Positions 1 through 64,000 of a stretch of DNA of 64,000 nucleotides are shown one piece after another. The stretch's first letter is position 1, and each line of letters opens with the position of its first letter. The DNA is from Desulfotomaculum sp. (GTDB lineage Bacteria; Bacillota; Desulfotomaculia; Desulfotomaculales; Desulfallaceae): NCBI GenBank assembly GCA_016841675.1, contig JAENYQ010000009.1:1-64000 (forward strand). The letters are read 5' to 3'. The position numbers and the translations under genes were made by a program. The notes under the pieces were generated by a model. The model was given only the letters and a program-made list of their open reading frames with translations, was not told the DNA's origin and ran no database searches.

Positions 1-1017
1 CAGATGGAAAATTGCAAGGGTTTAATGTTTAAAGTATTTTGATGCTTCAGCTCTGATTGTAAAGGAAATCGCTTGTGCCGTGGTTTTGGTTATGATAAAA
101 TGAATTATGTAGTGTAAGAAAGGTGATAAAAAAATGCGGTAGAAAGTATATTATTTCACATGGGCTATTTTAAAGGACTTTATAAGGACTTTATATTGAA
201 GACACCAATTCTTCTTTGAAAAGAAGCCAGGGTGCCAACAAGTTAAGGGTAAGGGGTATCACCAAATGTAGCATGCAAATTGCCTTAAAGACAATAGATC
301 ATAATTTTAAGCAAGTGTTTCGCAGCATTAAAAAGTTATCCACAAGACTAACCCAGGAAGAGGTATGCCCAAACATGAGTTGAAAAATGGTAATAGGTAA
401 AAGTATCCACAGAAATTGGGTGCATATAGCTCTAATATGAACATTTTGGATTAGGGGCAGTTTAAATTTTTACGTTGCCAGAAATCTAAAGGGCTAATGC
501 CCGGTTTTAGCATTCAAATCAATATTATAGTAGTTTAAATGGATTTTCCTGTGGGCTTAACTATAATCCATTTTTTATAGAATTATAGAATTCAAAAACA
601 ACTTATTGCAGGGGGGTAAGAAGAAGCTAAATATAACCATATACAAGTAAAATCAATTTATTCGTAATGAAAAAATAAGTATAACTTATTCTTCTGTACC
701 AGTTACGGTATTTGTCTCTATATTTAAATGGTTGTTCTTGTTTCATTTTATAGCCTACAGTGTATCTAAAGGTATCTAAAGAATTACACTATTAAACTGC
801 CGGAGGCTTTGCAAGTTTTCATGGGGGGTGTTGCGCCCCTTGAATTTATTGATCTGATTCAAAAAAATCAGTTTTCCTGCATCTCTACCCATTGATGCCT
901 GCTTAAAAATAATAAAGATGTTTAAATCAAAAAGAAGGTATTTCCGAAAATTTGAGTAAATAATTAATTATTAAAAGTTTTTAATTATTTTTAGTGTTAT
1001 TAAGGAGGTATGGGCAT
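1..1017. other. Intergenic region, no gene seen
   Basis: About 1 kb of AT-rich sequence without a convincing reading frame. It holds one perfect DnaA-box-like 9-mer (TTATCCACA, 336-344) and a one-mismatch version at 403-411, too few to suggest an origin. The last part supplies the ribosome-binding site for the transporter gene that follows. The left edge is cut by the window, so an upstream 5' region or the end of a gene cannot be excluded. Confidence 0.6.
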
Positions 1018-2436
1018 TTGCCTGAACATTTACAGATTTATTTTGCTACAGCAGTTTTCTTGATTACTTATGCCATTATAGTTTCTGAAAAGATTCACCG
1101 GGCTGTTATAGCGTTGGTGGGAGCAGCGTTAATTGCCGTATTTAAGATTTTGGAACCCGAAGAAGCGGTACACGCCATAGACTTTAACACCATTGGGCTG
1201 TTGGTTGGTATGATGATCATTGTTGGTATCACCAGGCAGACCGGTATATTCGAATTTTTAGCCATTAAAGCGGCCAAAAGCTCCAAGGGTGAACCGCTTA
1301 AAATTTTGGCTGCTCTGTCACTGGTTACTGCAGTGCTGTCTGCACTCCTTGATAACGTAACTACGGTGCTGTTAATTGTGCCTGTGACCTTTGCTATAGC
1401 TCAAAAGCTTAGAATCAGTCCCATACCAATATTAATTGCCGAAATTATTGCATCCAATATTGGTGGTACCGCTACGTTAATTGGCGATCCGCCTAATATC
1501 ATGATCGGTAGCGCCACCCATCTTGGGTTTATGGATTTCGTCATTAATTTGACACCGATTGTAGTGGTTATATATGTATGTACATTGACGCTATTGCGTT
1601 TAATTTACCGATCGCAGTTGGTAGCCGACCCGGAGCGACAGAAAACAATAATGGAACTAAATGAACATGATGAACTAAAGGATATGCGTTTGTTAAAGAA
1701 ATGTTTGTTTGTTCTTGCACTGACCGTTTTTGGTTTCGTAATCCACCAGTACGTCCATCTGGAGTCTTCGGTCATCGCCCTTACCGGGGCCAGTCTGCTG
1801 CTTCTTATAAGTCGTGAGGACCCGGAGCATGCACTGCATAATGTGGAATGGCCGGTTATATTTTTCTTTATCGGTTTGTTCGTATTAGTTGGTAGTCTGG
1901 AAAAGGTAGGCGTAATTGAAGCCATTGCCGCAGCTGCCTTGGATGTAACCGGTGGCGCGATGTTGCCTACGGCGATGCTGATATTATGGATGTCCGGTAT
2001 AGCATCGGCATTCGTAGATAATATACCGTTTGTGGCTACTATGATACCATTAATTAAAAACATGGGTCAGATGATGGGTGTAACCGACCCCACCGCGTTG
2101 AACTTCTTTTGGTGGTCGCTTTCCCTTGGTGCATGTCTCGGCGGAAACGGAACTATCATCGGCGCGTCTGCAAACGTTGTTGTTATAGGTATGGCCGAAA
2201 AACGGGGCAGTCATATTACATTTGTCAAGTTTTTTATAATAGCGTTCCCCCTGATGATAATGTCGTTGGTGCTGTCTTCCGCTTACATGTACCTGTGGTT
2301 TATATTCCCTGAAACCATTACCATTCTTGTGACCCTGCTGTTTGGTGCTGTCGTGGCGCTTGCAGCAATGCCCATTAATAAAGCACTTGAGAAGAGCGCG
2401 GCTAAGAAAACTGCCAAAAAGAATCTCAGCCGCTAG
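1018..2436 (+). CDS. ArsB/NhaD-type ion transporter (membrane antiporter)
   Basis: Polytopic inner-membrane transporter of the ion transporter (IT) superfamily, ArsB/NhaD/P-protein branch, probably exchanging Na+ (or arsenite or an organic anion) for protons. About 11-12 hydrophobic segments are visible. The family motif GGTATLIGDPPN is intact in the first half, and the paired Asp-Asn motifs ALLDNVTTVL and AFVDNIPFVAT sit in equivalent places in the two halves, as expected for an inverted-repeat transporter. Start: TTG at 1018, because AAGGAGG at 1002-1008 lies 9 bases upstream; the in-frame GTG at 994 lies upstream of that site. That gives 472 residues, usual for the family. It is monocistronic and ends at a terminator shared with the convergent CBS gene. 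The substrate cannot be read from sequence. Confidence 0.85.
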   Translation: MPEHLQIYFATAVFLITYAIIVSEKIHRAVIALVGAALIAVFKILEPEEAVHAIDFNTIGLLVGMMIIVGITRQTGIFEFLAIKAAKSSKGEPLKILAALSLVTAVLSALLDNVTTVLLIVPVTFAIAQKLRISPIPILIAEIIASNIGGTATLIGDPPNIMIGSATHLGFMDFVINLTPIVVVIYVCTLTLLRLIYRSQLVADPERQKTIMELNEHDELKDMRLLKKCLFVLALTVFGFVIHQYVHLESSVIALTGASLLLLISREDPEHALHNVEWPVIFFFIGLFVLVGSLEKVGVIEAIAAAALDVTGGAMLPTAMLILWMSGIASAFVDNIPFVATMIPLIKNMGQMMGVTDPTALNFFWWSLSLGACLGGNGTIIGASANVVVIGMAEKRGSHITFVKFFIIAFPLMIMSLVLSSAYMYLWFIFPETITILVTLLFGAVVALAAMPINKALEKSAAKKTAKKNLSR

Positions 2437-2460
2437 ATTAAAAAGCTAACCTAATAATGT

Positions 2461-2500
2461 AAAGAGACTCCCCTGGTAGGTTTAGGGGGTCTCTTTATTT
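2461..2500. terminator. Bidirectional intrinsic terminator
   Basis: AAAGAGAC...GTCTCTTT stem with a C/G-rich upper part, followed by TATTTT on the plus strand and an A/T run on the other side. It lies between the convergent transporter (+) and CBS protein (-) genes and can serve both. Confidence 0.75.
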
Positions 2501-2521
2501 TAGCCCGAAAGGTGCTGTGGC

Positions 2522-3082
2522 CTATGCTAGCCTATCGGTTCTGGTATCCGTAAAAGATTCGCAATTAGCCAACAGAGCAGTAATCTCCTTAAAAATATCT
2601 TCGTTAAGGACCATGCCAACAAGCCGGTTATTGCTTTTAACCGGCAGGAAATCCACTTTGTATTTGGCCATGTGGCAGGATGCTCTGAGAAGTGAATCGT
2701 CAGCATTGGCGAATTGTTCAAATAGGGTGGTATACTTCCTGATTGCACTTTGGGCCACTTCCATGCATTGCTCGGTAAAAAGTCCTTCCCAAAAAATTGG
2801 TACGGATGAACTTGGCAATTTCATACCCACTAAGGTTAAGCCATCCAAAAACTTTGGTTCTATGGCCTTAAACATTTCGTTGATGCCAAAAGTGCCAACT
2901 GGTAAATTATCTTCGAAAACAACAACGTGGCGTCGTCCTGTTTTGGGTTTACCAACTTGTAAATGCCATAAATCTTGCATTAACTGCAATGTAGTCTTTA
3001 GTGTGGCCCCCGAGGAAATTATTGGGTATTCGTATATAGGAATCATTATATCCCTGACTTTTTTTTCTTTGAGATTTTCCAT
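2522..3082 (-). CDS. CBS-domain pair protein
   Basis: A 186-residue cytoplasmic protein with two CBS (Bateman) motifs. The first (about residues 8-70) starts with VRDIMIP, and the second (about 115-180) contains VDFLPVKSNNRLVGMVLNEDI. Stand-alone CBS pairs bind adenine nucleotides or similar ligands and usually act as regulatory or energy-sensing modules. No partner domain is fused here. A strong ribosome site (GAGGAGG) precedes the ATG. It faces the transporter gene, so it is transcribed alone. The middle (about 70-115) is longer than in minimal CBS pairs. Ligand and partner are unknown. Confidence 0.75.
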   Translation of the reverse strand: MENLKEKKVRDIMIPIYEYPIISSGATLKTTLQLMQDLWHLQVGKPKTGRRHVVVFEDNLPVGTFGINEMFKAIEPKFLDGLTLVGMKLPSSSVPIFWEGLFTEQCMEVAQSAIRKYTTLFEQFANADDSLLRASCHMAKYKVDFLPVKSNNRLVGMVLNEDIFKEITALLANCESFTDTRTDRLA

Positions 3083-3165
3083 ACCAGGATAACCTCCTCA
3101 TCTTCTGTTTTGTTGTCACCACAGATTAAAATATAGTAGTGACAAATTATTTAGTTTGGGTGTTG

Positions 3166-3366
3166 TCAGGGGGTGTGGATTGTGATAATATAGTAAGGAA
3201 CATAAATGAAGTAGTGACTATTGCTTATATTATTTTGTAATTCATGTACATGTTCTTGAATTTGGTTTAAGTTTGTTCCCCTGACAAGTGGGAGCAGTCG
3301 GTTAATGTATTGATTTATTTGTGGTAAGAGGGAACGTGTCACTGGTGGCAGCCAGTCTAATGACAC
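3166..3366 (-). CDS. Doubtful small ORF, 66 residues
   Basis: GTG-initiated frame encoding a 66-residue peptide with an amphipathic central part (NQYINRLLPLVRG then NQIQEHVHELQNN) and an aromatic/hydrophobic tail. The composition looks more protein-like than most shadow frames, and it does not overlap another gene. Against it, the purine-rich AGAGGG lies only about two bases from the start codon, which is too close for a good ribosome site, and no family is recognised. It may be a small gene, a decayed fragment, or chance. Confidence 0.25.
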   Translation of the reverse strand: MSLDWLPPVTRSLLPQINQYINRLLPLVRGTNLNQIQEHVHELQNNISNSHYFIYVPYYIITIHTP

Positions 3367-3522
3367 ACCCTCTTGTTCTGTTTTTAACGCTAAATGAGAC
3401 TTGGCCTATTATTTTTTCGACCGTTGTTGATTCTTTATATTATCCGCTTATTATATGCCGCCGCTAAGCTATTCCGATTAATCTAAATACCTTATATAAC
3501 CCACCTCCTGTTTTCAAACCGG

Positions 3523-3540
3523 TTGTAAAAAATTTCACAA
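3523..3540. promoter_or_regulatory. CRP/FNR-like palindrome
   Basis: TTGTAAAAAATTTCACAA is an almost perfect 18-bp inverted repeat of the form TTGTRA-N6-TYACAA, the classic shape of sites for CRP/FNR-family regulators. It lies about 340 bp upstream of the protease gene. A related site, GTGCAATATTTCAC, is at 3588-3601. Assignment to a regulator is inference. Confidence 0.35.
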
Positions 3541-3879
3541 GTCAGCGTTTTTATTCTTACAGCTATTATATATGATATCAAATGGTAGTGCAATATTTCA
3601 CATGCCTCCAATTAAAATATTAATATTCTGACAATAATCGTTAATAGACGTGATGGCTATTGGTGTTCATTTGCATCGGAGTTTGCTGATGACAAAATGT
3701 CAATTGTGGGCAACCCAAAATCAGTGCCAATTTTAATATTAATCGTCAAACCGATCATAAATTGATAAAAGAAAAACGGTTAAATCTTTAAACAGTAGAA
3801 AAACATTTTTACATTTGCTATAATTTGCTATGACATTTCATAAACTTTTTATATTTAACACATTAGCGGGGGTGGTTAA

Positions 3880-5040
3880 ATGTTAGCACTTATCAAACGT
3901 ATAGTTCTATTAACTGGCCTGACTGCTCTTGTGGCGGGGATTATGTTTGCGACCGGCTGTTCGTTTTTTAACAACCGGGCTGCCGACAGCGGTTTATCCG
4001 CTTCAGGAAACGAGAATGCCGCTAGCGCCCAGCAGGGTATACCGGGGGTAAACTCCGGAACCATAGCCGACATTGTGAAAAAAACCGGGCCGGCGGTAGT
4101 GCAAATAAGCGTTGAAAAGAAAACTACCAGTTATCATTCCGACCCCTTCTTTAACGACCCGTTTTTTAGGGACTTTTTTGGGACCACGCCCCAGCCCCGG
4201 AGTGAACGTACTGAGACTGGTTTGGGCTCAGGTTTCATTATTTCAAATGATGGTTATATTTTAACAAACGAGCATGTAATTTCTGAAGCCGATAAAATTA
4301 CGGTAACCGTGCAAAATGAAAATAAAGATTACCCCGCCAAGTTAGTGGGTGCCGATTATGATTTGGACTTGGCCGTCTTAAAAATTCAAGTTGAACAAGA
4401 ATTACCTTCATTAAAGTTTGGGGACTCAGAAAGAATTGAAGTGGGCAACTGGGTCATTGCTATAGGTAACCCGTATGGCTTTGATCATACCGTTACGGTG
4501 GGTGTTATTAGCGCCAAAGGAAGACCGGTGCCGGTGGAAGGTCGTTATTATAAAAACCTTTTGCAGACCGATGCAGCCATCAACCCGGGTAACAGTGGTG
4601 GCCCTCTGCTGGATTTACAAGGGGATGTAGTAGGCATAAATACGGCGGTAGCCCAAGCGCAAGGAATAGGGTTTGCCATACCTACAAGTACTGTCAATGG
4701 CGTGTTAGATGACTTGAAACAGAAGGGTAAAGTGATCAGGCCTTGGTTAGGTATTCAGATGCACGATTTAACGCCTGATATAGCAGAATACTTCGGCATG
4801 GAAAGCGGCGAGGGAGTAATGGTGGTGGGGGTCGTTCCAGACAGCCCTGCCCAACGAGCAGGATTGCGCCAGGGCGACATAATACTGCAGATAGATAAAA
4901 CAACCGTTAAGGATGCCAATTCATTAGCTGACCGCATCAAAGAAGTTGAAATAGGGCAAAAAATATCGCTCACGGTTTATCGCGAACGGACTACCATATC
5001 TATTATGGTAGAGATTGGAGAGAAACCTAATGATTCATAG
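3880..5040 (+). CDS. HtrA/DegP-type serine protease, probable lipoprotein
   Basis: Extracytoplasmic quality-control protease of the trypsin-like S1C family with one C-terminal PDZ domain; 386 residues, usual for single-PDZ HtrA proteins. An N-terminal hydrophobic segment (about 8-26) ends in ATGC with Cys27, which reads as a lipobox, so the protein is probably lipid-anchored outside the membrane rather than a plain signal-anchored form. The catalytic triad is His132 (TNEHV), Asp163 (DLDLAVLKI) and Ser239 (GNSGGPL). The PDZ domain (about 285-375) carries the usual GVMVVGVVPDSPAQRAGL start. GGGGGTGG precedes the ATG. It is monocistronic, followed by a MITE-like repeat and a strong hairpin. Expected role: degradation of misfolded envelope proteins under stress. 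Confidence 0.92.
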   Translation: MLALIKRIVLLTGLTALVAGIMFATGCSFFNNRAADSGLSASGNENAASAQQGIPGVNSGTIADIVKKTGPAVVQISVEKKTTSYHSDPFFNDPFFRDFFGTTPQPRSERTETGLGSGFIISNDGYILTNEHVISEADKITVTVQNENKDYPAKLVGADYDLDLAVLKIQVEQELPSLKFGDSERIEVGNWVIAIGNPYGFDHTVTVGVISAKGRPVPVEGRYYKNLLQTDAAINPGNSGGPLLDLQGDVVGINTAVAQAQGIGFAIPTSTVNGVLDDLKQKGKVIRPWLGIQMHDLTPDIAEYFGMESGEGVMVVGVVPDSPAQRAGLRQGDIILQIDKTTVKDANSLADRIKEVEIGQKISLTVYRERTTISIMVEIGEKPNDS

Positions 5041-5065
5041 TTTAGGTTAGAAATAATAAATTTAA

Positions 5066-5241
5066 GTGACTATTCCTTTGCTCAGTAAGTGGTGCAGCGT
5101 CATGTCATTGTAGAACGAGGTGAAGAATCAAATCTAGATCCTTTGCTACGCTCAGGATGACAGCTGCCCTCTTTAGTGCGCATTTGTTGATGAAAGTGTT
5201 TTTCTCATCAAATGAAATTACTGAGTTAACAGCATAATCAT
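5066..5241. repeat. MITE-like element, copy 1
   Basis: A 176-bp element with imperfect terminal inverted repeats of about 23 bp (left arm 5066-5088, right arm 5218-5241; common core CTCAGTAA/TTACTGAG). Inside is a palindrome built from TGTCATT...GAAGTGAAGAATC and GATCC...GCTCAGGATGACA. Related full-length copies lie at 11651-11821 and 60967-61189. No coding capacity. Shared ends and interior suggest a non-autonomous mobile element mobilised in trans. Confidence 0.7.
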
Positions 5242-5257
5242 CTATATTTATACTTAA

Positions 5258-5313
5258 AAAATGAAAAGATTCGGCTTGTGGGCAATATTTCACAAGCCGA
5301 ATCTTTTCATTTT
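5258..5313. terminator. Long perfect hairpin, bidirectional terminator
   Basis: A 23-bp perfect inverted repeat (5258-5280 with 5291-5313) around a 10-base loop; the upper stem is GGCTTGTG/CACAAGCC. Both outer ends are A/T runs, so it can terminate the ATPase gene on the minus strand and transcripts arriving from htrA on the plus strand. Confidence 0.85.
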
Positions 5314-5324
5314 AAAATTAATCA

Positions 5325-6053
5325 CTAACTGGTCATAATTTTTTCGAGAATAGCTTCTATTCTCTGGCAGAAATCATCCTTAATCATGCAGCCATCTACT
5401 TCATGCATTTCAGGTAAAACACCAATCGCTGGCAGGCCGAATTCCTGGGCCACGGCTTCGGGAAGGTCTTCAATGGGTGAAGCTTCTCTGTTGAACAGTA
5501 ATTGTAACTTGTTGACCGGGAAATGGAGGTCTTCCAAATCCCAGAGAAAATGCTTTAGTGCTTTCACATTGTATCTAAATGTGTCTACTACCAGTAGCGG
5601 GTAATCGGAATCTTCCAGGATTGCGAAGTTATAGCTGGTGTGTTTATTGCCCATGTCTACAATCACAATATCATAGTCGCTCTTTTTAATTGCATCATTA
5701 ATTATTCTCATTTCATAATAAATATTGCCGTAATCCGGCAATTTGCGGTTTGTGTTGCTGGCCAGGACTTCCAGGCCGGACTCGTGTTTCTGTATGAAGT
5801 GCGCCCAATCTGACTGATTATAATTTACATTAATGATGCCATTTTTTTTGCTCTCCAGGTAAATGTCTTCGCACCAGTCGCTGATGTTGGGAGAATGGTG
5901 CAGTTTAAGTCTTTCGGTTACATCTCCTTTGTGAAGATCCAGGTCTACCAGAAGTGTTTTGTACCCCTTGCTTTGGCTCATTAAAGAAAGTTCTTCGGCT
6001 ATGGTAGTGTTGCCGCTTTGCTTGGTTACGCCGTATATTGAAACTATTTTCAT
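5325..6053 (-). CDS. ParA/MinD/CpaE-like P-loop ATPase with atypical Walker A
   Basis: A 242-residue cytoplasmic protein of the SIMIBI (MinD/ParA/CpaE-TadZ) fold. The N-terminal strand-loop reads IVSIYGVTKQSGNTT: the loop is in place, but the position of the canonical P-loop lysine is Asn15, and the double glycine of KGGxGKTT is missing. The second motif VDLDLHKGDVTERL (near residue 40) and the hydrophobic strand DIVIVDMG (about 125) are well kept. TadZ/CpaE proteins also tolerate degenerate P-loops. The start was moved to ATG 6053 because AAAGGAG precedes it. It is a single gene with its own terminator and no pilus or partition genes beside it, so its role is unknown. Confidence 0.75.
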   Translation of the reverse strand: MKIVSIYGVTKQSGNTTIAEELSLMSQSKGYKTLLVDLDLHKGDVTERLKLHHSPNISDWCEDIYLESKKNGIINVNYNQSDWAHFIQKHESGLEVLASNTNRKLPDYGNIYYEMRIINDAIKKSDYDIVIVDMGNKHTSYNFAILEDSDYPLLVVDTFRYNVKALKHFLWDLEDLHFPVNKLQLLFNREASPIEDLPEAVAQEFGLPAIGVLPEMHEVDGCMIKDDFCQRIEAILEKIMTS

Positions 6054-6531
6054 CCGTTTGGCTCCTTTATAAATTAGTTTGTTATTATTATATTTTATTG
6101 ATGTTCCTGGTTTAAGACAAGACGTTTTTAGCATTTTTCAAGCATTATGGTCAAATAGATGCTGTAAAGCGCAAATGCGCATGATGGCTGGTGATTTTTT
6201 ATAGCCTTTGGTAAGCCCGTCCAGTCATTAGGTTTTTTAATACAAAAAAGCGTGCAAAACAAATGACAAAACAAATTTTTAAATAAGCTTAATGAGCCTT
6301 AAATAAATAAATTTAGAAATGTACTTGATAAAAAATGTAATGACAAGTAAAATATAAATAGTTACACTTAACAATTTTGAATGTTCTGAGAATAGATTGC
6401 GGTTCTGGCTATTTGTGAAATGTTCACCAGAAGCTATGGTATTTTGGGTCTATTATTTGGCTATTCAACACTAAACTGATGCATCTTCCTTTCTGGAGGA
6501 TTATCATGTTAGTAACCAGGGGGGATTAAAA
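6054..6531. other. AT-rich intergenic region
   Basis: About 480 bp separating divergent genes. The only structure seen is the palindrome at 6415-6427. No small ORF with a ribosome site was found. Promoters for both flanking genes should lie here, but no good -35/-10 pair stands out. Confidence 0.6.
6415..6427. promoter_or_regulatory. CRP/FNR-like palindrome upstream of crystallin-like gene
   Basis: GTGAAATGTTCAC, an inverted repeat about 105 bp before the start at 6532. It resembles the perfect palindrome GTGAAATATTTCAC at 9317-9330. The regulator is not known; inference only. Confidence 0.35.
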
Positions 6532-6975
6532 ATGTCGAGCATCTCGCAAACAGGAAACAGAGGCCTTGATTGGGCGGCGGCTTCCGGCCTTAAAAGAATA
6601 ATTAAATCACTGGAGGGGTTTTTCAGAACGTCCAGTGTCACCAAACATGCTCGCATCTGGCACGGTGATTTCTCTTATAAACTGGTTCAGAATACGGCCA
6701 TCAAAAACTTTCAGAATATGAGCTCGGTTACTTCTATTGATGCCGGAGATTGTTATATATGTATTTTTGAGTGTGCCGAATATCAGGGCAATTATCATAT
6801 CATGGGGCCTGGAGAAAAAGCCCAGGTAGGAAATTGTGCCTCGATAGTGATAAGTAACTGTAAGTTTTCCGTAGATTCGGTCAGGCGTGAAGCGGCACCC
6901 CCGCCGGGATATTGGGAAATGGACGGGCCAATGTATTTGATGCATTTCTCTGCGGGTTACAGGTTTGTTTCCTAA
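6532..6975 (+). CDS. Small protein with beta/gamma-crystallin-like Greek-key motif
   Basis: A 147-residue protein with no signal peptide. Residues about 80-115 (YICIFECAEYQGNYHIMG, then PG, then ASIVISN about 12 residues on) match the pattern of a beta/gamma-crystallin repeat: aromatic-x-E-x4-aromatic-x-G, a conserved Gly, then a Ser-containing closing strand. Some microbial crystallin domains bind Ca2+ through N/D-x-S-S, but here that position reads ASIVIS, so Ca2+ binding is uncertain. GGGGGG lies just upstream of the ATG. It is monocistronic, with a CRP/FNR-like palindrome upstream and a terminator downstream. A structural or stress protein is possible; the function is not known. Confidence 0.6.
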   Translation: MSSISQTGNRGLDWAAASGLKRIIKSLEGFFRTSSVTKHARIWHGDFSYKLVQNTAIKNFQNMSSVTSIDAGDCYICIFECAEYQGNYHIMGPGEKAQVGNCASIVISNCKFSVDSVRREAAPPPGYWEMDGPMYLMHFSAGYRFVS

Positions 6976-7020
6976 CCTGGGCTAAAACAATTGAATTAAA
7001 GAATATTGTAATATAGACAA

Positions 7021-7056
7021 AAAGAAGCTGCCGAATACCTATGGCAGCTTCTTTTT
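7021..7056. terminator. Bidirectional intrinsic terminator
   Basis: AAAGAAGCTGCC / GGCAGCTTCTTT perfect 12-bp stem with a 10-base loop and T5 on the plus strand; the minus strand is equivalent. It lies between the crystallin-like gene and the convergent TauE/SafE unit and can end both. Confidence 0.9.
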
Positions 7057-7086
7057 GGGGTGCGCTCTTTTGACACGGGTTTTTGT

Positions 7087-7797
7087 CTAAGCTTCGACTT
7101 TTTTGGCGGCCTTGGTCATGGTGATACCCACACCGTCACAGATAAAGTAGATGGAGAACCCGTACCACAGGGTGTATACCAGGTAGAATGCCATCAGGAA
7201 AAACACAATCCCTTTGTAGTCGGCCACTTTTTTAATTTCAATACCGTAGTAATTATAAGCCGGCTCTACAGCTTTTTTCATTATGTTGTTTATGGCCGCT
7301 GATTCAGCAAAGCGCTGCTGATTCTTAAGCGTCTCATCCATGATTTTGAAGGAATTGTACCAGGCATAAGTTGCTTCCCTGCCCTCAATGCCGTACTTAT
7401 TAGTAAGCGCGGTGCTGTTGTTGTAGTACATGGCATCAGCATCGGCCAGGACAGTGTTTATGATATTGCCCAGGTCTCCCTTTACCGCGACTACGGTGCC
7501 GGTTGTGTTAACATCTGCTCCCGCAGCGGTGTACAGGGTGGTCCAGGCCTGGGCCTGAGCTTCATCGGCTGCTGTAAGTTTAACATCAATGCCAGTACCC
7601 GCGTATTTTTCGGCTTTAGCTGCTTCTTCATCAATGAAGTAGGCAGATCCCTTCGACAGCGAATTGAACATGTCGTCTGCATATACCAGCCCGTTCCTGC
7701 CTTCACCGAAAATGGGTGACATTATTAGCACGAACACCAGGGAGAAGGAAATCAGCATTACCATGCCGAGAGCGAAAGTTTTCTTGTTAGTAATCAT
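7087..7797 (-). CDS. Membrane-anchored partner protein of TauE/SafE transporter
   Basis: A 236-residue protein of no recognised family. An N-terminal transmembrane segment (about 8-28), an extracytoplasmic domain of about 150 residues rich in Ala, Asp and Tyr, a second transmembrane segment near the C-terminus (about 195-220), then a short Lys-rich cytoplasmic tail (TKAAKKVEA). Start ATG 7797 overlaps the stop of the transporter gene (ATGA), so the two are translationally coupled. Tight coupling and topology suggest an accessory subunit of the exporter, perhaps a periplasm-side substrate-binding or gating part. This is inference from context; no catalytic motif is visible. It ends just before a terminator shared with the crystallin-like gene. 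Confidence 0.7.
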   Translation of the reverse strand: MITNKKTFALGMVMLISFSLVFVLIMSPIFGEGRNGLVYADDMFNSLSKGSAYFIDEEAAKAEKYAGTGIDVKLTAADEAQAQAWTTLYTAAGADVNTTGTVVAVKGDLGNIINTVLADADAMYYNNSTALTNKYGIEGREATYAWYNSFKIMDETLKNQQRFAESAAINNIMKKAVEPAYNYYGIEIKKVADYKGIVFFLMAFYLVYTLWYGFSIYFICDGVGITMTKAAKKVEA

Positions 7798-9086
7798 TTG
7801 CTCACTCCCTTTCCACCGGAGCTGGCCACTATTGCATCGGCTCTCAGGTTGGGAATATTTCGTACGAAGGTGGAAATAATCCACAGCGCGAATATGGTTA
7901 CCAGGCCGAAGAAAATGACCGCGCCAATGGTTTCAAGTATTTTGGTCGTTGCCTGATTCATGTTGATATAACCCATGATGCGCAGTTTGTCGGGCAGTAC
8001 GAACAATCTGTTTATAAAACCGGCCAGAATGGCTACTGCGTAGAAGCCCCGGATTTGAATACCGGGCACCACCTTGGTGGTGATAGCGCCGAGTTGAATG
8101 CCCAGCAGAGACCCCACCAGCATGCCCATGGCCAGGGTATAAAACACGTAGCCGTAGATAGCATACTGGGTGATGGAACCGTAACCGGCGGTGAAGATAA
8201 TTTGCAGAATATCTGTACCTACAGTGGTGAAGGAGGACACGCCCAGACCGTAAACAAAAATCGGGAAGGTCAGGAAGCCGCCGCCAACACCCATGATGGC
8301 CGCCACGAATCCCACGAGACCACCGCACATGGCTACAAATACGCCGGAGATTTTCTTGCCGCCTGGAGTGATGTCCTCGTCGAAGGTAATCATGGGCGGG
8401 ATTTTTACAGATTGCATCTTTTTAGCCGTACCGGTCAGTCCGGAAGATCCGCCGTGAGCGTCGCCGGCTTCAGCACCGCTCTTTTTCCTGGATTTGAGGT
8501 AATCAGTCATGGCGTAAATGCCCAGGAACCCTAGCATGAACACGTACAGCAGGCTAATTACAAAGTCACTGACTACCGGGTTGTGGTTAAATATGGCTCT
8601 GTTGAGTGCGCCGCCTCCGGTAACTCCGATAAAAGAGCCGGCCAGGAAGGCGATGGCCAGACCAACGTGCACGTTGCCGAGTTTTTTGTGCACAGCGGTA
8701 CCCATAATGGCCTTGGCGAAAATGTGGAACATGTCGGTACCAACGGCCATGATTCCCTTAACCCCCAGGCTCATCAGGGCAGGGGTGATGATGAAACCAC
8801 CGCCGGCGCCGATACAACCGGTAATTAAACCGGCGCAAAGCCCGATCAGAATGGACCCGTAGAACGTGGTGGGCGAGAAGAACGAAGGTCCAAAGGAAGA
8901 CTTGCTACCAATGAATCCGGGCAGTACAGAACCGGCATGGGCGATAGCCGGTATCAGGATTGGCAGAAACAATACCAGCAGTATCAATAATTTTTTACGG
9001 TCTTTAACTATAACCTGGGTTGTTGCGATTTCCCACTTGGCGTGGGCTTTGGCTGCGTACATAAAGCTTTCATATAGTGCTCTCAT
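7794..9086 (-). CDS. TauE/SafE (TSUP) family anion exporter
   Basis: A 430-residue polytopic membrane protein of the TSUP family, which moves sulfite, sulfonates or related sulfur anions. Two homologous halves are visible through the repeated glycine motifs CIGAGGGFIITPAL (about residue 90) and MGVGGGFLTFPIF (about 265), each followed by GTD (VGTDMFHIF and VGTDILQII). The N-terminus carries an extra hydrophobic segment (about 33-52) not present in minimal TSUP proteins, and a charged loop of about 40 residues separates the halves. Start ATG with AAAGGGGGG upstream. It is the first gene of a two-gene unit. In a sulfate-reducer-like genome, export of sulfite or a sulfur intermediate is a natural guess; the substrate is not determined. 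Confidence 0.85.
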   Translation of the reverse strand: MRALYESFMYAAKAHAKWEIATTQVIVKDRKKLLILLVLFLPILIPAIAHAGSVLPGFIGSKSSFGPSFFSPTTFYGSILIGLCAGLITGCIGAGGGFIITPALMSLGVKGIMAVGTDMFHIFAKAIMGTAVHKKLGNVHVGLAIAFLAGSFIGVTGGGALNRAIFNHNPVVSDFVISLLYVFMLGFLGIYAMTDYLKSRKKSGAEAGDAHGGSSGLTGTAKKMQSVKIPPMITFDEDITPGGKKISGVFVAMCGGLVGFVAAIMGVGGGFLTFPIFVYGLGVSSFTTVGTDILQIIFTAGYGSITQYAIYGYVFYTLAMGMLVGSLLGIQLGAITTKVVPGIQIRGFYAVAILAGFINRLFVLPDKLRIMGYINMNQATTKILETIGAVIFFGLVTIFALWIISTFVRNIPNLRADAIVASSGGKGVSK

Positions 9087-9316
9087 TGGTTTAACCCCCC
9101 TTTAAATGGGTTATTAATTTTTTTCTATAAAACTCTAAAGAACAGTCGGTTAAACATTTAATTTATTGAATGCTTGACTTGTGGTAAGACCGAACAGTTT
9201 CGGACATTCCCCCTTTCGCAATTATTGTTACTGTTTTGGGACCGGGCCACGTCCCGTAATGACAAATGATTTAGTTACTTATTAGAGCAAAGGTAACAAT
9301 ATAGCCCATGGAGTTG

Positions 9317-9330
9317 GTGAAATATTTCAC
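9317..9330. promoter_or_regulatory. Perfect palindrome, CRP/FNR-like, upstream of TauE/SafE unit
   Basis: GTGAAATATTTCAC, a perfect 14-bp inverted repeat, about 230 bp before the TauE/SafE start. A second, longer palindrome TTTGTAAAAATTTTCACAAA is at 9548-9567. Both share the GTGAA/TTCAC or TGTRA/TYACA core seen at 3523, 3588 and 6415. Regulator unknown. Confidence 0.4.
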
Positions 9331-9455
9331 TATCGTGATGACAACTGATGCTCGGCTCTGATTTTATGTGCCACCCCCTTTATAGTTGTATTAACGCGGG
9401 TTGCCTTTTGTTAATTTGAGTGACCTCTAACAATCACTAATTTAAAGATTGTGCT

Positions 9456-9491
9456 CTTAAGTACTTTCTTAAGTACTTTCTTAAGTGCTTC
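9456..9491. repeat. 12-bp tandem repeat, three units
   Basis: Three consecutive units of CTTAAGTACTTT (9456-9467, 9468-9479, 9480-9491, the last with a G for A change). Each unit contains a palindromic CTTAAG or AGTACT. It could be an operator array or simple slippage. Confidence 0.6.
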
Positions 9492-9678
9492 AGTAACCCG
9501 CTTCCTTATCCTTAGGATATTTCTAAGCACCACATTTGTCAATAGGTTTTGTAAAAATTTTCACAAACTAGATTTTCCTCTGCGAATAGGATGCTGGGTG
9601 TTTTCCGGTTCATAATTTAGAAAAAAAAGTGGTGAAAAAAACAGCTCTTTGGGGTTGTTTTTGATGCATATTATAACA

Positions 9679-9702
9679 GCCCCCGGCTGTGTGGCCGGAG
9701 GC
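9679..9702. terminator. GC hairpin after acyl-CoA synthetase gene
   Basis: GCCCCCGGC...GCCGGAGGC stem (one mismatch), 45 bases past the stop codon of the minus-strand synthetase gene. The following minus-strand sequence is only moderately T-rich, so it is a weak terminator candidate. Confidence 0.4.
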
Positions 9703-9746
9703 TTTGGGAGTGGGAGGCATCGATAGAGTATGTTTTGAGCTTATTG

Positions 9747-11267
9747 TTATTTACTGATCCAGGTTTGCAGTTCTTTGCGCATCAGTTTACCGGAAGATGT
9801 TTTGGGCAAGCTGGCTACGAACCGATAATAGCGTGGTATTTTGTATTTAGCTATTTTGCCCTGGCAAAAATCTTTAATATCCACGTCACCTAGCTCATGT
9901 CCATCTCTAACCATGATAAAGGCCAGCAGTTCCTCACCCATTACAGCGTCGGGCACTCCTACCACAGCTACATCGTAGATACCGGGGTGAGTGTATAGAA
10001 CATCCTCAACCTCACGCGGGTTAATATTAACACCGCCACGGATAATTAAGTCTTTTTTGCGGTCTACAATGTATAGGTACCCGTCCGGGTTGGCATAGGC
10101 AAGGTCGCCGGTATGGAACCACCCGTTACGCAACGCCCACCGGGTTTCTTCGTCACGGTTATAATAGCCCAGCATAACATTGGGCCCACGCACCACGATT
10201 TCACCCACCTGCCCCTGGGGCACTTCCCGGTCTTCGTAATCAAAAATCCTGACTTCCACTCCGGGGATGGGAATACCGATAGAACCCTGTTTGCCGGATT
10301 TCTCTATGAAATTTGTCGTTACCGCTGGGGAAGTTTCAACTAGGCCGTAGCCTTCTGTTAAATGCAAATTCATTTTGTTTCTAAATTCATCGTATAGATC
10401 GGCGGGCATTCTGGCCGCAGCTGTAAATGCTATACGCAGTGAACTGCCATCGTATTTTTCCAGGTTGGGACAGTCGACGATAAATTTATACATGGTGGGT
10501 GTGCCGAAGAAAAAGGTTACTTTTTCTTCCTGTATTATTCTGAGCAGTTCTTCAGCTCCCCGCCAGCCTTCCTGGATTACCAGGGTGGCGCCGGCTACGA
10601 TGGCGTTGTTCATAATACAGGTCTGAGCACCGATATGATAAGCAGGGGCAGTAAGTAGCGCCCGGTCGGATGGGCTCATGCTACACAACTGGGAGTAGGT
10701 AAGGGCGTTACTGTACATGTTGAAGTTAGTCAGCATAGCCCCTTTGGGCTTACCTGCTGAACTGGCGGTGTACATAATTACGGCCAGGTCTTCACGGTTG
10801 TATTTAGTACCTGGGAAAGCATAAGCACCTTTGCTGCATACCTGTTCAAAGGTTAGGAAAGTTTCGCTTTCCAAATTGCAGCTGTTAACAATTACCCCCT
10901 GGGGAATGTCGATGCTTTCTTTGAGTTTAATGAAGGTCTGCTGAAGTTCCGGGCAGGTGATTACCAAACCAGGTTGACAGTCCTTTATGATTACACCAAT
11001 TTCATTGATCGTATATTTGGGACTGACTGGAACCACTACTCCCTTCATTCTTATCACCGCATAGTAAGCGATGACGAATTCAGGGCAGTTACCCAGAGTC
11101 AGCAAAATCCGGTCGCCCGACTTTAAGCCCAATTGTAGCAACCCATTGGCCAGTTGGCTCACTCGGGTATCTAACTGGGCGTATGTCATGCGACGGTTTT
11201 GAAAAACTATCGCTTCTTGACCGGGTGAAACCCTGGCAATCTCAGCTAGCCGTATCGGCAAGTTCAT
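9747..11267 (-). CDS. AMP-dependent acyl-CoA synthetase (long-chain fatty acid or aryl type)
   Basis: A 506-residue ANL-superfamily ligase that activates a carboxylic acid to acyl-AMP and then acyl-CoA. Visible motifs in order: P-loop-like YTASSAGKPKGAML (the usual SGTTG replaced by ASSAG), GYGLVETSP (A5), GWFHTGDLAYANPDGYLY (A7), VDRKKDLIIRGGVNINP (A8) and PKTSSGKLMRKEL with the catalytic lysine (A10). Length is normal. AGGAGG lies upstream of the ATG. It is monocistronic. The chain length or substrate class cannot be told from sequence. The altered A3 loop is somewhat unusual, but the Lys is kept. Confidence 0.9.
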   Translation of the reverse strand: MNLPIRLAEIARVSPGQEAIVFQNRRMTYAQLDTRVSQLANGLLQLGLKSGDRILLTLGNCPEFVIAYYAVIRMKGVVVPVSPKYTINEIGVIIKDCQPGLVITCPELQQTFIKLKESIDIPQGVIVNSCNLESETFLTFEQVCSKGAYAFPGTKYNREDLAVIMYTASSAGKPKGAMLTNFNMYSNALTYSQLCSMSPSDRALLTAPAYHIGAQTCIMNNAIVAGATLVIQEGWRGAEELLRIIQEEKVTFFFGTPTMYKFIVDCPNLEKYDGSSLRIAFTAAARMPADLYDEFRNKMNLHLTEGYGLVETSPAVTTNFIEKSGKQGSIGIPIPGVEVRIFDYEDREVPQGQVGEIVVRGPNVMLGYYNRDEETRWALRNGWFHTGDLAYANPDGYLYIVDRKKDLIIRGGVNINPREVEDVLYTHPGIYDVAVVGVPDAVMGEELLAFIMVRDGHELGDVDIKDFCQGKIAKYKIPRYYRFVASLPKTSSGKLMRKELQTWISK

Positions 11268-11962
11268 ATTGAAACCTCCTTGTTGCGCCGGGGGTATGAT
11301 TTAAAAAACAATGACATGCTTTAATAAGATGTTTGAAAGTCCGCCCAAGATCAAACTCCCAATTGTTGCGCTGGTTCGGCTTTTTGCGGTGCTACTCACT
11401 ATTGTCCGTATACGCTCGCTCATCAAAGGCTTAGCCGCCTTGACAAGATGATGTTACGTGTTTCATATGTTTCTCCCTTGGGGTAAGGAAATCCTTCTTC
11501 AAAACTAGATGAGTGAGCTAATTTTGATACTTTGAGAGAAAATATCCTTCTTCATAAACAAATGTGCCCATAGAGGTAAGCTGTCACTTCGTTCACAATG
11601 AAATGAGCTGTCATGAAATAATTCTTATGGGGGAATAGACAATTTTTATTAATATTATACCGTTAGCTAAGTAAGTGGTACAGCGTCATGTCATTCTGAA
11701 CGAAGTGAAGAATCTAGATCCTTCGCTAACGCTCAGGATGACAGCATCCCTCTGTGGTGCTCAATTGTTTATGAAAAATGTTTTTCTCTCAAGAGGGATA
11801 CTGAGTAAAGGGAATAATCATGTTTTTATTTATTTGTGACGCGCAAGGGTATGGGGATTTTAATGAAAACAGAACTGTTTACGCACTAAAATAATAAAAG
11901 TATGATAAAATTTAGTTTAATCTAAATTAATTTTGCTAAATTTTTAATGAGGTGGTGACAAT
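11268..11962. other. Intergenic region with MITE copy
   Basis: About 695 bp between divergent genes. 11651-11821 is a MITE-like element. 11570-11640 contains a short degraded relative (GCTGTCACTTCGTTC...GAGCTGTCATG). The stretch from 11880 to 11945 is AT-rich and probably carries the promoter of the radical SAM gene. Confidence 0.6.
11651..11821. repeat. MITE-like element, copy 2
   Basis: A 171-bp element: left arm 11651-11674, right arm 11799-11821 (core CTAAGTAA/TACTGAG). The interior palindrome runs from GTCATTCTGAACGAAG to CGCTCAGGATGACAG, then a region shared with copy 1 (ATTGTTTATGAAAAATG). Same orientation as copies at 5066 and 60967. Non-coding. Confidence 0.7.
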
Positions 11963-13090
11963 ATGTTTATTGAACAGGGACCTATCCGTCCACCTAGTGA
12001 GGCCGACAGTCTGTTGATTAGGGTTACACGCAATTGCCCCTGGAACAAGTGCGCCTTCTGTAAAACTTTTAAGGGTGAACAGTTCAGCCGCCGTCCCATA
12101 GAGGACGTCCTGGCAGATGTGGACACTGTTAGCCGGGTGTCCGGGCAGGTACAGCAACTATCGCGGGAAATGGGACGGGATGGAATAATAACTGCCGACG
12201 TGGTGCACGAGGCTGGCGCACGGCACGGTCATCTGCATTATCATGTGGGTGCCTGGTTGTATAATGGCAGTAAAAATGTGTTTCTTCAGGATGCTAATTC
12301 CCTACTTTTGAAAACAGATGATTTGGTGCGGATTGTTAAATATATTTGTCAGGTTTTACCTGCCGTGGAAAGGATAACCACATACGCCCGCGCCGATACA
12401 GCAGCCCGTAAAAAAGTGCATGAATTGACTGCGCTGCGTGAAGCAGGTCTGAATAGAATTCATATGGGCATGGAATCCGGCTCCGACCAGGTGCTTAAGC
12501 TAATCCAAAAGGGTGTCACTGCCGCTCAGTTGGAGGAAGCAGGTCGTAAAATCAAGGCGGCCGGGATATCAATATGCTGGTACGTAATGCCCGGTCTGGG
12601 TGGCAGGCAGTATTCACGGGAACACGCGCTGGAAACCGCCGCCCGGATTAACGCTATAAACCCCGAGCACGTGCGCCTGAGAACTTTGACGGTATTAAAA
12701 GGAACCCCGTTGCACGATTTGATGACCAGCGGTGTATTTGAACCGCTGGACGAGGATGAAATTGTGGCTGAAATTCGGTTGTTAATCGAATCACTGCAGG
12801 GTGTTACCACCAGGTTGGTCAGTGACCATATTTTAAATTTACTGCAGGAATTGGAAGGTAAGCTGCCCGATGACCGAGACAGATTACTGGGTATTATTGA
12901 CCGTTATCAGACCTTACCCGAGGCTGAGAAAACCAATTTCCAAGTGGGGCGCAGGGCAGGTGTGTACAGGTTTTTGGATGATATGCGTGAGCCGAACCGG
13001 TATCGCCATGTGGAAGCCCTTTTGCGGGATATGGGCGGGAAGGGCAACTTGAAAAAACACCTGGAAAGCATTCGACGCAAGTTTGTCTAA
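11963..13090 (+). CDS. Radical SAM protein with CX4CX2C cluster motif
   Basis: A 375-residue radical SAM enzyme. The [4Fe-4S]-binding cysteines are Cys25, Cys30 and Cys33 in NCPWNKCAFCKTF, i.e. CX4CX2C rather than the textbook CX3CX2C. Several B12-independent radical SAM proteins of the Elp3/HemN-like type have this CPWNxC form. Downstream, HMGMESGSDQVLKLIQKG matches the SAM-binding GxES region, and PGLGG follows. The rest is helical, with no second Fe-S motif or TRAM domain. GAGGTGGTG precedes the ATG at a good distance. The next gene (13129) starts 38 bp later, so the two may be cotranscribed. The reaction is unknown. Confidence 0.85.
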   Translation: MFIEQGPIRPPSEADSLLIRVTRNCPWNKCAFCKTFKGEQFSRRPIEDVLADVDTVSRVSGQVQQLSREMGRDGIITADVVHEAGARHGHLHYHVGAWLYNGSKNVFLQDANSLLLKTDDLVRIVKYICQVLPAVERITTYARADTAARKKVHELTALREAGLNRIHMGMESGSDQVLKLIQKGVTAAQLEEAGRKIKAAGISICWYVMPGLGGRQYSREHALETAARINAINPEHVRLRTLTVLKGTPLHDLMTSGVFEPLDEDEIVAEIRLLIESLQGVTTRLVSDHILNLLQELEGKLPDDRDRLLGIIDRYQTLPEAEKTNFQVGRRAGVYRFLDDMREPNRYRHVEALLRDMGGKGNLKKHLESIRRKFV

Positions 13091-13128
13091 TTCAAGCTGG
13101 GGTTCCAGACTCCAGAGGGGGAAATGTT

Positions 13129-13281
13129 ATGGCTGAGGGGAAAAATAAAAATAAGGGTCCGGAGAGCATAAAAAAAATTCGGATCGGTAGGCTGTATATC
13201 GATCCGGTGTTCTTGCTATTATTTTTATTTTTTACCATTAGCTCTTTTTTAATGGCCTTTTTTGTTTGGCTGGCTTCGTAA
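13129..13281 (+). CDS. Small membrane protein, 50 residues
   Basis: A 50-residue ORF: a highly basic N-terminus (MAEGKNKNKGPESIKKIRIG), then a hydrophobic segment of about 22 residues (FLLLFLFFTISSFLMAFFVW). AGAGGGGG precedes the ATG at normal spacing, which together with position 38 bp after the radical SAM gene argues that it is real. It is probably a single-pass membrane peptide, perhaps a partner of the upstream enzyme. Family not recognised. Confidence 0.6.
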   Translation: MAEGKNKNKGPESIKKIRIGRLYIDPVFLLLFLFFTISSFLMAFFVWLAS

Positions 13282-13360
13282 ATAAAAAGAATAGATCGGC
13301 ATGCCGCTAATGCGTCACCGTCAGAGGAGCAAATATGGCTAATCATAGGATTTTAAAATG

Positions 13361-13389
13361 GTAAGGGCACCCGCAAGGGGTGCCCCTAC
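13361..13389. repeat. GGGCACCC hairpin
   Basis: GGGCACCC-GCAAG-GGGTGCCC, an 8-bp perfect stem with extra pairing outside (GTA...TAC). It lies between the convergent small genes at 13129 and 13466. There is no T-run, so it is more likely a dispersed palindrome than a good terminator. Confidence 0.55.
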
Positions 13390-13465
13390 CAACAATAAAG
13401 CCTACTTTCTGGGAATTTCAACTTCTAATTATGCTGATATAGGTATGGCCGGGTATTCATATATT

Positions 13466-13615
13466 TTATTTTCCGGGGTGGCGGGCCACTGCCAGCAGGT
13501 AGATTTCCTGGCCGCCCGCGGCATTATTAAGATCCTTTTCCGCCGTCATGAGGCGCTGTAACTGCTGGTCATCCAGCTGTGCTACAGCTATGCCCTTGGT
13601 ATCTATTTGAGTCAT
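13466..13615 (-). CDS. Small conserved-looking protein, 49 residues
   Basis: A 49-residue protein, M-TQIDTKGIAVAQLDDQ..., ending VARHPGK. AAAGGAG sits 8 bases before the ATG, one of the best ribosome sites in the region, and the sequence has balanced, soluble composition with two short amphipathic helices. No domain recognised. It is antisense to a longer but unsupported frame on the plus strand. Likely a real small cytoplasmic protein of unknown function. Confidence 0.6.
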   Translation of the reverse strand: MTQIDTKGIAVAQLDDQQLQRLMTAEKDLNNAAGGQEIYLLAVARHPGK

Positions 13616-13785
13616 CCGCTCAACTCCTTTCGGGGGTAGTTTTTCCGGTCTGTTTTTTTTTTACACTCTACTAATCTTAAAAGTATTTTTTATTCATTAA
13701 TCTCCAATGCGGGCGCTTAACTTACTTAGCGTACGATCTATTACACAGGTGGTACAAATTTTTTAAAGCCGCATTAAATTAAATA

Positions 13786-13814
13786 TTGACCGGGCTGTTC
13801 AGGTAAAATATAAT
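13786..13814 (+). promoter_or_regulatory. Sigma-A type promoter for feoA
   Basis: TTGACC (13786-13791), a 17-bp spacer, then a perfect TATAAT (13809-13814), 48 bp before the feoA start. No clear Fur box could be recognised over it. Confidence 0.7.
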
Positions 13815-13861
13815 ATGGATGCGAACGGTTATCTTTATCAATTGTCCTGGAGGATGTGGCC

Positions 13862-14134
13862 ATGATGTTGGATCAGGTGCGAACAGGTGATTGGGTCAAA
13901 ATAATATCCATAGCTGATGAAAGAATCAGGGAACAGGCCATTCGTATGGGCATTGGCGAGGGAGAAGAATTTTACTGCGCCGGTGTCATTCCCGCCGGTC
14001 CGGTGGTTATAAGCAAGCACCGGCAGGAAATAGCAGTGGGCCGGGAACTGGCTCGGCACATTAACGTAGAAATGTTGACCCCGGTGAGGCAGGCCAAAGC
14101 TGGCATGGCGGCCCTGGAAAGCGGGCTGTATTAA
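13862..14134 (+). CDS. feoA: FeoA, ferrous iron transport accessory protein
   Basis: A small cytoplasmic SH3-like protein that assists FeoB in Fe2+ uptake. The FeoA core is clear: DWVKIISIADERIREQAIRMG, then GPVVISKHRQEIAVGRELARHI. Start ATG 13862 is preferred over GTG 13856 because GGAGG (13849-13853) then sits 8 bases upstream; this gives 90 residues, usual for FeoA. It has its own promoter upstream and a terminator between it and feoB, so the two may be transcribed in unequal amounts. Confidence 0.9.
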   Translation: MMLDQVRTGDWVKIISIADERIREQAIRMGIGEGEEFYCAGVIPAGPVVISKHRQEIAVGRELARHINVEMLTPVRQAKAGMAALESGLY

Positions 14135-14181
14135 GCGCACGTTAAAGGCAAAGTAATTACGCTACAATAATATACCATTGA

Positions 14182-14204
14182 CCCCGAGGCGGCGGGGCTT
14201 TTTT
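14182..14204 (+). terminator. Intrinsic terminator between feoA and feoB
   Basis: CCCCG-AGGCGG-CGGGG stem-loop followed by C and T6. It lies 47 bp after the feoA stop and about 75 bp before feoB, so it probably attenuates read-through into feoB. Confidence 0.75.
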
Positions 14205-14279
14205 AATTTTGGCATAAGCTTATTTTTGCATAAGCTATGATAATTTAATGCTATGCTTAACTCAAATAGAGGAATTTTA

Positions 14280-16250
14280 ATGACCATTAAAAAGAATGCT
14301 GTCGAAACTAATAAAGAAAAGGGGCACACCTCCATCAGCGATGAAAAGTCCCCAATTAAGGTTGTCCTGGTCGGTAACCCTAATGTGGGCAAGTCGGTTT
14401 ATTTTCACCGGCTTACCGGCCAATACGTGGATGTATCCAACTTCCCCGGCACGACCATGGAGTTTATTTGTTCTCGGTTTGGGTGCGATTTCCTGGTGGA
14501 CACCCCCGGGGCTTACGGACTGTCATCATTTACCCCGGAGGAAGCACAGGTGCGGGACGAGGTGCTCTCGGCCGACCTGGTTATAAATGTGGTGGATTCG
14601 GTGCACTTGTACCGGGACCTTTTTCTTACTTACCAGCTGGCTGATGCCGGGGTGCCTATGGTGGTGGCCCTGAACATGGTGGACGAGCTTAAGGCCAGGG
14701 GGTTGGAAGTGGACGCCGAAGAACTAGAACGGCGGCTGGGCGTTCCAGTGATACCAACAGCGGCCATTACCGGCCAGGGTGTCGACCGCCTAAGAGAAAG
14801 GCTGGCAGAAGCGCGGCCGGGACACTGCGACCCCGTAGTGGAAAAGCTGCTCGGACGGTACCCGGACCTGGGCCGAGCCGAAGCACTGCTGGTGTTGGAA
14901 GGTGATCCCGACGTTTCCGCCCGCCGCGGGGTGGAACCGGGTCAGCAGAGGGAAGCCATCTACGCTACAAGGCGGCGTCGGGTTAACGATACTGCCTCAG
15001 CTGTACTGTTTGAGAGAGGTGCTGACGCCGGGTTGGCCACCCGATTGGGACATTGGCTGATTAACCCCCTGACCGGTATTCCGGCTTTAATATTTACTTT
15101 ATGGTTAACTTACGAACTGGTGGGCGTTTTCTTTGCCCAAACAGTGGTTGGTTTTACCGAAGGTACGTTAATGGGTGATTACTACGAGCCGTTGGTGCGG
15201 TTGCTGTTGTCCCGATTCCTTGACCTGGATGCTACGCTGGGCACAATCCTGGCCGGGCAGTTCGGGCTATTAACGATGGCAGTTACTTACCTGTTTGGCT
15301 TATTGTTCCCACTGGTGGCTGGTTTTTACCTAGTACTGTCCATGCTTGAGGACTCGGGTTATCTGCCCCGCATTGCCATTCTCACAGACCGGGTGATGAG
15401 TTACCTGGGGCTGAATGGCCAGGCGGTAATCCCGCTGGTGCTGGGCTTCGGCTGTGTAACCATGGCCATTATCACCACTCGTATGTTGGCCTCGGACCGG
15501 GAGCGGCGTATCGCCACGTTCCTGCTAGCCCTTACCGTGCCCTGCTCGGCCCAGTTGGCTTTTGTAGCAGCCATTCTGGGCGGCCTGGGGGCAGGTTATG
15601 TTATTTTGTATGGGTTATTGATTTTGAGTATTATGTTGGGGGTGGGCACCGTGCTGGGGCGGTTCCTGCCCGGGCACACCGTGCCGCTACTTATCGATTT
15701 GCCCACCATGCGCTTGCCCCGGCCGAGCAATGTGCTGATGAAAACATGGGCCCGGACCTTCGGCTTTATTAAGGAAGCTTTTCCAATCTTTCTGGGCGGT
15801 GCTTTAACTTTAAGCATGCTGCGGGTAACCGGCCTAATGGAGCGGATTGAACACGCTATGGAGCCGTTAACCACTGGCTGGCTGCTGCTGCCCGGGGAAA
15901 CCGCCTATGCGTTCATTATGGGTTTTATTCGCCGTGATTTTGGCACCGCCGGGATTATCAGCATCCCCATGGAGCCGTTGCAGACGTTCGTGGCCCTGGT
16001 TACCCTGACTCTGTTTGTGCCCTGTATTGCCACGACGTTGATTATTTTTAAGGAACGGGGCTGGCGGGAAGGGGCGGCTATATGGCTGGCCATATTCTTC
16101 CTGGCCTTCCTGTTTGGCGGGTTGGTGGCCCACCTGGTACATTTCTTCCAGGGTATCAGTTCTGCGCTGGTGCTGCCCTTAACTGCACTGGTAGTGATAC
16201 TGGCGCTTTTTGTAACCGTGGCGGCCTCACGGCAGCGGGGAACTGGTTAA
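14280..16250 (+). CDS. feoB: FeoB, ferrous iron permease with GTPase domain
   Basis: Fe2+ uptake permease of the cytoplasmic membrane. An N-terminal G domain shows G1 GNPNVGKS (32-39), G2 NFPGTT, G3 DTPGAYGL and G4 NMVD, followed by a helical GDI-like segment (VEKLLGRYPDLGRAEALL) and a membrane domain with the two Gate regions. Translation probably starts at ATG 14280, since AGAGGA lies before it while the ATG at 14253 has no ribosome site; this gives 656 residues. The serine in GKSVYF replaces the usual TTLFN continuation. feoA lies just upstream, and a Fur-family regulator is encoded about 2.6 kb downstream. There is no fused FeoC. Confidence 0.93.
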   Translation: MTIKKNAVETNKEKGHTSISDEKSPIKVVLVGNPNVGKSVYFHRLTGQYVDVSNFPGTTMEFICSRFGCDFLVDTPGAYGLSSFTPEEAQVRDEVLSADLVINVVDSVHLYRDLFLTYQLADAGVPMVVALNMVDELKARGLEVDAEELERRLGVPVIPTAAITGQGVDRLRERLAEARPGHCDPVVEKLLGRYPDLGRAEALLVLEGDPDVSARRGVEPGQQREAIYATRRRRVNDTASAVLFERGADAGLATRLGHWLINPLTGIPALIFTLWLTYELVGVFFAQTVVGFTEGTLMGDYYEPLVRLLLSRFLDLDATLGTILAGQFGLLTMAVTYLFGLLFPLVAGFYLVLSMLEDSGYLPRIAILTDRVMSYLGLNGQAVIPLVLGFGCVTMAIITTRMLASDRERRIATFLLALTVPCSAQLAFVAAILGGLGAGYVILYGLLILSIMLGVGTVLGRFLPGHTVPLLIDLPTMRLPRPSNVLMKTWARTFGFIKEAFPIFLGGALTLSMLRVTGLMERIEHAMEPLTTGWLLLPGETAYAFIMGFIRRDFGTAGIISIPMEPLQTFVALVTLTLFVPCIATTLIIFKERGWREGAAIWLAIFFLAFLFGGLVAHLVHFFQGISSALVLPLTALVVILALFVTVAASRQRGTG

Positions 16251-16363
16251 ACATCCTGGGCTGTGATAAAATAAAAAAGTTGTTTAAGTCTTTTAAATAC
16301 TCAGAAGTTAGTTTTTTTATATACCCATATCTTGAGAATTTAACATGTAACGGGAGAAATATT

Positions 16364-17641
16364 TTGTTCAGGAAAATAATTATTATCTATACAGTGATAT
16401 TGTTTATATTCCCCATTGCTAATCCAGCGGTGGCCCAGCCGCCCACCGAACCTGTTATAGAAGGCACGGCCGTGCTAGTGATGGACGCAGAAAACGGTCA
16501 GGTGCTTTACGGCAAGGAAGCGAAACAGAAAATGTACCCGGCCAGTACCACCAAGATTATGACCGCGCTGGTGGCACTGGAAAAGTCGTCCTTGGACGAA
16601 ATGGTGGAAGTTAGCCAGCAGGCCTCCTCGGTTGACGGTTCACGCGTAGGTCTGCAGCCCGGGGAAAAACTGCCCATGGAACACATGTTGTACATGCTGT
16701 TGCTGACCTCGGCCAATGACTCCGCTGAGGCCATCGCCGAACATCTTGGCGGTTCGGTGGACGGGTTTGCTAAAATGATGAACCAGCGGGCCAGGGAATT
16801 GGGTGCCCGTAACACCAACTTCACCAACCCGCACGGTTTGCCCGATCCCGATCATTACACCACCGCCCGGGACCTGGCTTTAATTGGGCGTGCAGCCATG
16901 CAAAACGAGACATTTCGCCGTATTGCAGGCACTGTGAACATTAAGCTGGAACGGAAAAAGTACATGTCACCTGAGGTGCTGCAGAGCGTAGAAAAACTGG
17001 AGCAGATTCACGGGCCGCTGCAGGAAGACTTTTACACCCATAACCGGCTCCTGACCGGAGGTTATTACGGTTATCAAGGGGCCAACGGCATTAAGACAGG
17101 TTATACTGTGGACGCAGGGCAGTGCATTGTAGCCTCGGCCCGGCGGGCTGGGCGGGAGTTGATTGCCGTGGTATTATGCAGCCAGGGCGCCAACCTGTGG
17201 AGTGATGTCGCTGCGTTGCTGGATTACGGCTTTCAGGCCTTTGCGCCGGTGGAACTAATGACACCGCGGCAGATGATTACCGATACCCCGGTGAAAAATG
17301 GGTCGGAAAAAGCAGTACTAGAAACTGCAGGATACTTTTATTATAATTTTCCTGTTGAAGGCAAACCGGAGATTACCCGCCGGGTTGAATTGGCCGAAAA
17401 CATAGAAGCACCGCTGGAAGCCGGGGAACACCTGGGCGAGCTGGTATTGGAAGCCCAAGGCCGGGAGTTGGGTCGGGTAAACCTGGTGACAGTGAGCGCC
17501 GTTCCGCGTAGTACCACCAGTTACCCCTGGGTATGGCTGCTGGGTGGGATTACTATACTTTTGATTTTAAGCTGGTTTAATGTCCGTCGGCGCAGGAACC
17601 GGTCCAGGCTGACCTACCCTAAACGCGATTACCGCCGGTAA
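16364..17641 (+). CDS. D-alanyl-D-alanine carboxypeptidase (DacF/DacA type, S11)
   Basis: Penicillin-binding protein 5/DacF-like enzyme that trims terminal D-Ala from peptidoglycan stem peptides, outside the membrane. Signal peptide at the N-terminus (FRKIIIIYTVILFIFPIANP). Active-site motifs: STTK with nucleophile Ser61 and Lys64, SAN at 116-118, and KTG at 244-246. A PBP5-like C-terminal domain follows, then a transmembrane anchor (WVWLLGGITILLILSW) with a basic tail. TTG 16364 is chosen because GGGAG lies 7 bases upstream and the signal peptide begins immediately; the longer frame would read through the end of feoB. 425 residues, normal. In spore formers such enzymes can act in the cortex or in vegetative wall. 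Confidence 0.9.
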   Translation: MFRKIIIIYTVILFIFPIANPAVAQPPTEPVIEGTAVLVMDAENGQVLYGKEAKQKMYPASTTKIMTALVALEKSSLDEMVEVSQQASSVDGSRVGLQPGEKLPMEHMLYMLLLTSANDSAEAIAEHLGGSVDGFAKMMNQRARELGARNTNFTNPHGLPDPDHYTTARDLALIGRAAMQNETFRRIAGTVNIKLERKKYMSPEVLQSVEKLEQIHGPLQEDFYTHNRLLTGGYYGYQGANGIKTGYTVDAGQCIVASARRAGRELIAVVLCSQGANLWSDVAALLDYGFQAFAPVELMTPRQMITDTPVKNGSEKAVLETAGYFYYNFPVEGKPEITRRVELAENIEAPLEAGEHLGELVLEAQGRELGRVNLVTVSAVPRSTTSYPWVWLLGGITILLILSWFNVRRRRNRSRLTYPKRDYRR

Positions 17642-17645
17642 TGTG

Positions 17646-17685
17646 CTGGGGTCAGGCCCTGCATAACTGCATGACCTGACCCCAG
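17646..17685. repeat. GGGGTCAGGCCCTGC-family palindrome
   Basis: CTGGGGTCAGG ... CCTGACCCCAG, an 11-bp perfect stem around CCCTGCATAACTGCATGA. It lies 4 bases after the carboxypeptidase stop and just before the end of the convergent Na/Pi gene. A related, longer inverted repeat is at 54736-54816. It may double as a transcription terminator, although it lacks a T-run. Confidence 0.7.
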
Positions 17686-17691
17686 CCTGGA

Positions 17692-18624
17692 TTATCGTCT
17701 GCGGTTTGGTACTAGAAGGCGTACTAGTGCGGTAAAGGGACGTAATATCGGCAGAACAACAAGGCTGCTGGCGACGTTGAATATAGTATGGGCGTTAGCC
17801 ACCTGGTGGGGTAGTTCCCCGGCGGTTAGTCCCACCAACAGAGCAAATGGCTTAATCAGGGGCAGAAATAGTACCGCTCCCAGTATGTTGAGCAATACGT
17901 GGGCGGCGGCCACTTGTTTGCCGGCCCGAGGCCCACCAATACTGGCCAACACTGCGGTTATGCAGGTGCCGATGTTGTTACCCAGCACCATGGCCACCGC
18001 GGTAGGTAATGCAATTAAATTCTGATTGGACAAAAGCATTACGATGCCCGTTGCAGCAGCGCTGCTGTGTAGCAGCGCCGAGGCAAGTACACCGGCCAGC
18101 ACCGACAGCAGGTGGTTATGCTGCAAATACATCATGGTAACCATAAACCACGGCGCATGCTGCAAGGGCGCCAGGGATTTGGCCATTAACCACAGACCGG
18201 TAAAAACCAATCCAAAACCGAATAAAGCACGCCCCAACTGTCCCGCCGGTCTGCGTCCTTGTAGTGCCCAAAGCGCCAGACCCAGCATGGCAACAGGGAT
18301 GGCCAACCGGACCAGGTCAAGCGAAATAAGCTGCACTGTAACGCATGTACCCACGTTGGCCCCCAAAAGGATAGCTACCGCCTGTTCCAGGCCCATCAGA
18401 CCGGCGTTGACGAAACCTACCGAGAGCACCGATATGGCAGTACTGCTCTGGGTTAGCGTGGTCAGTAATGCACCGGTCAATGCACCGCGGACCGGCGTTG
18501 CCGTCAGCACGGCTAAGGAACGTCTCATTTTTTCCCGGGAAAGGTTCTCCAATCCCTCCTTCATGATCCGCATGCCCCGCAGTAAAAAATAAAGGCCGAC
18601 GCATGCGCCAAAAGCGGTTAGCAA
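17692..18624 (-). CDS. Na+/phosphate symporter family protein (NptA/YjbB type), no PhoU domain
   Basis: A 310-residue polytopic membrane protein with the two signature repeats of the Na/Pi-II family, LTQSSTAISVLSVGFVNAG in the first half and LLHSSAAATGIVMLLSNQN in the second, each in a GANVGTC/GNNIGTC context. Longer family members carry a C-terminal PhoU-like domain, absent here. TTG 18624 is chosen over ATG 18714 because AAAGGAGG lies 9 bases upstream, while the earlier ATG has no ribosome site. The stop lies beside a palindromic repeat. Likely phosphate (or related anion) transport; direction and substrate are unproven. Confidence 0.85.
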   Translation of the reverse strand: MLTAFGACVGLYFLLRGMRIMKEGLENLSREKMRRSLAVLTATPVRGALTGALLTTLTQSSTAISVLSVGFVNAGLMGLEQAVAILLGANVGTCVTVQLISLDLVRLAIPVAMLGLALWALQGRRPAGQLGRALFGFGLVFTGLWLMAKSLAPLQHAPWFMVTMMYLQHNHLLSVLAGVLASALLHSSAAATGIVMLLSNQNLIALPTAVAMVLGNNIGTCITAVLASIGGPRAGKQVAAAHVLLNILGAVLFLPLIKPFALLVGLTAGELPHQVANAHTIFNVASSLVVLPILRPFTALVRLLVPNRRR

Positions 18625-18723
18625 ACTAGTGTGCCTCCTTTGCCCGTGTGCTATATTCTTATTGGCCGGCGGCACTACGATATTACAGGTGTATAAACTA
18701 TTTATTGTTGACATACGTTCATA

Positions 18724-18753
18724 TTGACATGAGCGTTAAATTTTATATATAAT
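18724..18753 (+). promoter_or_regulatory. Sigma-A type promoter for the Fur-family gene
   Basis: TTGACA (18724-18729), 18-bp spacer, TATAAT (18748-18753), both consensus. It lies about 135 bp before the regulator gene, leaving a leader that contains a GGGGACA-type palindrome (18789-18844). Confidence 0.65.
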
Positions 18754-18788
18754 AGGTTAGAGGATACACCTCATGTAACCAAAAGTAT

Positions 18789-18844
18789 GAAAGGGGACAC
18801 TGCCTTTGCCCATGGGTAGGGTTTTGGGGTCGTGGAATGTCCCG
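18789..18844. repeat. GGGGACA/TGTCCC repeat
   Basis: AAAGGGGACACTGCC ... GGGGTCGTGGAATGTCCC: outward GGGGACA and inward TGTCCC ends with a GGGGTCG middle. It is related to copies at 36186, 38947, 45429, 50258 and 55185. It lies in the 5' leader of the fur-like gene. Confidence 0.55.
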
Positions 18845-18886
18845 AATTATGTCACGATCAGAATGAAATGTTGGGGGTGACCTCGC

Positions 18887-19339
18887 ATGCGCAGGGTAAT
18901 AGGGGAGATTAAAGAGAAACTGCGCGCCAATGACCATAAGATGACCCCCAAGCGGGAGCATGTACTAAAGGTTTTACTTGAAAGCAAAGATAAGCACCTG
19001 AGCGCCGAAGAAGTGTATAATTTAGTTAAACTCAGGGCTCCCGACGTAGGGTTGGCCACCGTGTACCGCACTTTGGAACTATTCACAAATTTTGATATTA
19101 TCCACAGCATGGATTTTGGGGATGGAAGAAAGCGGTACGAGTTCGGCTCTGAAAGCAAAGAGGGGCACCGGCACCACCACCTAATTTGTATTAACTGCGG
19201 CCGGATTTTGGAAGTGAACGAAGACCTGCTGGAAGAACTGGAACAACGGGTGACGCAAAGGTACGATTTTGTGATTACCGACCATGAGCTGAAGATATTC
19301 GGCTGGTGCCAGAAATGCGCACAGCAGAATAACGGGTAA
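18887..19339 (+). CDS. Fur-family metalloregulator
   Basis: A 150-residue DNA-binding repressor of the Fur/Zur/PerR family. N-terminal winged helix with the recognition region APDVGLATVYRTLELF (51-66) and a C-terminal dimerisation/metal domain with HRHHHLICINCG; Cys101/Cys104 and Cys141/Cys144 form the structural zinc site. GGGGGTGA lies upstream of the ATG. It could be Fur, PerR or Zur; the sequence alone does not decide which. FeoAB about 4.7 kb upstream and rubrerythrin about 34 kb downstream are plausible targets. It has its own promoter. Confidence 0.88.
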   Translation: MRRVIGEIKEKLRANDHKMTPKREHVLKVLLESKDKHLSAEEVYNLVKLRAPDVGLATVYRTLELFTNFDIIHSMDFGDGRKRYEFGSESKEGHRHHHLICINCGRILEVNEDLLEELEQRVTQRYDFVITDHELKIFGWCQKCAQQNNG

Positions 19340-19424
19340 TTTGTTTTCCATGTCAACGGACATGGATTTTTATTTTGGTGAAAAGACATAGTTAGCTACT
19401 ATCTTAATCAAAGTCAGAGAAAGT

Positions 19425-19448
19425 AAAAAGTAGCCTGTCCCCTTTTTT
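19425..19448. repeat. AGTAGCCTGTCCCC repeat (single arm)
   Basis: AAAAAGTAGCCTGTCCCCTT followed by T4, one arm of the palindrome seen complete at 20571-20626 and 21793-21851. It ends with a T-run and may have been left by a partial insertion or deletion. Confidence 0.6.
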
Positions 19449-19520
19449 GATGCGAACGAACGAAACCAGAGAATAAGGGAACTGGAAGAGGAACTCGAGC
19501 AGTTAAAGACAGAGGATTAA
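19449..19520 (+). pseudogene. C-terminal remnant of a coiled-coil protein
   Basis: A 23-codon open stretch without a start codon, reading NQRIRELEEELEQLKTED then stop. It begins exactly where the GGGGACA-type repeat arm ends, and its heptad-like acidic/leucine pattern looks like real coding sequence. It is likely the tail of a gene whose front was lost when the repeat arrived. Parent gene unknown. Confidence 0.35.
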
Positions 19521-19585
19521 TCACACATTACCGCCCTAGCCGAATAGAATAGTATAATACTTTACAGGCTGGGCGGTGTTTGGTG

Positions 19586-20518
19586 ATGGTCAACGGACCC
19601 GCGGTGGGGTTGGCACTGGGCGGCGGATTTTTACGTGGTGTCGCCCACATTGGGGTGCTTAAAGCATTCCAAAAATCAGGCATCCCGGTGCACATGGTGG
19701 CGGGCACTAGCGCCGGGAGTATTGTGGCAGCGCTTTATGCGGCGGGATATACTCCCAGTAAGATGGAGGAAATAACCTTTGCCTTACATCCCCGGGACGT
19801 TTTTGATTACGGCTCGGCAGCTGTGAACCTTCTTTTAATGTCTGTAGACTACCTCTGCCAGTTACTGCGTATTCCCTTTCCTGGCCGTCGTCCGCTGGGG
19901 TTGATGAACGGCTGCAAACTAAAAGCGTTAATGAACAGGCTGCTTGGTAAGCAGCGGATGTTTGGGGAGACCAAAATCCCGCTGGGCATTACCGCGGTGG
20001 ATGCCAGAGATGGAACGTTGGTGATCTTTCGGGAAGAAGCCTTCGAAGTGCGTACCATTATTCCGCCCAAAGACGTTTTTGTTCAGGAGATGCCCGTAGC
20101 TACGGCAGTAAGAGCCAGCACCGCGGTGCCCGGGCTTTTTGAACCAGTGCGAATGGGTGAAAGGCTGCTGGTGGACGGTGGCATCAGGGAAAACATTCCC
20201 GCTTACGTGCTGCGTCAAATGGGCGCTGATCTTATCGTCGCCGTGGATGTGGGCTATAGCGGGCACCTTCCCCATCCGGTGGGAAGTATAGTTGACATTT
20301 TAACCCAAAGCCTGGAGATAGTGTCTTCCGAAAGCATCAACCTGAAACTGGAGCAGTACGCTGATGTGGTGATCCGCCCGGTGATTAAAAACATGGGCCC
20401 CTGGGATTTTGACCGGATTGATTACTGCATCCACCAGGGAGAAACTGCGGCGGAGGCAATGGTGGATGAAATAAAGCGCCGCCTAGAATCGTGGCCCAAA
20501 GACAAGTCAATAATTTGA
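19586..20518 (+). CDS. Patatin-like phospholipase (RssA/NTE family)
   Basis: A 310-residue serine acyl hydrolase with a Ser-Asp dyad. The oxyanion loop is ALGGGFLRGVAHIGV, the nucleophile is Ser42 in GTSAGS, and the catalytic Asp is in LLVDGGIRENIP. The catalytic core sits at the N-terminus, and the C-terminal helical part (EIVSSESINLKLEQYADVVI) is typical of RssA-like proteins. The start is uncertain: TTG 19580, GTG 19583 and ATG 19586 all lie within two codons of each other, and only a weak G-rich ribosome site (GGGCGGTG) is visible; ATG was chosen. Likely phospholipase or lysophospholipase; substrate unknown. Confidence 0.85.
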   Translation: MVNGPAVGLALGGGFLRGVAHIGVLKAFQKSGIPVHMVAGTSAGSIVAALYAAGYTPSKMEEITFALHPRDVFDYGSAAVNLLLMSVDYLCQLLRIPFPGRRPLGLMNGCKLKALMNRLLGKQRMFGETKIPLGITAVDARDGTLVIFREEAFEVRTIIPPKDVFVQEMPVATAVRASTAVPGLFEPVRMGERLLVDGGIRENIPAYVLRQMGADLIVAVDVGYSGHLPHPVGSIVDILTQSLEIVSSESINLKLEQYADVVIRPVIKNMGPWDFDRIDYCIHQGETAAEAMVDEIKRRLESWPKDKSII

Positions 20519-20570
20519 CCCCTAATTGCAATTTCTTTGGTATTATACTAAAGTAATAATAGAAGATGGC

Positions 20571-20626
20571 AAAAAAGGGGACAGGCTACTTTTTTGCTCT
20601 GTAAAAAGTTGCCTGTCCCCTTTTTC
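20571..20626. repeat. GGGGACAGGCTACTTTTT palindrome, left of metE-like gene
   Basis: AAAAAAGGGGACAGGCTACT ... AAGTTGCCTGTCCCCTTTTT: two arms of about 22 bp, imperfectly complementary, around an 11-base loop. The A/T-rich outer ends make it a possible bidirectional terminator. A second copy lies just after the gene at 21793-21851. Such paired elements resemble REP/BIME sequences mobilised by RAYT transposases elsewhere. Confidence 0.75.
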
Positions 20627-20682
20627 GCGGTTTGCCTTAGGAAAAGGAGTTGTATTCTTGCTTAAAGAAGGAGGGTTTACAT

Positions 20683-21768
20683 TTGAACTTTATACCCCGG
20701 GGCATGGTCACCGGCATCGGCAGTCTGCCCTTTAAGGATACCGAAACCGCACTTAAGCTGATTAAAGAAAACATGCCCGAGGCGCCCCACTGGCCGCAGA
20801 TGCCCCAATTGGGCGGGGACGAAGGCTTCGTGCACCAGTTTCTGGATCCCTTGGTACGCATGGGCCTGCTTGAAAAAAAAGGCGACAAAGTTGTTTTCCC
20901 GGTGGATGCACCGGATTGGCCCGAGCGGCTGACTGAGTTCTATACCATATATCTGGACACCGAGTTCGGTGCCCCGGAGGCATTGGCCACTTTTGCCTTC
21001 CCGCCGGCCTCGGCATCGGGGTTTTATGCCTTCGTGGACGACCTTAGTCAAAACGGCACCGGGCCGGCCCGCTACCTGAAAGGGCACATGACCGGACCGC
21101 TAACGGTAGGGTTTCAATTGAAGGACGAGCGTGGTCGCCTTGCTTACTACCAGGACCAACTACGCGACCTGCTGGTGAAAACACTGGCCATGCATGCCTG
21201 CTGGCAAATCTCCGAGCTGAGCAAGTTTGCCCTGCCGGTAATTATATTCATTGACGAGCCGGGCGTCCGGGTGTATGGCAGCAGCAGTTACATCACCGTA
21301 ACCAGGGAAATGGTGCTGGCCGACCTGAACGCTATTTTTGCTGCTATACACACCGCCGGCGGAATTGCCGGGGTGCACTCCTGCGACGCCATCGACTGGT
21401 CGGTACTTTACGAATCCGACCTGGAGATAGTCAACCTGGATATCTATCAGTATGGAGAATCGCTACTGCCCTACGTGAAGGAAATGAAACCATATCTGGA
21501 ACGGGGCGGGGTAGTGGCCTGGGGCATCGTGCCCACCTTTGACAAGGCCTTTGAAGAAGACGCCAACTCATTGTTGCAACGCCTGGATAATCTGTGGGCT
21601 GAGCTGATCAAAAGGGGAGTAGACCGGGAAATGATCCTACGGCAGAGCCTAATTACCCCGGCCTGCGGCACCGGTCTTTTGGAACCCGCCTTGGCGGAAC
21701 GCATTTACGAGCTTACCCGCGAGGTTTCGGAAAAAGTGAAGGAAATGGCTAAAAACGCTGCCTCTTAA
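20683..21768 (+). CDS. MetE C-terminal-domain-like (cobalamin-independent methionine synthase type) protein
   Basis: A 361-residue TIM-barrel protein of the UROD/MetE superfamily. Zinc-ligand motifs of the methionine synthase core are visible: IAGVHSCDAIDW (His-x-Cys) and, near the end, LITPACGTGLLEP (Cys). It has only the catalytic barrel, not the duplicated N-terminal half of full MetE. The start is TTG 20683, 7 bases after AAGGAGGG. Short MetE-like proteins in anaerobes use methylated corrinoid proteins or other small methyl donors rather than methyl-tetrahydrofolate-triglutamate; here the donor is not known. Palindromic repeats flank the gene on both sides. Confidence 0.85.
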   Translation: MNFIPRGMVTGIGSLPFKDTETALKLIKENMPEAPHWPQMPQLGGDEGFVHQFLDPLVRMGLLEKKGDKVVFPVDAPDWPERLTEFYTIYLDTEFGAPEALATFAFPPASASGFYAFVDDLSQNGTGPARYLKGHMTGPLTVGFQLKDERGRLAYYQDQLRDLLVKTLAMHACWQISELSKFALPVIIFIDEPGVRVYGSSSYITVTREMVLADLNAIFAAIHTAGGIAGVHSCDAIDWSVLYESDLEIVNLDIYQYGESLLPYVKEMKPYLERGGVVAWGIVPTFDKAFEEDANSLLQRLDNLWAELIKRGVDREMILRQSLITPACGTGLLEPALAERIYELTREVSEKVKEMAKNAAS

Positions 21769-21792
21769 CGTTAATAAAAATAAAACCCTGCG

Positions 21793-21851
21793 CAAAAAAG
21801 GGGACAGGCTACTTTTTTGCATTTTTAAAAAGTTCCTGTTCCCTTTTTTAT
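21793..21851. repeat. GGGGACAGGCTACTTTTT palindrome, right of metE-like gene
   Basis: GCAAAAAAGGGGACAGGCTA followed by a T-run and loop, then AAAAAGTTCCTGTTCCCTTT. Same structure as 20571-20626 with slight decay in the right arm. It lies 25 bp after the metE-like stop and can act as its terminator. Confidence 0.75.
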
Positions 21852-21906
21852 GTATCGCTTACTTTATAACGCGCCCCTACTACCTACAGAATGAGGGGGT
21901 TATATC

Positions 21907-22752
21907 ATGCTTCTTCCAGACTACCATATACATACCGCCCGATGTGGGCATGCTTCCGGAGGTATGAAAGAATACGTTGAGCAGGCCCTGACCCTGGGTT
22001 TAAAAGAAATAGGCTTTGCCGACCACGTGCCTATGTACTGGCTGGCAGAAGGAGACCGCGATCCCGAACTGGCCATGCCCGAGTGCGACCTGGCAGACTA
22101 CGTGGCAGAGATCGGAAAGCTTCGCGGGCTATACCCCGATATCACCATCCGCCTGGGCATTGAGGCCGACTACATCCCAGGGTACGAGGAAAAGCTGCGC
22201 CGCATCCTGGAACGGTATCGCTTTGATTACGTACTGGGATCGGTGCATTACGTAGACGGCTGGGGCTTCGACAACCCGGCCTACATCCAACGGTATGAAA
22301 CCTGCGATCTGGATGAATTATACTTCCGCTATTTTAAACTTGTGCGGCAGGCAGCCCAAAGCCGCCTTTTTGATATCATGGCCCACCCGGACCTGGTCAA
22401 AAAGTTCGGTTTTAAACCTCGCTGCAATCTGCAGGTTTTATACGATGAAACAGCGCGGGTCTTTGCCGAAGCCGGTGTTTGCGTAGAAATCAATACCGCC
22501 GGCCTGCGCGTCCCGGCCGGTGAAATATACCCAGCCGAAGGTTTCCTGCGGGCGTGTCGAAACAACGGCGTGCCTGTAACCACGGGCTCTGATGCCCATC
22601 TGCCCAACCAAGTGGGGCACCAATTCGACAGCGCTCTTGATTTATTGACCCGGGTTGGGTATATAAAAGTAGCCCTTTTTAATGCGCGAAAAAAAATTTT
22701 ACAAAACTATGAACAAAACCGCAGTAGAAATGGGTATACTGGATGCTTTTAA
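21907..22752 (+). CDS. Histidinol-phosphatase, PHP family (HisK/HisJ type)
   Basis: A 281-residue PHP-domain phosphoesterase that removes phosphate from histidinol phosphate in histidine synthesis. Metal ligands are in DYHIHTARCGH (His7, His9), GFADHVPM, RLGIEADYIPG, LGSVHYVDGW, IMAHPDLV and TTGSDAHLP, all in order. GAGGGGG precedes the ATG. No other his gene is near. The last 20 or so residues (QNYEQNRSRNGYTGCF) look foreign, and the stop overlaps the start of a transposase remnant, so the native C-terminus may have been altered by insertion. Confidence 0.9.
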   Translation: MLLPDYHIHTARCGHASGGMKEYVEQALTLGLKEIGFADHVPMYWLAEGDRDPELAMPECDLADYVAEIGKLRGLYPDITIRLGIEADYIPGYEEKLRRILERYRFDYVLGSVHYVDGWGFDNPAYIQRYETCDLDELYFRYFKLVRQAAQSRLFDIMAHPDLVKKFGFKPRCNLQVLYDETARVFAEAGVCVEINTAGLRVPAGEIYPAEGFLRACRNNGVPVTTGSDAHLPNQVGHQFDSALDLLTRVGYIKVALFNARKKILQNYEQNRSRNGYTGCF

Positions 22753-23138
22753 CAAAACTTAACAGAATGCTCCATTATAACAATAGTTTTGCAGCAGGAG
22801 TTACTCATACCATCAATGAGTGCGATGAATGCGGTTTTACACGTATTTCTTACAATTCCTGCCGTAACCGCCATTGTCCAAAGTGCCAAACTCTAAGTCA
22901 GGAACGTTGGATTGACGCAAGGAAAGACGACTTGCTTAATGTCGGTTATTTTCATATCGTTTTTACTATTCTTGATACTTTAAATTCTGTTGCTTATCAA
23001 AATCAAAGAGCTGTTTATGGTATTTTATTTAAGGCCGCTGCCGAAACCACTGTTCCGCCCAGGTTTACTTGTGAAAAGTGTGGACGAGAAATGCGACCCA
23101 AAGACTCTCGGCTTGGCGAATTAGATAATATTTTCTAA
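22743..23138 (+). pseudogene. IS91-family transposase remnant
   Basis: A 131-residue frame. Residues about 25-105 match the front of IS91/IS1294-type transposases: a zinc ribbon (ECDECG ... NSCRNRHCPKCQ), then YFHIVFTILDTLN and the NQRAVYGILFKAAAET segment. The next residues (PPRFTCEKCGREMRP) look like the end of such a protein, so the catalytic tyrosine region has been deleted. The N-terminus is also short; the frame is closed by a TAG at 22725. A perfect terminator follows. Inactive. Confidence 0.75.
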
Positions 23139-23145
23139 ATAGGAG

Positions 23146-23174
23146 AGCGCCTCACGAAGTGAGGCGCTTTTTTA
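23146..23174 (+). terminator. Perfect intrinsic terminator
   Basis: AGCGCCTCAC-GAA-GTGAGGCGCT followed by T6. It lies 7 bases after the transposase remnant and immediately before the group II intron-like sequence, the typical landing site of class IIC introns. Confidence 0.9.
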
Positions 23175-23620
23175 GTTTGCCCGGCATGTCTGCCGAGCCG
23201 ATGGGTTGAAAGAAACCCTGTCACCTAACCAGCGGGAAGACAACCCGTAGGCAAGGGCGTAACTGGTAACGGTGGGGTCTGAAGGAAGCCGAAGGGGGAA
23301 CTTGGAACATAGCGTAAGCGAACCGGAGTTGGCCTACCAGGTGGGTAACCCTGCTAAAAGTGGGAAAGCCCAAAAGCTGGATAACCTGGGAGGTTAGGAC
23401 GGATGGGTTCAAGTTCAGGCAAGCAAACTTAACCGGGGAAGCCTGGCACCATCCTGCAGACTAAAGTAGGTAAACTCAAACAAGCGGAAACGCAAGGGAG
23501 AGGATACGTGGTGTCGGGTGGCAGATGAGCCCGCAGTAGTATTGAACCCTTAGCCTGTGAAAGCTGGTAACAGACTGGAGGACAAAACTAAGTCGGCTAT
23601 TCAAATAATGGGTAGCCTCC
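23175..23620 (+). mobile_element. Probable group II intron remnant (5' ribozyme part, no IEP)
   Basis: About 450 bp of GC-rich, non-coding, highly structured sequence, unlike its AT-rich surroundings. Phrases familiar from the 5' domain of bacterial group II introns occur in order: GTAACGGTGGGGTCTGAAGG, AAGCCGAAGGGGGAAC, AGCGTAAGCGAACCGGAGTT, GGATGGGTTCAAGTTCAGG, GATGAGCCCGCAGTAGTATT. No reverse transcriptase frame and no domain V follow, so the element is truncated. It sits directly behind an intrinsic terminator, as IIC introns do. The assignment rests on remembered motif similarity; an Rfam covariance search would decide. Confidence 0.5.
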
Positions 23621-23822
23621 TATCCAATTATCAAGTTACATATTCTGTGGATTAGTTTTTTATCAACTGAATAAATTCATACTAGGGATAGAAAAGATAA
23701 ACCATATGGTTTAATATACTTAATATAAACAATTTTTCCATAAACTACTAATTAGGTTGGGCATTATTTCATGGGTTAACTTTTTCTATGGATGTTACTT
23801 GGAACTTCCAGGAGGGATCCTT

Positions 23823-24131
23823 ATGAGTGCCGTTTACAAAGCCGGCCTCATTTTTACCATGTGCGTGATGGATTGTTTACTCAGCTGGTGGGGGGTGCAA
23901 GCCGGATACTTATTGGAAATGAATATCATCCTAGCCCCCCTGATGAACCAGCCGCTGATCCTTTTCTTCATTATTAAAAACGGTTACACCCTGGCCTTGT
24001 TGATTGTCCTTCTTTACCTGGAAAAACGCAGACCCCTACTGGTTAATATCGGGTTGAATTTAATTGCTTTCACTTACACTTTAATAACAGCGCTTCACGC
24101 AGGGTTTGTATATCTGGCTTATATGTCCTGA
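23823..24131 (+). CDS. Small integral membrane protein, DUF5658-like
   Basis: A 102-residue protein with three predicted transmembrane segments: about 5-28, 45-68 and 76-98. The first contains an Asp (CVMDCLLSWWG) and is followed by EMNIILAPLM, the E-x-NP-like pattern of DUF5658 proteins. The start is ATG 23823 behind AGGAGG; the longer upstream frame lacks a ribosome site. It stands alone. Function unknown. Confidence 0.65.
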   Translation: MSAVYKAGLIFTMCVMDCLLSWWGVQAGYLLEMNIILAPLMNQPLILFFIIKNGYTLALLIVLLYLEKRRPLLVNIGLNLIAFTYTLITALHAGFVYLAYMS

Positions 24132-24264
24132 AACAAAATGATCGCTAAGAATTTAAACGATCTACTAATGCCGATGGGTTAAAAAATCGTACCGGCGGAT
24201 GATTTAATGTATCCCTGCCGGCAGGTAAATACTTGCACACTCTTTAACAGGGAGGTTTTAACCG

Positions 24265-24561
24265 ATGTATAAGAAAAGTTGTCCTTATTGCAAGGGAGAT
24301 TCATTTTCCGCCGTTTCGCAGGGCAAGTGGGAATGTCCTTATTGTAATGCCGACCTAACAATCTTTATGCCGGAACCTGCCGCTACCTTGGCACACGGGC
24401 AAAGTGCGGGCAGTGCCGTTTATTTAGGCTCCAGTTCTGCCAGGGATAAGATCAGCGAACGGATTCAAAGCGGGCTGGTGCTGTTGAGTGGTGGCAAAAA
24501 GGGCGGGCAACCTAAAAAAGACCGCAATTGTGGTAATCAAAACCGTAAAATAGATTCATAG
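24265..24561 (+). CDS. Small zinc-ribbon protein
   Basis: A 98-residue protein with an N-terminal zinc ribbon, two CPYC knuckles (SCPYCKGDSF ... WECPYCNADL), followed by a low-complexity Ala/Gly/Ser region and a basic Gly/Lys tail (GGKKGGQPKKDRNCGNQNRK). GGGAGG precedes the ATG. A strong terminator follows, isolating it from the dcw cluster. It probably binds nucleic acid or protein; no family name is assigned. Confidence 0.65.
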   Translation: MYKKSCPYCKGDSFSAVSQGKWECPYCNADLTIFMPEPAATLAHGQSAGSAVYLGSSSARDKISERIQSGLVLLSGGKKGGQPKKDRNCGNQNRKIDS

Positions 24562-24593
24562 ATCAGCCAAACCTGAAATAAATTAACTCATTT

Positions 24594-24632
24594 AAGCCGA
24601 AAGCAGCCAAGCTTTCGGCTTAATTTTTTTTC
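24594..24632 (+). terminator. Intrinsic terminator upstream of dcw cluster
   Basis: AAGCCGAAAG ... CTTTCGGCTT perfect 10-bp stem, then AATTTTTTTT. It separates the zinc-ribbon gene from the mraZ promoter. Confidence 0.9.
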
Positions 24633-24649
24633 CGTTAGTTAAAAGCTCT

Positions 24650-24705
24650 TGAAGGATTTAGGAAATAAGTATAGAATAAGTGGTGGAAAGTGGTGTGAAG
24701 TGGTT
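24650..24705 (+). promoter_or_regulatory. mraZ promoter with triple MraZ-binding boxes
   Basis: TTGAAG (24650-24655), 16-bp spacer, TAGAAT (24672-24677), followed at once by three GTGG boxes with exact 10-bp spacing: GTGGTG at 24680, GTGGTG at 24690 and GTGGTT at 24700. Direct GTGG-type repeats at 10-bp spacing are the known operator form of MraZ; these would cover the transcription start, implying autorepression of the whole dcw cluster. Confidence 0.75.
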
Positions 24706-24734
24706 AGTAATGAATAGTTCGTGGGGTGCCCGGC

Positions 24735-25172
24735 ATGTTTTTGGGTGAATACCAACATACTATTGATACAAAGGGAAGATTAATTATTCCAGCCCGTTTC
24801 CGCGAAGGTCTGGGCGATCGGTTCGTTGTGACCAAGGGTTTGGACGGCTGTCTTTTTGCCTACCCCCCTCAGGAATGGTCCAATTTAGAGCAAAAGATGC
24901 GGTCCCTGCCGTTTACAAGGGCTGACGCCCGGGCCTTCGTTAGGTTTTTCTTTGCCGGTGCCACCGAATGTGAAGTTGATAAACAAGGCCGGGTTTTGAT
25001 ACCCGCCAATCTGAGGGAGCACGCCACCTTGGAGAAAGAAGTGGTGGTTATAGGTGTTTCCAGCCGTGTGGAAATCTGGTCCCAGGCACGCTGGGAGCGG
25101 TACAACGCGGAATCGGCATCATCGGTGGAGGAGATTGCCGAAAAGATTGTGGATTTCGACCTTGGAATATAA
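24735..25172 (+). CDS. mraZ: MraZ, transcriptional regulator of the dcw cluster
   Basis: A 145-residue AbrB-like (SpoVT/AbrB fold) DNA-binding protein, first gene of the division-cell wall cluster. Two SpoVT/AbrB-like half-domains are seen: [20 protein letters not shown] (5-24) and [18 protein letters not shown] (about 76-93), each with the D-x-K/Q-GR-x2-IPA-x2-R motif. ATG 24735 is chosen as the start; the upstream GTG (24726) lies in the G-rich ribosome site GTGGGGTG. Likely represses its own promoter through the boxes at 24680-24705. rsmH follows after 20 bp. Confidence 0.93.
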
Positions 25173-25192
25173 ACCGGGGATGATTTGATACT

Positions 25193-26194
25193 GTGCTTAC
25201 TTATTCCGATCTAACTAAAAATTCTAATAATTTAGACACCGAAAAAATACCTTTTGCACACCTTCCGGTGCTGCCGGCCGAAGTGTTGAAAGGGCTCAAT
25301 CCAGGTGCAGAGGGAATATTTGTTGATTGCACCGTGGGCGGTGGCGGACACGCCCGCCTGTTGCTGGACAACACCGGTTCCGGTGTGCATCTGGTAGGTC
25401 TGGACCAAGATCCCGAGGCGCTGCAGGCCGCTGCGCATAACTTGGCGCCCTTTGCAGAACGTTTCACCCTGGCGCGATCAAACTTTGCCGGCTTGGCCAA
25501 AGTACTTGATGAGTTACATATAGATGCCGTGGACGGTTTTTTGTTTGACTTGGGGGTCAGTTCATACCAGTTGGACAACCCCGCCCGGGGATTCAGCTAC
25601 ATGCACGACGCGCTGCTGGATATGCGCATGGATCCCGCCGGTCCGGTAACCGCCAAGCATTTGGTCAACAGCCTGCCGGAATCGGACCTGGCCTCGATAA
25701 TTCGTGAATACGGAGAAGAGCGGTGGGCGGCTAGAATAGCTAAGTACATAATAAGGGCCAGAGAAGCCCGGGAAATAAACACCACGGCTGAACTGGTGGA
25801 AATAATCAAGCAGGCTATACCCGCGGGAGCTAGAAGGGAGGGCCCGCACCCGGCTAAGCGAACCTTTCAAGCCCTGCGGATAGCTGTGAACAACGAACTG
25901 GATATTTTATCTGGAGCATTTCGGGAGGCAGTAACCCGCTTGAAACCTGGTGGCCGGATATGCGTTATCTCATTTCACTCGCTGGAAGACAGGATTACCA
26001 AAGAGACTTTTATGGCGTTGGCCAACCCGTGTCAGTGCCCGCCCAAATTTCCCTGCGCCTGCGGTCTTAAGCCGGTACTGAAGTTGGTAACCAGGCGTCC
26101 CGTGACGGCCGGGGAGAAGGAATTAACCGAGAATCCCCGGGCGCGCAGCGCCAAACTGCGGGTAGGGGAAAAAGTAAGTAGTCAGGAGTCATAA
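25193..26194 (+). CDS. rsmH: RsmH (MraW), 16S rRNA m4C1402 methyltransferase
   Basis: A 333-residue SAM-dependent N4-cytosine methyltransferase acting on 16S rRNA C1402. Motifs: [15 protein letters not shown] (SAM binding), [35 protein letters not shown] and [18 protein letters not shown] start at 25193 with GGGGATGA upstream. Normal length. The last residues (VSSQES) come from an AGTCAGGAGTCA repeat, which supplies the C-terminus and leads directly to the stop. Second gene of the dcw operon. A 214-bp gap with a hairpin repeat separates it from ftsL. Confidence 0.94.
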
Positions 26195-26258
26195 TAATAG
26201 AGCCGACAAAAACATTTAAAGACATACGGTCATAGGGAAGTAATAACATTAGGGAAGC

Positions 26259-26366
26259 TGTCATCCTGAGCGTAGCGAAAGACCTTAAGATTCTTCACTT
26301 CGTTCAGAATGACAAATTTCGCTCCCTGCCCGTTGCGCAGCGTCATGTCTGACTACTGAATTCTGA
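26259..26366. repeat. TGTCATCC...GAATGACA hairpin repeat
   Basis: TGTCATCCTGAGCGTAGCGA ... TTCACTTCGTTCAGAATGACA, an imperfect palindrome of 56 bp (26259-26314), followed by GCGCAGCGTCATGTC and a GACTACTGAATTC block (to about 26366). It is the interior of the MITE family without its terminal repeats. It lies between rsmH and ftsL. Confidence 0.75.
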
Positions 26367-26408
26367 AAAACAGGCTTTGTTCTAAAAAACCGGAAGGGTG
26401 AATAATTC

Positions 26409-26930
26409 TTGATAGTAGCGAGGGAAAAACAGCAATATTACAGTTTGCCCAAAATGCCCGGGGAAAAGAAACAGCCACAAAGTGAACCGGTCAGGCGCTC
26501 CCTGAAATGGAAAGATAAATTGGCGCTGACAGGACTGGTGGGCTTGTTCTTTTGCTCCAGCCTGCTAATCGCCTTTTATTTCGCCCAGGTGCTGGCCACC
26601 GGTTATTTGTTAAATAATACAGAAACCGATTTGGTACAGCTGCGCAAAGAAAGCCACGACCTATACATCAGGGTGAATCAGTTTACCAGCCTGGAAAATG
26701 TGGAGGTCCTGGCCGTTAACCGGTTGGGCATGGTCAAGCCGGTTAACGATGAGGTAATCATGGTGCAAAGTGTGGTTCCCCCCAAACTGCCTGCTACCGC
26801 CAGTGCAGACGGCAACGGGGTTGAACATGAACTCCGGCAGGTAACCGATGAAAAGCGTGAGCAAAACTGGGTGATTAGGGCTTTTACCAAAATGGTGGGC
26901 CATTTGGAGGCCAGCATAAACGCTGGTTGA
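26409..26930 (+). CDS. ftsL: FtsL-like cell division protein
   Basis: A 173-residue bitopic membrane protein: basic cytoplasmic N-terminus (about 1-38), one transmembrane segment (LALTGLVGLFFCSSLLIAFY, about 39-60), then an extracytoplasmic coiled coil (TETDLVQLRKESHDLYIRVN) ending in NRLGMVKP, the C-terminal signature of FtsL/DivIC proteins. TTG start with GGAAGGGTG upstream. A divisome component that partners with FtsQ/DivIB and FtsI. The tail beyond the coiled coil is longer than usual. Position between rsmH and ftsI confirms the assignment despite low sequence conservation. Confidence 0.85.
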   Translation: MIVAREKQQYYSLPKMPGEKKQPQSEPVRRSLKWKDKLALTGLVGLFFCSSLLIAFYFAQVLATGYLLNNTETDLVQLRKESHDLYIRVNQFTSLENVEVLAVNRLGMVKPVNDEVIMVQSVVPPKLPATASADGNGVEHELRQVTDEKREQNWVIRAFTKMVGHLEASINAG

Positions 26931-26955
26931 TTCGCGCCTGTTTGGAGGAGCTCGG

Positions 26956-29151
26956 ATGTACGGAACAAATATGACTGTTCGGAAACGTCTTACATTGACA
27001 TTAATCCTAGCCAGCCTGGCCTTCGTTTTTCTCATGGGTCGGCTGGCCTGGGTTCAATTTGTCCACGGTGAGGAACTACAGGAAAAGGCTCTGGAAGTGC
27101 GTATGCGGGATATACCGGTGGAGGCCAAGCGCGGTTCCGTACTGGACCGTAACGGTAAAGAACTGGTCATCAGCATTAGCGTAGATTCCATTTATGCCAC
27201 CCCGGGCCAGGTTGAAGACCCCCGGATAGCGGCGGATAAGATTGCGCCCATCCTGGATATGAATGCTGATAAGTTATTTGAAAAGTTAAGCAAGCACTCA
27301 TCCTTTGAATGGATTGAACGTAAGGTGGACAACGAAACCGCGGAAAAAATCAGGGCTCTTAACCTTGATGGTATCGGTTTTGTCGAGGAAAGCAAACGTC
27401 ACTACTTAGACCCCGGATTGGCACCCCACGTGCTGGGTTTCGCCGGAGTCGACAACCAGGGTCTTACCGGTATTGAAAGAAGTTACGATGAAGAACTGCG
27501 AGGACAGCCGGGCCGGATAGTGATTGAACACGACGCCGCCGGACGCCCGGTACCCGAGGCCCTGCACCAGTACATACCGGCCGAACAAGGCCATGACCTG
27601 GTGCTCACTCTGGACGAAACCATTCAGTATTTTGTCGAGCGGGAACTGGACAACGTGGTGACCCAGTACAATCCCAAGCTTGCCCTGGCCATTGTTATGG
27701 ACCCGGAAACCGGTGGTATACTGGCCATGGGTAACCGGCCTAGTTTCAACCCTAACGACTGGGGCAATGAGCCCAGGGAAGTTTGGGATAAAAACCCGGC
27801 CATCTGGTACAATTATGAACCTGGCTCAACATTTAAAATCATCACCGCCGCAGCGGCCTTGGAAGAAGACGTTGTCAAGCCCGAGGATCAGTTTTACGAT
27901 CCCGGTTATATCAAAGTGGCCGACCGCAATATTCGCTGCCATAAGGCCGGCGGACACGGTAGCCAAACTTTTGTGGAAGTGGTGCAAAACTCGTGTAACC
28001 CTGGGTTTATCGAAGTGGGACTTGATGTGGGCATTAAAAGGTATTATAAATATTTGGATGCCTTTGGTTTCGGTTCCACAACCGGCATTAAGCTTCCCGG
28101 TGAAGCCGGGGGCATAGTAATCCCGGAAGGCAAGGCCACTAACCTGAACCTGGCCACCATGTCTATGGGCCAGTCCATTGCTGTTACGCCGATCCAACTA
28201 ATTAGCGCAGTGGCGGCGGTAGCAAATGACGGTGTACTGATGCAGCCGCAGTTGGTCCAGGAAATCAAAGATAATGGTAAAACTATATTTTCAATGAAAC
28301 CAGAAAAAGTGCGCCAGGTAATCGCTGCGGACACTGCCCGCCAGTTGCGCGGCCTGTTGGAAAACGTGGTAGCCATCGGTACCGGCCGCAACGCCTTTGT
28401 GGAAGGTTACCGGGTGGGCGGTAAAACCGGTACCGCCCAGGTGGTGGGTGAGAGTGGCGGTTACGTAAACGGTCGGTATGTGGCCTCCTTTGCCGGGTTT
28501 GCCCCGGCGGATGATCCCAAAATGGTCATGCTGGTGGTTATCGCTGAGCCCCAGGGAGGCGTATATTACGGTGGTCTGGTAGCGGCGCCGGTATTCCAGG
28601 CCATCGCCCGGGACACCCTGCGCTACATGCGGTTGCCGGAAACCCCGGGGCTGGAAAAACCAACCCGACCCTACGAATATGTGGAGCCCCACATCGAAGT
28701 AAACGTACCTGATGTGGTCAATTACCCTGCGGATGAAGCCTGCCGAATTATTAAAGCCGCCGGATTAAAGTGCACTACTTATGGTGAGGGAAGCTTGGTT
28801 CGCCAGCAGACGCCCGGACCGGGCGCCGTTGTTGACGGAGGCACCACTGTAATATTGGATTTGGCACCGGCGACGAGCAGGAGCGGCAGTGGTGCGGTAA
28901 CGGTACCCAATTTGCGGGGGTCGACCATTAAGGAAGTAGGCTATGTGCTTGAAGAGCTCGACCTGCGTCTGGTACCCGAGGGCAGTGGCGTAGCCATAAG
29001 ACAGAGCTACAACCCTGGCGCAGCTGTAAAACGCGGTGCTCCGGTGCGGGTGGTGTTCGAACCCCCTGGGGGTAGTCAGGAGACATCACCATCCTTAGCT
29101 GCAGTAGAGACCCAAAAGCCGGAAATAATAATTAGCCCCGACATACATTAA
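26956..29151 (+). CDS. ftsI: Class B penicillin-binding protein (FtsI/PBP2B/SpoVD) with PASTA domains
   Basis: Septal or spore-cortex D,D-transpeptidase. One N-terminal membrane anchor (about 15-35), PBP dimerisation domain (PVEAKRGSVLDRNGKELV), then the transpeptidase domain with STFK (Ser291-Lys294), SCN (346-348) and KTGTA (490-494). Two PASTA domains follow (about 580-645 and 650-710; VNVPDVVNYPADEACRIIK and VTVPNLRGSTIKEVGYVLEE). 731 residues. B. subtilis has separate pbpB and spoVD at this locus; here a single gene is present, so it may serve both roles. GGAGGAG precedes the ATG. A terminator-like hairpin lies downstream, before murE. Confidence 0.93.
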   Translation: MYGTNMTVRKRLTLTLILASLAFVFLMGRLAWVQFVHGEELQEKALEVRMRDIPVEAKRGSVLDRNGKELVISISVDSIYATPGQVEDPRIAADKIAPILDMNADKLFEKLSKHSSFEWIERKVDNETAEKIRALNLDGIGFVEESKRHYLDPGLAPHVLGFAGVDNQGLTGIERSYDEELRGQPGRIVIEHDAAGRPVPEALHQYIPAEQGHDLVLTLDETIQYFVERELDNVVTQYNPKLALAIVMDPETGGILAMGNRPSFNPNDWGNEPREVWDKNPAIWYNYEPGSTFKIITAAAALEEDVVKPEDQFYDPGYIKVADRNIRCHKAGGHGSQTFVEVVQNSCNPGFIEVGLDVGIKRYYKYLDAFGFGSTTGIKLPGEAGGIVIPEGKATNLNLATMSMGQSIAVTPIQLISAVAAVANDGVLMQPQLVQEIKDNGKTIFSMKPEKVRQVIAADTARQLRGLLENVVAIGTGRNAFVEGYRVGGKTGTAQVVGESGGYVNGRYVASFAGFAPADDPKMVMLVVIAEPQGGVYYGGLVAAPVFQAIARDTLRYMRLPETPGLEKPTRPYEYVEPHIEVNVPDVVNYPADEACRIIKAAGLKCTTYGEGSLVRQQTPGPGAVVDGGTTVILDLAPATSRSGSGAVTVPNLRGSTIKEVGYVLEELDLRLVPEGSGVAIRQSYNPGAAVKRGAPVRVVFEPPGGSQETSPSLAAVETQKPEIIISPDIH

Positions 29152-29231
29152 AAAAGGTCGAAAGCCGAAGATCCTAAGGTGACTGATGACCATGGATTCT
29201 GAACCTTAGACTGATTAATTTACTTGGGCAG

Positions 29232-29275
29232 TTCGCCGGGCCGGTAAAAACCGACCCGGCGAAAATGTTTTTTTA
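29232..29275 (+). terminator. Terminator-like hairpin between ftsI and murE
   Basis: TTCGCCGGG-C-CGGT ... ACCG-A-CCCGGCGAA, a strong stem with one mismatch, then AATG and T7. It lies inside an otherwise continuous operon 81 bp after ftsI, so it should partly terminate transcription before the mur genes unless antiterminated. Confidence 0.75.
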
Positions 29276-29338
29276 TGCCTCAGGTTAATTGTTCTAAATA
29301 TGGAAATAATAATTAAAAGTATAGGGAGGGACTACCGG

Positions 29339-30829
29339 TTGCTGTTGACGAAACTGTTGGATGGTTTGCCGCTGGATGTGCCGGTTGAAGACCGGTCTGT
29401 GACAGGCATCGCCTACGATTCGCGGCGGGTTGAACCGGGTTTTTTATTTGTGGCAATAAAGGGTTTTAAAACAGACGGCCACCTATATATAAAGGACGCG
29501 GTGAGTCGTGGTGCCGCTGCAGTTGTTTTGCAGCATGACCTAGCGGTGCCCGGGGGCACGATTAAGCTGCTGACGCCTAATACGCGCCGGTTGCTGCCGT
29601 TGCTTTCTGCCCGGTTTTTCGGCGACCCCGCGCGTAAGATGAAAATGATTGGTGTAACGGGCACCAACGGCAAAACCACGACAACCAACTTAATAGAAAC
29701 TATCTACCGGGCGCACGGGGTTAAAACCGGTCTTATCGGAACCATCCATAATTGTATTGGGGACCGAGTGCTGGCGGTGGAGCATACTACCCCGGAATCC
29801 ACTGACCTGCAAAACCTACTGGCTGAAATGGCCGCAGATGGTGTGGGAGCAGTGGCCATGGAGGTTAGTTCCCACGCTCTGGCTTTACACCGGGTGGAGC
29901 AGTGCGAATACGATACGGCAGTGTTTACCAATTTAACCCAGGACCACCTGGACTTTCACGGCAGCATGGATGATTATCTGGAGGCCAAGTTAACTCTATT
30001 TGCTCAACTGGGCCGCAGTACCTTTAAAACCGGCCCCAAAAGGGCTGTGGTTAATGTCGATGATCCTGCGGCCGGGCAGATTATTGCTGTCTGCACAACT
30101 CCAGTGATTACCTACGGGATTAACCGGCCCGCCGACGTGTCGGCAAGGGATGTGCGGATCAGCACCAGGGGTGTATCGTATACCGCAGTGGTAAATGGGG
30201 AAACAGTGCCCCTGAACTTAAAAATGACCGCTCGTTTTAACGTTTATAATTCATTGGCGGCAATGGCTGCGGGGATCGCCGCCGGCATTCCGCTGGCTAC
30301 AATTAAACAGGCCCTGGAAGGGGTGCCCGGGGTGCCGGGCCGCTTTGAACTGGTGGACCGGGGCCAGAATTTTGCGGTAGTAGTGGATTACGCCCATACT
30401 CCCGACGGCCTGGAAAATGTGCTTTCGACGGCCGGGGAAGTGGCTGAGGGCAAGGTTATTGCCGTTTTCGGCTGCGGCGGAGACCGTGACCGGACCAAGC
30501 GTCCGCTGATGGGTGAAATTGCTACCCGGCTCAGCCACCTGGCCGTGGTTACTTCAGATAACCCGCGTTCCGAAGACCCGTTACTTATAATAGATGACAT
30601 TATGCCCGGTGTGCAAAAAGTGCCCGGAGCCAGTTGGATGGTCATACCCGACCGTCGCCAGGCCATCGACAAGGCCATCCGCACTGCCGGGCTTGGTGAT
30701 GTGGTGGTCATTGCCGGCAAGGGCCACGAAGATTACCAAATTGTAGGCAATCGCCGTCTGCACTTCGACGACCGGGAAGAGGCTGCGGCGGTGCTGGAAA
30801 ACATAGCCACCGGGGAGGGTACTAGATGA
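29339..30829 (+). CDS. murE: MurE, UDP-MurNAc-Ala-Glu:meso-DAP ligase
   Basis: A 496-residue cytoplasmic Mur ligase that adds the third residue of the stem peptide. ATP-binding P-loop GVTGTNGKTTTTNLIE, EVSSHALAL, and the DNPR tetrad (407-410, TSDNPRSEDP), which marks meso-diaminopimelate specificity; lysine-adding enzymes have other residues there. So the wall is predicted to be A1-gamma type. TTG 29339 is chosen: AGGGAGGG lies 8 bases upstream, while the ATG at 29300 has no ribosome site. The stop overlaps the murF start (ATGA). Confidence 0.94.
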   Translation: MLLTKLLDGLPLDVPVEDRSVTGIAYDSRRVEPGFLFVAIKGFKTDGHLYIKDAVSRGAAAVVLQHDLAVPGGTIKLLTPNTRRLLPLLSARFFGDPARKMKMIGVTGTNGKTTTTNLIETIYRAHGVKTGLIGTIHNCIGDRVLAVEHTTPESTDLQNLLAEMAADGVGAVAMEVSSHALALHRVEQCEYDTAVFTNLTQDHLDFHGSMDDYLEAKLTLFAQLGRSTFKTGPKRAVVNVDDPAAGQIIAVCTTPVITYGINRPADVSARDVRISTRGVSYTAVVNGETVPLNLKMTARFNVYNSLAAMAAGIAAGIPLATIKQALEGVPGVPGRFELVDRGQNFAVVVDYAHTPDGLENVLSTAGEVAEGKVIAVFGCGGDRDRTKRPLMGEIATRLSHLAVVTSDNPRSEDPLLIIDDIMPGVQKVPGASWMVIPDRRQAIDKAIRTAGLGDVVVIAGKGHEDYQIVGNRRLHFDDREEAAAVLENIATGEGTR

Positions 30830-32199
30830 AAACCATGACCGTGGGTGAAGTGTACCGGGCGATAGGCGGCAGCCTGCTTCACGGTGACCAGAACATCACC
30901 GTGAGCCGGGTTAGCACGGACACCCGGCAGATTCAGCCTGGCGACCTATTCTTTGCCCTGCAGGGAGAGAGGTACAACGCCCACGATTTCCTGGACCAAG
31001 CTGTGGCCGCCGGGGCCGCCGGGCTGGTTGTAAGTCGTGACACTAATGTCAACACCACTGTTCCGGTAATCAGGGTGGCGGACACCTTGGCCGGGATGCA
31101 GGACCTGGCTGCATACAACCGCAGACAGTATAACGTGCCCGTGGTGGGGATAACCGGCAGCAGTGGCAAGACTACTACCAAGGACATGGTCGCTGCAGTG
31201 CTGGAAACAAGTTTTAAGGTACTTAAAACTTTTGGCAACCGGAACAACGAGATTGGCCTGCCCCTGACTTTGCTGGATTTTTCTGCCGGGCACGGAGCTG
31301 CCGTGGTGGAGATGGCTATGCGGGCCCCGGGAGAGATTGACGCGCTGTGCCTTCTGGCCCGGCCCACCTGCGCAGTAATTACAACTATTGGTGTAGCACA
31401 CCTGGAGCGGCTGGGTGCGGTGGAAAACATTGCCCGGGCTAAAGGGGAATTGCTGGACCACATCGCTCCCGACGGTTTTGCCTTGCTGCCCGGAGACAGC
31501 CCCCTCGCCCGTGAGCAGGCTAAACGCTGCCACGGCCGAGTTTTATATTACGGCCTGGAGCAGGGGCTTGATATTTATGCTCAAGACCTGCGCCGAGAAG
31601 AGATCGGCAACCGGTTCACCGCTGTAATGGGAAGGGACCGCTGCGACATTTGCCTGCCGCTGCCCGGGCTGCATAACGTAAAAAACGCCCTGGCTGCCGC
31701 CGGTGTAGGGTTGATGCTGGGCCTTACCGCGGAGCAGGTGGCGGATGGCTTATCCCGGGTAAACCTGTCTGGGATGCGCACTGAAATTATCCAGGGTGAA
31801 GGTTTTACCTTAATCAACGATGCTTACAACGCCAACCCTGAGTCTGCCTGCGCCGCGCTGCAGACCTTGGAAGAGCTGGCGGGTAACAGGCGGCGGGTGG
31901 CAGTGCTGGGCGATATGCTTGAGCTGGGCACTGGTGCAGCGGATGGTCACCGGCAGTCCGGTGCCGCCGCTGCCAGGCACAATGTGGCGCTCCTGATTAC
32001 TGTAGGCGAACTAGCCGGCGAAACAGCATCCGGTGCCCGGCAATCCGGCGACGGCGGGGAAATTATAATCTGCCGGGATAATGTAGAAGCCCTGACTGAG
32101 CTGCAGAATAGATTACTTCCGGGTGATGTTGTGTTGGTTAAAGGCTCCCGGGGCATGCGCATGGAGGAAATTGTCCGGGGTCTGTTGAAAAAAGATTAG
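30826..32199 (+). CDS. murF: MurF, UDP-MurNAc-tripeptide:D-Ala-D-Ala ligase
   Basis: A 457-residue cytoplasmic Mur ligase that completes the pentapeptide. VGITGSSGKTTTKDMVAAVL (P-loop), TFGNRNNEIGLPLTLLD (the N-x-N-N-E-x-G-P motif of MurF), INDAYNANPESACAAL and VLGDMLELG, all typical. It overlaps murE by four bases, so it is translationally coupled. The mraY start follows 33 bp downstream. Length normal; nothing odd. Confidence 0.95.
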   Translation: MKTMTVGEVYRAIGGSLLHGDQNITVSRVSTDTRQIQPGDLFFALQGERYNAHDFLDQAVAAGAAGLVVSRDTNVNTTVPVIRVADTLAGMQDLAAYNRRQYNVPVVGITGSSGKTTTKDMVAAVLETSFKVLKTFGNRNNEIGLPLTLLDFSAGHGAAVVEMAMRAPGEIDALCLLARPTCAVITTIGVAHLERLGAVENIARAKGELLDHIAPDGFALLPGDSPLAREQAKRCHGRVLYYGLEQGLDIYAQDLRREEIGNRFTAVMGRDRCDICLPLPGLHNVKNALAAAGVGLMLGLTAEQVADGLSRVNLSGMRTEIIQGEGFTLINDAYNANPESACAALQTLEELAGNRRRVAVLGDMLELGTGAADGHRQSGAAAARHNVALLITVGELAGETASGARQSGDGGEIIICRDNVEALTELQNRLLPGDVVLVKGSRGMRMEEIVRGLLKKD

Positions 32200-32232
32200 G
32201 TTAAAAGATTAATCAACAAGGAGCCGGCCACC

Positions 32233-33225
32233 GTGATGATATATGAATCGCAAATTTCCCTGGCTTTTGCCGTGGCCCTAGTGGCTACCCTGGCCTTGGG
32301 ACCGCTTACCATTCCGCTGCTGCAACGGCTTAAATTTGGCCAGTCTATCCGCGATGACGGCCCTTCGCGGCACTTAAGCAAGGCTGGTACACCCACCATG
32401 GGCGGAGTGATGTTCCTGACGGGCACTGTGGCAGCCGTGCTGTTTGCTGCCTGGGGCAACCGGGATGCCCTAGTGGTGTTGGTTGTTACCATTGGTTTTG
32501 GGCTAATCGGCTTTTTGGATGATTTTGTCAAGGTAGCTCTAAAACGTTCTCTCGGCCTGCGGGCCAGGGAAAAACTGCTGGGCCAAGTACTGCTGGCGGC
32601 TCTTTTGGGAGCTCTGGCCCCGACGGTGCTGGAACGCGGTACCGCCATGGCAGTGCCTTTTGCCGCTTTTGTGGTGGGGGAAAGCGTGTTCCTGGATCCG
32701 GGACCTTGGCTATACATACTTTTTATTATTGTGGTTACCGTGGGCGTGGCCAATGCTGTCAATCTCACCGACGGTCTGGATGGGTTGGCCTCCGGTGTTA
32801 CTGTGGCGGCAGCAGCGGCATTTATTCCCATCGGGCTGCTGGTTGGCCGGCCGGGGGTTTCCTTGGCTATGGCTGCGCTGGTTGGCGGCTGTTTGGGCTT
32901 TTTGTTTTACAATCGTTACCCGGCCCGTATATTCATGGGCGATACCGGGTCGCTGGCCTTGGGCGGTGCCTTGGGGGCGGCGGCGGTGCTCACTGGCAGT
33001 GAACTGGCCCTGCCGCTAATTGGTGGCGTGTTTGTACTGGAGACTCTGTCTGTAATACTACAGGTGTTTTCTTTCCAGGTTTTCGGGCGGCGTATATTCC
33101 GCATGAGCCCGCTGCATCATCACTTTGAACTGGTGGGCTGGAGCGAAACAAAGGTGGTAATTACATTCTGGCTGGCGGCAATTGGTTTCGCCATGCTAGG
33201 TTTGATTGGCTTTGTTACCGGCTAA
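32233..33225 (+). CDS. mraY: MraY, phospho-MurNAc-pentapeptide translocase
   Basis: Integral membrane enzyme that transfers phospho-MurNAc-pentapeptide to undecaprenyl phosphate (lipid I). About 10 hydrophobic segments. Signatures: GTPTMGG-type (KAGTPTMGGVMFL), GFLDDFVK with the catalytic aspartates, NAVNLTDGLDGLASG, FMGDTGSLALGG and MSPLHHHFELVGWSE. 330 residues, normal. GTG 32233 follows AAGGAG at good spacing; ATG 32236 is an alternative. Part of the murE-murF-mraY-murD chain. Confidence 0.95.
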   Translation: MMIYESQISLAFAVALVATLALGPLTIPLLQRLKFGQSIRDDGPSRHLSKAGTPTMGGVMFLTGTVAAVLFAAWGNRDALVVLVVTIGFGLIGFLDDFVKVALKRSLGLRAREKLLGQVLLAALLGALAPTVLERGTAMAVPFAAFVVGESVFLDPGPWLYILFIIVVTVGVANAVNLTDGLDGLASGVTVAAAAAFIPIGLLVGRPGVSLAMAALVGGCLGFLFYNRYPARIFMGDTGSLALGGALGAAAVLTGSELALPLIGGVFVLETLSVILQVFSFQVFGRRIFRMSPLHHHFELVGWSETKVVITFWLAAIGFAMLGLIGFVTG

Positions 33226-33327
33226 ACAGGTAAGGGAAACAACCTTTTTGTTATTCTGTACGAAGTAAAGAATCTTTAAGCAATCTTTTTTGTTTCAGTC
33301 TGATCACTTGAAAGAAGGAATGCATAG

Positions 33328-34740
33328 TTGAAACTAAAAGGCAAAAAAGTGCTGGTGGTTGGTGCAGCCAAAACAGGCTTATCGACGGCCCGGTTTTTAT
33401 TGCGCCAGGGCGCAGATGTTACTGTAACCGACAGCAAGGAAAAGGACAAATTTAACGGGGACCTGGATGAACTGCTGAAAAACGGTGCCCGGGCCGTGTT
33501 GGGTAACTATCCAGATGTACGGCCGGGTATCTACGACCTGCTGGTGGTCAGCCCCGGCGTGCCGCCGAGCGTTGCCCCGGCGGTTTCGGCTCGCCAGCAG
33601 GGCATTCCGGTAACTGGTGAGCTTGAACTGGTTTATCGCTATGCCCGGACGCCCATTGTGGCTATCACCGGAACCAACGGTAAAACCACCACCACCAGCC
33701 TGGTGGGTGAAATATTTAAAGCCGTTGGCCGGCGTACCCTGGTGGGAGGTAACATCGGCACCACATTGGTGGATGTTATAAAGGATTATGGTCCGCAAGA
33801 TATAATCGTAGCCGAAGTTTCTAGCTTTCAGCTGGAAACGGCGGAGCAATTCAGGCCACGGGTCGCAGTTATCTTGAATATCGCCCCAGATCACCTGGAT
33901 CGCCATGGTACCATAGAAAACTATATCGCTGCCAAAGCCCTTATTTTTGCCCGGCAGGGCCCAGGCGATTTTACCGTGCTTAATTACGATGACCCCGGCA
34001 CCCGCGCGCTGGCCGGGCAGGTGCCGGGGCAGGTTATATTTTTCAGCCGCCGGCATAGCTTAGAAGAGGGGGTTCTTGTCCAAGGCGACAGGATTATTGT
34101 ACGTCTCGCTAGCGTTCAAACGGATGTTCTGGGTACCGGTGAGTTGGCTATCCCCGGGGCGCATAACCTGGAAAATGCCCTAGCGGCGGTAGCCACCGCT
34201 TTTGTTATGGGCGTGGCCCCGACTGTGCTGGCCCAAACCTTGCGTTCTTTCGCCGGGGTGGAACACCGGCTGGAAACGGTGGCCGATATAAACGGCGTAC
34301 GTTATATCAACGATTCCAAGGGCACCAACCCGGAAGCCAGCATAAAAGCTTTGGAGGCGTTCGACCGGCCTATCGTTCTTTTGGCGGGCGGCAGGAATAA
34401 AGGCAGTGATTTTACCGCATTTTCCAGACGGGTACGGGAAAAGGTGCGGGTGCTGGTGCTGCTGGGCGAGTGTGCGGACGAAATTGAGCGTTCCGCCAGG
34501 GAAGAGGGTTTTGTTTCGGTTAAAAGGGTGTCCGATTTTCGGAAGGCCGTGTTAGAGGCATACCGTGCCGCTTTGCCCGGGGATGTAGTACTGCTGTCCC
34601 CAGCCTGTGCCAGTTGGGACATGTTTAAAAACTACGAAGAGCGGGGCAACTTGTTTAAAAGCATTGTGCTGGAATTAGGAGTCAGGAGTCAGGAGTCAGA
34701 ATTCAAGATTCAAAATGAGAGAATCGGCGAGAACATTTGA
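33328..34740 (+). CDS. murD: MurD, UDP-MurNAc-L-Ala:D-Glu ligase, with repeat-derived tail
   Basis: A 470-residue cytoplasmic Mur ligase adding D-glutamate. Rossmann start KVLVVGAAKTGLSTARFLLR, P-loop VAITGTNGKTTTTSLVG, NIAPDHLDRHG, INDSKGTNPEASIKAL and LLSPACASWDMFKNYEERG, all as expected. TTG start behind GAAGGAA. The ligase normally ends soon after the last motif; here about 20 extra residues (VRSQESEFKIQNERIGENI) are encoded by a GGAGTCA tandem repeat and its flank (34678 onward). The C-terminus is therefore likely derived from a mobile repeat. It probably does not harm activity, since the tail lies outside the domain core. Confidence 0.94.
   Translation: MKLKGKKVLVVGAAKTGLSTARFLLRQGADVTVTDSKEKDKFNGDLDELLKNGARAVLGNYPDVRPGIYDLLVVSPGVPPSVAPAVSARQQGIPVTGELELVYRYARTPIVAITGTNGKTTTTSLVGEIFKAVGRRTLVGGNIGTTLVDVIKDYGPQDIIVAEVSSFQLETAEQFRPRVAVILNIAPDHLDRHGTIENYIAAKALIFARQGPGDFTVLNYDDPGTRALAGQVPGQVIFFSRRHSLEEGVLVQGDRIIVRLASVQTDVLGTGELAIPGAHNLENALAAVATAFVMGVAPTVLAQTLRSFAGVEHRLETVADINGVRYINDSKGTNPEASIKALEAFDRPIVLLAGGRNKGSDFTAFSRRVREKVRVLVLLGECADEIERSAREEGFVSVKRVSDFRKAVLEAYRAALPGDVVLLSPACASWDMFKNYEERGNLFKSIVLELGVRSQESEFKIQNERIGENI
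34678..34704. repeat. GGAGTCA tandem repeat ending in GAATTC
   Basis: Three GGAGTCA units (34678-34698), then GAATTC, inside the murD 3' end. The inverted counterpart is the GACTACT array with GAATTC at 34914-34947. Single or double units occur at 26172, 37351, 46227 and 62868. Confidence 0.7.
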
Positions 34741-34813
34741 AGATTTACTGGTATGGCAGAAGGTGCTATCCAGGCGTTTTAGAGGTATAAGACATTTTCA
34801 TGACTACCCCTGA
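34715..34813 (+). pseudogene. Remnant of a four-helix-bundle (23S rRNA intervening-sequence type) protein gene
   Basis: A 32-codon frame starting MRESARTFEDLLVWQKVLSR. The FEDLLVWQKA-like opening is the hallmark of the four-helix-bundle protein family first described from 23S rRNA intervening sequences (about 120 residues). Here it stops after 32 codons (HFHDYP then TGA), so most of the gene is gone. It lies between the GGAGTCA repeat and a TGTCATCC hairpin, suggesting that repeats bounded or replaced the rest. Confidence 0.6.
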
Positions 34814-34882
34814 AAATAGACTTTAGGTTGTCATCCTGAGCGTAGCGAAGGATCTAGATTCTTCACTTCGCTCAGAATGACA
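34808..34882. repeat. TGTCATCC...GAATGACA hairpin repeat with TGAAAATAGAC flank
   Basis: CCTGAAAATAGACTTT flank (34809-34825) and the palindrome TGTCATCCTGAGCGTAGCGA ... TTCACTTCGCTCAGAATGACA (34829-34882). The flank and the palindrome recur inverted at 44490-44657. Between murD and spoVE. Confidence 0.75.
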
Positions 34883-34913
34883 TGCGCAGGTCCTGAATTT
34901 CGCGAGGCGTATT

Positions 34914-34947
34914 GACTACTGACTACTGACTACTGACTACTGAATTC
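34914..34947. repeat. GACTACT tandem repeat ending in GAATTC
   Basis: Four GACTACT units (34914-34941), then GAATTC. Reverse-complemented (AGTAGTC) it corresponds to the GGAGTCA array at 34678, giving an inverted-repeat pair around a 270-bp unit. Confidence 0.7.
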
Positions 34948-35061
34948 TACCGGTCATTGCTTTTGCTTCGCCGGAACCCGTCGGGATTAAACCCCTGCCG
35001 GGTCGGATTTTAAGTCTTCCGGCCCGATTACTGAAAACACCCGGTAACGAGGGGGTTACAA

Positions 35062-36180
35062 ATGATGCGCACGCGCAAAAAAGCTTTTGATTTTGTCATG
35101 TTCTTAACCGTAATGGTACTGCTCAGTATTGGCCTGGTCATGGTATTCAGTGCCAGCGCATACTTTGCCGGTGATCCCGACGGACCGTTCAAAGACCCGT
35201 TCCATTTTTTTAAGCGCCAGCTTTTTGGTGCCCTTTTGGGTATCGTGGTCATGTTTTTTATGATTAACTATGACTACTGGCGTCTTAAGCGGTGGGTCGG
35301 ACTGATGTTGATCACATCTTTCGTACTACTGATTTTGGTACTAATACCGGGTATCGGCATAGAGCTTTTGGGCGCCCGGCGCTGGATAAACTTGGGCTTT
35401 ACTAGTTTCCAGCCTTCGGAATTGGTTAAGATATTTATTATTACCTTTGTTGCCTATGGCTTGTCCAGGCGAAGAGAGCAAATCAAATATTTCGGGCGTG
35501 GTCTACTGCCCTTCCTGATTATTGCCGGAGCTGCGGCACTGTTAATCCTGGCCCAGCCCGACCTGGGCACAGCAGCCACGCTGTTGGGTACCATTTTCAT
35601 CATGTTTTTTGCCGCCGGGGCCAGGGGTGCCCACCTGACCGGGTTGGCCGGAGTGGGCGTTGCGCTGGTGGCTGCAGCTATCTTCTTTGAACCATATCGG
35701 ATGAGGCGGTTCATGGCTTTTATGGATCCTACAGCCGATCCCACCGGGGCGGGCTGGAACATACTAAATGCTCTGATGTCATTGGCATCAGGCGGTTTTT
35801 TAGGTGCGGGCTTGGGGCAGGGGCGCCATTCCAAGTTTTTATTTCTGCCCGAGCGGCATACGGACTTCATTTTTGCATCCATAGGCGAAGAACTTGGCTT
35901 TATCGGTGGCTTTTTGGTAATCACTTTGTTTATCATCCTGGTCTGGCGGGGCTTTAAAATTGCCATTACCTGTCCTGATGCCTTCGGTAGCCTGCTGGCC
36001 GCCGGTCTGGTTACCGGTATTGCGCTGCAGGCGCTGGTAAATATCGGTGTTGTCACCGGCAGCCTGCCTGTTACCGGCATTACTTTGCCCTTTGTCAGTT
36101 TTGGTTCCACGTCCTTAATTTTTTCGTTGATGGGTGTGGGGATTTTACTAAACATATCAAGGTATTCCAATCCAAGGTAG
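35062..36180 (+). CDS. spoVE: SEDS peptidoglycan glycosyltransferase (SpoVE/FtsW)
   Basis: A 372-residue polytopic SEDS-family lipid II polymerase, partner of a class B PBP (probably FtsI). About 10 transmembrane segments. Motifs: VFSASAYFA near the start, GARRWINLGFTSFQPSE, AQPDLGTAATLL, the catalytic-region FLPERHTDFIFASIGEELGF, and GSLPVTGITLPFVSFGSTS near the end. GAGGGGG precedes the ATG. In spore formers the gene here may be ftsW, spoVE or a single gene doing both; the name spoVE follows gene order. It ends 34 bp before murG, with a GGGGA/TCCCC palindrome in between. Confidence 0.92.
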   Translation: MMRTRKKAFDFVMFLTVMVLLSIGLVMVFSASAYFAGDPDGPFKDPFHFFKRQLFGALLGIVVMFFMINYDYWRLKRWVGLMLITSFVLLILVLIPGIGIELLGARRWINLGFTSFQPSELVKIFIITFVAYGLSRRREQIKYFGRGLLPFLIIAGAAALLILAQPDLGTAATLLGTIFIMFFAAGARGAHLTGLAGVGVALVAAAIFFEPYRMRRFMAFMDPTADPTGAGWNILNALMSLASGGFLGAGLGQGRHSKFLFLPERHTDFIFASIGEELGFIGGFLVITLFIILVWRGFKIAITCPDAFGSLLAAGLVTGIALQALVNIGVVTGSLPVTGITLPFVSFGSTSLIFSLMGVGILLNISRYSNPR

Positions 36181-36185
36181 GCATT

Positions 36186-36199
36186 GGGGAATGTCCCCA
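36186..36199. repeat. GGGGAATGTCCCC palindrome
   Basis: TGGGGAATGTCCCCA, a near-perfect palindrome of the GGGGACA/TGTCCCC family, in the short gap between spoVE and murG and just before the murG ribosome site. Confidence 0.55.
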
Positions 36200-36214
36200 G
36201 ATGAGGTGATCATT

Positions 36215-37342
36215 TTGCGCTTTATTGTCACCGGCGGCGGTACTGGCGGCCATATCTATCCGGCCCTGGCTATAGCCGGCGGTATGCAGCAACGGTATCC
36301 AGGCTGTCGGATTATGTATGTCGGCACCGCTCGGGGACTGGAGTCCGACTTGGTTCCTGCGGTTGGGATTGATTTTCGTGCGGTGCGGGCAGTGGGTATC
36401 AAGCGCAGCCTGTCGCTGCAAAACTTGAAAGTGCCCTTGGAAGTGGTTGCCGGTTACCGGGAAGCCCGGCGGCTGATCCGAAGCTTTGCCCCGGATGCGG
36501 TGGTGGGTACAGGAGGGTATGTATGCGGACCGGTGGTGCTGGCTGCGGCCAGGATGAAAATACCCACTCTGATTCACGAACAAAATGCGCTGCCGGGGAT
36601 CACTAACCGAATCTTATCTCGGTTTGTGGACCGGGTGGCGGTGACCTTCGAGGATTCTTTAAAACATTTTCCCGGCCAGGCTAAGCCGCGGCTAACCGGT
36701 TTGCCGGTACGTTCCGAGGTACTGACTGCGGGCCGGGAGGCAGCTCGGACCAAGTACAGCGTAAAGGATGAGGAATTGTTTGTTCTATCCTTCGGTGGTA
36801 GCCAGGGCGCTCGTAGTATCAACAGTGCTGTGGCCTCTGTAGCTGGATGGATTGCCGGTAGGCCAGACCTTAAATGGCTGCACGTTACCGGCCAGGGGCA
36901 GTACGATAGTTTTATGGACATGCTAAAGCGGAAAGGGGACACACCTCAACAAAATAGAGGAGCCGTGGAAGTACCTGGTAATCTGATTGTTCAGCCCTAC
37001 ATGTACGAGATGCCGGATGCGCTGGCAGCGGCGGACTTGGTGGTGGGCCGGGCCGGTGCCGCCAGCATTGCTGAGATAACGGTCCGTGGGCTGCCCGCAT
37101 TGCTGGTACCGTTCCCCTATGCCACCGCCAATCATCAGGAGCACAACGCCCGGGCGTTGGTTGACCGGGAGGCGGCAGTAATGATCCTGGATGCCGAATT
37201 TTCCGGTACTGGGTTGGCCGCTAGGCTGGAAGAATTGTTGGGTGAACCAGAACGTCTTAAGGCCATGGCTGCATCCAGCCGTGGACTTGGCAAACCACGA
37301 GCATTGGATGATATTTTAGATGCACTGGCGGAACTGCTTTAA
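36215..37342 (+). CDS. murG: MurG, lipid II-forming GlcNAc transferase, with an insertion
   Basis: Peripheral membrane GT-B enzyme that adds GlcNAc to lipid I. N-terminal RFIVTGGGTGGHIYPALAIA, YVGTARGLESDLVP, VVGTGGYVCGPVVLAA, HEQNALPGITNRIL, SFGGSQGARSINSAV, ADLVVGRAGAASIAEI and FPYATANHQEHNA all present. TTG 36215 follows GAGGTGAT and places the start at the usual MurG N-terminus; 375 residues. Between HVTG and PYMYEMPDALAA there are about 12 more residues than in E. coli MurG (KRKGDTPQQNRG), encoded by AAAGGGGACACACCTCA at about 36932, a copy of the intergenic repeat. The insertion is in frame and sits in a surface loop of the C-terminal domain, so the enzyme is probably still active. Confidence 0.93.
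   Translation: MRFIVTGGGTGGHIYPALAIAGGMQQRYPGCRIMYVGTARGLESDLVPAVGIDFRAVRAVGIKRSLSLQNLKVPLEVVAGYREARRLIRSFAPDAVVGTGGYVCGPVVLAAARMKIPTLIHEQNALPGITNRILSRFVDRVAVTFEDSLKHFPGQAKPRLTGLPVRSEVLTAGREAARTKYSVKDEELFVLSFGGSQGARSINSAVASVAGWIAGRPDLKWLHVTGQGQYDSFMDMLKRKGDTPQQNRGAVEVPGNLIVQPYMYEMPDALAAADLVVGRAGAASIAEITVRGLPALLVPFPYATANHQEHNARALVDREAAVMILDAEFSGTGLAARLEELLGEPERLKAMAASSRGLGKPRALDDILDALAELL
36929..36965. repeat. GGGGACACACCTC repeat inside murG
   Basis: GCGGAAAGGGGACACACCTC, the same word as found twice after murC (38947 and 38981). In-frame within murG; the inserted codons correspond to the loop that is longer than in other MurG proteins. Confidence 0.7.
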
Positions 37343-37579
37343 AAAAAACGTCAGGAGTCAGAATGTAATAACGGCTTATCTCTAAGTATTCCAAATCCGA
37401 TTCCTGAATTATAGTTATTTAACCTTTAGTTTTCAACCTCTAACTTCTAATGTGTGGGACAAGCCAAGGGGGCGTCGTGTTAATAGTAACACCAATTTAA
37501 ATTGGCGCATAATATGAGATATCCTCTCCTGGCTTGCCGTACTTGCACCAAACGGGTGCAGGAAGGAGCTGATTGGCGG

Positions 37580-38971
37580 GTGACAGAAATACCGGGTAAG
37601 GTTCACTTTATTGGCATTGGTGGAGCCGGAATGAGCGGCCTGGCTAGAGTGCTGCTTGAGCAGGGATTTGATGTACGGGGGTCTGATTTAAGCAGCACGC
37701 CGGTGACCGAAAGACTACAAACCATTGGAGCCGCCGTATATACAGGGCACTGTGCAAACAACATCAGGGATGCGGAATTGGTGGTGGTCTCTACAGCCAT
37801 AGATTCGGCTAATCCGGAACTGCAGGAAGCAACCAAAAAAGGCGTTCCGGTAATTCACCGGGCCGATTTACTGGGACTGTTAATGAACCGGCAAAGCGGC
37901 CTGGCTATAGCCGGGGCACACGGTAAAACCACCACCACTGCCATGCTGGCGTTGGTAATGGAAAAATGCCACCTGGATCCAACAATACTCATCGGAGGTG
38001 AATTGACCAATATTGGCGGCAACGCTAAGCTGGGTCGGGGCGAGTACCTGGTGGCGGAAGCAGACGAAAGCGATAAATCATTTCTAAAGCTGAAACCTTA
38101 TTTGGCTGTGGTGACCAATATTGAGGACGATCATTTAGAACACTACGGCTCGGTGGAAAAGATCGTCGAAGCATTCCGGCAATTCCTGCGTGGAATAAAC
38201 CCGGGTGGTGCTGCAGTACTTTGTTTTGACGATGTGGTTGTCAGAGATGTTTCCCGCGCGTGCGGGGAAAGAATTATTACTTACGCTGTAGAATACCCGG
38301 AGGCCGATTATGTATTAAATGATATCCGATTGCACAGTAGCGGGTCTGCGGCGGAAGTTTATTACCGGGGGCAGCACTTGGGCCGCCTGCAACTTGCCGT
38401 TCCCGGCCGGCATAACCTGGCCAACGCCCTGGCTGTGGTGGCAGTAGGACGGTTTATTGGCATTTCATTTCCCGAAATGGCGGCTGCGCTGCGGGACTTC
38501 TCAGGTGCCGGCAGACGTTACCAACTTATGGGCCGGGCAGGCGGCGTTACCGTGGTGGACGATTACGCGCACCACCCCACTGAAATAGACGCCACGCTTA
38601 AAGCGGCCAGGCAGATGCACCCCGGTCGCATTATCACCGTTTTCCAACCGCACCGTTTTTCCAGGACCTCATGGCTGCATCAGCGCTTTGGAAGCTGTTT
38701 TTCTGAAACAGATATGTTAATTATTAACGACATTTACGGCGCCGGAGAAAAACCTTTGGAGGGGATCACCGCACAACTTATTGTGGATGCCGTAGTGGCA
38801 CAGAACGGCCATCGGCCAGTTTTCATTAGCTCGCGTGATGAAACAGTCAAGTATCTGGCTGAGAATCTGCAGGGGGGCGACTTGGTGCTCACCATGGGCG
38901 CGGGCGACGTTTGGAAAACCGGTCCGGAGCTGTTAAAACGGTTAAAGGAAAGGGGACACACCTCAGCTTAA
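37580..38971 (+). CDS. murC: MurC, UDP-MurNAc:L-Ala ligase, C-terminus from repeat
   Basis: First amino-acid-adding Mur ligase; cytoplasmic. KVHFIGIGGAGMSGLARVLL (nucleotide-binding start), AGAHGKTTTTAMLALV (P-loop), EADESDKSFL, NIEDDHLEHYG, DDYAHHPTEIDATL and FQPHRFSRT. GTG 37580 is chosen because AAGGAG lies 11 bases upstream and this matches the usual MurC N-terminus; an upstream frame to 37502 has no ribosome site. 463 residues. The last residues (KERGHTSA) and stop are read from AAAGGGGACACACCTCAGCT, a copy of the dispersed repeat, which is repeated once more in the 3' flank. murB follows after a repeat-filled gap. Confidence 0.93.
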   Translation: MTEIPGKVHFIGIGGAGMSGLARVLLEQGFDVRGSDLSSTPVTERLQTIGAAVYTGHCANNIRDAELVVVSTAIDSANPELQEATKKGVPVIHRADLLGLLMNRQSGLAIAGAHGKTTTTAMLALVMEKCHLDPTILIGGELTNIGGNAKLGRGEYLVAEADESDKSFLKLKPYLAVVTNIEDDHLEHYGSVEKIVEAFRQFLRGINPGGAAVLCFDDVVVRDVSRACGERIITYAVEYPEADYVLNDIRLHSSGSAAEVYYRGQHLGRLQLAVPGRHNLANALAVVAVGRFIGISFPEMAAALRDFSGAGRRYQLMGRAGGVTVVDDYAHHPTEIDATLKAARQMHPGRIITVFQPHRFSRTSWLHQRFGSCFSETDMLIINDIYGAGEKPLEGITAQLIVDAVVAQNGHRPVFISSRDETVKYLAENLQGGDLVLTMGAGDVWKTGPELLKRLKERGHTSA

Positions 38972-39064
38972 GGGGATTAAGGAAAGGGGACACACCTCAA
39001 ATTTCAGGTATTTCTTTGGGGTCGAGGAATGTCCCCAATTGGATGGGGTCGAAGAATGTCCCCA
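38947..39064. repeat. Cluster of GGGGACACACCTCA and GGGGTCGAGGAATGTCCCC repeats
   Basis: Two direct copies of GGAAAGGGGACACACCTCA (38947 and 38981), then GGGGTCGAGGAATGTCCCCA (39019) and GGGGTCGAAGAATGTCCCCA (39045). The first overlaps the murC stop, the last abuts the murB ribosome site, so the whole murC-murB gap is made of repeats. Confidence 0.8.
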
Positions 39065-39082
39065 ACGGAGGAGAGCTAACCG

Positions 39083-39994
39083 TTGACGGGTGATAATTTA
39101 TACAGGTGTTTAAGTAAATTAATCAAGGGTCGGGTTACGGCATCCGAGCCCATGAGCAGGCACACCAGTTGGCGCATTGGCGGGCCTGCCGACTTTTTCG
39201 TGGAGCCGGCGGACTCCGATGACCTTAACCGGGCATTGGCCTGGGCACGCAGTAGCGGGGTGCCGGTCGTTGTTATCGGTAATGGTACTAATCTACTGGT
39301 TTCAGACGGCGGCATCAGAGGCTTGGTGCTCAAGCTTGGAGCAGGTCTGTCCCGTATTGAAATTAGAGACACAGCCATTTATGCCGGAGCAGGAGTGTTG
39401 CTGCCCCGGTTGGCCAACCGGGCACTGCAGGCCGGGTTGGCCGGGTTCGAGTTTTTGGCCGGCATACCCGGCACCGTAGGCGGGGCGCTATTGATGAACG
39501 CCGGGGCTAACGGGTGCTCGATGGGAGAGCGGATTCAGCGGGTGGAAGCAATGGATTTCGAGGGTAATAAAGTAACTTTTGACAGAAACGAATTGAAGTT
39601 TACTTACCGTAATAGTTGCTTATCCCATAGAAATTTAATTATTATCGGGGCTGGCTTTGAGGGACTGCCCTGCCCCGGGATAGAGATAAAAAAAAGGATG
39701 GACCAATACCAGAGCCGGAGACGAGGTACTCAGCCTTTGGAACTGCCCAATGCAGGCAGCGTTTTTAAAAACCCACCCGGTGATTCGGCGGGCCGGTTGA
39801 TTGAAAACGCAGGCTGTAAAGAAATGCGGGTGGGTGGCATTCAGGTTTCGCTGCGGCACGCCAACTTTTTTGTCAACCTGGGTGGTGGAACCGCTGCTGA
39901 TGTGCTGGAGCTTGTGCATACAGTGCGGGAAGCGGTGGAAGAAAAATGCAATGTAAAACTCTCGCTGGAGGTGCAGATGCTGGGAGAGTTTTAG
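39083..39994 (+). CDS. murB: MurB, UDP-N-acetylenolpyruvoylglucosamine reductase (type II)
   Basis: A 303-residue FAD-dependent reductase that converts UDP-GlcNAc-enolpyruvate into UDP-MurNAc. FAD-binding start (TSWRIGGPADFFVEPAD), GNGTNLLVSDGGIRGLVLKL, GIPGTVGGALLMNAGANG and the catalytic-serine region LPNAGSVFKNPPGDSAGRLI. No extra type I insertion domain is seen, so it is type IIa-like as in other Bacillota. TTG start behind GGAGGAGAG. 15 bp before murA. Confidence 0.94.
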   Translation: MTGDNLYRCLSKLIKGRVTASEPMSRHTSWRIGGPADFFVEPADSDDLNRALAWARSSGVPVVVIGNGTNLLVSDGGIRGLVLKLGAGLSRIEIRDTAIYAGAGVLLPRLANRALQAGLAGFEFLAGIPGTVGGALLMNAGANGCSMGERIQRVEAMDFEGNKVTFDRNELKFTYRNSCLSHRNLIIIGAGFEGLPCPGIEIKKRMDQYQSRRRGTQPLELPNAGSVFKNPPGDSAGRLIENAGCKEMRVGGIQVSLRHANFFVNLGGGTAADVLELVHTVREAVEEKCNVKLSLEVQMLGEF

Positions 39995-40009
39995 CGGAGG
40001 TGATGACAA

Positions 40010-41263
40010 TTGCATAGATTTATGATCGTGGGCGGTAACCGACTGCAGGGCACTGTACGGGTAAGCGGGTCCAAGAACTCCACTCTACCCATTGTGGCAG
40101 CCAGTTTACTGCTGGACGGCGAATGCATTATCAAGGGTGTTCCCCGCCTGCGTGACGTGGCCGTGATGCGTGATGTGCTGGTGCACCTTGGCGCAGACGT
40201 GGTCTGGGAGAAGGATACCATGCGCATCAACGCCAGCAGTATTAACTGTCAAGATGTAAGCGAGGATTTAATGCGGCGAATGCGGGCATCCAACTTGGTG
40301 TTAGGTCCGTTAATCAGTCGGTTTAAACATGCTAAAATCAGTTATCCCGGAGGCTGTAATATAGGCTCAAGACCTATGAACTTGCACATGAAAGGACTAC
40401 AGGCGCTGGGGGTGGAGATGACCGAAAAATTTGGTTACATTACCGCCAGGGCTGAAAAACTACAGGGTAACGAAGTATACCTCGACATGCCCAGTGTGGG
40501 GGCTACGGAAAACCTAATGATGGCGGCGATATATGCCAGGGGAACCACGATCATCCGTAACGCAGCCCGGGAGCCCGAGATTATTGACCTTCAGAACTTT
40601 TTAAACCGCATGGGCGCTATGGTCAAGGGCGCCGGTACCGACACCATCAGGGTAACCGGGGTAGATAAGTTATCGGGAACCACCCACACGGTAATCCCGG
40701 ATCGGATTGAAGCGGGTACCCACATGATTGCAGCGGCCATTACGGGCGGTGATGTCGTTATCGCAGACGTCATACCGGAACATCTGGAACCGGTAATCAA
40801 CAAGTTACGCGAAGCCGGAGTCTACGTGGAGGTGAAAGACGACCAGGTCCGGGTGGTGGCGAATAAAAGGCCCAAGTCGGTGGATATAAAGACAATGCCC
40901 TATCCCGGATTTCCCACCGATATGCAGCCCCAGTTTATGGCTCTGATGACCATTGCTGAAAATACCAGCGTAATTACCGAAACAGTTTTTGAGAATCGGT
41001 ATAAACATGTGATGGAACTGCGCCGAATGGGGGCGGACATCCGCTTGGAAGGCCAGACGGCGGTAATCAAGGGCATACCCCGGCTGTCTGGAGCTACGGT
41101 GGAGACCAGTGACCTACGAGCAGGAGCGGCTCTGGTGCTGGCGGCATTGGCGGCGGAAGACGGCACGGTGCTGGAGCAGGTGGAACACATTGACCGCGGT
41201 TACGAGCGGCTGGAAAATAAATACAACGCCCTAGGGGCGCGGATTATCCGGGTGAACAGTTGA
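40010..41263 (+). CDS. murA: MurA, UDP-GlcNAc 1-carboxyvinyltransferase
   Basis: A 417-residue cytoplasmic enzyme of the first committed step of peptidoglycan synthesis, the target of fosfomycin. VSGSKNSTLPIVAASLL (substrate lysine), GGCNIGSRPMNLHMKGL containing the active-site Cys, GATENLMMAA, RIEAGTHMIAAAITGG and GFPTDMQPQFMAL. The active-site Cys is present, so it should be fosfomycin-sensitive. TTG start behind GGAGGTGATG. It ends in VNS, with a terminator overlapping the stop. The last 145 bp plus 46 bp downstream are duplicated at 43440-43631. Confidence 0.95.
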   Translation: MHRFMIVGGNRLQGTVRVSGSKNSTLPIVAASLLLDGECIIKGVPRLRDVAVMRDVLVHLGADVVWEKDTMRINASSINCQDVSEDLMRRMRASNLVLGPLISRFKHAKISYPGGCNIGSRPMNLHMKGLQALGVEMTEKFGYITARAEKLQGNEVYLDMPSVGATENLMMAAIYARGTTIIRNAAREPEIIDLQNFLNRMGAMVKGAGTDTIRVTGVDKLSGTTHTVIPDRIEAGTHMIAAAITGGDVVIADVIPEHLEPVINKLREAGVYVEVKDDQVRVVANKRPKSVDIKTMPYPGFPTDMQPQFMALMTIAENTSVITETVFENRYKHVMELRRMGADIRLEGQTAVIKGIPRLSGATVETSDLRAGAALVLAALAAEDGTVLEQVEHIDRGYERLENKYNALGARIIRVNS

Positions 41264-41309
41264 GTACACATTAAATGTGGACTCTTTTTTGGTTTTAGGG
41301 GGGACAAGG
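41118..41309. repeat. murA 3'-end duplication, left copy
   Basis: A 192-bp segment covering the last 48 or so codons of murA and its terminator. The same segment occurs at 43440-43631 with only about six differences, mostly at third codon positions, before the two sequences diverge just after GGACAAGG. Confidence 0.9.
41263..41290 (+). terminator. murA terminator
   Basis: AGTACACATT-AAATGTGGACT-type hairpin (AGT-CACA ... TGTG-ACT) followed by CT6, overlapping the murA stop. It is duplicated at 43585-43612, now just upstream of ftsQ. Confidence 0.75.
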
Positions 41310-42194
41310 TTTAATAAAAATGTTCAATGCATATGGAGCTTTGTAGTGGATAAATTGAAAATCATAACTAGCAGTAAAAACCTATTTATGTTTAATCCAA
41401 CTAAAGGTAAAAATGGGGTGAAAAGAATAAATACCTATTATAATGAGTTTTGGAAATCAGTAGGAAGAACAGGGAGACTTGGAAAAGATTTTGAAGGGAA
41501 GGATGTCAAGAAAAAATCAATCCACAGCAATAAAATAAGGCTCAGCGGGGCTTTTTTTATTGCCTCTTTAATAAATTGACTTTTTAATAATCTATTACTT
41601 TTTCGGCTTTGGCATAGCTGGTCAATCTTTTTTCATCAATAATACCTTCATCTTTTAGGGCTTTTAATATTTGGGCTGCAGTAACCTTATGGGATTCCTA
41701 AAAACCGGCTAATTTTATTAAGATTGCTATGTTCTTTTTTGACCAATAGTTTACTAAATCTTAGTTACCTAAAAATTTATTACTGTAATTTAATTGCCGG
41801 TAAAACCTATTAATAGTTCAGGCGCCAACATTTAATTAAGCCAAAAAATTTAAATGTTAATTGCTATTTGACATTATATATTACCGTTCGGCATCTATAT
41901 TAAGTAATACAAGCAGCTTCTGTTTCCATTATTAAAACCTAACAATATAATTACAGTATCATATACAAAGAGGAAACATCATGAAGGGCATTATTGATGT
42001 GCTGTTTGAAATGTTTAGGCAAAGATTGCATATTTACTTTATTCTGAATTACGATAAGGTGCTAAAACTTTATTTCCAGACGTTTTAAATTTAGCTTCAT
42101 GACTTATGCAGTTGATGTACATTAAGCATCGGGAAGAGAATATGGGTTTGCTGTATTTTTATCTCTATAGAAGTATACAAAGGGGGAATTGTTT
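41310..42194. other. Decayed AT-rich DNA after murA
   Basis: Start of the 2.3-kb block between the two murA 3' copies. AT-rich, unlike the surrounding cluster. A 100-codon frame (41277-41579) overlaps the terminator and has no recognisable domain. On the minus strand, 41584-41697 is open for 38 codons (HKVTAAQILKALKDEGIIDE...), probably the end of a lost gene. At 41981-42088 (plus) a 35-codon frame with AGAGGAAAC before its ATG begins MKGIIDVLFEMFRQR; it faintly resembles the N-terminus of heme-NO-binding (H-NOX) proteins, then stops. No intact gene is seen. Confidence 0.5.
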
Positions 42195-42892
42195 ATGACT
42201 GAAAAACTCGAACAATTTGTAGATTTTTTGCCATATGTACAACAAATGATGGGTGCTGGGTGCACATTTGGTATTTCAGATCGAGAGAAATATATTGCCT
42301 ATTTGCCTGGCAAAGAATTAGTATTACCGTTAAAGCCTGGCGATCCAATTAAAGCCGGCTCCATGGCAGACAAGGTTATAACTGGAGGTCAACAAGCATC
42401 TAATCTTGTTGGAAAGGAGATTTTTGGTGTCCCTTATATGGGTATAGGAATACCAATAAAAGATGACAATGGTAAGGTAATCGGTTCGCTAGTAGGGGGA
42501 GTGCCTGTTACTGTTCAAGAAGAAGTTAACCTTATGATCGCAAGAATGACCGATGATATGAAAGCTTTTGAATCCTTAATAACTGATATTGTTGTTACTA
42601 TTCAAGAATATGCTGAAACTATCAATAATTTATGTAATAGTGCAGAATTGCTCACATCAAAAATAAATGTTGTTAATTCAATGTTTGAAGTAATTAAAGG
42701 CGTTTCAGATCAAACCCATCTAGAGAGCAGGGTCGTGGTTTTAATGTTGTTGCGGAGGAAATTAGAAAGCATGCTACCAAGTCGAAAGTTTCGTTAAGCC
42801 AAATTAATGCTGAGCTTACGAATGTTATAGTACCTATTATGGACGACATAAATACTAATATATAACAAGCTGCTGCTACCTTGGAAGAATAG
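42195..42892 (+). pseudogene. Methyl-accepting chemotaxis-like protein, broken
   Basis: A soluble chemoreceptor-like gene. The N-terminal part (about residues 1-115) is a sensory domain (ISDREKYIAYLPGKELVLPL ... PVTVQEEVNLMIARM), followed by a helical region that begins a receptor signalling domain (INVVNSMFEVIKGVSDQT). At about 42717 the hairpin tip TNLLALNAAIEAA is deleted and the frame shifts, so the 202-residue product ends in nonsense. The other frame continues the signalling helix (GRGFNVVAEEIRKHATKSKV, then LSQINAEL) and meets stops at INTNI and TLEE. GGGGG precedes the ATG. Not functional as a signalling protein. Confidence 0.7.
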
Positions 42893-43165
42893 GTGCTTTG
42901 GGTTGCCATGGAACGCTGGTTTCTTTGCAAGAAATTCCTCGTTTGGCTTGCTTTTCAGGACTTTGACTGGGTCACAAAGGCCAAGAGGAACACTGTTCTA
43001 TTCCGGAAAATTTACGATCACGGTCAACGCAAGGTAATTTACGTGAAAGCTGTTCAAAAAGGTATATCCCAAAGCACTGGGAAACTGTTCTGCGTAAAGC
43101 ATCTCGTATTATTGAAATTTTGCAAAAAAAATAACGCAAGCCAAATTTATGACTTGATGAGGTAA
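42893..43165 (+). pseudogene. IS4-like DDE transposase fragment
   Basis: A 90-codon frame. Its first half (VAMERWFLCKKFLVWL, FDWVTKAKRNTVLF) looks like the middle of IS4-type transposases, around the second conserved Asp/Trp block; the rest is unclear. It has no start of its own, abuts the broken chemoreceptor and lacks both ends and the catalytic Glu region. Family assignment is moderate. Confidence 0.5.
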
Positions 43166-43318
43166 TGTTCCGCATCATATTCTATATGAAAAGACTGCCT
43201 TTTTAATAGATAGTCTTTCTATTATTTCATAACCTAAGTGGTACAATTTAACATAAGTTAGAAAGATCCATTATAAAGATGGTGAATTTAGCTAAGAAAG
43301 ATTTGAGGAAGTAATTAG

Positions 43319-43631
<313 letters not shown>

Positions 43632-43727
43632 CATGTTTTTAGGGTTGATTTTTACTTGGACAAGTTTTGCAGGGTGTTCTATAATAATGTTAGGTATACT
43701 GCGCGGTTTTAAAGAGCGGGGGATAAT

Positions 43728-44468
43728 ATGGACGCAGCTTCGTCCCGGCCAGTTAAAAAGAAAGCTATTTTTTGGCAAAGCTTTTTTTTTGTTTTTGTAG
43801 TTTTACTGGCGGCCTATGTATTACTGCAATCACCGCTCTTCCTGATTAAAAACATTGAAGTGCGGGGAAACAGCTTGTTGACCGCCAATGAAATAGCCAG
43901 GATATCAGGAATTGTCACGGACGTGAACATCTTTAAAGCCGACTTGCAAAACGGTGTAGACAGGGTTAAAACACTGCCTTTGGTAAAAGATGTAGATATG
44001 GTCAGGAAGTATCCCGGCACTATAATAATTAAGGTGCAGGAACGCATACCCGTGGCTCTGATGGTGGTGGACAGCAATTTTGTGGAACTGGACCAAAACG
44101 GACACTATCTGCGGCAGGGTAAGGCTGGCACTGCCGGACTACCGGTTATTACGGGCGTGCCGGTGCAGTCTGCGAGTCCGGGAAGGCTGGTGGAAGGAAA
44201 GGGGCTTGATATTGCCCTTGAGGTGGTGGAAAGTATACCCGCCGAACTGTGTAATATTTTGTCCGAGGTGCACGTGGCCGGTGACGGGTGTATTACCCTG
44301 TACACCCTGGACGGGGTGGAATGCCGTTTAGGTCTGCCACAAGAGCTGGACAGTAAAGGCAGTTACATTCTGCAGGTGCTGGAAAACCTGCGTAGCCAGA
44401 ACGCCCAAACTATTGAATACGTGGATTTTTCCATCATCAGTTCACCGGTAGTAAAATATAATAATTGA
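43728..44468 (+). CDS. ftsQ: FtsQ/DivIB, cell division protein
   Basis: A 246-residue bitopic divisome protein. Short basic N-terminus (SSRPVKKKAIFW), one transmembrane segment (about 17-38), POTRA domain (LFLIKNIEVRGNSLLTANEI to VDMVRKYPGTIIIKVQERIP), then the beta domain (about 105-230). It connects FtsL/FtsI to the Z ring assembly. GGGGG precedes the ATG. Because the terminator of the duplicated murA tail lies upstream, ftsQ may now depend on a promoter within 43613-43727. Confidence 0.9.
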   Translation: MDAASSRPVKKKAIFWQSFFFVFVVLLAAYVLLQSPLFLIKNIEVRGNSLLTANEIARISGIVTDVNIFKADLQNGVDRVKTLPLVKDVDMVRKYPGTIIIKVQERIPVALMVVDSNFVELDQNGHYLRQGKAGTAGLPVITGVPVQSASPGRLVEGKGLDIALEVVESIPAELCNILSEVHVAGDGCITLYTLDGVECRLGLPQELDSKGSYILQVLENLRSQNAQTIEYVDFSIISSPVVKYNN

Positions 44469-44489
44469 CAGTCTAAAGTCTAAAGAATA

Positions 44490-44657
44490 GAACAGTTTCA
44501 TGTCGAAGTGAAGAACCTTGTCATTAAGCCTGTCATTGCTATGAATACAAGAATTTAAAAACCTTATAAGCCTGTCATTCTGAGCGTAGCGAAGAATCTT
44601 AAAAACAGATCCTTCGCTATGCTCAGGATGACAATCCCAAAAGTCTATTTTCAGGTT
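44490..44657. repeat. TGTCATTCTGAGCG hairpin repeat cluster
   Basis: GTCATTGCTATGAATACAAG and TGTCATTCTGAGCGTAGCGA ... ATCCTTCGCTATGCTCAGGA then TGACA, with the outer flank AAAAGTCTATTTTCAGGT (44638-44655), which is the reverse complement of the 34809 flank. It also shares the GTCATTGCTATGAAT...CTTAT/TTTAAGCC insert with MITE copy 3. Between ftsQ and the first DUF881 gene. Confidence 0.75.
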
Positions 44658-44689
44658 GCTGCTGTTAAGATTACCTGGAGGAAATTTAA

Positions 44690-45391
44690 ATGAAGTTTAA
44701 ATCTGTTTACTGGATATTGCTCCTGGTAGGACTGGTCATGGGCCTTATTCTAGCGTTGCAGTTCAGGGTGACCCGTGAAATAATCAAGAATGCACCCCCC
44801 CAGGAGAGAACCGCAGCCCTTTACCAGGAGTTGGAAGAATCTCGGGAAAACCGTGAGGTATTGCAGCACAGGGTATACGAACTGCGTGACCTCCTGGACC
44901 AGTCAGTGGTCGGTCCGGAACTGGCTAATATGAAAGAAGAACTGGACCGCGTGCGCGAACTGGCCGGTATGACCACAATAGAAGGGCCGGGTGTGGAAGT
45001 GACGTTGAATGACAACCCTAACGTACTGCCTCCGGGACAGGACCCCAATAACTTTGTGCTGCACGATGAAGACGTGTTAAGCGTCTTAAACGAATTGAAA
45101 GCAGCCGGGGCCAGGGCAGTCGCCATTAATGACCAGAGGATTATCTCATCTACTGAAGTGCGCTGTATAGGCCCGACCATATTACTAAACAAAAACCAAC
45201 GTTTGAGCCCTCCTTTTGTGATTTCCGCGTTGGGAGACCCGGACACACTGACCAACTCCCTGAAAATGATCAACGGGGTGGTTGATTCGCTACAGCTATG
45301 GGGAATCCAGGTAGACATCAAGAAGGTGGACAAGGTGAAAATACCGGCTTATTCCGGGACATTGACATATAATTACGCTAAACCAAAATAA
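44690..45391 (+). CDS. DUF881 protein (YlxW-like)
   Basis: A 233-residue protein with an N-terminal transmembrane segment (VYWILLLVGLVMGLILALQF), an extracytoplasmic coiled coil (about 45-95) and a C-terminal DUF881 domain (IEGPGVEVTLNDN; VNDQRI-like INDQRIISSTEVRCIGPTIL; near the end, VDSLQLWGIQVDIKK). GGAGG precedes the ATG. B. subtilis has ylxW and ylxX in the same position between divIB and sbp. The exact function is unknown; its position suggests a role in division. Confidence 0.88.
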   Translation: MKFKSVYWILLLVGLVMGLILALQFRVTREIIKNAPPQERTAALYQELEESRENREVLQHRVYELRDLLDQSVVGPELANMKEELDRVRELAGMTTIEGPGVEVTLNDNPNVLPPGQDPNNFVLHDEDVLSVLNELKAAGARAVAINDQRIISSTEVRCIGPTILLNKNQRLSPPFVISALGDPDTLTNSLKMINGVVDSLQLWGIQVDIKKVDKVKIPAYSGTLTYNYAKPK

Positions 45392-45428
45392 TAAAGAAGA
45401 CTTGGTTCAGTTGGGGTTTTGACCCATA

Positions 45429-45491
45429 CGTTGGGGACATTCCTGGCCCCAGAGAAATACCCAAGCTTCAGCAGGTGTGTCCCCTTTCCTT
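45429..45491. repeat. GGGGACATT ... GTGTCCCC repeat
   Basis: TTGGGGACATTCCTGGCCCC ... AGCAGGTGTGTCCCCTTTCC, an inverted relative of the murC-murB repeat cluster (38947-39064). Between the two DUF881 genes. Confidence 0.7.
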
Positions 45492-45542
45492 ATGCAGGCG
45501 GGGTCTTACAGGCTGTGCGAAGATAACGGGAGGAGATTTTCG

Positions 45543-46220
45543 ATGACCGGCAAGACCACCGGATACGTATCCATTATGTTGGTTGCCTTAATCCTGGGCA
45601 TGATGCTGGCGGTCCAATTCCGAGTGGTCAACAGAGCACCGGTCGGGATCTCCACTGACCGGGCCCAGGAAGTAGTGGATGAACTAAAACAAATCGACCG
45701 GGAAAGAGAGTCCTTATATAAAGAAATTAGCGACCTGAACTACAAACTAGAGCAGGTAAACCAGGGTAAAAACGAGGCCATCATGGCGCTAAAGAGTGAA
45801 CTGGAAAAGACGCGCATGAGCGCCGGGCTGATTACCGTCACTGGGCCGGGACTGGAAGTTGTACTGGATAATCCAGATAAGGGTGGCGGGAGTCGGCTGT
45901 CACCAGGGGTATTCATCATATACGCAGAAGACCTGCTCAAAGTGGTTAACGAACTATGGGGTGGCGGTGCTGAGGCTATTTCCATCAACGGACAGCGTAT
46001 TGTTGCCACCACCGAAATTAGGCTGGCTGCACCATTTATCAATATTAACACCCAAAGGGTGGTGCCACCGTACCAGGTGCTGGCTATCGGAGCCCCTGAA
46101 ACACTGGCCAATGCATTGGAGCTGCCGGGCGGGTTGGGGGAATACTTGCGGGACCTAGGGATCGAGATAACGGTGGAAAAACACCAGGAATTGACCGTGC
46201 CGGCTTTTACCGGGGGTTAG
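45543..46220 (+). CDS. DUF881 protein (YlxX-like)
   Basis: A 225-residue paralogue of the preceding gene. Transmembrane segment at the N-terminus (GYVSIMLVALILGMMLAVQF), coiled coil (EVVDELKQIDRERESLYKEI), then the DUF881 domain (VTGPGLEVVLDNP, ISINGQRIVATTEIRLAAPF, GEYLRDLGIEITVEKHQEL). ATG 45543 is chosen: GGGAGGAG lies upstream. Typical tandem arrangement with sbp downstream. Confidence 0.88.
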   Translation: MTGKTTGYVSIMLVALILGMMLAVQFRVVNRAPVGISTDRAQEVVDELKQIDRERESLYKEISDLNYKLEQVNQGKNEAIMALKSELEKTRMSAGLITVTGPGLEVVLDNPDKGGGSRLSPGVFIIYAEDLLKVVNELWGGGAEAISINGQRIVATTEIRLAAPFININTQRVVPPYQVLAIGAPETLANALELPGGLGEYLRDLGIEITVEKHQELTVPAFTGG

Positions 46221-46226
46221 AGATTA

Positions 46227-46270
46227 AGTCAGGAGTCAGAATGAAAGAACGGGTTTTCTGACTACATGAT
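46227..46270. repeat. GTCAGGAGTCAGAATGA repeat
   Basis: AAGTCAGGAGTCAGAATGAA, then AGAACGGGTTTTCTGACTAC. It shares GGAGTCAGAATGA[GA]AGAACGG with 62868-62891 and resembles the start of the four-helix-bundle remnant at 34700. Between ylxX and sbp. Confidence 0.6.
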
Positions 46271-46299
46271 GAATTTGATAAGAAGCAGGTGAACCTGGC

Positions 46300-46650
46300 A
46301 TGTGGATGAGTATTTTACTGGCTGTACTAGGCCTGGGGGCCGGAATTGTAATTGGTTTTAATATCCCGATGGTTTTGCCACAGGATTACGCCAAGTACAT
46401 GTCTGTGGCGGCACTGGCGGCCTTGGACTCGGTATTCGGCGGTATACGGGCCGCTATGGAGGAAAAGTTCAACCACGGCATCTTCGTATCCGGTTTCTTC
46501 AGCAACGCCTTGTTGGCGGCGGGCCTGACCTTTATCGGCGACCGGCTGGGTATTGACCTGTACTTGGCCGCAGTGGTGGCTTTTGGTGTGCGCTTATTCC
46601 AGAACCTGGCCATTATCCGTCGCTATATTTTAAAACACAAAATTAAATAA
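46300..46650 (+). CDS. sbp: Small basic protein Sbp (DUF1290)
   Basis: A 116-residue integral membrane protein with three hydrophobic segments and a basic C-terminus (RRYILKHKIK). Signature: IGFNIPMVLPQDYAKYMSVA and ALDSVFGGIRAAMEE. In B. subtilis sbp lies just upstream of ftsA, as here. Function not known. GCAGGTGA precedes the ATG. Confidence 0.88.
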   Translation: MWMSILLAVLGLGAGIVIGFNIPMVLPQDYAKYMSVAALAALDSVFGGIRAAMEEKFNHGIFVSGFFSNALLAAGLTFIGDRLGIDLYLAAVVAFGVRLFQNLAIIRRYILKHKIK

Positions 46651-46747
46651 ATAAAAGGGGAATTAATGTTTAACGTTGAATTTTACAAATTTAAGTAAGG
46701 AATGACAAAAGGAATGACAAATCAGGCAGGGTAGGGAGGAAGCCCGT

Positions 46748-47950
46748 TTGGCCGGGGCGGACGAAAAAATGGTGGTGGGTCTGGACGTGGGTGAGTCCGG
46801 AATTACCGTGGCTGTTTATAATCCCCTGGCGGGGGCCGGACAGGAGTTGGCGGGGATTGGTTTCTCCCCTGCGGTGGGATTTGATAAAGGCTCTATTGTT
46901 AGTATGGATGACGCTGTTGGCTCGGTAAGAAGGGCAGTGGCGGACGCCGAGCTTAAGGTGGGAATAAGCATATCCTTCGTATATCTTTGTTTGGATATCC
47001 CGGACATGTTGGTGCAGCGTGGGTGCAAAAAAATTGCCCTTGACAGCGGGCAGGTGCTTAAATACCGCGACTTGTTGGAAGTACGCCAGAATATTTTCGA
47101 TCAGAACCTTCCGGCCGGTTACTCAATTGTTCAACCGATTTACGTCTGGTATTATATTGACGGTAAGCTCTCAAATTATCCCGAAGAAATCCGGGGTAAG
47201 GAACTTAAGGTGGAAGCCGCTGGTGTGGCAGCTGACAGTGGCAAGATGGAACAAATATACCGGTGTTTTGCCGAGGCTGGTTTAAAGGTCAAGCAAAGCG
47301 TTGCCGGGCCAATAGCCGCCGCTGAAGCGGTACTGGACGGTGTAGAGCGGGAACTGGGTGTAGTACTGGTTGATATCGGCTCCAGTATGACCAGGGCGGT
47401 ATACATAAATCAAGGCATTATCAGTGGCATGCAGTCCTTCTCAGTAGGGTCAGGCCACCTTACCTCGGATTTGGCCCTGGTGCTGCATACCACTTTGGAA
47501 GAAGCAGAAATAATTAAAACCATTTACGGACTAAAGCCCATGGCAGATACTGTTACCATCAAACCGCTTGCAGGCGATGTTGGACGCAATGTGTCGGGTG
47601 AATTGGCACACCGGGTGCTTCGTTCCCGGGTGGAAGAGATTTTGGATTTTATTAGCAGTTTTATCCAAAAACTACAAATAACTAATACTTTGCCCGGGGG
47701 CGTAGTAATCACGGGCGGTGGGGCATTGTTAGCCGGCCTGCCGGAATTGGCTAGTGAACATTTGACCATGCCGGTACGGATAGGCTTTAGCAGGTTGGTA
47801 TCCGGTAACATAACTGAACAAGATGCTTACCGTTATACCAATGCCCTTGGACTGGTCCATTGGGGCGCCAGGCAAACGCCTGCGCACCGGGGGGTAAAGG
47901 GCCGGTTGGGAATTGGTATTATGGACCGCATTCGCCACTGGATGCAGTAA
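46748..47950 (+). CDS. ftsA: FtsA, membrane anchor of the Z ring (divergent)
   Basis: A 400-residue actin-like ATPase that tethers FtsZ to the membrane. The first phosphate loop reads [16 protein letters not shown], unlike the common GLDIGTSK. Then the SHS2-like 1C domain, the second phosphate loop [16 protein letters not shown], and [15 protein letters not shown]. The C-terminus MDRIRHWMQ forms a short amphipathic helix, the membrane-targeting tail. TTG start behind GGGAGGA. Slightly shorter than typical FtsA (about 420). The order sbp-ftsA-ftsZ confirms the identity. Confidence 0.88.
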
Positions 47951-48017
47951 CCGGGCCACTGTTCTAAATGAATGTTTGATAATGATAAATGATCCCCGAG
48001 AAGGAGGACACCTTGTA

Positions 48018-49079
48018 ATGCTTGATTTTGAACTTAATCTGGACCAGTTCGCCAATATTAAAGTAATTGGAGTCGGGGGCGGGGGCAACAACGCCGTAAA
48101 CCGGATGATTAACGCCGGTTTAAAAGGAGTGGAGTTCATCTCGATTAATACTGACTCCCAGGCACTCCAGATGGCCCTGGCCAACAACCAAATCCAAATC
48201 GGGTCTAAGTTGACCAAAGGACTGGGTGCGGGTGCCAACCCTGATATCGGTCAAAAAGCTGCGGAAGAAAGCAGGGAAGACATTGAGCAAATCCTTCGCG
48301 GTGCAGACATGGTTTTTGTCACGGCCGGTATGGGCGGAGGTACCGGAACCGGTGCAGCCCCGGTGGTGGCCGAAATAGCCAAACAACTTGGTGCGCTTAC
48401 TGTGGGTGTGGTTACCAAACCCTTTACTTTTGAAGGTAAAAGACGCGCGCAGCAGGCTGAATCGGGAATAACAACGCTAAAGGAAAAGGTGGACACCCTA
48501 ATCACCATTCCTAATGACCGGCTTTTGCAAGTGGTGGATAAGAACACCTCCATTATGGAAGCTTTTCGGATTGCCGACGATATATTACGACAGGGTGTGC
48601 AGGGTATATCAGACCTAATTGCTGTGCCGGGCTTAATTAATTTAGATTTTGCCGACGTCAAGACCATTATGAAAGAAGCCGGTTCCGCTTTGATGGGCAT
48701 TGGACGATCCAGTGGTGAAAATCGGGCTACCGAAGCTGCCAAACAGGCAATTTGCAGCCCATTGCTGGAAACATCCATTGAGGGGGCCAGAGGCGTGCTG
48801 CTAAACATCACCGGCGGCAACTCACTGGGTTTGTTCGAGGTGAACGAGGCCGCAGATATTATCTTCCAGTCTGCCGACCCCGAGGCTAACATAATTTTCG
48901 GCGCCGTTATTGATGAACGCATGGAAGATGATATAACAGTGACTGTTATCGCCACCGGTTTCGACCAGCGCATTTTATCTCGAGTGCAAAAAACCAAAAA
49001 AGCTGATCGAGAAGTAGAAATTAAACCTGTATCCTCTAATGATGAGCTTGATATTCCCGCTTTTCTGCGCCGCAAATAG
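48018..49079 (+). CDS. ftsZ: FtsZ, tubulin-like GTPase of division
   Basis: A 353-residue GTPase that forms the Z ring at midcell and the asymmetric septum. [18 protein letters not shown] at the N-terminus, tubulin signature [20 protein letters not shown] and T7-loop [11 protein letters not shown]. The C-terminal peptide [11 protein letters not shown], binding site for FtsA/SepF, follows a very short linker. ATG 48018 follows AAGGAGG; the frame upstream runs into ftsA. A terminator follows. Confidence 0.96.
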
Positions 49080-49126
49080 TGTCGAGGGAAAATGGATTTT
49101 ACAGACAGTAAATAACAAATTTTGCC

Positions 49127-49162
49127 AGCCCTGGCGTGTATAATTAAGCCGGGGCTTTTTTT
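49127..49162 (+). terminator. Intrinsic terminator after ftsZ
   Basis: AGCCCTGGC ... GCCGGGGCT stem (one mismatch) followed by T7. It ends the vegetative dcw transcript before the sporulation genes. Confidence 0.8.
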
Positions 49163-49296
49163 ATTGCTTTTTTATAACTACTCATGAGTTAGGAATCAGC
49201 ATTTTTTAAGATCAAAGACCATGACTGCATAAACACAAGGTACGGGCCATATCAATGGTAACAGGGACCTTTTGTCCCGCCCGGGTAAGGAATATT

Positions 49297-50223
49297 ATGC
49301 CTACTTACGCAGTATACGTAGACCAGGTGTTTGTGGGCAGCCTGGTTATGAATTATATGATCCTTTGGGCTGCCGCGAAGTTGGGCGGTATTTCCCACAA
49401 CCGCTGGCGTTTACTGGGCGGTGCCTCTCTGGGGGCATTTTACTCGCTGGTGCTTTTTATCCCGGCTTGGCATGGTTTGTTGGCTCCTGGATATAAGCTC
49501 ATGGCTTCATTACTTATGGTATCCGCCGCCTTTTGGCCCCGCCCGCCGGTCAAAGCGATAATTCTGCTGGGGTATTTTTACTTGGCCACCTTTGCGTTGG
49601 GGGGCACTGTGCAGGGAGTGATTAGTTTTCTGCAGCCCAGGTATGCAGGAGGGATTATAGCCGGGGTTATGCAAGCGGTGGATGCTTATCTGTGGTACGG
49701 CATACTACTTTCAATGGTCATATTTTGGTCTCTGGGCCGGGTCGTGCCGGCACAAATGAGGAAAAGAATGATGTTGCCCCTACTCAAGTCAGACCTGGCC
49801 ATAAGCTTTGGCGGGCAGACCGTGCGGCTTCCGGCGCTTTTAGATACCGGCAACAGCCTGAGCGATCCGTTGACCGGTAATCCGGTGTTGATTGCGGAGT
49901 ATGAGTCGTTAAAGGAACTCCTCTCCCAAAGGGTCAGGGATGCTGTTGAAAAATACGGCCCGGATCAGGGCGCCGCAGTGCTGGGGGAATTGGGTGATGA
50001 AATCACCAGCGGGCATTTCCGTCTAATTCCTTATCGGTCTGTGGGCAGGGATAGCGGATGGCTGGTGGCATTTCGTCCCGATGAAGTTGAATTGAATCAG
50101 GGCGGGCACATCTACCGCACCGGTCGGGTGGTAGTAGCCCTGTGCGGTGAGCGCCTGGACGGCGAAACACCTTGCCGGGCACTGGTCCCGCCGGCCTTGC
50201 TGGACAATAGCCTGATGGGGTAG
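49297..50223 (+). CDS. spoIIGA: SpoIIGA, pro-sigma-E processing protease
   Basis: A 308-residue sporulation protein of the asymmetric septum that cleaves pro-sigma E. N-terminal membrane domain with about five transmembrane segments (about 1-150) and a C-terminal aspartic protease domain. The catalytic aspartate is Asp183 in LLDTGNSLSDPLTG, the same position as in the B. subtilis enzyme. ATG 49297 behind TAAGGAA is used; the upstream extension (VTGTFCPARVRNI) has no support. Directly upstream of sigE, as in Bacillus. The 130-bp gap upstream should contain a Spo0A-controlled promoter, but no clear box is seen. Confidence 0.92.
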   Translation: MPTYAVYVDQVFVGSLVMNYMILWAAAKLGGISHNRWRLLGGASLGAFYSLVLFIPAWHGLLAPGYKLMASLLMVSAAFWPRPPVKAIILLGYFYLATFALGGTVQGVISFLQPRYAGGIIAGVMQAVDAYLWYGILLSMVIFWSLGRVVPAQMRKRMMLPLLKSDLAISFGGQTVRLPALLDTGNSLSDPLTGNPVLIAEYESLKELLSQRVRDAVEKYGPDQGAAVLGELGDEITSGHFRLIPYRSVGRDSGWLVAFRPDEVELNQGGHIYRTGRVVVALCGERLDGETPCRALVPPALLDNSLMG

Positions 50224-50257
50224 CGGTACAAACGCTATGACGGGCGCTAAACACTTG

Positions 50258-50286
50258 TTGGTGTGTCCCCTATTCAAGTGGGGACG
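50258..50286. repeat. GTGTGTCCCC ... GTGGGGACG palindrome
   Basis: GTTGGTGTGTCCCCTATTCA followed by AGTGGGGACGTT: TGTCCCC and GGGGAC arms around a 9-base loop, of the same family as the murC-murB repeats. In the spoIIGA-sigE gap. Confidence 0.6.
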
Positions 50287-50333
50287 TTAAAATCCGGGTG
50301 CCGCAGATGGCGCCCGCCGGGGGAGGGAAATCT

Positions 50334-51059
50334 TTGAAACAGCTTTGGAAGATTAAACTGATCATGCGCCTGACCCTGGTAAAAATATTGTCATGGCTGG
50401 GTGTGAAACCAGGAGTATACTACGTTGGCAGCAGCGAAGCTCTGCCACCGCCGCTGACCACCGACGAAGAATCATTTTTGATGCATCGTTTGGAATCCGG
50501 GGACGGCGCCGTGCGCAGCGTGCTCATCGAAAGAAACCTGCGCCTGGTGGTTTATATTGCCCGTAAGTTTGAAAATACCGGGGTAGGCATTGAGGACTTG
50601 GTTTCTATCGGCACCATTGGCCTAATTAAAGCTGTCAACACATTTGACCCCGCAAAAAAGATTAAGCTGGCCACTTACGCGTCCCGATGTATAGAAAATG
50701 AAATATTAATGTATCTGCGCCGCAATAATAAGATCAGAACCGAGGTCTCTTTCGACGAACCACTGAATATAGACTGGGACGGCAACGAGCTTTTGCTTTC
50801 CGACGTGCTGGGCACTGAGAACGACGTCATCTACAAGTACATAGAAGAAGAAGTGGATCGCAAACTTTTATACCTGGCCCTGCAGAAACTTAACGGTCGG
50901 GAGCGGACCATCATGGAGCTTCGATTTGGTCTAAACAGCGGCCGGGAAAAAACCCAAAAAGAAGTTGCCGATATGCTGGGTATCTCACAATCATACATTT
51001 CCCGGCTGGAAAAGCGGATCATCAAACGACTGAAAAAGGAAATCAACCGCATGGAATAA
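50334..51059 (+). CDS. sigE: Sigma E, mother-cell sporulation sigma factor
   Basis: A 241-residue sigma-70 family factor. The N-terminal pro-sequence ([20 protein letters not shown]) is basic and amphipathic, as in pro-sigma E. Region 2 ([40 protein letters not shown]) and region 4 ([20 protein letters not shown]) are clear. TTG 50334 follows GGGGGAGGG. Made as an inactive precursor and activated by SpoIIGA, encoded just upstream. Region 4 ends in [11 protein letters not shown]. Confidence 0.95.
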
Positions 51060-51157
51060 CTAACGCTAAATCCCTCAAACCGATGTATAAATCAACATAC
51101 CCGGGGTAATAATGAAGTTGAAGTGTCGCAAATACCGGGGAAAAAGGTGGGGGGCAC

Positions 51158-51931
51158 ATGCTGGTCAACAAGGTGGAGATCTGCGGTGTAAATACGTCCA
51201 AGCTTCCGGTACTTACCGGCGCCCAGATGAAAGAGCTGTTCATAGCAATGCAAGGTGGTGAGACCACCTCCCGTGACCGGCTAATTAAGGGCAACTTGCG
51301 ATTGGTGCTCAGTGTAATTCAGCGCTTTACCAATCGTGGTGAATACGTGGATGACTTATTCCAGGTGGGCTGCATCGGCTTGATGAAAGCTATCGATAAT
51401 TTTGACCTCTCCCAGAACGTTAAATTTTCTACTTATGCAGTACCTATGATTATTGGTGAAATCAGACGTTACCTGAGGGACAACAACCCCATCCGGGTAA
51501 GCCGGTCCCTGCGTGACGTAGCCTATAAGGCGTTACAGGTGCGTGATACACTGGTGAATAAGCACTCCCGTGAGCCTTCGGTAAACGAAATTGCTAAAGA
51601 ACTAAAAATGCCCAGGGAAGATATTGTATTTGCTTTGGATGCCATTCAAGAGCCCATTTCATTATTTGAACCCATATACCATGACGGTGGGGACCCTATT
51701 TTTGTGATGGACCAGATCGGGGACGACAAAAATCTGGATGCCAATTGGCTGGAGGGTATTGCCATCCGGGACGCTCTGCGCAAACTAAGCGACCGGGAAA
51801 AACTAATCTTGACACTAAGATTTTTTGAAGGTAAAACGCAAATGGAAGTGGCTGATGAAATTGGTATCTCCCAAGCTCAGGTATCCCGTCTGGAAAAGGC
51901 AGCTCTAGGACATATGCGTAAACATATATAG
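51158..51931 (+). CDS. sigG: Sigma G, forespore sporulation sigma factor
   Basis: A 257-residue sigma factor of the late forespore. The opening NKVEICGVNTSKLPVLT is typical of sigma G. Region 2 GNLRLVLSVIQRFTNRGEYV and GLMKAIDNFDLSQNVKFSTY, region 3, and region 4 MEVADEIGISQAQVSRLEK. GGTGGGGGG precedes the ATG. It lies 98 bp after sigE, so it is probably read both from the sigE transcript and from its own forespore promoter in the gap; no exact -35/-10 pair is assigned. Confidence 0.96.
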   Translation: MLVNKVEICGVNTSKLPVLTGAQMKELFIAMQGGETTSRDRLIKGNLRLVLSVIQRFTNRGEYVDDLFQVGCIGLMKAIDNFDLSQNVKFSTYAVPMIIGEIRRYLRDNNPIRVSRSLRDVAYKALQVRDTLVNKHSREPSVNEIAKELKMPREDIVFALDAIQEPISLFEPIYHDGGDPIFVMDQIGDDKNLDANWLEGIAIRDALRKLSDREKLILTLRFFEGKTQMEVADEIGISQAQVSRLEKAALGHMRKHI

Positions 51932-52011
51932 GCTTAAGCAGTACATATAAACACCGTGTATTTTAAAATGTAGTGTTATCGGTGTGTAATTGCCGGCCGG
52001 GAGGTGGCGGT

Positions 52012-52170
52012 ATGCTATACCGAGCAGCAGTCATGGTTTTTATCATTGTAATGGTGCTATTGGCGGGACCTGCTTACGGTGACCATGACCTCCAGCAGGG
52101 CGGTGAACAGGCTGTTAAGGCCTATAACTGCCATAACTTATACTATGACAACACAAAAACCCCTAACTAA
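52012..52170 (+). CDS. Small secreted protein, 52 residues
   Basis: A signal peptide (LYRAAVMVFIIVMVLLAGPA, then YG) followed by about 29 residues (DHDLQQGGEQAVKAYNCHNL, then YYDNTKTPN). GGGAGGTGG precedes the ATG at proper spacing. The longer frame upstream has no ribosome site. Lies between sigG and ylmC, so a sporulation link is possible; function unknown. Confidence 0.55.
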   Translation: MLYRAAVMVFIIVMVLLAGPAYGDHDLQQGGEQAVKAYNCHNLYYDNTKTPN

Positions 52171-52250
52171 TAGTGTTCGTTTAAGCAGATCACATTTTGG
52201 TTCAGAATCGCTGGCGCCTCTCATATACATACTATGGGAGGTGCTTTACT

Positions 52251-52541
52251 GTGGTTAGAATCTCCGATCTACGCATGCGGGAAGTAATTAACGTGGCCGA
52301 TGGGCGTCGCCTCGGCCCCATCAAGGATATAGACATCGACCTGGAGGAAGGCCGTATCAACGCCATTATTCTGCCTGGTCACGGTGGGGGCAGGCTCATG
52401 GGTATATTGGGCCGGGAAGAAGAAGTGGTGGTGCCGTGGCAGAAGATTAGAAAAATCGGTATTGATGTAATTCTGATTGATCTGACCCATATTATCCGGA
52501 ACGGCGAAATGCACGGCGGGCTTCCGGACCGGACCTGGTAA
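52251..52541 (+). CDS. ylmC: YlmC/YmxH family PRC-barrel sporulation protein
   Basis: A 96-residue PRC-barrel-like protein: RISDLRMREVINVADGRRLG, then DIDIDLEEGRINAIILPG and WQKIRKIGIDVILID. The RMREVIN motif near the start is the family hallmark. GTG 52251 follows GGGAGGTG. Members are found near sigE/sigG and dapG in spore formers. Function in spore formation is not defined. Confidence 0.85.
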   Translation: MVRISDLRMREVINVADGRRLGPIKDIDIDLEEGRINAIILPGHGGGRLMGILGREEEVVVPWQKIRKIGIDVILIDLTHIIRNGEMHGGLPDRTW

Positions 52542-52610
52542 TTGAGCAGTGCCGCCGGGGGCACTGGCGATCATGGAATGGTGCGGTGTGGAATAGTAGT
52601 GTAGTTGGCG

Positions 52611-52648
52611 AAGCATAAAAGGAGCCCAATGGGGCTCCTTTTATGCTT
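52611..52648. terminator. Perfect bidirectional terminator
   Basis: AAGCATAAAAGGAGCCC-AATG-GGGCTCCTTTTATGCTT, a perfect 17-bp stem with A/T-rich outer part usable in both directions. Between ylmC (+) and the rubrerythrin gene (-), which converge. Confidence 0.9.
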
Positions 52649-52702
52649 CCGCTGCGCTTTGCGTGAGCGGTGGGAGGAGTAGGGGATAGTTTCTAAAGGT
52701 GA

Positions 52703-53191
52703 CTAATTATAGGGAACAATATCAGTGGCCAGTTTTCTGATATGCAGTTTTTCCTGTTCAATTAACTTGCCCAGCACTACTTTGCCTGCTTCATCCACCA
52801 GGTTGTATAGCTCCTGGAAGATTAGGATGGAGTCCTTCTCAAACCTAAATGCCACTGCCAGTGCCTCCCTAGCCACGCTAATATTGGGAAGCAATTTTTC
52901 GATATTGTCGTGATTAAACACATGGTTGTCAACCAACGCTTTGAGATAATCACCATATTCACCCACATAACTCTCGTTGAGTATGAAGTCGCTGGGTAAA
53001 TTTGCGCCCAGACTTTCAAAATCAACAATATGTTGTTTTTCCTCACCGGACAGTAACTCAAATATTTTTTTAACCTCGTCGTCGTCCACCTGGGCAGCGG
53101 CAATTTCATAAAACTTTTGCCCCTGCTTCTCTATTTCTACTGCTAGACGAACAATTTCTGTGCCGTTAAATTTGGTAATACTCCAGGCCAT
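52703..53191 (-). CDS. Rubrerythrin-like ferritin-domain protein
   Basis: A 162-residue four-helix protein of the ferritin-like (rubrerythrin N-terminal) family. Di-iron-type ligand motifs: EIEKQGQKFYEIAAAQ (E...), GEEKQHIVDFESLG (E-x-x-H), then FRFEKDSILIFQEL and EQEKLHIRKLA (E-x-x-H). There is no C-terminal rubredoxin domain, but a separate rubredoxin is encoded directly upstream in the same operon. GGGAGGG precedes the ATG. Probable peroxide or oxygen detoxification in an anaerobe. Confidence 0.85.
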   Translation of the reverse strand: MAWSITKFNGTEIVRLAVEIEKQGQKFYEIAAAQVDDDEVKKIFELLSGEEKQHIVDFESLGANLPSDFILNESYVGEYGDYLKALVDNHVFNHDNIEKLLPNISVAREALAVAFRFEKDSILIFQELYNLVDEAGKVVLGKLIEQEKLHIRKLATDIVPYN

Positions 53192-53208
53192 CCTGATTCC
53201 CTCCCGGT

Positions 53209-53361
53209 TTACTCTTTTTCAAACTGATCTTTGCCAGCACCGCACACCGGGCATACCCAGTTATCCGGCAATTGCTCAAAGAGTGTTCCCGGCGGAATAT
53301 CATCTGCCCCCTCAGCGGGATCGTAAACATAACCGCAGATTATGCAAACATACTTATCCAT
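53209..53361 (-). CDS. Rubredoxin
   Basis: A 50-residue electron carrier with one Fe in a Cys4 site: Cys6 and Cys9 ([12 protein letters not shown]) and Cys37 and Cys40 ([15 protein letters not shown]). AGAGGTG precedes the ATG. It lies 17 bp upstream of the rubrerythrin-like gene on the same strand, so the two form a small operon that pairs donor and peroxidase. PerR or another redox sensor probably controls it, but no box was recognised in the AT-rich 5' region. Confidence 0.95.
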
Positions 53362-53575
53362 ATATTTCACCTCTTATGTTCTATTATCTTTTTATTGTTT
53401 ACATCTTAACTGCTAATAATTACTTATCAATTACTATTTTATTAAAAGTTCATTAACATCCTGGGGTGAGAAGCAGGGCTATTTATCGGGAGACACAAAA
53501 AAAATCTGAACACCTTTTTAACTTTCGGCACATAGTCTGGTATAGAGTCTTATTTGCCGGAAGGAGGGACAGTAA

Positions 53576-54688
53576 ATGGAAACATATATTGTTAGAAGCG
53601 GGGACACCCTGTTTGCTATAGCACAACGGCTTGGTACTACGGTGGAGGAATTGTCCCAGCTGAATAACATTACCAATCCCGAGAATATCAGGGTAGGACA
53701 GCAGTTGCTTATTCCTGATGACGCCACCAGTACAATGCAGCAGCCTACACGCCAGCAGCAGCCAGTCGGTGGTACTTTTACCACCACCACTGTTGGTGGT
53801 CTGCGTTATACCCTAACCACCAACCGCAGGCAGTACCAGCGCGGCGAACAAGTGCAGATCACTTTTGTTAAGTGTAACGTGTCCTCAAGAACTATCCAGT
53901 TAAACTACAATACCGGCCAGCGCTTTGATATAGCAGCATTGCGTGACGGCAGGGAAGTCTGGCGCTGGTCAGATGACCAGTTTTTCACCCAGGCCGCCGG
54001 TATCGAAAGGCTGCGCCCAGGCCAGTGCCGCACTTACACGGCTACCTGGGATCTGCGCAACAGGCAGGGGAACTTTGTAGCCCTGGATACGTTTACTATT
54101 CGGGCTCAAAATGTGGCTGTGCAGCTGCGCAACCGATTCGTGCAAACTCAGATCCAGGTCGTGACCCGTCCGAGCCCCCCCCAGCCCGCACCGGGCCGCT
54201 GCCCCAGAACCAACATGCTGGCCAACCCGGGGTTTGAAGAATGGGTTAATCCTACCACCCCCAGGTTTTGGGTCGGCACCAACGTGCGTCGTTCCGGGTT
54301 GGCCCACTCCGGTCAGTTTGCCGCTGAAATGGGCGGGGACAGTAGCAGGCAGGCGATCTTGCGTCAGTCAGTATTGGCAGGCCCCAGGTTTAATTACCAG
54401 ATTACCTTCTGGGCCCGGGAAAGAATCAGGAATGCAGGTTTAGGCAGGTATGTTCTGGAAGCGGCAATTTATGTTTACGACCGGTCGGGGCGCTTTATTG
54501 GCCGGGTGGATCCGTCATTCACATCGGCTTCCATACCCGACAGGACTTACCAGCAGTTCCGGTTTACCACCGGAGTGCTGCCTGCAGGTACCGACCGGGC
54601 CGAGTTGCGTTTCATATTCCGCCCGCTCACGGGAAACACCAACAGTATTATCATTGATGATGTGAACATGGTCTGCGTCAGCCGGTAG
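53576..54688 (+). CDS. LysM - BsuPI-like - carbohydrate-binding-like protein
   Basis: A 370-residue three-part protein without a classical signal peptide. Residues 1-48 are a LysM peptidoglycan-binding module (METYIVRSGDTLFAIAQRLG to IRVGQQLLIPDD). A Gln/Thr-rich linker follows. Residues about 70-195 resemble the BsuPI intracellular proteinase-inhibitor domain (YNTGQRFDIAALRDGREVWR, WSDDQFFTQ, the TATWDLRN strand). A Pro-rich linker leads to about 225-370, a CBM4/CBM9-like beta-sandwich (NMLANPGFEEW ... SGLAHSGQFAAEMGG; IIDDVNMV end). GGAGGGAC precedes the ATG. Possibly a spore-coat or cortex protein; function unproven. Confidence 0.75.
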   Translation: METYIVRSGDTLFAIAQRLGTTVEELSQLNNITNPENIRVGQQLLIPDDATSTMQQPTRQQQPVGGTFTTTTVGGLRYTLTTNRRQYQRGEQVQITFVKCNVSSRTIQLNYNTGQRFDIAALRDGREVWRWSDDQFFTQAAGIERLRPGQCRTYTATWDLRNRQGNFVALDTFTIRAQNVAVQLRNRFVQTQIQVVTRPSPPQPAPGRCPRTNMLANPGFEEWVNPTTPRFWVGTNVRRSGLAHSGQFAAEMGGDSSRQAILRQSVLAGPRFNYQITFWARERIRNAGLGRYVLEAAIYVYDRSGRFIGRVDPSFTSASIPDRTYQQFRFTTGVLPAGTDRAELRFIFRPLTGNTNSIIIDDVNMVCVSR

Positions 54689-54689
54689 A

Positions 54690-54725
54690 AAAAAAGGCAG
54701 CCCGCAAAGCGGGCTGCCTTTTTTC
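54690..54725 (+). terminator. Intrinsic terminator
   Basis: AAAAAAGGCAGCCCGC-AAA-GCGGGCTGCCTTTTTT, perfect stem with T-run, immediately after the LysM-protein stop. Confidence 0.95.
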
Positions 54726-54735
54726 AAACTCCATG

Positions 54736-54816
54736 GGGGTCAGGCCCTGCGTAACTGCATAACTGTAAAAGTCTAATTTCTAGTATAGGTTATGTAGTTA
54801 TGCAGGGCCTGACCCC
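54736..54816. repeat. GGGGTCAGGCCCTGC inverted repeat
   Basis: GGGGTCAGGCCCTGC (54736-54750) and its exact complement GCAGGGCCTGACCCC (54802-54816), 51 bp apart; inner GTAACTGCATAACTGTA ... TATGTAGTTATGCAG also pairs. Same family as 17646-17685. It lies directly after the terminator and 10 bp before the FmdB stop. Confidence 0.85.
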
Positions 54817-54826
54817 TGCTGCTTTG

Positions 54827-55051
54827 TTAGTGACCGCAGCTGCCGCAGTTGGATGAACTGCAGGAACCGCAGCTGCTCCCGCCGCCACCACCGTCGTTTT
54901 CTGTGCCACAAGCACAAAAGCCTGACATAACCCGCTTGGGTGCCGGTGCAGCGCAGGCCGGACAATTTATTTTTTCACCATTTTCCCCCATAGTGCAAAG
55001 TTTTTCAAAACGGTGCCCACATTTATTACAACGGAATTCATAAATCGGCAT
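54827..55051 (-). CDS. FmdB-family zinc-ribbon protein
   Basis: A 74-residue protein with the FmdB/CxxC zinc ribbon: PIYEFRCNKCGHRFEKLC and NCPACAAPAPKRVMSGFCA. The C-terminus is a Gly/Ser/Cys-rich tail (GSCSSSNCGSCGH) ending in GH, unusual in having many cysteines. GGAAGGGAG precedes the ATG. Proposed to be regulatory in some organisms (FmdB); the real role is unclear. Confidence 0.85.
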   Translation of the reverse strand: MPIYEFRCNKCGHRFEKLCTMGENGEKINCPACAAPAPKRVMSGFCACGTENDGGGGGSSCGSCSSSNCGSCGH

Positions 55052-55184
55052 ATTTTGTACACTCCCTTCCTCTATTAAATTTATGACCTGCAGCTTTTTA
55101 TGTCAAGGGTAGAATTTATGCAGCGACCTAAAAAAGCGACACGATTTCTGCTGCCATCCAGTTGAAGTATTTGACGCATTGTAT

Positions 55185-55362
55185 TTTAGGGACATTGTAC
55201 GTTAGGGACATTATACAGACGTTGACATTTACACGTTAGTGACAGTCATAAGTTGGGGACATTCATATATTGGGGACATTCCTCCGCAGGAGGTGTGTCC
55301 CCTGTCCTTAAACGGAGGTGTGTCCCCTATCCTTAGACGGGGGTGTGTCCCCTACCCTTATT
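55185..55362. repeat. Array of GGGGACATT and GTGTCCCC repeats
   Basis: Degenerate copies of (G)GGGACATT (55188 to about 55282, five units with spacers of 12-25 bp), then three GTGTGTCCCC copies (55291, 55318, 55345) separated by about 27 bp, in opposite orientation to the first set. It lies upstream of the beta-CASP nuclease, in a 520-bp gene-free stretch. Confidence 0.75.
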
Positions 55363-55572
55363 GTATCCCTTTCCTCCTTACGGCTGACTTTGATGGAACT
55401 GTAAACTGAATAATTTGTAAAAGTGGGCAAACATTAACCAGCCAATGTACTAGATTTTGACCTTTCCCGGCAGGGAATGTCGGTTAATGCAGTGAATTAC
55501 TATTAAGTTAAACAAACGCACACGGAAGATTATTAGCATAAACTCAACATTACATACTGGAGGCATAACCAA

Positions 55573-57135
55573 ATGCAAATAACTTTTCTCGGCGCAGCGC
55601 AGACTGTAACTGGTTCCTGTCACTTGGTGGAAACTGCGGACAAAAAAATTATGGTCGACTGCGGAATGTTTCAGGGCCCCCGGGTAATCAGGGAGCGTAA
55701 TTACGAGCCCTTTGCTGTGATTCCCCAGACCGTGGACTACTTGTTGCTGACCCACGCACATATTGACCACAGCGGACAAGTGCCCAGATTGTACAAGGAC
55801 GGTTTTGAAGGGCGGGCGCTGGCCACCGATGCTAGCGTTGACCTGCTAGAAGTAATGCTCCCCGACAGCGGCCATATTCAGGAAATGGAAGTAGAGCGTC
55901 TCAACCGCAAAGCCAGGCGGGCGGGTAAAAAACTAATTACCCCCATTTATACCGCTGAAGACGGATACCAGTGCGTAAAAAACTTTGAACGGGTTCAGTA
56001 TAATCAAATTATAGCGCTGGACGAAGATATTTCCGTGCGTTTTGTGGACGCCGGGCATATATTGGGCTCTTCCATCCTGGAAATGTGGATTCGGGAAGGC
56101 GGTAACCAAACTAAACTGGTATTTACCGGCGATTTGGGCAGTCCGGGCAAACCATATGTGCATGACCCCACTATTATAGAAGAGGCCGATTATCTGGTTA
56201 TTGAAAGCACTTACGGAAATCGGCTGCACAAGGATAATGACAAAAACCGGAGTGATAAACTTTCCGAAGTCATTGAGGAAACCTACCGGAAAGGCGGAAA
56301 CCTGGTTATACCGGCCTTTGCGGTGGAACGCACCCAAGATTTGCTTTACGATATCAACCAGTTGGTCATAGCCGATAAACTGCCCCCCGTAAAAGTTTAC
56401 ATCGACAGCCCTATGGCGGTGGCGGTTACTGAAGTATTTAGGCGGCACCCTGAATTATTTGATATTGAAACCAGTAAACTAATTAAAGCTGGTGAAAACC
56501 CGCTGACCATGCCGGAATTGCATTTTTCGCGCACCACCGACGAGTCCCGGATGCTGAATGAACTCCCGGGCGGGGCTATTATACTATCGGCCAGCGGCAT
56601 GTGCGACGCCGGGCGCATTAAGCACCACTTGAAACACAATCTGTGGCGCCCCGAATGCACGGTGCTGTTCGTCGGCTACCAGGCTCCCGGCACCAAGGGC
56701 CACCACCTGCTAAATGGCGCTACTTCCATCCGTATTCACGGTGAGGAAATAGCAGTGCGGGCGGATATCAGACGCATTGATGCTTATTCTTCCCATGCCG
56801 ACCAGCAAGGGCTGCTGGATTGGATAAGTGAGTTCAAGACCAAGCCCCGCCGGGTATTTCTGGTGCACGGTGAGCCCGAGGCCCTGAAAACCATGACTGT
56901 GCTTATGCAGGAAAAACTAGGACTGGAAGCTTACGCCCCCCAATGGCAGGAAACCGTGAATTTAACCCCGGGTTCCGAGTTTACGACCGAAGACTTGCTG
57001 AGTGCTTACCAGACGGTAGCGGCCAAAATGGAGAGTTTTGCCGGTTCTGCCCCGGACCGCTCAGAATTGGAACGGGTAATGAAACGGCTCAAAGAACTTA
57101 ATGTGATACTGGATAAATCCAGCCAGGCTGGGTAA
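55573..57135 (+). CDS. Metallo-beta-lactamase / beta-CASP RNA nuclease (YSH1-like)
   Basis: A 520-residue zinc-dependent nuclease. MBL signature HxHxDH in LLTHAHIDHSGQVP, then VFTGDLG, the ESTYGNRLH motif, beta-CASP domain (about 200-380), the KVYIDSPMAVAV motif, SASGMCDAGRIKHH, YSSHADQQGLLDW and VFLVHGEPEALKTM. These are all hallmarks of prokaryotic CPSF73/YSH1-like enzymes that process RNA. The N-terminus begins with the MBL fold directly (MQITFLGAAQTVTGSCHLV), with no KH domain. GGAGG precedes the ATG. It starts a chain continuing into pgeF (20 bp gap). Confidence 0.9.
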   Translation: MQITFLGAAQTVTGSCHLVETADKKIMVDCGMFQGPRVIRERNYEPFAVIPQTVDYLLLTHAHIDHSGQVPRLYKDGFEGRALATDASVDLLEVMLPDSGHIQEMEVERLNRKARRAGKKLITPIYTAEDGYQCVKNFERVQYNQIIALDEDISVRFVDAGHILGSSILEMWIREGGNQTKLVFTGDLGSPGKPYVHDPTIIEEADYLVIESTYGNRLHKDNDKNRSDKLSEVIEETYRKGGNLVIPAFAVERTQDLLYDINQLVIADKLPPVKVYIDSPMAVAVTEVFRRHPELFDIETSKLIKAGENPLTMPELHFSRTTDESRMLNELPGGAIILSASGMCDAGRIKHHLKHNLWRPECTVLFVGYQAPGTKGHHLLNGATSIRIHGEEIAVRADIRRIDAYSSHADQQGLLDWISEFKTKPRRVFLVHGEPEALKTMTVLMQEKLGLEAYAPQWQETVNLTPGSEFTTEDLLSAYQTVAAKMESFAGSAPDRSELERVMKRLKELNVILDKSSQAG

Positions 57136-57155
57136 TCTGGAAAGGAAATTAATCT

Positions 57156-57983
57156 ATGCCGGTGGGATTTATAATCAAACAGGATGGTTCTTTAACCACC
57201 TTGACTATTCCTTCCTTTACCGCCACCAGTGCGGTGGCACATGCGTTTACCACCAGGCATACCGGTGTCAGCCAAGCCCCCTTTAATTCATTGAACATGG
57301 ACTTCAAAGTGGGTGATGACCCTCAAAACGTAATTGCCAACCGAGACCGGGTGTGCGGCATGCTGGGCGTCGGTCTTGACCGATTGGTGGCGGCGGACCA
57401 GGTGCACGGTGACCAAGTGCTGACGGTTGATTTATCGCATGCCGGGCGGGGCGCCCGGTCAAACGGGGACGCTTTGCCCGGGGTTGATGCTCTGGTTACA
57501 GCGGTGCCGGGTTTAGCCCTGTCCAGCTATTACGCAGACTGCGTACCGCTGTTCTTTTTGGACCCGTTTCGCCGGGTGGTTGCTCTGGCTCATGCCGGGT
57601 GGAAGGGTTCGGTGCTGCGTATCGGCGAAAAAACTGTCCGCCACATGGTCGAAAGGCACGGATGCAGGCTGCCGAATATTTTGGCTGCTGTAGGCCCGTC
57701 CATCGGACCGTGCTGCTACGAGGTGGATGGGGCGGTTATGGCTCAAGTGGAAAAATGCCTGCCCGGGGAACCTCAGTATACGGTTCAAGGGCGGTCGGGC
57801 CACTGGTGGCTGGACCTACCGCAACTGAACAGCAGGGTTTTGATGCAGGCGGGCATAAAGGCTGAAAATATTACACTATCGGGTTATTGCACTGCCTGCC
57901 GTGAAGACCTGTTTTTCTCACACCGCAAGCAATGTGGCCGGACAGGGCGGATGGCTTCGTTTATTATGTTGAACGGGGGTTAA
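57156..57983 (+). CDS. pgeF: PgeF, peptidoglycan editing factor (YlmD/YfiH, laccase-domain)
   Basis: A 275-residue protein of the laccase-domain/YfiH family, implicated in editing non-standard peptidoglycan precursors and in purine nucleoside catabolism. Metal/active-site motifs: VHGDQVL, YADCVPLFF, HAGWKGSVLRIGEK, GPSIGPCCYEVD and CTACREDLFFSHR. AAGGAAA precedes the ATG. In B. subtilis ylmD follows sigG and ylmC; here about 4.6 kb of other genes intervene. phoP starts 3 bp after its stop, so it is cotranscribed with the Pho genes. Confidence 0.9.
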   Translation: MPVGFIIKQDGSLTTLTIPSFTATSAVAHAFTTRHTGVSQAPFNSLNMDFKVGDDPQNVIANRDRVCGMLGVGLDRLVAADQVHGDQVLTVDLSHAGRGARSNGDALPGVDALVTAVPGLALSSYYADCVPLFFLDPFRRVVALAHAGWKGSVLRIGEKTVRHMVERHGCRLPNILAAVGPSIGPCCYEVDGAVMAQVEKCLPGEPQYTVQGRSGHWWLDLPQLNSRVLMQAGIKAENITLSGYCTACREDLFFSHRKQCGRTGRMASFIMLNGG

Positions 57984-57986
57984 TCC

Positions 57987-58697
57987 ATGTACAGGATACT
58001 GATGGTAGACGATGAGAAAAACATTGTAGAACTGGTCAAATTTAACCTGGAGCGGGAAGGTTTCGAAGTCCTGGCGGCCTACGACGGCCTGGAAGCCATA
58101 AAAATTGCTTTGGTTAAAAAACCCGATTTAATTGTCCTGGACATCATGCTCCCAGCATTGGATGGGCTGGAAGTATGCCGACAGCTGCGTCAAAACGAGG
58201 CCACCAGAAGTATACCTGTAATTATGCTCAGCGCCCGCGGAGAAGAGTTGGATCGCATATTGGGTCTGGAAATCGGAGCCGACGATTATGTGACCAAACC
58301 ATTTAGCCCTCGGGAATTGCTGGCTCGTATTAAGGCCAGGCTGCGCCGGTTTGGTACCACCGGCGGGGAACGTTCACCGGGCGGTGAAAAAAGGATCGTT
58401 CTTGGCCGTTTGGTTATTGACCAGGATCGGTTTGAGGTACTGGTGGACGGTGAACGCCAGGATCTCACCCCCAAGGAATTTGAATTATTGCGGTTTTTGG
58501 CCTTGGAGCCGGGCAAGGTATTTTCCCGGGATCAATTACTGGAAAAAATTTGGGGTTACGATTTCGCCGGTGATTCCCGGACGGTTGATGTGCATATCCG
58601 GCACCTAAGACAAAAACTGGAGAAATACCCCGGAATGCCTCAATACATTGAAACCGTGCGTGGAGTAGGCTATCGATTCAGGGAGGTGCCCAGTTGA
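57987..58697 (+). CDS. phoP: PhoP/PhoB-like response regulator
   Basis: A 236-residue OmpR-family regulator. Receiver domain with Asp8, Asp9 and phospho-acceptor Asp52 (LIVLDIMLP), and Lys in DDYVTKPFSP. The C-terminal winged helix (about 135-232) has DLTPKEFELLRFLALEPGKV and SRTVDVHIRHLRQKLEK, VRGVGYRF. GGGGG precedes the ATG. The stop overlaps the kinase start, and phoU follows, so phosphate control is the likely function. Confidence 0.9.
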   Translation: MYRILMVDDEKNIVELVKFNLEREGFEVLAAYDGLEAIKIALVKKPDLIVLDIMLPALDGLEVCRQLRQNEATRSIPVIMLSARGEELDRILGLEIGADDYVTKPFSPRELLARIKARLRRFGTTGGERSPGGEKRIVLGRLVIDQDRFEVLVDGERQDLTPKEFELLRFLALEPGKVFSRDQLLEKIWGYDFAGDSRTVDVHIRHLRQKLEKYPGMPQYIETVRGVGYRFREVPS

Positions 58698-60103
58698 GAG
58701 TTTGGAGTGTACTAGAGGGAATAGGCTGGCGCCCGGTGGCCAGTTATTTTTTTATGCTCCTGGTCTTTTTTACGCTCCTAAAACTATATGCTGTAGATAA
58801 AATCACCATTGGAGTCATGGTGGCCATATCATTGTTATTTTCGGCCTTTTTGGCCCTAGTGCTGTATAGGCGGGTCATCGTCCCGCTTAACGAAGTTATT
58901 GAAGCTGCCCGGGACATTGCCCGGGGTAATTTGAGCCGGAGAATCAATATCATCAGCCAGGATGAGATTGGTGATCTGGCCAAAAGCATTAACGATATGG
59001 CTGATCGCCTCAGACACACCATAGGCGAGATAACCGCGGAAAAAGACCGCGCCCAGGCAATGCTGGACAGTATGTCGGACGTAGTATTAGCCCTGGATCG
59101 CAAGGGGCGTATCATTATGGTCAACCCGGCGGTGGAAACTACTTTTGGTATCCCCCAAGTCGATTGCGTAGGCCGAAGTGTAGTCGAAGTAATCCGTAAT
59201 TTTGATTTGGACATGGTGCTGCAGCGGGTACAGGCCACCAACAGCCAACTGATCAGAGAGGTAGCCATTATTTCCCCGGAACCACGAATATTTATTTTAC
59301 GGGCCACACCACTGGTGGGCAATACCAAAGGTGGCATGGTGGTGCTGCTGCGGGACATTTCCGAGCGCAAACGTATGGAGCAAATGCGCAGTGAATTCAT
59401 GTCCAACGTGTCTCACGAGCTGCGCACACCGCTAACTTCAATTCAAGGATTTGTAGAGACTCTACAGGATAACGGTACCGAGGACCCCCAAATGATTAGG
59501 CACTTCCTGGGGATTATTGCCGCTGAAACTGCCCGGTTATCCAACCTGGTAGATGATCTTTTGGACCTGTCCAGGATTGAAGAACGACGGGTGGTGCGCC
59601 GTTGGCAGCGTGAGGATATTGGCACTCTGGTGGACCAGGTGCTAACAGTTTGCGGTTCCCGGGCCGATGATAAACAAATTGCCATCAAGGCCAGTCTGCA
59701 GCCGCGGTTGCCCCGGCTTTTTGGGGATCCGGATCTTTTGGCTCAGGTGCTGATCAACTTGGTGGACAATGCCATCAGGTATACATCTGCAGGCGGTACT
59801 ATTACCATTAGCGGCCTGGTGGAAGGTGATGAAATAAGAATCGATGTGGCCGATAACGGTGCTGGTATTCCTGCTGAAAACATACCGCGCATATTTGAAA
59901 GATTTTACCGGGTGGAAAAGGCCCGCACCAGGGGCATGGGCGGTACCGGGTTGGGCCTGGCCATTGTCAAACATATTATCAAGGGGCACGGGGGTAGGGT
60001 GGATGTTAAAAGTGTGGTAGGCAAAGGCACGGTTTTTTCTATTTTTCTGCCGCTGGAAATACCCGTGACGCTACCGGCTGCAGGATCTTTTTATCTCCAC
60101 TAA
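58694..60103 (+). CDS. phoR: PhoR-like sensor histidine kinase
   Basis: A 469-residue membrane kinase: two N-terminal transmembrane segments (about 13-28 and 36-55) with a very short extracytoplasmic loop, then HAMP (ARDIARGNLSRRINIISQDE), PAS (about 115-225), HisKA with His241 (SHELRTPLTSIQGFV) and HATPase_c (VDNAIRYTSAGGTI, DNGAGIP, GGTGLGLAIVKHI). TTG start behind GGGAGGTG overlapping phoP by 4 bp. With only a few residues outside, it may sense inside the membrane or cell, perhaps through PhoU. Confidence 0.9.
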   Translation: MRVWSVLEGIGWRPVASYFFMLLVFFTLLKLYAVDKITIGVMVAISLLFSAFLALVLYRRVIVPLNEVIEAARDIARGNLSRRINIISQDEIGDLAKSINDMADRLRHTIGEITAEKDRAQAMLDSMSDVVLALDRKGRIIMVNPAVETTFGIPQVDCVGRSVVEVIRNFDLDMVLQRVQATNSQLIREVAIISPEPRIFILRATPLVGNTKGGMVVLLRDISERKRMEQMRSEFMSNVSHELRTPLTSIQGFVETLQDNGTEDPQMIRHFLGIIAAETARLSNLVDDLLDLSRIEERRVVRRWQREDIGTLVDQVLTVCGSRADDKQIAIKASLQPRLPRLFGDPDLLAQVLINLVDNAIRYTSAGGTITISGLVEGDEIRIDVADNGAGIPAENIPRIFERFYRVEKARTRGMGGTGLGLAIVKHIIKGHGGRVDVKSVVGKGTVFSIFLPLEIPVTLPAAGSFYLH

Positions 60104-60128
60104 CATTGTCAGCGAAGGGGGTTGAACG

Positions 60129-60788
60129 ATGGCGCCCAGACATAATTTCGACAAACAGCTTAAAGAGATCCAACAGGACATTCTCAGACTGGGTAGCCTG
60201 GTGGAGCAAGCCCTGTATGATTCCGTACAGGCCCTGATAAGCCTGGATGTTGCCGCTGCCGGGCAGGTAATTATGAAGGATGAGTTGATTGATCAATTGT
60301 GCCTAGAAATTGAGGAAAAGTGTGTTTGGGTAATCGCAACCCAGCAGCCCATGGCCGGGGACCTGCGGATGGCGGTGGCCGGTATTAAAATTATAATCAG
60401 CCTGGAGCGCATGGGCGATCACTGTGTAGATATCTCCCGGGCCACCATGTGCCTGTCCGGCGGGGCATTGACTGCCCATTCTGTGGAGTATATACCCGAA
60501 ATGGCTGATATTGTGCAGCAAATGGTAAAGGACGGTTTGGATGCTTACGTAACCAGAAACGTAGAAAAAGCCAAAGCCATGTGCGCCATGGATGACTTGG
60601 TGGATTTCATTTATAACCGTATTTTTCGCGAGTTAATTGCTTGCGTTAAAGAACATCCCGTTCACGCATACCAGATGGCCTATCTGCTGTACGTTAATAG
60701 GTACATCGAGCGTATCGCTGATCACGCCACTAATATCGGGGAAGCGGTTATCTACCTGGTGACAGGCGAACGACGGGAATTGAATTAA
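60129..60788 (+). CDS. phoU: PhoU, phosphate signalling regulator
   Basis: A 219-residue two-repeat helical protein with PhoU signature acidic metal-binding motifs, EIEEKCVWVIATQQPMAGDL in the first repeat and DDLVDFIYNRIFRELIA in the second, then YIERIADHATNIGEAVIYLV. It modulates PhoR and Pi transport. GAAGGGGG precedes the ATG. Third gene of the Pho unit; no pst transporter genes are seen in the window. A gene-free stretch with a MITE follows. Confidence 0.92.
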   Translation: MAPRHNFDKQLKEIQQDILRLGSLVEQALYDSVQALISLDVAAAGQVIMKDELIDQLCLEIEEKCVWVIATQQPMAGDLRMAVAGIKIIISLERMGDHCVDISRATMCLSGGALTAHSVEYIPEMADIVQQMVKDGLDAYVTRNVEKAKAMCAMDDLVDFIYNRIFRELIACVKEHPVHAYQMAYLLYVNRYIERIADHATNIGEAVIYLVTGERRELN

Positions 60789-60966
60789 CGGAAAATCAGC
60801 AAAGGGGAAACACATCTGCTGATAGGTTAGAATTAAAGGGACCCACTTTCTAGTCCGCTAAGGGATAATTAAGTGGCTTTCTTTGCTTTTAGCTTTTTTT
60901 GCATTTATAGGAAGGAAATTTGTGTTTTACGGGGTAATTAGTATAATGCAAACATTATTTAATAAT

Positions 60967-61189
60967 ATGACGATACTGTTAACTCAGTAAGTGGTACAGC
61001 GTCTTGTCATTGCTATGAATGCAAGAACTTAAGAACCTTTTAAGCCTGTCATTCTGAGCGCAGCGAAGAATCTTAAAACCAGATCCTTCGCTAACGCTCT
61101 TAGATGACAGCTCTCCCCCGCGGTGCGCAATTGTTTATTAAAAATGTATATCTCATCAATGGGGATTACTGAGTAAAGGGAATAATCAT
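60967..61189. repeat. MITE-like element, copy 3 (enlarged)
   Basis: A 223-bp element: left arm 60967-60990 (ACTCAGTAA), right arm 61166-61189 (TTACTGAGTAAAGGG). The interior holds an additional GTCATTGCTATGAATGCAAG unit before the TGTCATTCTGAGCG hairpin, which is also found at 44507, so it is about 50 bp longer than copies 1 and 2. It ends 24 bp upstream of the HlyD-like start. Confidence 0.7.
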
Positions 61190-61213
61190 TTATTAATTAA
61201 AGGGGGGAGCGGA

Positions 61214-62161
61214 GTGGGAAAATATAAGATACGCCCCGCCCGTCTTATTCCCGCATTAATCATAACCTTCTGCATAGTCGGCCTTTTTTTGTGGGCTCTG
61301 TGGGTATCCGTAGCCTGGGCCAAAAGTGCGGTGCTGCTGCGGATGCTGGACATCAGGTTCATGGCCCGCGATGAAATTACCGAAACCGTGCCGGCCTCGG
61401 GATTACTAATCAGAACCGAAGAGCCTTTTAAGGCATTGGCGTCGGGAGAACTGGAACTGAAGGCGCGGGATGGGGAGCGACTTAGGGTTGGTACACCGCT
61501 GGCTGAAATTAAAGGTGTGGGGCAGAGCACAGTGTGGAGCCCCAGGGCGGGTATTTTTTGTACCCACGTTGATGGACTGGAGAACTTGTTGGTACCTGAA
61601 ATGATTGGTGAATTGGATCTCTTGGCGGTTGAAGATATTGAACAAGTAGCACCGCCAACCGATAACATGGTTGACAGCGGCCATTTTTTTGGTAAAGTTG
61701 TAGATAATCTCCAGCCGATGTTTATACATATCCAATGGGATAACCAGGGGAGCGAAGCATCACAAGCTTTTCGAACAGGTGAAACGGCTTATCTTGTATA
61801 TAAAGGTCAGGAACTAGAAGGTCAAATTAAAGATGTCAGATCAACGGGCAGTGACGTTTACTTGGTGGTGGAGATGGGTGATTACCCGGACGAGTTTGTC
61901 CACCTGCGTAACGTGAATTTGCAGTTGGTTATCCGTAAGCTTTCCGGCTGGCTGGTCCCCAAGGAAGCAGTGGTTTTCAAAGATGGGGAGCCCGGTATTT
62001 ATATAGCTTTAAGACAGCGGGTAAACTGGGTTCCGGTATCGGTCAACGACCGTCTGGATGATACGGTGTCTATTACCGGCAGTAACCTTAGCGATGCGCT
62101 GCGTTATATTATTAACCCGGACCGGGCTAGTGAAGGTGCTCGGCTGGGAACCGGAGGTTAA
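61214..62161 (+). CDS. HlyD-family membrane-fusion-like protein
   Basis: A 315-residue protein: one transmembrane segment (ARLIPALIITFCIVGLFLWA), then an extracytoplasmic part with a lipoyl-like beta hairpin (ETVPASGLLIRTEEPFKALA; GVGQSTVWSPRAGIF) and beta-barrel region (RLGTGG end). No long coiled coil, so it is shorter than typical export adaptors. GGGGGGAGCGGA precedes the GTG. Proteins of this kind lie just upstream of ylmE in related Clostridia. Role unknown; no ABC or MFS partner beside it. Confidence 0.8.
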   Translation: MGKYKIRPARLIPALIITFCIVGLFLWALWVSVAWAKSAVLLRMLDIRFMARDEITETVPASGLLIRTEEPFKALASGELELKARDGERLRVGTPLAEIKGVGQSTVWSPRAGIFCTHVDGLENLLVPEMIGELDLLAVEDIEQVAPPTDNMVDSGHFFGKVVDNLQPMFIHIQWDNQGSEASQAFRTGETAYLVYKGQELEGQIKDVRSTGSDVYLVVEMGDYPDEFVHLRNVNLQLVIRKLSGWLVPKEAVVFKDGEPGIYIALRQRVNWVPVSVNDRLDDTVSITGSNLSDALRYIINPDRASEGARLGTGG

Positions 62162-62166
62162 TTTTT

Positions 62167-62853
62167 TTGAATGTACATGAAAATCTGCAGCATATTAGCA
62201 GCAGAATAGAGGTCGCTGCCCGCAGATCAGGTCGAAACCCCGGGGATATCCGAATAGTTGCCGTTACCAAACATGTGTCGGCAGACCGCATCAAGGAAGT
62301 TTTGGATACGGGTATCGAAGACTTGGGCGAAAACCGGGTCCAGGAGATGACAACTAAAGCCGAACTATTGCCCCCCCGGGCGCGTTGGCACATGATCGGC
62401 CATTTGCAGACCAACAAGGTCAAATACGTGGTGGGCCGGGTAGAACTGATTCATTCCCTGGACCGGTGGAAGCTGGCCCGGGAGATTGATCGGCAGGCAA
62501 CCGAACAGGGCATAATTGTTCCAACGTTGATCCAGGTAAACGTTTCTGGGGAAGATACCAAGTTTGGAATTAGCGCCAGTGAATTAATGGATTTTTTGGC
62601 GGCTCTGCAGGATTTAAACCATATTAAGGTGAAAGGATTAATGACCATAGCCCCGTATGTCGATCTTCCCGAAGAAACCAGGCCGTTTTTCAGGGAACTG
62701 CGCATACTGGCTCGGCGCTGTAATGAAAAACTGCCCGACAGAAGCCTGGAACTGCTTTCTATGGGCATGACCAATGATTTTGAGGTAGCGGTTGAAGAGG
62801 GTGCCAATATGTTACGCCTGGGCACGGCTATTTTTGGTGCCCGTAGGGGTTAA
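62167..62853 (+). CDS. ylmE: YlmE/YggS, PLP homeostasis protein
   Basis: A 228-residue PLP-binding TIM-barrel protein of the alanine-racemase-like fold; maintains vitamin B6 and amino acid balance. IRIVAVTKHV (PLP lysine at the end of strand 1), GENRVQEM, WHMIGHLQTNKVKYV, QVNVSGEDTKFGIS, GLMTIAPY and LSMGMTNDFEVAVEEGANML. TTG start behind GGAGG. Next gene is sepF, as in Bacillus. Confidence 0.93.
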   Translation: MNVHENLQHISSRIEVAARRSGRNPGDIRIVAVTKHVSADRIKEVLDTGIEDLGENRVQEMTTKAELLPPRARWHMIGHLQTNKVKYVVGRVELIHSLDRWKLAREIDRQATEQGIIVPTLIQVNVSGEDTKFGISASELMDFLAALQDLNHIKVKGLMTIAPYVDLPEETRPFFRELRILARRCNEKLPDRSLELLSMGMTNDFEVAVEEGANMLRLGTAIFGARRG

Positions 62854-62865
62854 AAACAGTAGTCC

Positions 62866-62891
62866 GGAGTCAGAATGAGAGAACGGTTTAA
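62866..62891. repeat. GGAGTCAGAATGAGAGAACGG repeat
   Basis: AGTCCGGAGTCAGAATGAGA, then GAACGG. It is the same 5' word as seen at 46227 and 34700. In the ylmE-sepF gap. Confidence 0.6.
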
Positions 62892-62951
62892 GTGTAGGGT
62901 TATGCTGACTAGAATTAACAACCTAAGTGTTAAAAAAAGGGGTGGGCTAAA

Positions 62952-63398
62952 ATGGCAAGATTGATGGACAAGATGTTAAATTTCATGGGCTTTGAGGATG
63001 AGCCGCTGGACACCGATAACGAGCGAGATTATGCCCTTAGTGAAGAGGACCGGAGCCAGCAGTCCAAGCCCAGAAAAAATCGTGGACAGGTGGTAAGCCT
63101 GCATGCGCAGCGTCAAGTGCGAGTGGTGGTAATGGAGCCTACCTCTTTTGACAATGTACAGGCAATTGCGGACAACCTTAAAAACAGGCGACCGGTGATT
63201 ATCAACCTTGAGCACGCCGATCCCGACCTGGCCAAACGGGTGGTTGACTTTGTAATGGGCATCACTTACGCGTTAAACGGTAGCATCCAAAAAGTGGGCA
63301 AAGGTATATTTTTATCCGTTCCAAGCAATATTGAAATAGATGGCGACCTGGGGGAACAACTTAACGAAAAGGGTATTTTTAACTGGCTGAAACCATAA
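62952..63398 (+). CDS. sepF: SepF, Z-ring assembly protein
   Basis: A 148-residue division protein that binds FtsZ and the membrane. Starts with a membrane-binding amphipathic helix (LMDKMLNFMGF), acidic linker, then the SepF core (VVMEPTSFDNVQAIADNLKN; VIINLEHADPDLAKRVVDF; GITYALNGSIQKVGKGIFL). AAGGGGTGGG precedes the ATG. It lies about 100 bp after ylmE behind an AGTCCGGAGTCAGAATGAGA repeat (62866-62891). Confidence 0.94.
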   Translation: MARLMDKMLNFMGFEDEPLDTDNERDYALSEEDRSQQSKPRKNRGQVVSLHAQRQVRVVVMEPTSFDNVQAIADNLKNRRPVIINLEHADPDLAKRVVDFVMGITYALNGSIQKVGKGIFLSVPSNIEIDGDLGEQLNEKGIFNWLKP

Positions 63399-63420
63399 AC
63401 TGGGGAGGATGTTTTCGTAA

Positions 63421-64000
63421 ATGCCGCTAAACAATAAAAGAATTGGCTTCATCGGCGGCGGCGCCATGGCCGAAGCTATGATTTCCGGTATTTTGAAAGC
63501 TGGTTTGATAGCGCCCGAACAGATACTGGTCAGTGATTTGAGTGACGGACGCAGGGAACATCTGCAGAAAAAATACGGGGTTGCTGCTACCCGGGATAAT
63601 ATCGGGGTAGTTAGCCATGCCGATTTATTAATCCTGGCGGTTAAACCATATGTGATGGGTGATGTACTGGCGCAAACCGGCGGCCATGTCAGTGAGAACC
63701 AAACGATTATCTCTATCGCGGCCGGCATAACCACCGAATTTATAGAAAAACTGCTGGTAGGCAAGGTGCCCGTAGTCAGGGTAATCCCTAATACTCCGGT
63801 GCTGGTGGGTGCCGGCGCCACTGCAGTTTGTTGCGGCAGGTGGGCATCTGAAAGTCACCGTCAGCTGGCCCTGACTATGTTTGGGGCTGTGGGGCTGGCG
63901 GTGCCGGTGGCAGAAAACCTGATGGATGCGGTGACAGGTCTTAGCGGCAGCGGCCCCGCATATATGTATGTTATAGCTGAGGCTATGGCCGACGCTGGAG
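63421..64000 (+). CDS. proC: ProC, pyrroline-5-carboxylate reductase (partial)
   Basis: First 193 residues of an NADPH-dependent enzyme for the last step of proline synthesis; the window ends before the stop. N-terminal Rossmann loop RIGFIGGGAMAEAMISGIL, LAVKPYVM, VRVIPNTPVLVGAGATA and the substrate site GLSGSGPAYMYVIAEAMADA. GGGGAGGAT precedes the ATG. It follows sepF at 22 bp, as ylm clusters often run into proC or ylmG. Confidence 0.93.
   Translation, partial: MPLNNKRIGFIGGGAMAEAMISGILKAGLIAPEQILVSDLSDGRREHLQKKYGVAATRDNIGVVSHADLLILAVKPYVMGDVLAQTGGHVSENQTIISIAAGITTEFIEKLLVGKVPVVRVIPNTPVLVGAGATAVCCGRWASESHRQLALTMFGAVGLAVPVAENLMDAVTGLSGSGPAYMYVIAEAMADAG

Follow-up and report, generated by a model that had tools for sequence, protein, structure and literature searches.

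A dispersed hairpin repeat lies in frame within murG and other conserved genes of a Desulfotruncus-related Firmicute

Rickettsia provides the best-known palindromic repeats that enter proteins, and small populations could be the reason why they are tolerated there. These are the Rickettsia palindromic elements (RPEs; Ogata et al. 2000, 2002; via PMC10969869 and PMC3733652). Intragenic GTAG and CGTC REPs encode 20–30 residues and frequently lie in genes for DNA synthesis or repair, that for DNA ligase being one, and a GGGGWSAS motif has been reported at TIR-associated tyrosine transposases (PMC3733652); a search of the main text of that survey for Firmicutes or Clostridi- gives no hit. REPINs are presumed to be mobilised in trans by a RAYT, and the REPs of SBW25 are almost entirely extragenic, with only 14 of the 1,067 occurrences of the top 16-mers overlapping genes (PMC3116915). 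The repeat described here has the head GGGGACA, for which a text search of papers returns only unrelated primers.

The window, the whole 64-kb stretch of DNA analysed, is contig 29 of a 3.84-Mb genome in 162 contigs whose relatives are Desulfotruncus and BRH_c8a. The nearest of these, Peptococcaceae bacterium BRH_c8a, is a MAG whose name occurs in an Opalinus Clay study (PMC5067608). Our genus-level comparison spans four genomes, with this genome and BRH_c8a both drafts. The murG ORF scores 286.9 bits against TIGR01133 (cutoff 250.25), which identifies it as MurG, and the true start is probably the TTG at 36215. An earlier note, made from the sequence alone, had described a dispersed repeat inserted in frame inside this gene. 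The 17-mer AAAGGGGACACACCTCA is indeed in frame with the ORF and begins a longer remnant (Table 1) that codes for KGDTPQQNRG and comprises the left arm AAAGGGGACACACCTCA, the loop ACAAAATA and GAGGA, the start of the right arm; the remnant lacks the outer 12 nt of that arm, ATGTCCCCAACG.

Alignment with 29 homologues from relatives places a lineage-specific excess in MurG exactly at the repeat site, with 7 more residues than most family members, 6 more than BRH_c8a and 8 more than two congeners (G001 and G003). The earlier figure of 12 residues beyond E. coli is thus about right as a total, with part of that difference belonging to the family as a whole. At the DNA level, this genome reads AAAGGGGACACACCTCAACAAAATAGAGGA and then GTGGAAGTACCTGG, which aligns with the repeat-free congener G001. 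In murG of BRH_c8a, AGAGGGGGCAAGGAATGTCCCCAACG stands in frame at the same codons, with the outer arms kept and the apical part deleted, and no remnant is present in murG of the two congeners or of 12 family members. The repeat-free relatives lack the extra residues altogether, rather than encoding the same residues with unrelated codons, which supports the proposal that an essential gene has tolerated a mobile repeat as extra codons. A chance codon similarity is vanishingly improbable: the murG match covers 17 exact bases of a repeat with 18 copies, against none in controls, it coincides precisely with an indel specific to the lineage, and the sister species has a further piece of the element there. 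Judged from these alignments, the extra MurG residues are repeat-encoded, and BRH_c8a has this element at the corresponding position too, shortened in another way. The AlphaFold model of MurG (mean pLDDT 86.8), which best matches MurG structures from E. coli and Pseudomonas, predicts that the insert, residues 250–259, forms a low-confidence loop (pLDDT <50) between a helix (235–248) and a strand (265–268).

The murG insertion probably predates the split between this genome and BRH_c8a, to judge from the shared site. A single insertion in their common ancestor likely added the surface-loop codons, after which the hairpin would have been trimmed of its apical part in BRH_c8a and of its 12-nt outer right arm in this lineage. 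Given one parent copy with the loop seen here, the right arm stands in a different frame in the two species, which may reflect a small extra indel or two separate insertions at one murG site. Independent hot-spot insertions, one per lineage, would account for these frames if the loops were alike, and for the flanking codons that differ between the two species. However, site and orientation are identical, the parts kept in the two species fit one standard unit (KGDTP...ECPQR), and the insertions in GerA, an OKR-type decarboxylase and PurL are plainly common to both, so that two insertions are unlikely and we favor a single ancestral event.

Beyond murG, copies of this hairpin element are dispersed through the genome. 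The 17-mer AAAGGGGACACACCTCA has 18 exact copies in the genome and its 12-base core, GGGGACACACCT, has 123, with no match to the reversed-pattern control in either case. Within the window, AAAGGGGACACACCTCA is met at 8 sites with at most 3 mismatches against 0.2 expected, a count reached in 0 of 100 shuffles; the site at 14317, with 3 mismatches, is probably a chance match. As the note had observed, the repeat word also occurs in intergenic clusters, and several of the window copies are intergenic (Table 1). Aligned copies show that the intact unit is two-armed, running from AAAGGGGACACACCTC through a loop to GAGGAATGTCCCCAACG, and measures ~40 or ~62 bp, with a core of mostly 31 nt in the short form and mostly 51–53 nt in the long form. 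The short form has the layout GGGGACACACCTCC-nnn-GGAGGAATGTCCCC and folds as DNA into a 7-bp GGGGACA/TGTCCCC stem, a 2x2 internal loop, a 5-bp CCTCC/GGAGG stem and a triloop (dG -11.9 kcal/mol, z -5.1). Both forms occur singly and in tandem. All six frames are open in 4 of 14 intact short copies, against 0.044 expected from shuffles, and in none of 30 long copies; a view of the element as open in every one of the six frames is only partly true, and its stop-poverty is partial.

Table 1. Repeat copies and associated genes in the 64-kb window
Feature	Position	Strand	Remarks
Sister family GGGGACAGGCTACTTTT, copy	19426..19442	-	intergenic
Sister family, full inverted pair (REPIN)	20577..20620	.	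intergenic
Sister family, copy	21800..21816	+	intergenic
Right-arm remnant GGGGAATGTCCCCA	36186..36199	+	between ftsW and murG; overlaps called murG start
murG ORF	36191..37342	+	383 codons as called; TIGR01133 match
17-mer AAAGGGGACACACCTCA and remnant in murG	36932..36961	+	17-mer at 36932-36948; remnant end approximate
murC ORF	37502..38971	+	last six codons (RGHTSA) and stop inside repeat
17-mer copy giving the MurC C-terminus	38949..38965	+	
Near-complete long-form unit	38983..39036	+	intergenic, 3' of murC
Second right arm near the preceding unit	39057-39063		
Repeat pair between ORFs 44690-45391 and 45477-46220	45433..45487	-	antisense to flanking genes
Lone left arm GGGGACACACC	50260..50270	-	intergenic
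Unit cluster	55272..55352	-	intergenic; one right arm, three left arms

Neighboring copies also differ between relatives. The gap between ftsW and murG holds a fuller repeat unit in BRH_c8a than here, and the repeat-derived end of MurC is common to both species (ERGHPSA in BRH_c8a); among the matches listed, the MurC of Desulfotruncus ends in ...RLKE.

Insertion into genes extends well beyond the window. Clusters were gathered from stretches around the listed GGGGACACACCT copies, with about 23 of the 123 sites lying off the list and partly unsampled; ORFs were called mechanically, and a cluster is counted as intragenic when it falls inside an ORF of at least 150 aa. On this basis 18 of 79 distinct clusters (23%) are intragenic and 61 lie outside, and murG, for which the note had suggested a search of other coding sequences, is not special. 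Among the host genes are those for LigA, Mfd, TopB, PurL, GerA, StiP, TreY (malto-oligosyltrehalose synthase), RusA, a bacterial PH-domain protein and an OKR-type decarboxylase with two repeat sites. The repeat further reaches the ends of proteins, namely the N-terminus of a ProB-like kinase and the C-termini of DivIVA and of a thioredoxin-like [2Fe-2S] protein. As read from the ORFs, it adds amino acids to murG and to more than a dozen other conserved genes with reading frames unbroken. In a LivF-like ABC ATPase (L123:1829-2710), three tandem in-frame units follow the Walker A region, and an 860-aa ORF (L021:2-2581) matching neither Pfam nor NCBIfam contains KERGHTSSPI twice, separately.

At the same site, orthologues are found empty, with a single unit, with tandem units or with a partly deleted one, and across these genes the repeat disperses, resides in frame, is gained, grows in tandem and shrinks. 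PurL has two units here, one in BRH_c8a and none in G001 or G008, and the OKR decarboxylase carries an internal tandem pair here and in BRH_c8a with none in G001 or G008. The GerA repeat is likewise confined to this genome and BRH_c8a. Mfd is filled here and 30 nt shorter in BRH_c8a, where a footprint (AGGAAA|CAATT) remains and for which replication slippage is an equally possible cause; no clear target-site duplication is visible at this one filled/short pair. LigA is 22 aa longer here than in BRH_c8a, which also keeps a footprint, and the TopB insert of ~60 aa is found in this genome alone. In this TopB, a DNA topoisomerase III (L145:436-2679), the extra residues are stacked units placed just before the conserved GTPATRAEIIEKL. 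Between this genome and BRH_c8a, dN/dS is 0.07–0.19 in seven insertion-bearing genes, and such purifying selection argues that these are working genes.

The orientation of the copies bears on whether they are kept for a function, for instance as a binding site or, at the mRNA or DNA level, as a hairpin that modulates expression. Seventeen of the 18 intragenic clusters are in sense orientation, the antisense one being that in RusA, compared with 33 sense and 15 antisense among the 48 intergenic clusters between co-directional genes (p about 0.05), and the GerA copy is nearly unchanged between the two species. Both observations would suit functional retention, yet the orientation bias is weak evidence, the occupied sites differ between species, and in both murG and Mfd one lineage has shed arms or the complete hairpin. 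We consider retention for function quite improbable; most likely the extra residues are neutral passengers. Elsewhere, 2 of 22 clusters are intragenic in an order-level relative (G034) and 2 of 22 in a family member (G013); these four lie in a TPP enzyme, two PPDK_N proteins and a 150-aa ORF with no Pfam match. The TPP enzyme of G034 and the two PPDK_N proteins of G013 (L263, L275, L276) carry their copies in frame, one of them antisense.

A second repeat family in the same genome, GGGGACAGGCTACTTTT, has an identical GGGGACA head and 98 copies at no more than 1 mismatch. The GGGGWSAS motif is matched by the heads of both families, GGGGACAC and GGGGACAG. The sister repeat forms inverted pairs and flanks a Y1_Tnp gene (C83:7995-8330) in inverted orientation, an organization that is that of a REPIN/RAYT system. 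None of 45 sampled sister clusters lies inside a gene, against 18 of 79 clusters of the gene-invading repeat (Fisher p 0.0003). A T-tract follows the sister hairpin; the short form of the gene-invading repeat has none. Other Y1_Tnp loci (L046, L213) have different GGGGACA-headed inverted repeats nearby, GGGGACAGGGACTTGTC here and GGGGACAGGTACCTTGTCCC in G019. With differing repeats of this head at several Y1_Tnp loci, one head seems to serve several transposases.

We propose a Y1 transposase for the gene-invading repeat because one is encoded in this genome, its gene flanked by a sister repeat whose head is identical. The element would move in trans as single-stranded hairpin DNA through a Y1 (HUH) REP/TIR-associated tyrosine transposase that recognizes the GGGGACA head (GGGGWSAS consensus). 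Trans mobilization is inferred, since the Y1_Tnp loci inspected, which span 8 genomes, are nowhere flanked by GGGGACACACC, none of these loci has a Y1_Tnp gene with GGGGACACACC ends (a full-length autonomous element), and no Y1_Tnp clade is common to all copy-rich genomes examined. Alternatively, the repeat might have spread passively, through slippage, template switching or gene conversion between hairpins, with tandems and footprints as replication errors. The tandem duplications of 42 bp (PurL, LivF-like) and 39 bp (OKR) and the in-frame hairpin deletions are typical of slippage, and no inspected transposase gene is flanked by the gene-invading repeat; on the other hand, it is difficult to see how the repeat could have reached some 79 separate loci, or filled sites that are empty elsewhere (as at TopB), unless it transposes, and the same-headed sister repeat does flank a Y1 transposase. 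Passive spread therefore seems improbable, and the reading we prefer, at a probability of about 0.82, is that of a GGGGWSAS-headed hairpin element of REP/TIR type that a Y1 transposase probably mobilizes in trans and whose in-frame insertions are tolerated and then resized.

Under this proposal, copies may survive in genes because the short form has few stops in any frame and no T-tract terminator. Purifying selection would keep only in-frame insertions, mostly in loops, and in-frame shortenings, and copies, once inserted, would shrink or duplicate in tandem in multiples of three. We further suggest, tentatively, that this REP-type element might systematically supply a Desulfotruncus-related Firmicute lineage with new protein segments, sharing its transposase with a strictly intergenic sister, with genic tolerance set by sequence (stop-poor, no terminator tract).

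The arrangement resembles the RPEs in that a palindromic dispersed repeat lies in frame in unrelated conserved genes and adds residues, with empty orthologues here. RPEs, however, measure ~150 bp (a review figure) and belong to intracellular alphaproteobacteria, whereas the present repeat is ~40 or ~62 bp, has a GGGGACA head and resides in a Desulfotruncus relative; shrinkage and tandem growth between sister species, as seen here, also set it apart. Like the intragenic GTAG/CGTC REPs, it has hit ligA, mfd, topB and RusA, but its head is neither GTAG nor CGTC. The TIRYT repeats (PMC3733652) share the GGGGWSAS terminus, and the sister family flanks a Y1 transposase, although no transposase is found next to the gene-invading repeat. 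REPINs (PMC3116915) are likewise high-copy, short, imperfect and dispersed palindromes with inverted spaced arms, but 23% of clusters are intragenic here (18/79) and the gene-invading repeat flanks no RAYT gene at the loci inspected. What is new is another repeat family and host, the sister-species intermediates and the sister repeat that is intergenic only. The case, in Firmicutes related to sulfate reducers, lets one follow in sister species how the repeat inserts, grows in tandem and shrinks at identical codons, and a same-headed sister repeat never met inside genes provides a built-in control within one genome, so that what admits a mobile repeat into coding sequence becomes testable.
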